Positions 1 to 23,621 of a stretch of DNA of 23,621 nt are shown here, one piece after another. Made by a program: the position numbers and the translations under genes. Origin of the DNA: a virus. Every line of letters starts with the position of its first letter. Within the stretch, counting starts at the first letter, position 1. The stretch lies in the IMG/VR virus record IMGVR_UViG_3300044678_000489, positions 1 to 23,621 of that record; one strand, written 5' to 3'. The notes under the pieces are model-generated. The model did no database searches. It was given only the letters and a program-made list of their open reading frames with translations, and was not told the DNA's origin.

Positions 1-78
1 GTGCGCGAGCAGTCGCCGAGGGCCGATGTGTGGCGGGTGGAGACGCTGATAGAGCGACTAACGGGGTGCAAGCGATGA
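1..78 (+). CDS. C-terminal end of an upstream gene (partial)
   Basis: Frame 1 is open from the first base and ends at the TGA at 76-78, giving 25 residues that finish with a helix-like segment (VETLIERLTGCKR). The stop overlaps the ATG at 75 in the ATGA arrangement seen at many joints in this window, which argues that the frame is really translated. The product cannot be identified from so short a tail. Since the next genes lead into a late control region, it is probably another small late-early gene. Confidence 0.5.
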   Translation: MREQSPRADVWRVETLIERLTGCKR

Positions 79-362
79 CGCTGGACGAGATGATTGCGTG
101 GCTGGAGAACGAGGCCACGCGGCAACTTTTGCTTGCAAGACGCGCTGCGCGAGCGGGATGGCCTGCGTCAGCCGCGCGGGACCGTGAACACGCCGCGACG
201 CTGCTGACGATCGAGAACGCGCTGCGGGCGGTGCGGGATCTTACGCAGCAGATGCACGGCGAGGACCGGGATTACGGCGCAGGGTTTTACACGCAGAAGC
301 GTTGGCGAGAAGCGTACGAAGGGCTGCGTCAGTTCTCGGACGTTTACGACGAGGAACTATGA
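75..362 (+). CDS. Small hypothetical phage protein (95 aa)
   Basis: The ATG at 75 gives a 95-residue protein and overlaps the previous stop by four bases. A GTG at 30 in the same frame would add 15 residues, but would overlap the upstream frame by about 50 bases, so ATG 75 is preferred. The protein is mostly helical: an N-terminal segment (LDEMIAWLENEA), a basic alanine-rich middle, and an acidic tail ending YDEEL. There is no membrane segment or recognisable catalytic motif, and I do not recognise the family. It sits just before a Q-like gene, where lambdoid phages carry small accessory genes. Confidence 0.6.
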   Translation: MTLDEMIAWLENEATRQLLLARRAARAGWPASAARDREHAATLLTIENALRAVRDLTQQMHGEDRDYGAGFYTQKRWREAYEGLRQFSDVYDEEL

Positions 363-369
363 ACGCCAC

Positions 370-375
370 GGAGGG
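370..375 (+). promoter_or_regulatory. Ribosome binding site deciding the start at 383
   Basis: GGAGGG lies 7 bases before the ATG at 383, an ideal Shine-Dalgarno spacing. The in-frame ATG at 359 has only GAGGA at 351-355, 3 bases away, although it overlaps the previous stop. The stronger site favours 383. Confidence 0.55.
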
Positions 376-382
376 CTGGCTG

Positions 383-778
383 ATGAGCGCCGACTTGCGC
401 TATACCCGCGACAGGCTCACGAACTACGGACGCTGGTCGCGCTCAGGCTCCGGCGGCCCCGCGACGTGCCAGTCCATCGAAGGGCGCTACCGTCCCGAGC
501 GGCTGACGCAGGACGAGGAAGCGGACAGGCGCCGCGCACGCAGCGAGATCGATGAGCTGGACGCGCTGGCAGTGTGGCGCGCCATCCAGCCCATACGCGG
601 CTTCCCACGGGCGCTCAATGCGGTCCTGGCGGGCGTGTACGTGTTCCGCATGCGGGACGAGTCGCTGCGGCGATACCTGCACCGCTACCATCGGATGCGG
701 GTGCGGGCGCGGGACTTGACTGCGCTGGTGCATGAGGCGGAGGTCGCGGCGCACAATAGGCTGCAACGGCGCGCTTGA
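383..778 (+). CDS. Putative Q-like late antitermination protein
   Basis: The protein has 131 residues from ATG 383, or 139 from ATG 359. It opens with a segment resembling the LxxWGRW-type start of phage Q antiterminators of the phi21/P22 class (RLTNYGRWSRSGSGG). An acidic and basic stretch leads to a helical C-terminal half containing VYVFRMRDESLRRYLH and RVRARDLTALVHEAE. In Q proteins that half is a helix-turn-helix resembling sigma region 4. Proteins of this kind load onto RNA polymerase paused near the late promoter and let it pass terminators. The context fits: a sigma70-like promoter overlaps its stop codon, followed by a hairpin-rich leader and the terminase. The assignment rests on pattern and context, not alignment; another small DNA-binding regulator is possible. 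Confidence 0.5.
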   Translation: MSADLRYTRDRLTNYGRWSRSGSGGPATCQSIEGRYRPERLTQDEEADRRRARSEIDELDALAVWRAIQPIRGFPRALNAVLAGVYVFRMRDESLRRYLHRYHRMRVRARDLTALVHEAEVAAHNRLQRRA

Positions 779-802
779 CTTTGCCCACGGATTAGGCACA
801 AT
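775..802 (+). promoter_or_regulatory. Candidate late promoter (pR'-like)
   Basis: TTGACT at 775-780 (5 of 6 matches to the sigma70 -35 box) and CACAAT at 797-802 (4 of 6 to the -10 box) are separated by 16 bases. The -35 box overlaps the stop of the Q-like gene. Transcription would begin near 808-810 and run into the leader and terminase. This matches where lambda-type late promoters lie, directly downstream of Q. Confidence 0.5.
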
Positions 803-870
803 GTCGGTATTGCCCGCCACGCACTGTGGCCTGCCATACCCGGCGCTGCCGGGTAGCGGCGTCCGCAGAT

Positions 871-903
871 AGCCCGCCTGACATCACGTCACGCGGGCTT
901 TTC
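871..903 (+). terminator. Intrinsic terminator in the late leader (tR'-like)
   Basis: A 7-base perfect stem, AGCCCGC (871-877) with GCGGGCT (893-899), closes a 15-base loop. The run of T at 899-902 and a T-rich tail through 910 follow. It lies about 65-90 bases after the expected start of the candidate late promoter, the position of a tR' terminator. Confidence 0.6.
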
Positions 904-960
904 GCGTTTTGGCGCGGCTGCTAGGTTTCCTCCCCTGAGTCGCCACAAGCGACTTTCGCC

Positions 961-993
961 CCGCCCGGCTTGAGTGTCGGGCGGGCGCCTTTT
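961..993 (+). terminator. Second terminator-like hairpin before the terminase
   Basis: CCGCCCG (961-967) pairs perfectly with CGGGCGG (978-984) around a 10-base loop. TTTT follows at 990-993 after a GCGCC spacer. The gap between stem and T tract makes it a weaker terminator than the one at 871-903; it may instead be a pause site or RNA structure. Confidence 0.4.
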
Positions 994-1023
994 CATCCCA
1001 ACAACCCGCAAGGGCTGGGAATC

Positions 1024-1275
1024 ATGGCTGCACGACTTAATCCGCGCCATTCCGACATGGTGCGCTCCAAAATTCAGGCCAGTCAGCTAGTAAACCGGCT
1101 TACCGATCACGCACTTGGGAACGTCGAGATGACGGCAACGCAAGTGCAGGCGGCGAAGATCCTGCTGGACAAGACTCTGTCCAACGCGCCGCAGCAGACC
1201 GAGATCAGCGGCCCCGACGGGGCGCCCCTCGTCACCGAGATCCGGCTGGTCGATCTGACGCCAAGTGCAGGCTGA
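1024..1275 (+). CDS. Terminase small subunit-like protein
   Basis: The protein has 83 residues from ATG 1024. A TTG at 970 in frame would start inside the second terminator-like hairpin and is unlikely; AGGG at 1011-1014 and GGGA at 1017-1020 are possible ribosome sites for 1024. The central pattern (ALGNVEMTATQVQAAKILLD) is what short phage TerS-like proteins show, helices recognising DNA near the packaging start. The C-terminal part (TEISGPDGAPLVTEIRLVDL) is a beta tail that may dock to the large subunit. It precedes the large subunit and overlaps it by 11 bases. At 83 residues it is shorter than classical TerS proteins. Position and the motif together make the call fairly sound. Confidence 0.7.
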   Translation: MAARLNPRHSDMVRSKIQASQLVNRLTDHALGNVEMTATQVQAAKILLDKTLSNAPQQTEISGPDGAPLVTEIRLVDLTPSAG

Positions 1276-2557
1276 CATCGCGCTGCCGCCGAAGCTGCGG
1301 CAGGTGTTCGTCGGCGAGGCGGACGTGCGGGGCGCCTATGGCGGACGGGGCAGCGGCAAGACGCGCTCTTTCGCCAAGATGACGGCGGTCCGCGCCTATA
1401 TGTGGGCGATGTCGGGGCGCGAGGGCATCATCCTGTGCGGCCGGCAGTTCATGAACTCGCTGGACGATTCTTCGCTGGAGGAGATCAAGGCGGCGATCCG
1501 CTCCGAGGACTGGCTGCTGCCGCACTTCGACATCGGCGAGAAGTACGTCCGCACCCGCGACGGACGCATCTCGTACAAGTTCACTGGGCTGGATCGCAAC
1601 ATCGACAGCGTCAAGTCGAAGTCGCGCATCTTGCTGTGCTGGGTGGACGAGGCCGAGCCGGTCACCGAGGAAGCGTGGACGAAACTGATTCCCACGCTGC
1701 GCGAGGACGTGTCCGAACTGTGGGTTACGTGGAACCCTGAGTCGAAGCGGTCCGCGACGCACAAGCGGTTCCGTGAGGCGACCGACCCGCGATACAAGGT
1801 CGTCGAACTGAACTGGCGCGACAATCCAGCTTTCCCCGAAGTGCTGGAGCGGCAGAGGAAGCGCGACGAGACGCAGCGCCCCGAGCAGTACGACCACATA
1901 TGGGAAGGCGGCTTCGTCTCGGTGGTCGAGGGTGCCTACTTCGCCAAGCACATCATCCAGGCGCGGCAGCAGAAGCGCATCGGTGCGGTGCCTGCCGACC
2001 CGCTGATGACGCTGCGGGCTTTTGTCGACATCGGCGGCACGGGTGCGAGGGCAGACGCCTTTGCCATGTGGATCGCGCAATTCGTCGGCATGCAGATTCG
2101 CGTGCTGGACTACTACGAGGCGGTGGGCCAGCCGCTAGCGACGCACCTTGAATGGCTGCGCGAGCGTGACTACGGGCCGAAGCGGTTGCAATTTTGGTTG
2201 CCGCACGACGGCTCGACGCATGACAAGGTGTTCGACGTGTCTTACGAGTCGGCGCTGCGTCAGGCCGGCTACAAGGTGACCGTCGTGCCCAACCAGGGCA
2301 AGGGCGCTGCCAAGGCGCGCATTGAAGCGGCGCGGCGCCTGTTCCCGTCCATCTGGTTCAACGAGACGACGACGCAGCCCGGCATTGACGCGTTGGGTTG
2401 GTATCACGAAAAACGCGACGAGGAACGGGGCATTGGCCTCGGCCCCGAGCACGACTGGGCGTCGCATGGCAGCGATGCCTTTGGGTTGATGTGCGTGGCT
2501 TACGAGCCGCCCAAAGAGAAGCGCCCGTTGCCCCGACCGAACATAGGCATCCGATGA
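1265..2557 (+). CDS. terL: Terminase large subunit (packaging ATPase and nuclease)
   Basis: This 430-residue motor protein cuts concatemeric DNA and drives it into the prohead through the portal. The N-terminal ATPase shows a Walker A loop GGRGSGKT at about 26-33, a Walker B segment ILLCWVDE at 122-129 with D128 and E129, and a coupling motif WVTWNP at 153-158. The C-terminal nuclease carries metal-ligand candidates at D255 (FVDIGGTG) and near the C-terminal HDWASHGSDAFG segment. Length and motif order fit Terminase_3/6-type large subunits. The start is GTG 1265, overlapping the small-subunit gene, because no ATG lies close before the Walker A loop. It ends in an ATGA overlap with the next gene. 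Confidence 0.95.
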   Translation: MQADIALPPKLRQVFVGEADVRGAYGGRGSGKTRSFAKMTAVRAYMWAMSGREGIILCGRQFMNSLDDSSLEEIKAAIRSEDWLLPHFDIGEKYVRTRDGRISYKFTGLDRNIDSVKSKSRILLCWVDEAEPVTEEAWTKLIPTLREDVSELWVTWNPESKRSATHKRFREATDPRYKVVELNWRDNPAFPEVLERQRKRDETQRPEQYDHIWEGGFVSVVEGAYFAKHIIQARQQKRIGAVPADPLMTLRAFVDIGGTGARADAFAMWIAQFVGMQIRVLDYYEAVGQPLATHLEWLRERDYGPKRLQFWLPHDGSTHDKVFDVSYESALRQAGYKVTVVPNQGKGAAKARIEAARRLFPSIWFNETTTQPGIDALGWYHEKRDEERGIGLGPEHDWASHGSDAFGLMCVAYEPPKEKRPLPRPNIGIR

Positions 2558-2715
2558 GCATTGCGATCCACAACCGGCTGAAAGAGCTAGAGCAGCGCCT
2601 GGACGAGCAGCGCCAGCACAACGTCGAGATGGATGCGCGCATTGCCGAACTGGTCGCGCGTGTGGCGCTGCTGGAGGCTGCCCAGCGCGTCCGCAAGGCA
2701 CCGCAGGCTGCGTAA
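2554..2715 (+). CDS. Small coiled-coil protein between terL and portal (53 aa)
   Basis: The ATG at 2554 overlaps the terL stop (ATGA), and the TAA at 2713-2715 overlaps the portal ATG. The 53 residues form almost one continuous amphipathic helix with heptad spacing (LKELEQRLDEQRQ, then ARIAELVARVALLEAA) and a basic tail. A longer in-frame extension back to 2398 lies wholly inside terL and is not credible. Function is unknown; a packaging or head-assembly accessory factor is a guess from position. Precise coupling on both sides supports real translation. Confidence 0.75.
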   Translation: MSIAIHNRLKELEQRLDEQRQHNVEMDARIAELVARVALLEAAQRVRKAPQAA

Positions 2716-5027
2716 TGGCTCAGGACTTCGATCGCCTGCTGAACGCCATCGACGCGGCCGAGAGCGCGTCCTATGGCAGCGACAGCGAGGGCGAGCTTTC
2801 CGCGCAGCGTTCGCGCGCCATCTCGCGTTACCTGGGCGACTCGTCGCTCTATCCTGCGCCCGAGGGCACGTCGGCCGTCGTCTCGCGCGACACGTTCGAT
2901 ACGATCAACTGGATTATCCCGAGCCTGACGCGCATCTTCACGTCGAGCGAGGACATTTGCGTATTCGAGCCGTCCGAGCCGGGCGACGAGCAGCAAGCCG
3001 ACCAAGAGTCCGCGTACACGTCGTACGTCATCCAGCGCCTTAATCCGTGGTTCCAGATTACGCACGACTGGTTTATGGACGCCTTGATGACCAAGAACGC
3101 CTATGCAATGGCGTACTGGGACACGTCCAAGCAAGTCGAGAAGGAGAAGTACGAGCGGCAGTCGCCCGAGTCGCTTGCGAAACTGCTGGAAGATCCGACG
3201 CTTGAACTGATCCAGTCGGACGAGTATCCCGACCCCGACTACGTCGAGCCGCCGCCGCAGCAGGTTATCGACCCGATGACGGGGCAGCCGGTCATGGTGC
3301 CGCCTCCCCCGCCGCCGATGGTGTACGACGTGGTGGTTCGCAAGACGCGGCAAGAGGGCTACGTCAAGATTTGCGTGCTGCCGCCCGAGCGCGTCAAGGT
3401 CGGGCACCGCACGTCGTCGTTCCAACTGGCCGACTGCGACTACTTTGAGTATTGGGAGATGCGGACCATCTCCTACCTGCGCGCGATGGGCCTGGACGTG
3501 CCCGACGAGATCGCGGACGACGGCGGCGAGACGGACACCGAAGAGGACGAGGCGCGCGACCAGTTCGGCGAGGACGTGGCCGACGGTGAGGACATCTCGC
3601 AAGTCGACCCGGCGATGCGCCGCGTCAAGGTGCGGATGGTGTGGATTCGCCACGACACGGACGAGGACGGCATCGCCGAGCTTCAGTACGTGATGGTCGT
3701 TGGCCGCACGGTGCTGTACCACGAGGAATGCAACCGCATCCCCGTGTCGTGCATCGTGCCCGCCCCGATGCCGCACCGGCACGTCGGCATCAGCGTGGAC
3801 GACATGGTCTCCGATATTCAGGAGATCAAGACGATGATGCTCAGGCAGGGCATCAACAATCTGTTCCTCGCCAACAACCCGCGCACGATCGTTAACGGCA
3901 ACATCAACCTCGACGACATGCTGACCTCGGTGCCGGGCGGCATCGTGCGCTCGGACGGCAACGGGGACGTGCGGGCTGATGCGCTGCCGCTAGTGACGCC
4001 GAACATTTTCCCGCAGGCGATGCAGGGTTTGGAGTACATGGACTCCATCCGGCAGAACCGTGCCGGCGTGAATTCGTACTTCACGGGCGTCGATCAGAAC
4101 GCGCTGAACCGCACCGCCTCGGGCGTGGCGCAGCTTACGTCGTCGGCGGCGCAGCGTGTGGAGCAGATTGCACGGGTGTTCGCTGCGGGCGTCGAAGAAC
4201 TGTTCAGCATCGTCCACGAAACGATTCTGAAGCACGGCCACAAGCAGGCGGTGGTGCGCCTGCGCGGCCAGTGGGCGGTCGTTGACCCGCGCACGTGGAA
4301 AACGCGGCGTGACCTACGCATCAATGTGGGCATGGGCACGGGCAACCGCGAGCAGCTCATGGCGCACCTCCAGATGGTGCTTGGGATGCAGTTGCAGACG
4401 CTGCCGCTGAACGTCACGACGCCCAAGCACGTCGCCAACACGCTGCAAGAGATCGAGAAGGCGGCGGGCTTCGGGTCGGCGAACAAGTTCTTCGTGCCGG
4501 CCGAGCAAGTGCAGCCGCCGCCGCCGCCGCCGCCCGACCCGAAGCTCATCGAGCTTCAGCAGAAGCCGCAGATCGAGGGGGCGAAGCTGCAAGCCGACGA
4601 GCGCATCGAACAGATGCGTTTGCAGACGCAGCAAGCGATCGAGGCGGCGCGGCTGGATATGCAGAAGTACATGGCCGACTTGGACGCGCAGGTAAAGCTG
4701 TACGTGCAGCAGGCCGGCGCAGCGGCGCAAGAGCAGTCGCAAACTCGCCAGTTGGAGTACGACGCTTACAAGACAAGCGCCGAGCAGTCGAAGGTGCAGG
4801 AAGGCGCCGACAAAGTGGACGGGCTTGCGTCGGCAACGCAGGAAATCATGGCGAACCTGCAAATGATGGCGCAGCGCGTCGAAGAACGGTTCGCCGAGGT
4901 CACCGGCACGCTGAATGCGCCGCGTGAAGTGGTGCGCGAGGGCGGCAAAGTTGTAGGCGTGCGGGTTAACGGTGTCGTGCGCCCAGTGGCGCGGGACAAG
5001 CAGGGCAACATCGTAGGACTTCAATGA
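2715..5027 (+). CDS. Portal protein (P22-like)
   Basis: At 770 residues this is in the size class of P22-like portals (about 725). Twelve copies would form the ring at one capsid vertex through which DNA passes and to which terminase and tail bind. The N-terminal half carries typical segments (TINWIIPSLTRIFTSSED, NPWFQITHDWFMDALMTKN), and a conserved-looking core reads LRQGINNLFLANNPRT and QNALNRTASGVAQL. An acidic insert spans about 264-293. Seven consecutive prolines at 601-607 lead into a coiled-coil region from about 613 to 735, like the barrel of P22 gp1. The C-terminus is a short beta segment. The start overlaps the preceding stop (TAATG), and the end overlaps the next gene (ATGATG). 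Confidence 0.92.
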   Translation: MAQDFDRLLNAIDAAESASYGSDSEGELSAQRSRAISRYLGDSSLYPAPEGTSAVVSRDTFDTINWIIPSLTRIFTSSEDICVFEPSEPGDEQQADQESAYTSYVIQRLNPWFQITHDWFMDALMTKNAYAMAYWDTSKQVEKEKYERQSPESLAKLLEDPTLELIQSDEYPDPDYVEPPPQQVIDPMTGQPVMVPPPPPPMVYDVVVRKTRQEGYVKICVLPPERVKVGHRTSSFQLADCDYFEYWEMRTISYLRAMGLDVPDEIADDGGETDTEEDEARDQFGEDVADGEDISQVDPAMRRVKVRMVWIRHDTDEDGIAELQYVMVVGRTVLYHEECNRIPVSCIVPAPMPHRHVGISVDDMVSDIQEIKTMMLRQGINNLFLANNPRTIVNGNINLDDMLTSVPGGIVRSDGNGDVRADALPLVTPNIFPQAMQGLEYMDSIRQNRAGVNSYFTGVDQNALNRTASGVAQLTSSAAQRVEQIARVFAAGVEELFSIVHETILKHGHKQAVVRLRGQWAVVDPRTWKTRRDLRINVGMGTGNREQLMAHLQMVLGMQLQTLPLNVTTPKHVANTLQEIEKAAGFGSANKFFVPAEQVQPPPPPPPDPKLIELQQKPQIEGAKLQADERIEQMRLQTQQAIEAARLDMQKYMADLDAQVKLYVQQAGAAAQEQSQTRQLEYDAYKTSAEQSKVQEGADKVDGLASATQEIMANLQMMAQRVEERFAEVTGTLNAPREVVREGGKVVGVRVNGVVRPVARDKQGNIVGLQ

Positions 5028-5599
5028 TGGAAAACAATCTTCCGATCGTCGACACCTTCGGCGGTGGTCTTATCGCGCGCCCGACGCTGTCCGAGTGCGT
5101 GGACATCGGGATGCAATACCGCGTCGAATGCATCGGCCCGGACGGTCAGCAGAAGTGGGTCGAGGACTTCCATAACTTGGTCGTTACGGTCGGCCGAAAC
5201 TTCGTGCTGGACACGGTGTTTCGCGGGTCGGCGTACAACGCGTCGTTCTTCTTCGGCCTCATCAGCTCGGTGAGCTACTCGGCCATCGCTGCGGGCGACA
5301 CGATGGCCTCACACGCTGGCTGGACCGAAGCGGGTCCGACCAACGCGCCGAATTACTCGCAAAGCACGCGCCCCGCAGCGACTTTCGGAAACGCGGCGTC
5401 GGCGGGCTCGATCACGAACAGCGCGGTGTCGGCGTTCTCAATCACCGCGACCGGCACGGTGAAGGGTGCGTTCTTGACGACCAACAGCACCAAAGACGGC
5501 ACGACCGGCACGCTGATCAACGCGGGGCTGTTCACGCAAGGCGACCGGGCAGTGGCCAACGGCGACACGATCAACGTCTCGGGCACTTGGACGATCTAA
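5024..5599 (+). CDS. Phage virion protein, probable decoration or fibre component
   Basis: The 191 residues start at the ATG overlapping the portal stop; a second ATG follows directly at 5027. The N-terminal part (YRVECIGPDGQQKWVED, then NLVVTVGRNFVLDTVF) and the beta-rich, Ser/Thr/Ala-rich remainder (FFFGLISSVSYSAIAAGDTM, SHAGWTEAGPTNAPNYSQS, GTINVSGTW-like ending) match a pattern I recognise from many tailed-phage structural regions, usually annotated as hypothetical. It likely forms a beta-sandwich exposed on the virion. It opens the block of surface-type proteins between portal and scaffold. The exact location on the particle is inferred. Confidence 0.65.
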   Translation: MMENNLPIVDTFGGGLIARPTLSECVDIGMQYRVECIGPDGQQKWVEDFHNLVVTVGRNFVLDTVFRGSAYNASFFFGLISSVSYSAIAAGDTMASHAGWTEAGPTNAPNYSQSTRPAATFGNAASAGSITNSAVSAFSITATGTVKGAFLTTNSTKDGTTGTLINAGLFTQGDRAVANGDTINVSGTWTI

Positions 5600-5602
5600 A
5601 CC

Positions 5603-6094
5603 ATGGACCTCACCCCCACCCAGCGCGCGACGCTCAAGACCGCGATCCAGGCCGAGCCGTCGCTTGCGACCGCGCTCGCGCAGGGCAACGATGTGGCGGT
5701 CGCGACCTGGTGCAATACGCCGAGCCCGTTCGTCGTCTGGCGCACGCGCGTCGAGGTGGACGAGATCATGGGCAACGGCTTTGTCTGGACTGAGATCGAC
5801 AACCTCACGTCCGGCAAGGCTCGGATCTGGCAGTGGATGTCGCAGCTCGGCGCGATCAACCCGTCCCGGCAGAACGTGCGCCAGGGCTTGCGCGACTGCT
5901 TCGAGGCGGCCGCGCCGGGCACCTACGGCGATCGCGTGGCGGGGACCGGCGGCTTGCAGCCGCACCTGCGGCGCGCCGCGACGAACGCCGAGCGCGTGCT
6001 TGCGACCGGCACCGGCACGACCGCGCAGCCGGGCCTGATGACCGTCGAGGGCACGGTGTCGCTCGGCGACGTGTCGCAGATCCTGAGGGGCTGA
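5603..6094 (+). CDS. Conserved-type phage protein of unknown function (163 aa)
   Basis: The start is ATG 5603, four bases after the previous stop. The protein begins LTPTQRATLKTAIQAEP, has a central FVVWRTRVEVDEIMGNGFVW segment, and near the end a basic helix followed by RVLATGTGTTAQPGLMTVEG. This architecture is familiar from prophage structural modules of proteobacteria, where the function is not established. It is helical rather than beta-rich, unlike its neighbours, so it may be an assembly factor or adaptor for the adjacent fibre proteins. No catalytic motif or membrane segment is seen. Confidence 0.65.
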   Translation: MDLTPTQRATLKTAIQAEPSLATALAQGNDVAVATWCNTPSPFVVWRTRVEVDEIMGNGFVWTEIDNLTSGKARIWQWMSQLGAINPSRQNVRQGLRDCFEAAAPGTYGDRVAGTGGLQPHLRRAATNAERVLATGTGTTAQPGLMTVEGTVSLGDVSQILRG

Positions 6095-6095
6095 G

Positions 6096-6542
6096 ATGGC
6101 GGGTGAAGCGCAGCGCGTCTACGGCACGCAGATCACGCTCGAAGCGAACGGCGCGTCGATCGCGAACAACGCGATTGGGCAAGCCGACGACGCAAACGTC
6201 GACCTGTCCGACGACACGCCCGCCGACTCGTTCGACGGCGAGTTCGCGCTGACCGTGAACTACTCGGTCGCGCCGACGGCCGGCACGTCGATCTCGCTCA
6301 TCCTGCGCCCGCTCGACATTGACGGCACGACGGACGCGCCCGCACCGACGGCGACGTACCTCAACGAGTTCTTCGGGTCGTTCTTGCCGAATGCGGCGAC
6401 CGGCTCGCAAACGCTGCGGTGCTTCGCGACCGACGTGCCGCGCGAGTTCGCGGCGTACCTGTACAACAACGCAACCGGCCAGACGATCCCGTCGGCGTGG
6501 GTGCTGAAGTTCACGCCGGTCACGTACAGGGCGGCGGCCTAA
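6096..6542 (+). CDS. Beta-rich phage structural protein (148 aa)
   Basis: ATG 6096 lies two bases after the previous stop. The 148 residues alternate hydrophobic and polar positions in strand-like fashion. They include AEAQR-like start MAGEAQRVYG, a segment ISLILRPLDIDGTTDAPAPT, LNEFFGSFLPNAATGSQTL, and REFAAYLYNNATGQTIPSAW near the end. No enzymatic motif is visible. It travels with the 163-residue gene before it and the LamG-like gene after it, so it is probably a virion surface or connecting protein. Function is inferred from context only. Confidence 0.6.
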   Translation: MAGEAQRVYGTQITLEANGASIANNAIGQADDANVDLSDDTPADSFDGEFALTVNYSVAPTAGTSISLILRPLDIDGTTDAPAPTATYLNEFFGSFLPNAATGSQTLRCFATDVPREFAAYLYNNATGQTIPSAWVLKFTPVTYRAAA

Positions 6543-6545
6543 GTC

Positions 6546-7388
6546 GTGGCGATGTACCTCGCGCGCAGGTGGAAGCGGCAGCCGCAGGGGCCGATCGCGG
6601 TCGACTGGACGCACCCGATCGCGCGCGGTCTGATCGTCGGATTCGTGGGGGGGCAGCCGCGAGACCTTGCGACCGGCATCGTATGGACTTCATCGGCCAG
6701 CGTCAGCACAGCCCCCGGCCCGCGCGGGCTGGCTGCGCGGAAAACGGACTACGCGGCCAGCGGGTTGCAGGGGCCGGACAGGTTCGCTCCGCACATGCCA
6801 GCCAACGCGGTGAGCCTGTTCGCGGTGACGCGTGGAACGCAGAGCGAAGGGTTCGACCGGAACGGCACGATCATCGGATGGAACTGGGCCTTCGGCGGTT
6901 CGTGGAGCCTCTCGCTCGACGATGCATTCGGCGCCCCTGCGCCGACGTGGTACTTGCAAACGGACGGGACGGACGTCGCCACCGAGTCGGACGGCATCAC
7001 GCGCACCGAATCGGAAGTCTTCGATCGCGACCTTTCGATTGGTCTGTCGTTCGGTTCAGGTGAGGCGCGAGGGTTCTTCGACGGCGTGAAGACGCGCACA
7101 TGGACGGGCCTCGGCTCGACCATCCCCTACGCGGATTCCGGCGGCGTCGACGGGGTAAACATCGCGGGAGGCAACTTTACCGGTTTCGTCTACGTGGCGC
7201 TCGCGTGGGCTCGCGCGCTAGCGGACGCGGAAATGCGCGCGCTGCACGAGAACCCGTGGCAGCTATTCCGCCCCCGCACCCTGCGCATCTACTCGCTGCC
7301 CGCATCCGGCATCCCGGTCCTAAGCGGCTCGACCGTCATCGACATCGGGCAGACCAGCGCGCGACCGCGCGTGACCATCACGTTCTGA
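6546..7388 (+). CDS. LamG/concanavalin-like phage surface protein
   Basis: The protein has 280 residues from GTG 6546; an ATG at 6552 would shorten it by two, and neither has a clear ribosome site. After a short basic N-terminus it shows a laminin-G or concanavalin A-like beta-sandwich pattern over about 40-235: LFAVTRGTQSEGFDRNGTII, a central WSLSLDD, FFDGVKTRTWTGLG and GVNIAGGNFTGFVYVALAWA. It then carries the motif ENPWQLFRPRTLRIYSLP, which commonly ends such phage LamG proteins, followed by a short strand-rich tail. A role in binding a carbohydrate or forming a fibre tip is inferred from the fold. Confidence 0.7.
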   Translation: MAMYLARRWKRQPQGPIAVDWTHPIARGLIVGFVGGQPRDLATGIVWTSSASVSTAPGPRGLAARKTDYAASGLQGPDRFAPHMPANAVSLFAVTRGTQSEGFDRNGTIIGWNWAFGGSWSLSLDDAFGAPAPTWYLQTDGTDVATESDGITRTESEVFDRDLSIGLSFGSGEARGFFDGVKTRTWTGLGSTIPYADSGGVDGVNIAGGNFTGFVYVALAWARALADAEMRALHENPWQLFRPRTLRIYSLPASGIPVLSGSTVIDIGQTSARPRVTITF

Positions 7389-7392
7389 GGCT

Positions 7393-7866
7393 ATGCCAAC
7401 AGACAACTTAGGCTACACCCCCGGCACCGGCGCGAAAGTCGCTACCCGCGATGCCACGTACAGCGGCGAAGCGGCTCATGTGCAGGTTCTTGGGCTAGCG
7501 ACGCTTGCGGGGCCGGACGACGCGAAAACGGCGACCGATGTCTCGCAGGCCGCGCCGCTGCCGGTCATGCCGCTCGGCGAGCTGGTGGAGGCGCTCGAAG
7601 CGCAGCGCATGGCACTGCAAGCCTTGACCCGCACGATCGGGCAGTCGATGCCGGATGTGTCGGGGCGGCTGCGCGTGGCGATCGACGCGATCTCGGCATC
7701 GCTCACGCTCTCGACCATCTCGACAATCAGCAGCGTGACGACCGTGACGACCGTGTCGACGGTGTCGAACCAAACGAACATGGGCGGCTTCAGCGCCACG
7801 GAACAGATCCCGGTGCTCATGCGGCTCGGCATCGGCAACCTTCGCGGCAACATTTCGGTGACCTGA
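7393..7866 (+). CDS. Phage protein with Thr/Ser/Val three-residue repeat
   Basis: The start is ATG 7393, four bases after the previous stop, giving 157 residues. After a polar N-terminus and a helical stretch (GELVEALEAQRMALQALTRT) comes a run of three-residue units around 112-130 (TIS, TIS, SVT, TVT, TVS, TVS). Such runs suggest a trimeric beta-structured stalk. The C-terminus (FSATEQIPVLMRLGIGNLRG) is more globular. A helix followed by a thin repeat stalk is what short trimeric fibres look like, but the function is not known. Confidence 0.6.
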   Translation: MPTDNLGYTPGTGAKVATRDATYSGEAAHVQVLGLATLAGPDDAKTATDVSQAAPLPVMPLGELVEALEAQRMALQALTRTIGQSMPDVSGRLRVAIDAISASLTLSTISTISSVTTVTTVSTVSNQTNMGGFSATEQIPVLMRLGIGNLRGNISVT

Positions 7867-7867
7867 C

Positions 7868-9313
7868 ATGGCGACCACGAACGGCAATAGGAAGATTCTC
7901 GATCTGAAGCGGTGGGAGTTCTGCTCGCCCGCCCCGTCGAGCACTGCGACCGCGCATTTCATCGTGTCGTCGCGGCACTACCGGCAACAGCAGATGCTTG
8001 TGACGAGCAACACTGCTGCTGCGCTGTACAACCCGCTCGAGGACGCATGGATCACGCTTCCGTCGCCCGCGCTTGCGGGGACTTTCGGTGCGGGGGCGTG
8101 CGGCGTTGCCGGCAGCTTCAGCACCGGCACGACGGTGGCCGCGTCTTCGCTGCCGGTGAGTGCGGGCGTGGGTACGACGACGATCAGCATCACGACGAAC
8201 CAGACGCTCGCGCGTGACCTGCGCGGGTACAGCGTGTACTTCGTCGGCGGCACGAACGCGGGCAAGCTCAAGACGATCGCGTCGAACACGATCGGCGCGA
8301 ACGCGGTGATTACCTTCACGGAAGCCGAGGCGACCGCGTTCGACGCGACGAGCACGTTCAGGCTGAAGACCCCTGTTTTCTACGTGCTCGGCGCGGGCAC
8401 GCTGGCGTCGGCGAGCTTCCGCAAGTATTGCTTCGCCACGAACTCGTGGACCACGCTGACGCAGACCGGCCTGCCGGGAAGCGTGACGACGGATAGCAAG
8501 CTCATCTCGACGCCCGCGTGGATCGACAGCGGATTCAAGAGCTTCGCGACCGGCACGGCGACTGCGGGTGCTTCGACCACGCTGACGAACAGCGCGAAGG
8601 CGTGGACGACGAACCAGTGGACGAATTATCAGATCCGCATTACCGCCGGCACTGGCGCGGGGCAGATTCGCACGGTCGCGAGCAATACGGGCACCGTCAT
8701 CACCGTCGGTAGTGCATGGACGACGACGCCCGATGCAACGTCGCAGTACAGCATCGAGGGCAATGACGACTTCCTGTACTACATGGGGAGCGGCGTCGTC
8801 ACCCTGTACCGCTACTCGATCAGCGGTAACTCGTGGTCGACGCTGAGTCCCGGAGCCGCGCGGGCTGCCGCGCCCGGTGCTGGCATGTCGGGCCACTGGA
8901 TTCATTCGGTCTCGGCAAGCGACTGGACGAACGAAAACGCGATCCTGAACGGGCGCTACATCTACAGCTTCCAAGGCGCCAACACAACCGGCCTGCATCG
9001 CTACGATATCGCCGGCAACACCTGGGCCACGATTACCTACGCGCCGCCGGGCGACGCGATAAGCGCCGGCACGAAGTGGGCGTACAACAAAGACCGGCTG
9101 TACATGCAGCGGGACAACACCGGCCGCTGGTTTTGCTTCGACTTCGCGGAGCAGGCGATGCAGCCGTGGAGCACGATGACGTACACGCAGGGCGCAGCGG
9201 TCCTCGGCGATACCGCGTTTGACGTCACGTACCGCGACGGCGCGACGGAGATCGACTACGTGTACATGCTGCTGAACACCAGCAACGTGATGCTGCGGCA
9301 AATGGTGATCTGA
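7868..9313 (+). CDS. Kelch-like beta-propeller virion protein with duplicated insert
   Basis: This 481-residue protein starts at ATG 7868, one base after the previous stop. Kelch-type blades are suggested by repeated patterns of tyrosine- and tryptophan-containing strands (YNPLEDAWITL, CFATNSWTTL, YRYSISGNSWSTL, HRYDIAGNTWATI). Between blades lie two copies of a Gly/Thr-rich domain, at about 84-166 and 226-297. Both contain a GxxAGxxxTIASNT-like core and end in DATSxxxxI. The protein ends in a beta segment (YVYMLLNTSNVMLRQMVI). A carbohydrate- or protein-binding role on the particle surface is inferred. It is too regular to be an antisense shadow. Confidence 0.7.
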   Translation: MATTNGNRKILDLKRWEFCSPAPSSTATAHFIVSSRHYRQQQMLVTSNTAAALYNPLEDAWITLPSPALAGTFGAGACGVAGSFSTGTTVAASSLPVSAGVGTTTISITTNQTLARDLRGYSVYFVGGTNAGKLKTIASNTIGANAVITFTEAEATAFDATSTFRLKTPVFYVLGAGTLASASFRKYCFATNSWTTLTQTGLPGSVTTDSKLISTPAWIDSGFKSFATGTATAGASTTLTNSAKAWTTNQWTNYQIRITAGTGAGQIRTVASNTGTVITVGSAWTTTPDATSQYSIEGNDDFLYYMGSGVVTLYRYSISGNSWSTLSPGAARAAAPGAGMSGHWIHSVSASDWTNENAILNGRYIYSFQGANTTGLHRYDIAGNTWATITYAPPGDAISAGTKWAYNKDRLYMQRDNTGRWFCFDFAEQAMQPWSTMTYTQGAAVLGDTAFDVTYRDGATEIDYVYMLLNTSNVMLRQMVI

Positions 9314-9480
9314 TGAGCTACGTGCAGACGCTCATCGCGATGGCGCAGCGCCGTCTCGCGTACCTGTCAGCGCAGCGCACGGCCGCCGATGCGCTCGGGG
9401 ATGCGGAGCAAGTTGCGCGGCTGGACGATCAGATCGCCGAGGTCGAGCAGACGATCGCGGCGCTGCAAGCACTGGGCTAA
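9313..9480 (+). CDS. Small helical coiled-coil protein (55 aa)
   Basis: The ATG at 9313 overlaps the preceding stop (TGATG), and TAA is at 9478-9480. The 55 residues form two likely helices (QTLIAMAQRRLAYLSAQRTA and EQVARLDDQIAEVEQTIAAL) with heptad hydrophobics and no other motif. It resembles the short coiled-coil protein between terL and portal in size and style, but not in sequence. It fills the gap between the kelch protein and the repeat protein exactly, which supports it as real. Function is unknown; an oligomerisation or attachment partner of a neighbouring fibre is possible. Confidence 0.7.
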   Translation: MSYVQTLIAMAQRRLAYLSAQRTAADALGDAEQVARLDDQIAEVEQTIAALQALG

Positions 9481-9483
9481 GCC

Positions 9484-10803
9484 ATGCTGTTGACGCTGCT
9501 CGCTCCGTCGAGCGGCCCGCGACTTTACGCGGTCATCTACGCGTCCGCGCTGGCCGCGCCGTCGGCCGCGCAGATCAAGGCCGGGCAGAACGTCAACAGC
9601 ACGGCGGCGACGTGGGCCGGCTCGATCGCCGCGCCGACATCGACGCAGACGGTCGACTGGCCGAGCCTTGCGACGGGGCTCACGGCGGGGACGAGCTACC
9701 GCGTCAGCTTCGTCTGGTCGGACGGGACGGCGAACTCGGAACGCGACACGTCGGAGCCGTGGACGACCGATGCGGCGGGGTCGACGTACGCCGGCACCAT
9801 AAGCGAATCGGTCAGCATCGCCGATTCGATAAACGGCGAGTCGACTCTTGGCGTCACGGTCACTGAGTCCGTAACGCTATCGGATTCGCCGTCCGGCGCG
9901 GGCACGTTTGGCGTCAACGTCAGCGAGTCCGCGACGCTGACGGATGCGCTCGACGGCGCGGTCGCGTACCCCGGCACGCTGACCGAGTCGGCGACGCTAA
10001 CGGACTCGCTGTCCGGTGTGCCGGCGTTTGACGGCACGTTGTCGGAGTCCGCAACGCTCACCGACTCGCTGTCGGGCGTGACGGTCATGGCCGGCACGGT
10101 GTCGGAGACGGCAGCAGTCACCGACACGCTGTCCGGTGCGGCGACGCTGGACGTAACGCTGTCGGAGACGGAAAGCGTCACCGATTCGCTGTCGGGCGTG
10201 GCGACGCTGGGCGGTTCGATCAGCGAGTCCGCAACGCTCACCGACTCGCTGTCGGGCGAGATCATCCCGGCCGGCGCAGTGCCGGGGACGCTGTCCGAGT
10301 CGCTGCCGATCACGGACGCGTTCAGCGCGACGGTGATCTACGGCGGGACGCTGTCGGAACCGTCGGCGCTGTCGGATGCGCTGTCGGTCTCCGGCGGCAC
10401 GCCGGTTGAATCTGCGGAGCCGTACCCCAAGCCTGCCGGCCGCCCGAAACCGCGTCGGTACGTGGTCGAGGTGGACGGCGAGGACTTCATCGTGGAGTCC
10501 GTCGAGGAAGCGCAGGCGCTGCTCGCGCGTGCGGTGGAGGTGGCCGAGGAAGCCGCCCCGCAAGCGGTCAAGCGTGCGCGGCGTCAGGCGGCCCGCAAGA
10601 AAGCGCCCGAGACGCAAGTGCCGGTGCCGGTGGTGCAAGTCACCGAAGGCGCGGACGCGGCGTTGCAGGCGATGGTGGCCGAGATCCAAGCGCGCATCGA
10701 CGCAGCCTACGAACAGGCGGCCCGTGACGAGGAATTGCGCCTGTATCTCGCAGCGCAAGCTCGTGAGCAAGACGACGAGGAGGCAGTGCTGCTGCTGTTA
10801 TGA
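9484..10803 (+). CDS. FN3-like protein with tandem SESATLTDSLSG repeats, probable fibre
   Basis: The 439 residues have four parts. Residues about 10-95 look like a fibronectin-III type domain (APSAAQIKAGQN, LATGLTAGTSYRVSFVWSDG). From residue 104 to about 304 there are ten units of roughly 20 residues with core GTLSESATLTDSLSG, rich in Ser, Thr and acidic residues. About 310-350 carries RRYVVEVDGEDFIVESVEEA, a segment seen near the end of similar phage proteins. The rest is helical with a basic cluster (KRARRQAARKK) and an acidic end. Repeat number probably sets fibre length. It ends in an ATGA overlap. Tail or head fibre is inferred; the receptor, if any, is unknown. Confidence 0.7.
   Translation: MLLTLLAPSSGPRLYAVIYASALAAPSAAQIKAGQNVNSTAATWAGSIAAPTSTQTVDWPSLATGLTAGTSYRVSFVWSDGTANSERDTSEPWTTDAAGSTYAGTISESVSIADSINGESTLGVTVTESVTLSDSPSGAGTFGVNVSESATLTDALDGAVAYPGTLTESATLTDSLSGVPAFDGTLSESATLTDSLSGVTVMAGTVSETAAVTDTLSGAATLDVTLSETESVTDSLSGVATLGGSISESATLTDSLSGEIIPAGAVPGTLSESLPITDAFSATVIYGGTLSEPSALSDALSVSGGTPVESAEPYPKPAGRPKPRRYVVEVDGEDFIVESVEEAQALLARAVEVAEEAAPQAVKRARRQAARKKAPETQVPVPVVQVTEGADAALQAMVAEIQARIDAAYEQAARDEELRLYLAAQAREQDDEEAVLLLL
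9793..10398 (+). repeat. Tandem in-frame repeat array, about 60-bp units
   Basis: Ten units begin at 9793, 9850, 9910, 9973, 10033, 10093, 10153, 10213, 10285 and 10345. Most are exactly 60 bases; the exceptions are 57, 63 and 72, all multiples of three, and the last is incomplete. A 34-base stretch is identical at 10045-10078 and 10225-10258, exactly 180 bases (three units) apart, which points to recent internal duplication or gene conversion. Confidence 0.9.
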
Positions 10804-11078
10804 CGGACGCTGAACGAGTACGACGCGCGGATGCCGCGAAGCGATTGCTGGAGGACGCGCTGATGGCCGAGGCGTTTGCGTCAGTCCGCACCGCAATTCT
10901 TCAACGCATCGAGGACGCGCCGCTGCGCGACCGTGACGGCGTGCATGAGCTGAAGCTGATGCTCAAGCTGCTGCGCGACGTGCGCGGCAACCTTGAGACT
11001 TTCATCCGCGACGGCAAGATCGCGGCGCTTCACATCGAAGAAGAACGCAAGAAACGACGATTCGGGATCTTCCCGTAA
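10800..11078 (+). CDS. Small helical phage protein upstream of scaffold (92 aa)
   Basis: The ATG at 10800 overlaps the previous stop (ATGA). The protein is almost wholly helical and charged: EAxRRxDAAKRLLEDALMAE-like N-terminus, LQRIEDAPLRDRDG in the middle, KLMLKLLRDVRGNLETFI, and a basic end EEERKKRRFGIFP. Similar short proteins with a conserved LRDVRGNLE-type segment occur before scaffold and coat genes of tailed phages. Their role is not established; an assembly chaperone or scaffold partner is plausible. An intrinsic terminator follows it directly. Confidence 0.65.
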   Translation: MTDAERVRRADAAKRLLEDALMAEAFASVRTAILQRIEDAPLRDRDGVHELKLMLKLLRDVRGNLETFIRDGKIAALHIEEERKKRRFGIFP

Positions 11079-11100
11079 CGCGGCATTTGCCGCACACCCA

Positions 11101-11125
11101 AAGGGGGCGCATCTAGCGCCCTTTT
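11101..11125 (+). terminator. Intrinsic terminator before the scaffold gene
   Basis: GGGCGC (11105-11110) pairs with GCGCCC (11116-11121) around the 5-base loop ATCTA. A11101-G11104 can extend the pairing with the TTTT at 11122-11125. A smaller hairpin, GCGGC ATTT GCCGC, lies just upstream at 11080-11093. No clear promoter is seen between here and the scaffold start, so scaffold and capsid expression would need read-through, as under antitermination. Confidence 0.75.
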
Positions 11126-11144
11126 GCATTTCTAGGACTGACAC

Positions 11145-12113
11145 ATGAGCGAACAACCCGGTACGCCGGACTCGCAACCGAGCATGGAATCGCGCATCGA
11201 AAGCATGCTGTTCGGCGAGGAGCCGAGCGTGCCTGCGGAGATGCACGAAACCGCCGACCCCGTGATGGATGCGGATGACGCGGCGGAACCCGAAAGCGAC
11301 GTACAACCCGAGGCGCAGACCGATGCGGCGCCGCAAGAGGGCACGTCTGAGCTTGAGGAAATCAACTACCTCGGCAAGCAGTACAAGGTGCCGAAGGAGT
11401 TGGCCGAGGACTTCCGGCAGCGCGACGCCTACACGAAGCGCACGCAGGAAGTCGCAGAGCGCGCCCGGATGATCGAAGCGTATGAGCAGCAACTGCAAGT
11501 ACGTCAGGCATTCGAGCAGGCGACCACGGACAAGCGCGAGCAACTGTCGCAACTGCAATCGCAGTTGGCGCAATTCAAGCAAGTCGACTGGTCGCAACTG
11601 GACACGGATTCGATCGTCCGTCTGAAGACTCAGCAGGACACGATCCGCGACAAGATTGGCGAACTGAACACCCAACTGAACGGCGATTGGCAGCGGGTGC
11701 AAGGCGAGCAGGAAAGCGCCAAGCGTCAACTGCTGCAAGCGGCAAGCGACTACTTGACCAAGTCGATTCCCGATTGGGGGCCGGCGCGGATTCAAGCGAT
11801 TCGCAAGCAGGCAATTGCCGAGGGGTTCACTGCGGAACAGGTCGAGGCGATGAGCCAGAACCCGAATCCGCTGACGCCGATGCTGTTCAAGCTGCTGGAC
11901 AAGGCCGAGCGGCTGTCGTCCATCGAGCAGCGGTCTCAGTCCGCTCTGACGAAAGCGAAGGCGGCGCCCCCCGTTGCAAAACCGGGCGCGTCCGACCCGC
12001 AACTGAGCGAGCGTATGAAAACGCTCAACTTCCGCAAGCAAGTTTCCACCGCGAAGACGCCAGCGCAGAAACACGCGTTGATCTTGCAGCGGCTGGAAAA
12101 GAAATTCGGGTGA
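11145..12113 (+). CDS. Capsid scaffolding protein
   Basis: This 322-residue protein is placed directly before the major capsid gene, as scaffolds are. It has an acidic disordered N-terminal third (many D, E and P up to about 70), a short segment INYLGKQYKVPKELAEDF, then long coiled-coil helices (VAERARMIEAYEQQLQVRQA onward, with LSQLQSQLAQFKQ). A basic C-terminal helical tail (RMKTLNFRKQVSTAKTP, ILQRLEKKFG) resembles the coat-binding end of P22-type scaffolds. It would guide coat assembly and then leave the prohead. No protease gene is visible nearby. The ribosome site AGGA at 11134-11137 lies 7 bases before the ATG. Confidence 0.85.
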   Translation: MSEQPGTPDSQPSMESRIESMLFGEEPSVPAEMHETADPVMDADDAAEPESDVQPEAQTDAAPQEGTSELEEINYLGKQYKVPKELAEDFRQRDAYTKRTQEVAERARMIEAYEQQLQVRQAFEQATTDKREQLSQLQSQLAQFKQVDWSQLDTDSIVRLKTQQDTIRDKIGELNTQLNGDWQRVQGEQESAKRQLLQAASDYLTKSIPDWGPARIQAIRKQAIAEGFTAEQVEAMSQNPNPLTPMLFKLLDKAERLSSIEQRSQSALTKAKAAPPVAKPGASDPQLSERMKTLNFRKQVSTAKTPAQKHALILQRLEKKFG

Positions 12114-12117
12114 CACC

Positions 12118-13089
12118 ATGCCTGCTATTACCGGTACTAACCAGTCTTTCGGCGTCGGCACTGCCGGCGGTCTGCGCGAGGACCTCGAAGATGTGATCTG
12201 GGACCTCTTCGCCGAGGAGACCTGGGCGCTGACCAACCTTGACAAAGTGGACGCGTCCGCCGTCTACCACGAGTGGATGACCGACGCGCTCGTCGCGCCG
12301 GCCGCCAACCGACAGGTCGAGGGTGACGACGGCACGTTCGCGTCGATCTCGCACCCGGTGCGGGTCGGCAACTACCAGCAGATCAGCTCCAAGATGTTCG
12401 TCATCTCGGGCACGCTGGAGGCCGTCAGCAAGGCGGGCCGCAAGAAGGAAGCGGCGCGTCAGGCGATGAAGCAGATGCGCGAACTCAAGCAGGACATGGA
12501 GTTCGCGACCGTCCGCAACCAGGGTTCCTCGGCCCCGGCGTCGACCACCGCTCGCTCGACCGCCTCGATGGAGTCGTGGCTCTCGACCAACGAGATCCTC
12601 GCCACCAGCACGTCGTCGGCCACCACGCCGGGCTTCGTGTCGGGCGCCGTTGCGGCCCCGACCGACGGCACGACCACGGGTGCGCTGACCGTCGCGGCGC
12701 TGAACAGCGCGCTGCAAGGTGCGTGGTCGGCGGGTGGTCAAGTGACGACCATCCTGACCGGCCCGACGCAGAAGCTCGTGATGGACGGCTTCACCGGCAT
12801 CGCGACCCGCTTCGTGGACAACGGGCGTTCGCAGCAGGCGTCGATCATCGGCGCGGCGGCGATGTACGTGTCCTCGTTCGGGACGCACGCGATCCGCCTG
12901 CACCGCCACGTCCGCTCGTCGGTCGTGCTGTGCCTGGACCCGGAGTACTGGGCCATCTCGTTCCTGCGCCGGCCGTTCACCACCGACCTCGCCAAGACCG
13001 GCGACGCCGACAAGAAGGCGATGTACGTCGAGTGGGGTCTGGTCTGCCGCAACGAGAAGGCTTCGGCCAAGGTCGTCGCGCTCTCTTGA
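12118..13089 (+). CDS. Major capsid protein (SU10/DUF5309-like)
   Basis: The 323-residue protein carries the stretch YQQISSKMFVISGTLEAVSK (about 86-105) followed by a long charged helix (KKEAARQAMKQMRELKQDME, 109-128) and FATVRNQG. That is the signature of the SU10-type major capsid family with the HK97 fold, where the helix is the spine helix. An N-terminal arm (about 1-45) and a Ser/Thr/Ala-rich region (about 136-180) precede the A-domain. The C-terminal half contains TILTGPTQKLVMDGF, VLCLDPEYWAISFLRRPF and ends VALS. It follows scaffold with a four-base gap. This is the most abundant virion protein and a candidate target of the downstream modification enzymes. Confidence 0.92.
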   Translation: MPAITGTNQSFGVGTAGGLREDLEDVIWDLFAEETWALTNLDKVDASAVYHEWMTDALVAPAANRQVEGDDGTFASISHPVRVGNYQQISSKMFVISGTLEAVSKAGRKKEAARQAMKQMRELKQDMEFATVRNQGSSAPASTTARSTASMESWLSTNEILATSTSSATTPGFVSGAVAAPTDGTTTGALTVAALNSALQGAWSAGGQVTTILTGPTQKLVMDGFTGIATRFVDNGRSQQASIIGAAAMYVSSFGTHAIRLHRHVRSSVVLCLDPEYWAISFLRRPFTTDLAKTGDADKKAMYVEWGLVCRNEKASAKVVALS

Positions 13090-13107
13090 TTTGACGTAGT
13101 ACCAACC

Positions 13108-13138
13108 GAGGGGGCCGGGGCAACTCGGCCTCCTTTCT
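13108..13138 (+). terminator. Terminator-like hairpin after the capsid gene
   Basis: GGGGGCCG (13110-13117) pairs with CGGCCTCC (13126-13133), with one G-U wobble, around loop GGGCAACT. A TTTCTC tail follows, and A13109-T13134 can add a pair. It could attenuate transcription after the capsid gene so that downstream genes are made in smaller amounts. Its 3' side reaches to within a few bases of the next ATG. Confidence 0.65.
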
Positions 13139-13139
13139 C

Positions 13140-13466
13140 ATGCCTGACTTCTTCGATTACGACCCGCTCAAGGGCGTCACATCTTTCTTCGACTACGACG
13201 ACGCGACGGGCATTGCGACCATCCGCAAGGTGCAGGACAACTCGCTGCTGCTCGACTACGCAGCCGAGGCCCGCAACGCGGGGCTGTCGGATCGCAAGTA
13301 CAAGAAAAGCGACTGGGCGCTGTACTGCTACATCCCCGAATGGCTGGAGATTGAATTGATGAAACGCGGTTTGAGCATCGACCGCGTGGACGACCACCGC
13401 AAGATTCTGTCGATCATCAACCGGGAGTTCCCGGCGATGAAGATGACGGATAAAACGCATGCGTGA
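13140..13466 (+). CDS. Small phage protein after the capsid gene (108 aa)
   Basis: The ATG at 13140 lies directly after the post-capsid hairpin and has no Shine-Dalgarno sequence before it (the adjacent sequence is CCTCC-type, the opposite of one). The N-terminus MPDFFDYDPLKGVTSFFDYD with its FxYDPLxGxxxxFxYD pattern is a style I associate with small proteins next to podophage capsid genes, so I keep this start. A globular part follows (SDRKYKKSDWALYCYIPEWL, IELMKRGLSIDRVDDHRK). Function is not known. The last eight bases overlap the next gene. Confidence 0.7.
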   Translation: MPDFFDYDPLKGVTSFFDYDDATGIATIRKVQDNSLLLDYAAEARNAGLSDRKYKKSDWALYCYIPEWLEIELMKRGLSIDRVDDHRKILSIINREFPAMKMTDKTHA

Positions 13467-14832
13467 GGCCGACGCGATCCGCAAGGTTGCGGAGAAGGGC
13501 GAGACGGGCCGCGCGTGGGCGATGTTGAAGCCGGTGCTGGTGGAGCATCCCGACGATGCGCGGGTGCTGATGCTGGCGACGTACATCCTTGATCGGCAGG
13601 GCGAGTTCGGTGCCGGTTACCAAGTCGCCAAACGGGTGTGCGACCTCATGCCGCACAACGCGTCCACGTGGCTGAACATGGGCAAGATGTGCGACAACAT
13701 CTGGCGAATGGACGAAGCGATCCAGTGCTACGAGAAAGCACTGACGTGGGCGCCTGACGCAGCCGCAAAAGTGATGTGCTACGTCAACATCAGCGCGGCG
13801 CACATGCAGATGGGGCGCTTTCGCAAGGCTGCGGACTATGCCGAGCGGGCGCTGAGAATCGACCCCGAGTCGCGCAAGGCGCGTCACAACCTGGGGCTGG
13901 CGCAACTTGCGGCGCACGACTGGCGCAACGGCTGGAAGAACTACCGCTTCTCGATGGGAAGCGATGCGCGCCCGCAGTACAACTACGGCAAGGCCGGCGA
14001 GTGGCACGGCGAGCACGACAAGATCGTCGTGGTGACCGGCGAGCAGGGGCTAGGCGACGAGATATGCGCAGCGAGCGTCTACCCAGACTTGATCGGCGTC
14101 TCCAAGCGCGTGATCGTGGACACGGTGCCGCGCCTTGTGGGCCTGTTCGCACGCTCGTTCCCGCAAGCCAAGGTGTACGGCACGCGCGGCGACAAGGTGC
14201 TGGACTGGGATGCGGAGGACACCGAGCCTGACGCCTCGATCACGGCGATGCAGCTCGGCGAGTATTTCCGCAATGCGGACGCCGACTACACGGGCGATGC
14301 GTACCTGACGCCGTGCCCAATCCGCACGGAAGGCTGGCGCGCAAACTTCCGTGCGATGAACCGGCCCGTGATCGGTGTGGCGTGGACGGGCGGCATCTTG
14401 CAGACGGGCGCGAAGTGGCGCCGCTGGACGCTGGAGGACTTGCTGCCGGTGTTCCGCGCGATGCCGCACGCGCTGTTCGTGTCCTTGCAGTGGAAGGACG
14501 CGCACGACGACATCGCGCTGTTTCACATGAAACACCCCGACGTGAACCTCGTGCAGTACCCGTGGGCGATGCTCACCGACGACTACGACGACACGGCGGC
14601 GCTGGTCGCTGCGTGCGATGCGGTGGTGTCGATGCAGACCAGCGTCATCCACTTGGCGGGCGCGCTCGGCGTGCCGACGTATGTGGGCGTCTCCAAGGTG
14701 AGCCAGTGGCGCTACGGCGAATCGGGCGACACGCTGCCTTGGTATCGCAGCGTGCGGCTGTTCCGGCAGGCGCAGGACGAGAAGTGGCCGATGGACAAGA
14801 TCGTGGAGGCGGTGAGTGCTAATCACGGATGA
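13459..14832 (+). CDS. TPR-glycosyltransferase fusion, O-GlcNAc-transferase-like architecture
   Basis: This 457-residue protein has about four to five tetratricopeptide-like helical pairs over residues 10-165 (NASTWLNMGKMCDNIWRMDE, CYVNISAAHMQMGRFRKA). A glycosyltransferase region then shows a G-loop GEQGLGDEI at 194-202, a block IGVAWTGGI, DTAALVAACDAVVSMQTSV leading to H398 and LAGALG (399-404), and WYRSVRLFRQ at 428-437. Those C-terminal blocks are the hallmark of GT9/GT41-like TPR glycosyltransferases (GT-B fold) that bind a nucleotide sugar; the TPR part usually recruits a protein acceptor. It starts at ATG 13459, overlaps the preceding gene by 8 bases and the methyltransferase by 17. 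Donor and acceptor are unknown. Confidence 0.85.
   Translation: MREADAIRKVAEKGETGRAWAMLKPVLVEHPDDARVLMLATYILDRQGEFGAGYQVAKRVCDLMPHNASTWLNMGKMCDNIWRMDEAIQCYEKALTWAPDAAAKVMCYVNISAAHMQMGRFRKAADYAERALRIDPESRKARHNLGLAQLAAHDWRNGWKNYRFSMGSDARPQYNYGKAGEWHGEHDKIVVVTGEQGLGDEICAASVYPDLIGVSKRVIVDTVPRLVGLFARSFPQAKVYGTRGDKVLDWDAEDTEPDASITAMQLGEYFRNADADYTGDAYLTPCPIRTEGWRANFRAMNRPVIGVAWTGGILQTGAKWRRWTLEDLLPVFRAMPHALFVSLQWKDAHDDIALFHMKHPDVNLVQYPWAMLTDDYDDTAALVAACDAVVSMQTSVIHLAGALGVPTYVGVSKVSQWRYGESGDTLPWYRSVRLFRQAQDEKWPMDKIVEAVSANHG
14805..14809 (+). promoter_or_regulatory. Ribosome binding site for the GTG start at 14816
   Basis: GGAGG inside the end of the glycosyltransferase gene lies 6 bases before GTG 14816. 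It supports that non-ATG start for the methyltransferase over later in-frame candidates. Confidence 0.65.
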
Positions 14833-15352
14833 GTACCGCTCGCAGCAGCGGCAGATGCACGAGAAATACGACTACGGCACTGCGTCGCTGACGTACGCGC
14901 CGATGGTCGCGCAGATCATCAACGCCAACCGTGTCGGCGAACTGCTCGACTACGGCGCGGGGCGGATGAACCTGATGCGCGCCATCAGCGACCAGCGGAT
15001 GGTCAATCACCCGTTCCGCTATATCCCCTACGAGCCGTCCAACCCGGACTTCTCGGACCCGCCTGCGCCGGCCGAGATGGTGGCGTGCGTGGACGTGCTG
15101 GAGCACATCGAACCGGACTGCCTGGATGACGTGCTGGACGATCTCAAGCGCGTCACCAAGGGCATCGGGTTCTTTACGGTGGCGTGCGGGCCGGCGGCGA
15201 AGGTGTTGCCGGACGGCAGGAACGCGCACCTGATCCAAGAGCCGCCCGAGTGGTGGCTGCCGAAGCTGCTGGAGCGGTTCGACTTGTACACGTTCCAACG
15301 CATGCCGGGTGGCTTCGCGGTGTCGGTAGTCAGCAAGGACATGCCCGAGTGA
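14816..15352 (+). CDS. SAM-dependent methyltransferase (class I)
   Basis: The 178 residues start at GTG 14816. SAM-binding motif I is LLDYGAGRMNL (43-53), with an acidic-end motif YEPS at 72-75. The segment VACVDVLEHIEP (89-100) is the typical post-motif DVLEHI. The C-terminal part carries DGRNAHLIQEPPEWW, a block I associate with phage methyltransferases that accompany glycosyltransferases. The small size (about 180) fits a minimal Rossmann enzyme without an extra substrate domain. Placed between two glycosyltransferase genes with overlaps on both sides, it most simply methylates the sugar that they attach; nucleic acid or protein as substrate is less likely but not excluded. Confidence 0.82.
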   Translation: MLITDEYRSQQRQMHEKYDYGTASLTYAPMVAQIINANRVGELLDYGAGRMNLMRAISDQRMVNHPFRYIPYEPSNPDFSDPPAPAEMVACVDVLEHIEPDCLDDVLDDLKRVTKGIGFFTVACGPAAKVLPDGRNAHLIQEPPEWWLPKLLERFDLYTFQRMPGGFAVSVVSKDMPE

Positions 15353-16035
15353 TTCGCCTCTTTACCGGCCACGACGCGCGCGAGGAAGTCGGGACGTGGG
15401 TGTTTGCGTCGTCTGTCCTGCGTAACAGCAGCGTGCCCGTGCAGTTCATGCCGCTGTACAAGCCGGCGCTAGAAACGGCTTTCCGCGAGTCGTTCAAGGA
15501 AGGCACGAACGGCTTCACGATGTCGCGCTTCCTCATCCCGGCGCTCTGCGACTTCTCGGGCACGGCGATCTTCGCGGACGGCGCCGACATGGTGTGCCGT
15601 GGCGACCTTGCCGACCTCGACGCGCTGCGCGACCCGCAGTACGCGGTGCAGGTGGTCAAGCACGATTACGTGAGCCGCCATCAGCGCAAGTACATCGGCA
15701 CGCGGATGGAGGCGGGTAACTCGCACTACCCGCGCAAGAACTGGGCGTCTCTCATGCTCATCAACTGCGCGCATCCGGCGTGGCGCGAGATGACGCCCGG
15801 AGCGGTGGCGCGCTGGACGCTCGCCGAGCTGCTGCAACTGCGGTTTCTGCCCGACGCGCTGATTGGCTCGCTGCCGCTCCAGTGGAATTGGCTTTGCGAC
15901 GAATACGGCCCGTCCAGCGACGCAAAGATCCTGCACTGGACTGCGGGCATCCCCGGATTCCCCGCCTACGCCGACGCGCCGATGGCGCCCGCGTGGCGCA
16001 GCGCGCACGAGCGCATGAACTACGCGACGGACTGA
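15349..16035 (+). CDS. GT8-like phage glycosyltransferase
   Basis: The start is GTG 15349, overlapping the methyltransferase stop (GTGA), giving 228 residues. The N-terminus IRLFTGHDAREEVGTWVF is followed by TMSRFLIPALCDF and AIFADGADMVCRGDL (73-87), whose D77xxD80 resembles the metal- and nucleotide-sugar-binding DxD of GT-A enzymes. Later come HYPRKNWASLMLINC and a histidine-containing end KILHWTAGIPGFPAY, as in GT8-type folds. It probably transfers a hexose from a nucleotide sugar. It has no membrane segment, so it is cytoplasmic. It ends two bases before the adaptor gene, within the same transcript as head and tail genes. Confidence 0.82.
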   Translation: MIRLFTGHDAREEVGTWVFASSVLRNSSVPVQFMPLYKPALETAFRESFKEGTNGFTMSRFLIPALCDFSGTAIFADGADMVCRGDLADLDALRDPQYAVQVVKHDYVSRHQRKYIGTRMEAGNSHYPRKNWASLMLINCAHPAWREMTPGAVARWTLAELLQLRFLPDALIGSLPLQWNWLCDEYGPSSDAKILHWTAGIPGFPAYADAPMAPAWRSAHERMNYATD

Positions 16036-16036
16036 C

Positions 16037-16633
16037 ATGGCGATCACCAACTACCTAGAGTTGCGGCTAGAACTTGCCGAGCGCATAAACCGCAGCGACG
16101 TTGCGGGGCGTGCCGCGTCGGCGGTGGAGCTTGCCACTAAGCGGTTATCGCGCGAGTTGCGTCTGCCGGAGATGGAGAAGCTTGCCACCACGACGGTCAT
16201 CGCCGAGTGGACCGAGTTGCCCGACGACTTCCAGGAGATCCGCTCGATTTATGCGGGCGACGACGCGCTGGAGTACCGCACTCCGTGGCAGTTGCAGAGC
16301 ATGGCGCAGCGCACGTACCGGCCGCATGTGCCCGTCTACACCATTGCCGACATGTCGTTCCGCATCTACCCGACGCAGACCGACCTTGACGTGCGCGTCC
16401 TCTACTACGCAAGCATCCCCGCTCTGGTGAACGACACCGACACGAACTGGCTGCTGGACAAGTACCCGGACGTGTACGTGGAGTGCGGCATGGCAGACCT
16501 GAATCGCTGGGTCAAGGACTACGCGGCGGCGCGTGAGCATGAGGCGTACGTGCAGAAGTTCATCGAGGATTCCAAAGCGCGCAGCCGACGCATCGCTTAC
16601 GGCGCCGCGCCCATCGCTGTGAGGGTTGCGTAA
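16037..16633 (+). CDS. Head-to-tail adaptor protein
   Basis: This 198-residue, largely helical protein begins YLELRLELAERINRSDVA, continues with FVELATKRLSRELRL-like helix (VELATKRLSRELRLPEMEKL), then a beta section with LPDDFQEIRSIYAGDD and FRIYPTQTDLDVRVLYYASI. A C-terminal helical part reads YPDVYVECGMADLNRWVKDY. This order (helical bundle, beta insertion with YP, then long helices) is that of phage adaptors of the P22 gp4 / SU10 adaptor type, which form the ring under the portal. Size also fits. The placement after the capsid region and before nozzle genes supports it. Confidence 0.78.
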   Translation: MAITNYLELRLELAERINRSDVAGRAASAVELATKRLSRELRLPEMEKLATTTVIAEWTELPDDFQEIRSIYAGDDALEYRTPWQLQSMAQRTYRPHVPVYTIADMSFRIYPTQTDLDVRVLYYASIPALVNDTDTNWLLDKYPDVYVECGMADLNRWVKDYAAAREHEAYVQKFIEDSKARSRRIAYGAAPIAVRVA

Positions 16634-17610
16634 TGCCGTTCCAACTCGTTGCGGTCAAGCAGGCCAAGTCGTTCAGCCTGACGGGGCAAGCGTCGCCTCT
16701 GTCGCTGTCGTTCGACAGTTCAGTCGCAGCCGGTAGCACGATCGTCGTAATCGGATCGGCCATCGAGTCGACCGATCAAGCGGCGTTGCTTGGCACCGTG
16801 TCTGGCGGCTCGGCGACCTGGGGCAGCGCGACAAACACGCGCAGCGCGGGCGACTTCCTGCCGAACGTGTGTGCGGCAGTCGGCGTCAACGTATCGGCCG
16901 GCTCGCCAACTTTCACGATTCCGTTTACGACCAACGGCGTCGCGTCGACCAACTTCCGGTTCACCGGAATGCTGATCGAAGTTGAGAAAGTGCCGACTAG
17001 TGGCGTCGTTGCCAACACGGTGACGGGCACCAGCAGCGGCGCGGCCAGCACCAGTACATCGGCAACCGGCACGCTTGCGCAGACCGACAACCTTGTGATC
17101 TTGTGCGCGGGCGGTTGGTTTGGCGTGCCGGTGAATCCGGCGGGCTATACCGAGCGGCTGAACGTGCAAAACGGCTCGTTCATCGGCTGCCACGTCTCGA
17201 CCAAGAAAGTCACTGCGACGACGACGCAGACGGGCACGGTCAATCACGACACGGCGCCTGCTGCCAGCGCCATCATGCTGGTGCTGAAAGCCGCTGACGA
17301 CGCTGCGTTCCTTTACGAATTCCTGTTCCCGGCCACCGGCACCGGCTCGATGCCGTCGGCGCAAGGGACCATCCGGGCGGTCGTATCGCGTAACCGCGAT
17401 CCGTTCACGACCGGCACGTATGAGTATTACTCGTCGCTGACCGCAGAGTCGGGCACGGCACCGGGCGATGCGACATCGCGCCGCGTGCTGATCACTTCGG
17501 GCCTGCCTGCGGGGCTGTCGGTGTCCGACACGTTGCGGGCGTCTTTCGAGACGGCAGACGCATCGACGGGCGCGGTCGGCTGGATTCCGGGCACGGTAAA
17601 GGCGGTCTGA
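16633..17610 (+). CDS. Beta-sandwich virion or tail protein (325 aa)
   Basis: The ATG at 16633 overlaps the adaptor stop (TAATG). The first two thirds have strand patterns SPLSLSFDSSVAAGSTIVVIG, GSATWGSATN, FTGMLIEVEKVP and NLVILCAGGWFGVP, like bacterial and phage surface domains that wrap an aromatic-lined beta-sandwich. The final 110 residues (FLYEFLFPATGTGSMPSAQG, VLITSGLPAGLSVSDTL) may be a second small domain. It is very rich in Ser, Thr, Ala and Gly, without enzymatic motifs. It sits among short-tail genes, so a tail fibre or receptor-contact protein is the likeliest reading, at low certainty. Confidence 0.6.
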   Translation: MPFQLVAVKQAKSFSLTGQASPLSLSFDSSVAAGSTIVVIGSAIESTDQAALLGTVSGGSATWGSATNTRSAGDFLPNVCAAVGVNVSAGSPTFTIPFTTNGVASTNFRFTGMLIEVEKVPTSGVVANTVTGTSSGAASTSTSATGTLAQTDNLVILCAGGWFGVPVNPAGYTERLNVQNGSFIGCHVSTKKVTATTTQTGTVNHDTAPAASAIMLVLKAADDAAFLYEFLFPATGTGSMPSAQGTIRAVVSRNRDPFTTGTYEYYSSLTAESGTAPGDATSRRVLITSGLPAGLSVSDTLRASFETADASTGAVGWIPGTVKAV

Positions 17611-17611
17611 C

Positions 17612-18943
17612 ATGGCCGTCGATTACATCGCGATCATCCGCGACGACAACACGCTTTTCCACGACGGCCCGTCGGGCGTCTTGGAAGTGCTGCAAGGCTG
17701 GGGATCGGGTGCGTCGCCGCCCGAGACGACCGCGCAGCCGTCCGGGTGGACATCGTACGTGCCGTGGGCGCACTTGATGCGCGATGCGACGGGCGCTCAA
17801 GCCGCGCTGTCGGCGGCCGATGCTGGCCGTCCGTGGCGCGACACGCGGGCGCGACTCGGGAACAGCGCCGTCAATTCCCGCATTCACGCCCGGCATCAGC
17901 AGATGCTATGGCTGCTCAATAACGGGCAATGGGTAACGGGCTACTACGGCGACCAGTTTGGCGACGTGGTGTACCCGTTCGATTGGCTGGAGAACAACCA
18001 GTCAACGATGCCGCAACCGAACTTCCGGCGTTTCCATGAGGGCGGCGGTTCGTCTATCCGCGCGATCTCGCTCGCCAACGACACGCGCAACCCGTCGAAC
18101 CCGAATCAGTGGCGAGATTGGCAGTGGCACCCGTTTGGCTCGCGCGAGTTGGTGCCGTCGGGTTGGGTCGGCGCGCTGTCCTGCTTCTTCGCGCGGCGCA
18201 TCGTTGACGACCCGGGCGGCCCGGATGACCGCGATTTGATGAACGTCTTGGGCGGCTGTTCATGGGATTGGTACTTGTCGCAAGTGCTGGCGCAGCCGCC
18301 CGCGCAGGGCGTCAACGTGCTGTATGGCGGCTTCTCGCGGCTCAAGTACCTGACGAACGACTGGCAACTGTTCGCCAATACGAACCTGACGGAAGCGCAA
18401 CTGCGGGCCAACCCGCCGCCGATTACGGGGCTGGACTTGCTGGAGGTGGACACGACGACGCCGCCCGTGGTAGTGCCGCCTGTGCCGACCTTCTCGCGCG
18501 GTCGCTGGCTGACGCGGTTGTCGGGCGGAAAGGGGCAGTGGTTTACGAAGGACCCGCAGCTTGCCGAGAAAGCGGTGTGGGAGCAGCCCGCGCCGACTGC
18601 GACGGTGAACATCGGTGCGACCACGACAATTTCGCCGCAAGTGACGAACCCCGGCGTACCAGCCGCGACGTTCACCAAGCAATCGGGGCCGGCGTGGGCG
18701 ACGGTGAACGCGTCCACGGGCGTTGTGACGTTGACCAGCATTGCGGGGCCGGCCGGCACGCAGACAGTCGTCGTGCGGGCGTCCAACGCCTCGGGCAACG
18801 CCGACTTGTCGATCGTGCTGACGGTGCGCGATGCCTCGGTCGTGACGCCGCCCGATCCGCCGCCCGATCCGACGCCGTCGGAGTGGACGCGCATTCCGCG
18901 TGACGCGGAGGTTTGGATTCGCGTTCCTCGAGGTTCGTCGTGA
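17612..18943 (+). CDS. Tail-associated protein with Ig-like C-terminal domain
   Basis: The 443-residue protein starts one base after the previous stop. The N-terminal 270 residues form a globular region with many Trp and Asp (WAHLMRDATGAQAALSAADA, WLLNNGQWVTGYYGDQFGD, WDWYLSQVLAQPP) that I cannot assign. After a proline/valine linker (PPVVVPPVPTFSRGRW), residues about 330-410 resemble a putative Ig-like or cadherin-like repeat (AATFTKQSGPAWATVNASTG, then VVVRASNASGNADLSIVLTV). The end is a proline-rich segment and a short TRIPRDAEVWIRVP motif. It is likely part of the tail or an adhesin. It overlaps the nozzle gene by four bases (GTGA). Confidence 0.6.
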   Translation: MAVDYIAIIRDDNTLFHDGPSGVLEVLQGWGSGASPPETTAQPSGWTSYVPWAHLMRDATGAQAALSAADAGRPWRDTRARLGNSAVNSRIHARHQQMLWLLNNGQWVTGYYGDQFGDVVYPFDWLENNQSTMPQPNFRRFHEGGGSSIRAISLANDTRNPSNPNQWRDWQWHPFGSRELVPSGWVGALSCFFARRIVDDPGGPDDRDLMNVLGGCSWDWYLSQVLAQPPAQGVNVLYGGFSRLKYLTNDWQLFANTNLTEAQLRANPPPITGLDLLEVDTTTPPVVVPPVPTFSRGRWLTRLSGGKGQWFTKDPQLAEKAVWEQPAPTATVNIGATTTISPQVTNPGVPAATFTKQSGPAWATVNASTGVVTLTSIAGPAGTQTVVVRASNASGNADLSIVLTVRDASVVTPPDPPPDPTPSEWTRIPRDAEVWIRVPRGSS

Positions 18944-20376
18944 CGCCAAACATTCCGATTGCGGCCTGGGCGCCGGATGGCGACCCGACGATCCCTGGCG
19001 TGATGATGGAAGTCGAGAACCTGCGGCCGACGCTGCGTGGGTATGCGCCCGAGTTCTCGATGAGTTCGTCCGGGGACTACGCAGTGACGCTCGGCGCCGA
19101 GCCGCTGACGACCGATGTCATCCGCGATCAGATCGGCAACGTGCGGACAATTTTCTGCACGACGACGACGATTCAGTACATCGAGCCGGCGACCACGTCG
19201 GTCGTGGATCGTACGCGTAGCGGCGGCGGCTATGCGGCGGCGTCTGCGGCGTCGCCGTGGCGCTTTGCGTCGTTTGGTAACGCAACGCTTGCCTGCCATC
19301 CGGCCAACCCGCTACAGGGCACCGCGCAAATCGGCACGACGGCGTTTTCCAACGTGTCGGGCGCCCCGCAAGCGACGACGATCGCGTGCAACCGAAACTT
19401 CGTGGTCATCGCCAACTTTGGCGGCGGCGGCTCGACGGACGCGGCGGGCTGGCGCTGCTCGGCGTTGGAGGACTACACCGATTGGGCGGTGGACATCGCG
19501 ACGCAGGCGGCGGGCGGCACGCTGACCGCAACACCCGGTCCGATCGTGCGTCTGATTGCGTGGCGCGACTACATTCTCGCGTTCAAGGGCACGTCGTTCT
19601 ATCGCGGGCAGTACGTCGGCGCGGCGGCCAATACGTTTTCGTGGCCGGTGGTTAGCACGAACGTCGGGCTGATTGCACACGACGCTATCTGCGAGGCCAA
19701 TGGCGTGCTGTACTGGATTGCTCAGGACGGCGTCTATCGGTGGGCCGGCGATGCGGTCGAGCGCATCCGCAGCGCGCCGTGGGGCTGGATGAACCGGCTA
19801 GCGGTCTTTCCAGGCACGGCGCTTTACTACGCTCGCGCGGTGTGGGATCCGGTAAACAGACTGGTCCGGTTTGTCATCAAGTTCCCCGGTGACATCACCA
19901 GCTACGTCGTGTCGTACCACCCTGACACTGACCGCTGGGGCTACTCGACGGTCGCCGCATATCAGCCGGTTTGGATCGTCGGGCGCACTGCGCCGTCTCC
20001 CGAAGCGCCGAGTGGCGACACGTCGTGGCCGTTGCAGATTGGCTGGGTCGCGTCGGCGGATTTGACGGTTAAGAAGCAGGGCGGCACGCCGGGCGAATCG
20101 TCATTCACGACGGGCGACATCGGCGACGACGATGAAGGGTTCACGCTTGAGCAGGCGCGCGTGCGCTACCTATCGACGCCCACGACCTCGACCGCGACGC
20201 ACTCCACGCGCGACACGCTGGACGAGGCGCTGACGGTTCGCACGACAAACGACCGCGTAGACGGCAAGTACGACTTGTCGCATAACGCGCGCTGGCATCG
20301 CGTCAAGTTCACGCAAACCGGGCGCTACGAGGCGACGGGCTTCCGCGTGGGCATGCCGAAGAGTGGCAAGCGATGA
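18940..20376 (+). CDS. Short-tail nozzle / P22 gp10-like beta-propeller protein
   Basis: The GTG at 18940 overlaps the previous stop and has CGAGG six bases upstream (18929-18933); a longer start at 18913 is less likely. The 478 residues contain repeated WD- or YWVD-type blades: YILAFKGTSFYRGQYVG, GVLYWIAQDGVYRWAGD, ALYYARAVWDPVNRLVRFVI, VSYHPDTDRWGYST. P22 gp10 and related tail nozzles have this six-blade layout and size, and a C-terminal extension like the one here (LSHNARWHRVKFTQTGRYEA). They close the tail channel and hold the packaged DNA. Its position after the adaptor and before the ejection proteins agrees. Confidence 0.78.
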   Translation: MTPNIPIAAWAPDGDPTIPGVMMEVENLRPTLRGYAPEFSMSSSGDYAVTLGAEPLTTDVIRDQIGNVRTIFCTTTTIQYIEPATTSVVDRTRSGGGYAAASAASPWRFASFGNATLACHPANPLQGTAQIGTTAFSNVSGAPQATTIACNRNFVVIANFGGGGSTDAAGWRCSALEDYTDWAVDIATQAAGGTLTATPGPIVRLIAWRDYILAFKGTSFYRGQYVGAAANTFSWPVVSTNVGLIAHDAICEANGVLYWIAQDGVYRWAGDAVERIRSAPWGWMNRLAVFPGTALYYARAVWDPVNRLVRFVIKFPGDITSYVVSYHPDTDRWGYSTVAAYQPVWIVGRTAPSPEAPSGDTSWPLQIGWVASADLTVKKQGGTPGESSFTTGDIGDDDEGFTLEQARVRYLSTPTTSTATHSTRDTLDEALTVRTTNDRVDGKYDLSHNARWHRVKFTQTGRYEATGFRVGMPKSGKR

Positions 20377-20627
20377 GCCGCGTCAACATCGAGGGCCGCA
20401 TCGACGCGCTTCCGCTGGAGGTGCAGGAAGTCATGCGCGACATCGTGGCGGAACTGAACGACCTGACGCGCCGAATAGGCCGCGGGCCGGGCACGCCCGA
20501 GAACCGCATCGTTGGCTACCGGGGCGACCTGTGGCAGCGCACGGACGGCGGTGCAGCGAAGCAGATGATCTACGTGTTTGAAGGCACCGACGGCACGACG
20601 ACCGGCTGGCAGCAGTTGAGGACTTGA
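20373..20627 (+). CDS. Small tail protein with a GW-type C-terminal motif (84 aa)
   Basis: The ATG at 20373 overlaps the nozzle stop (ATGA). The N-terminal half is a short helix pair (IDALPLEVQEVMRDIVAELN). The C-terminal half, RGDLWQRTDGGAAKQMIYVF then GTDGTTTGWQQL, has the pattern seen at the ends of phage fibre and tail proteins (polar beta hairpin ending TGW plus a hydrophobic). It is probably a component or accessory of the tail tip. It fits its gap exactly and has no other reading. Function beyond that is not known. Confidence 0.65.
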   Translation: MSRVNIEGRIDALPLEVQEVMRDIVAELNDLTRRIGRGPGTPENRIVGYRGDLWQRTDGGAAKQMIYVFEGTDGTTTGWQQLRT

Positions 20628-20628
20628 G

Positions 20629-21996
20629 ATGACTTACGACGAAATGCTGCGGCTCATCAACCCGCAGAACGCGTACACCTTCAACCAGCAGACCGGCGGC
20701 GGCTCCGAGGGCTTCACGTCCACGCCGACCACGGTGCCGGGCGCGTACCTGATGGACCCGTCGAATCCGATGGGCGGTTACGTGTGGGATGGCGGCGGCG
20801 GTGCGCTGCAAAGCGTCATCCCGCGCGATGGCGGCGGCGTCGACTGGACGCAGTACGGTGCGGGCGGGCAGAACCTCGGCAGCGGCTTCTCGCAGGACAC
20901 GTCGAACTGGTACGACTCGCTGCTGCGGGCCGGCTTGGTGCTGGGCGGCGGGGCGCTGGCGGGCAACTTCCTCGCGCCTGCGCTGATGGGTGGCGGTGCG
21001 GCGGCGTCTGGCGGTGCGGCTGCGGCCCCGGCTGCGGCCACTGCCGGCTCGTCGATGACGCCGGGAATCGGTGCAGCCATTGCGGGCGCGGGCGCGGCCG
21101 AGACGCTGCCGGGCATCGCGGGGGCCGCTGGCGCGGCAGGCGCCGCCGGGGCCGCTGGCGGTGCGACGGACTGGTCGCGGCTGCTGTCCAATCCGACGCT
21201 GCTGGGCGCAGGACTCGGCGCGGTGGCGGGCATCGCGGGCAATGGCGACATGAACTCGTCGCAGAGCACGTCGTCAAGCAACACGCAGGGGCTCGCGCCG
21301 TGGTTGCAAGGCCACGCGTCGGACTTCGTGAACCGCGCCGGCATGATGTCGTACCTGCCGCAGTTCCAGACGAACAGCGCGCTGGACACCGGGCGCGGGC
21401 TGCTGTCGAACACCGCGACGCAAGGCGACCCGTTGGTGAACGCGGCGCGCGCGCAGCAGCAGAACGTCATCGGTGGCGGGATGCTCAACAGCAACCCGTA
21501 CCTTAACCAAGTGGCGAGCGACATCGGCGACCGCATGGGCGAGGCATACGCGACGGGCACGCGGGCCGGCACATTCTCGGCGTTCAACAACGACGGCAAC
21601 TCGGTGCTTGGCAAGTCGGCCTTTGGGCAGACGCTTGGCAACCAGGACCGTGCGTTCGGCGACTCGCTGGGCGCCACGATGTCGAACCTGTTCGCGAACA
21701 ACTACAACCAGGAGCGCAGCGCGCAGGACAACGCTTCGCGCGCGTCGCTCGGGTTCGGGCAGTTCGCCACGAACAACGCGCAGAACCTTTACAACATGGG
21801 CACGCAAGATTGGCAGCGCCCGTTCAGCGCGCTCCAGTTCTACGGCAACGCGATCAATCCCGCGTTCGGCTCGCAGACGACGGGCACCGGCACGCAGACG
21901 CAGAACATCCAGGCTCCGAACTCGTGGCTCGCGGGGGCCGGTGGCGCTGCACTTGGCGCTGGGATGGCGCGCAGCATCTTCCCCCCGGTGAGGTAA
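20629..21996 (+). CDS. Gly/Ala-rich internal virion (ejection) protein
   Basis: This 455-residue protein starts at ATG 20629 with GAGG seven bases upstream (20618-20621). It has a polar N-terminus with Gly runs, then a long Ala/Gly-rich hydrophobic region from about 100 to 205 (GGGALAGNFLAPALMGGGAA, AGAAGAAGAAGAAGGATDWS). An Asn/Gln/Gly-rich helical remainder follows (LNQVASDIGDRMGEAYATGT, SLGATMSNLFANNYNQERSA). Hydrophobic Gly/Ala stretches of this kind occur in podovirus internal proteins that enter the host envelope with the DNA. The gene lies after the tail genes, in the usual place for ejection proteins. Confidence 0.7.
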   Translation: MTYDEMLRLINPQNAYTFNQQTGGGSEGFTSTPTTVPGAYLMDPSNPMGGYVWDGGGGALQSVIPRDGGGVDWTQYGAGGQNLGSGFSQDTSNWYDSLLRAGLVLGGGALAGNFLAPALMGGGAAASGGAAAAPAAATAGSSMTPGIGAAIAGAGAAETLPGIAGAAGAAGAAGAAGGATDWSRLLSNPTLLGAGLGAVAGIAGNGDMNSSQSTSSSNTQGLAPWLQGHASDFVNRAGMMSYLPQFQTNSALDTGRGLLSNTATQGDPLVNAARAQQQNVIGGGMLNSNPYLNQVASDIGDRMGEAYATGTRAGTFSAFNNDGNSVLGKSAFGQTLGNQDRAFGDSLGATMSNLFANNYNQERSAQDNASRASLGFGQFATNNAQNLYNMGTQDWQRPFSALQFYGNAINPAFGSQTTGTGTQTQNIQAPNSWLAGAGGAALGAGMARSIFPPVR

Positions 21997-21999
21997 GAC

Positions 22000-23499
22000 A
22001 TGGCTGGACTTCTCGACGGGGGCTACAGCCCCGACCCGCTGGCGATGGGCCTGCTCGGCATGGGCGGCGCGCTGCTGACGCCGCGTCAACTCGGCGGCGG
22101 CATCGGCCCGGCCATGAACGCGTTCTCGCAGCAGGCGATGCAGGCGCAGATGCTCAAGCGGCAGATGGCGCAGGATGCCAACCGCGAAAAACTGACCGAA
22201 GCGCAGATCAAGCGTTTCGAGTCCGACGCGCTGAAAGACGCTGCCGACATGGATGCTCGCAGGCGCAAGGAAGCCCGCGACGAGGAAATGCGGCAAATGG
22301 TGCTGCGGATGTTCGGTCCGCAGTCGGGCGCCACCAACGCGCTTGCGACCGGCGCGCAGCAGGGTAGCGTCGGGCCGACCGTCGCCAACCAGCAGCGGAT
22401 GGCAGGCGGCCAGCAGGGCGGATTTCCGCTGTCGCTGAACGACGTAGTGGCACTCAAGGCTGCGGGCGGCCCGGACTTGCTGGAGGCGTTGAAGTTCGCC
22501 AAGACCCCGCAGAAGCGCGAAGGCGGCAGCACCTACATCGACAACGTGACGGGCGCGGAAACGTTCCAGCCGCGCATCCCCGAGGGCATGTCTCTGTCGG
22601 GCGGCGTGGCGTCTCCCGTGCCGGGCTACCTCTCGTCGCTCGGGCAGATCACCGACACGCAGGAAGCGGCAAAAGCGGCATACGGTCCGCCGATCCGCAT
22701 TCCGACCGCCGATGGCCGCGAGCAGATGGTGTCGCCGCTGGAGTTTGCGCGCAGTCGTGGCGCGGCCCCTGCTGCGGCTGGCGGTGCGATCCCGGGCGCG
22801 GCGCCGACGGGCGGAGCGGGTCGTCTGCCGCCCGGCGCGGGGCAAGGCTCGCCCGATACGCGCGCGTCGATCTTGAACGCCGAACTGCGCAAAGCAATCA
22901 CGGCGGGCGACCCGGACACTGCGGCGTCGGTGGAGCGCGAACTGGACGCGCTGCTGCGTCGTCCGCCTAGCGTCGGGCAGTCGAATGCTGTCAAGCAGGC
23001 TGAGGAAGTCCGTAGGCAGCGGGCGACTGCTACTGCGGGTCTCGATGTGAAAGGCGCGGAAGGTGCGCGCGAGCAGGCGTCCGGTGCAAAGAACGTGGCG
23101 GCGCTTGCCGAGGAGATCGAGAAGCTGATCGGCGACCCGAAGAACCCGATGGTGTACGGCAACTCGCCGGCCGACAGGTTTGCAATGGGGCTGAACAAGG
23201 TCGGCGGCAACGAAACGCAGAAAGCCGTCAACACCAACCAAGTCCGCAGGCTTGGTCAGCAGCTTGTGCTTGCGCGCGGTTCGCTTGGTGCGGGCGTGTC
23301 GGTGGCGGACGCGGAGCGGTACGACAAAGCGGCCGGCGACTTCTCCAAGGCGCAGACCGTGCCCGACATGCTGGCGTCGGTGCAGACGATGAAGGAGATC
23401 GCCAAGAAGTATTCGGAGTCGGCCTCCGAGGCTCGGCAGCAACTTGAAGGCGGGCAGAAAGTGCGCCGCTATAACCCCAAAACCGACAGGTTTGAGTGA
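22000..23499 (+). CDS. Internal virion (ejection) protein, helical
   Basis: The start is ATG 22000, with GAGG at 21990-21993 six bases upstream. Of 499 residues, the first 45 are hydrophobic and Gly-rich (MGLLGMGGALLTPRQLGGGI); about 45-105 is a charged coiled coil (AQDANREKLTEAQIKRFESD). The middle is low-complexity and Gly/Ala/Pro-rich, and about 285-480 is again helical (LNAELRKAITAGDPDTAASV). The end is RRYNPKTDRFE, typical of phage internal core proteins. It lacks a clear enzymatic motif. It would be one of two or three proteins forming the ejected channel. It overlaps the next gene by one base (TGATG). Confidence 0.7.
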   Translation: MAGLLDGGYSPDPLAMGLLGMGGALLTPRQLGGGIGPAMNAFSQQAMQAQMLKRQMAQDANREKLTEAQIKRFESDALKDAADMDARRRKEARDEEMRQMVLRMFGPQSGATNALATGAQQGSVGPTVANQQRMAGGQQGGFPLSLNDVVALKAAGGPDLLEALKFAKTPQKREGGSTYIDNVTGAETFQPRIPEGMSLSGGVASPVPGYLSSLGQITDTQEAAKAAYGPPIRIPTADGREQMVSPLEFARSRGAAPAAAGGAIPGAAPTGGAGRLPPGAGQGSPDTRASILNAELRKAITAGDPDTAASVERELDALLRRPPSVGQSNAVKQAEEVRRQRATATAGLDVKGAEGAREQASGAKNVAALAEEIEKLIGDPKNPMVYGNSPADRFAMGLNKVGGNETQKAVNTNQVRRLGQQLVLARGSLGAGVSVADAERYDKAAGDFSKAQTVPDMLASVQTMKEIAKKYSESASEARQQLEGGQKVRRYNPKTDRFE

Positions 23500-23621
23500 T
23501 GCCGCAAGTCATCGAGATTGATGGCGTCGGGCGCGTCGAGTTCCCGGACGGCATGTCGGACGACGACATCCGCTCGGCAATCAAGCGCAACGTGTTCCGG
23601 CAGACCGGGCAGGACGCGAAC
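23499..23621 (+). CDS. N-terminus of a further internal/ejection protein (partial)
   Basis: The ATG at 23499 overlaps the preceding stop, and 41 codons are open to the window edge. The start MPQVIEIDGVGRVEFPDGMS followed by DDDIRSAIKRN is a short alpha-beta motif often found at the very beginning of large phage ejection proteins and other virion proteins, where it may act as a packaging or anchoring tag. Whether the full protein also carries a transglycosylase domain cannot be seen here. Confidence 0.7.
   Translation, partial: MPQVIEIDGVGRVEFPDGMSDDDIRSAIKRNVFRQTGQDAN

Follow-up and report, generated by a model that had tools for sequence, protein, structure and literature searches.

A glycosyltransferase–methyltransferase gene set between the capsid and adaptor genes of SU10-type podoviruses may glycosylate a virion protein

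Examples of phages with demonstrably glycosylated capsids are few. Freeman et al. reportedly found in 2023 that mycobacteriophage glycosyltransferases decorate virion proteins (cited in PMC12691614). That case resembles the locus described here in that the glycosyltransferases are phage-encoded and their target is a virion protein (predicted here), but it concerns actinobacterial phages and, to our knowledge, lacks a set consisting of a TPR-glycosyltransferase (TPR-GT), a methyltransferase (MT) and a glycosyltransferase family 8 (GT8) enzyme. In bacteria, FlmG of Caulobacter crescentus has a TPR domain that binds flagellin and a GT-B domain that glycosylates it (PMC7591256). Beside the type B flagellin gene of Clostridioides difficile lie functions for an initiating glycosyltransferase, an extending glycosyltransferase and sugar methylation; this set is like ours in its gene roles, but its glycosyltransferases are of another superfamily (Pfam 00535), it includes a fused glycosyltransferase-methyltransferase, and the host is Gram-positive (PMC5207246).

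The window, i.e., the whole stretch of DNA analyzed, is a 23.6-kb (23,621-nucleotide) fragment of a viral contig, and all genes located in this paragraph lie on its plus strand. The major capsid protein (MCP; 12118–13089) is of the SU10 type (PF17236, E = 3e-78; solved relatives 9ny2 and 7z45), as is the head-tail adaptor (16037–16633; PF24175, E = 2e-23), while the portal matches PF23899, SU10_portal, with E = 1.5e-165. Judged by these families the head module is SU10/LUZ24-like, ruling out the P22-like phage of the original prediction. After the capsid gene come a 108-aa protein (phrog_3982; 13140–13466), the TPR-GT (13459–14832; 457 aa, ATG start; TPR in residues 1–165 and GT-B in residues 185–457), a Methyltransf_23-like class I SAM MT (14816–15352; 178 aa, GTG start) and a GT8-type GT-A glycosyltransferase (15349–16035; 228 aa, GTG start), with the adaptor as the downstream border of the slot. 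The three enzyme genes overlap as had been claimed, by 17 bp (TPR-GT/MT) and 4 bp (MT/GT8); the 108-aa frame also overlaps the TPR-GT start by 8 bp, and only 1 bp separates the end of the GT8 gene from the adaptor. Scanning for promoters and terminators revealed no terminator or internal promoter beyond shuffled expectation in the capsid-to-adaptor interval, which fits a single late transcript spanning capsid to adaptor. There is a weak 5-bp stem at 13117–13132, and LUZ24 has an annotated terminator at the matching place after its capsid gene, so that read-through into the enzyme genes may be reduced. Recent import of the cassette into the window phage was ruled out by its GC3 (0.88–0.90 for the three enzyme genes), which equals that of the structural genes.

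Searched against Pfam, the TPR-GT gave TPR repeats over the cut-off and a weak Glyco_transf_9 match; besides TPR, 13 of 40 family members also matched GT9, weakly. With its AF2 model (pLDDT 94.9), the first solved-structure matches were SPINDLY and OGT (E = 5e-12 to 1e-9), with whole-chain TM-scores of only 0.27–0.39; we therefore take the modeled likeness as one of class, not orthology. Over the 32–41 divergent sequences in which motifs of the three enzymes were judged, the TPR-GT residues QGxGD, GG, R321, YD, D387 and G404 were invariant, and H398 nearly so. Both the model and the Pfam matches give the protein the FlmG-type plan, i.e., an N-terminal TPR domain and a C-terminal GT-B domain in a presumed cytoplasmic enzyme whose substrate would be a structural polymer from the same cell, and the comparison is one of domain plan. 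FlmG itself is 596 aa long with a longer TPR part, its substrate is flagellin, and it uses pseudaminic acid from dedicated synthesis genes, none of which are found within the window (PMC7591256). The viral loci also hold no flagellin, and their TPR-GT adjoins the capsid gene. The enzyme is thus FlmG-like in plan but is not classed as FlmG, and we propose it as a candidate initiating protein O-glycosyltransferase.

By itself, the MT of the window matched Methyltransf_23 with E = 7e-4, under the Pfam cut-off for a single sequence; across the family, 27 of 32 members matched at E < 0.01. Its invariant motifs (LDxGxG, CxDVLEHxE and DGRNAH) include SAM motif I which, with the family profile, identifies it by sequence as a Methyltransf_23-type SAM methyltransferase; a sequence search of the PDB with the MT profile yielded no convincing match. 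We propose it as a candidate sugar O-methyltransferase. Similarly, the GT8 protein alone reached PF01501 only at E = 0.09, below the cut-off, and 28 of 35 family members matched that entry. Its AF2 model (pLDDT 93.7) matched the GT8/GT24 enzymes WbbM, LARGE1, UGGT, GlyE and LgtC, and D77xxD80 and H196xTxG were invariant. The PF01501 matches across the family, the predicted GT-A fold and the acidic metal site place it in glycosyltransferase family 8, as a candidate glycan-extending enzyme and the variable member of the set. Median dN/dS values of the cassette genes were about 0.07–0.11, similar to the capsid, indicating purifying selection and, with the invariant motifs, ruling out decayed enzymes. 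The original observation of three such enzymes at this place thus stands, their activities being predicted.

How widely the set occurs was assessed in two samples. The first, fetched by capsid similarity and hence unbiased towards the cassette, comprised 58 viral loci with capsids 48–69% identical, near-copies of the window included. Among relatives with enough sequence, the capsid gene was followed by a TPR-GT in 42 of 42, by an MT in 31 of 33 and by a GT8 gene in 26 of 29. The second was a profile census of 79 loci in which a capsid gene is followed by 5 kb or more of sequence, some of them fetched by MT or GT8. The cassette was present in 66, with a TPR-GT in 66, an MT in 62 and a GT8 gene in 49, proportions that are biased for MT and GT8 because some of the 66 came through those genes. 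The orders were TPR-GT>MT>GT8 (29 loci), TPR-GT>GT8>MT (18), TPR-GT>MT (15), TPR-GT>GT8 (2) and TPR-GT alone (2). The remaining 13 loci were those of reference phages with 34–44% capsid identity, including HTVC106P and the better-known relatives LUZ24 and Venkman. The conserved core is thus TPR-GT plus MT, to which GT8 is a variable add-on, and gene order swaps. The three-gene form that had been emphasized is common in the lineage, but it is not the core.

A reverse test, using the MT alone as query, returned 73 new viral loci, 68 of which had the MT beside the capsid gene and/or TPR-GT/adaptor: 50 had a capsid gene 1.7–3.4 kb upstream, and 18 were short contigs with TPR-GT and/or adaptor. Only 5 lay elsewhere. 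The original prediction had proposed looking for these families next to capsid and adaptor genes, and their placement there (42 of 42 TPR-GT loci, 68 of 73 MT loci, and the census) rules out accidental cargo. No description of the enzyme set in phages was found in the literature, most subscription papers being beyond reach. In that respect its claimed novelty stands, but the GenBank metagenome phage Podoviridae sp. ctDrO704 (MW202512) carries this trio, in unchanged order, in the capsid-adaptor slot, unremarked. No cultured phage with the cassette turned up in the analysis. Its enzymes are 35–43% identical, an extra ORF (annotated as an endonuclease) is inserted, and the record makes no functional claim. 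More distant phages place cassette homologues in other virion-gene settings: between head genes and Hc1 in Tetraselmis viridis virus S20, after the coat gene in Roseobacter CRP-9 and after tail genes in Caulobacter CcrColossus.

Scanning bacterial genomes with the MT family gave homologues mostly from Beta- and Alphaproteobacteria (46–59% identical), the nearest chromosomal ones mostly betaproteobacterial. Of 80 loci, 79 lacked such phage structural genes and look chromosomal. All three enzymes were present in 21 of these 79, and flagellin, confirmed with PF00669, in 8 of the 21 versus none of the other 58 (Fisher 8e-6). In Tepidimonas charontis (L176, 9989–14840) the order is a contiguous MT-GT8-TPR-GT-flagellin, and in a Comamonadaceae MAG (L172) it is flagellin-flagellin-TPR-GT-GT8, with a divergent MT. 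Like the phage cassette, both sets contain all three families, contiguous or nearly so, adjoining the presumed acceptor gene; they differ in being chromosomal with flagellin as that gene, and their function is also predicted. Compared with the phage enzymes, their MTs are 55–56%, their GT8 enzymes 39–48% and their TPR-GTs only 23–25% identical. The linkage suggests that the flagellum-decorating kit of bacteria and the phage kit share an origin.

Flagellin as the sole bacterial partner was ruled out: 71 of the 79 chromosomal MT loci had none in the stretch examined and TPR-GTs are numerous (up to 32 matches per genome, several other genomes having them within 10 kb of flagellins), so that bacterial use is not confined to flagellin. 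In contrast to the TPR-GTs, the close MT occurs essentially as a single copy. Among 15 flagellin-less loci, Pfam identified the neighbors mostly as TPR proteins, methyltransferases and housekeeping families. The original prediction had held that the trio, if common outside virion operons next to lipopolysaccharide (LPS) or nucleotide-sugar genes, would speak against a virion target. It does occur on chromosomes, but beside flagellin, and LPS/nucleotide-sugar genes were not a dominant class of neighbor in that sample of 15; the chromosomal linkage rather strengthens the reading of a protein target. A tree of 96 MT sequences required at least 7 phage/bacterium label changes, 3 of them forced by well-supported branches, while its deep forks are weak and thus give no polarity of transfer.

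That some virion protein is the target, as had been predicted, is highly probable, given the conservation of the slot, the protein-O-glycosyltransferase architecture and the sets beside flagellin. By analogy with those sets, the acceptor is likely to be the polymer whose gene is adjacent, in this case the MCP, and we consider the capsid protein a reasonably probable target. Residues ~136–197 of the MCP (window DNA ~12523–12708) form a Ser/Thr-rich variable segment, the densest such stretch among the lineage-conserved proteins (19 of 40 residues), with a lineage mean S+T of 0.34 versus 0.16 elsewhere in the MCP. The segment averaged 0.34 in cassette phages versus 0.25 in cassette-less relatives, with no difference in the rest of the MCP, a comparison that is phylogenetically confounded because cassette phages are one lineage, so that we draw no firm conclusion from the enrichment. 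In ctDrO704, the one distant phage with the trio, the value was not raised (0.26). With the rest of the MCP, the scaffold and the 108-aa protein allowed for, divergence of the TPR domain still tracked that of the MCP segment (partial r = 0.43, n = 31), the segment ranking first of 35 protein segments (n = 17), and co-divergence with this loop was stronger for the TPR domain than for the portal, scaffold or 108-aa protein. The partial r dropped from 0.43–0.50 (17–31 loci) to 0.30 at 52 loci, where other capsid segments reached 0.26 and the GT domain 0.06 in the mirror-image test. Permutation p-values, which take no account of relatedness, are not counted as evidence, and the co-divergence is kept as a hint only.

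From the computed gene set, its conservation and its flagellin linkage we infer a phage-encoded, cytoplasmic, FlmG-like protein O-glycosylation module that would place a methyl-capped glycan on a virion protein, likeliest on the MCP loop, a reading to which we assign a probability of about 0.62. The TPR domain would dock on a newly made virion protein from the same operon, likeliest at the Ser/Thr-rich MCP loop, and the GT-B domain would attach a first sugar, with a host nucleotide sugar as donor. In phages that have it, the GT8 enzyme would add a further sugar, and the MT would O-methylate the glycan, so that mature capsids would carry a short methylated glycan. We offer this order of steps tentatively, at slightly less than even odds.

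The same chemistry could be directed at a different virion protein, i.e., the 108-aa protein, a fibre/Ig-like protein or another S/T-rich protein, which we regard as unlikely. The 108-aa protein is nearly always present between the capsid gene and the TPR-GT, but it is poor in Ser/Thr (0.10, at most 6 in 40), LUZ24-like phages that lack the cassette have a similar-sized protein at its position, and loop co-divergence favors the MCP over it; it is not part of the enzyme set. The virion operon also has S/T-rich ORFs besides the MCP at 7393–7866, 7868–9313, 9484–10803 and 16633–17610, and an Ig/Rib-like ORF at 17612–18943; the ORF at 16633–17610 is present in only a few close relatives, whereas nearly all of the lineage carries the cassette.

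It is less probable still that the cassette makes a late change to the host surface, in which a methylated sugar on LPS or capsule would keep progeny from re-adsorbing or prevent superinfection. O-antigen is known to be altered by phages, and LgtC and WbbM, both among the GT8 fold matches, act on LPS. However, the virion-operon slot is kept down to about 50% capsid identity, the predicted initiating enzyme is a TPR/GT-B protein of the protein O-glycosyltransferase kind, the slot contains no flippase, acyltransferase or membrane enzyme, and the chromosomal trio is linked to flagellin. Action on host flagellin rather than virions, affecting, e.g., motility or flagellum-dependent adsorption, is very improbable: homologous sets do adjoin bacterial flagellin genes, but the phage cassette belongs to the late operon and keeps strictly to capsid genes, and of its members the TPR-GT is the most distant from its flagellin-linked counterparts (23–32% identity versus 46–56% for the MT), as expected if the acceptor changed.

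Overall, the original interpretation is partly supported, with a mechanism that is now more specific and a corrected taxonomy and core. Its broadest extension, on which we are evenly divided, is that capsid glycosylation is obligatory in a large lineage of SU10-type podoviruses, most of them uncultured, and is carried out by a module sharing descent with flagellin-glycosylation islands; its TPR domain would have switched its target from flagellin to a capsid loop, or the transfer would have run in reverse. If the preferred reading of a capsid-directed module is true, methylated sugars would be present on many podovirus capsids across a broad environmental lineage and would affect adsorption, stability and recognition. 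The connection with flagellin islands would also provide a testable substrate rule, i.e., that the TPR domain selects the polymer whose gene lies beside its own, and the module might be put to use for O-glycosylating self-assembling shells in the cytoplasm.

Tetraselmis viridis virus S20 (locus L003, 6455-12038) has glycosyltransferase, "sialyltransferase" and methyltransferase genes in a row, flanked by head genes and head closure Hc1; the slot is comparable to the one between the capsid and adaptor genes of the window, and the glycan cluster is larger than the cassette there. In Sinorhizobium phage phiM5 (L156, 7349-8659), the cassette is replaced in the capsid-adaptor slot by a GDSL/SGNH hydrolase, which according to the record annotation was found in the particle proteome.

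Immediately 3' of the capsid gene in the window lies a weak stem-loop with a T-rich tail (13117-13132), at a position matching that of an annotated terminator in LUZ24. In our scan this stem-loop did not exceed chance level. Such a structure might keep expression of the cassette below that of the capsid.

Besides the capsid gene, the window has, within 7393-10803 and 16633-18943, Ser/Thr-rich ORFs, one of them for a kelch-like protein (7868-9313), and an Ig/Rib-like ORF (17612-18943). These could be alternative glycan acceptors or receptor-binding parts.

The enzymes also occur in other settings. Five viral contigs (L301, L310, L311, L313 and L315) carry the methyltransferase without the TPR-glycosyltransferase or capsid neighbours, the enzyme possibly being put to other uses. 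In a profile search of bacterial genomes, there were up to 32 TPR-glycosyltransferase matches per genome, and several homologues lay in tandem in G054 (contig C100:21685-32627) and G073 (contig C5:98228-111086). Compact chromosomal sets of all three enzymes adjoin a flagellin gene in Tepidimonas charontis (L176, 9989-14840) and flagellin genes in a Comamonadaceae MAG (L172, 3785-10516), and look like flagellin glycosylation islands. Finally, in four loci from other phage lineages (L092, L121, L136 and L140), GT8 relatives (45-48% identical) lie 1-3 kb upstream of terminase genes, so this GT8 family turns up repeatedly close to virion genes even where the TPR-glycosyltransferase/methyltransferase pair is missing.
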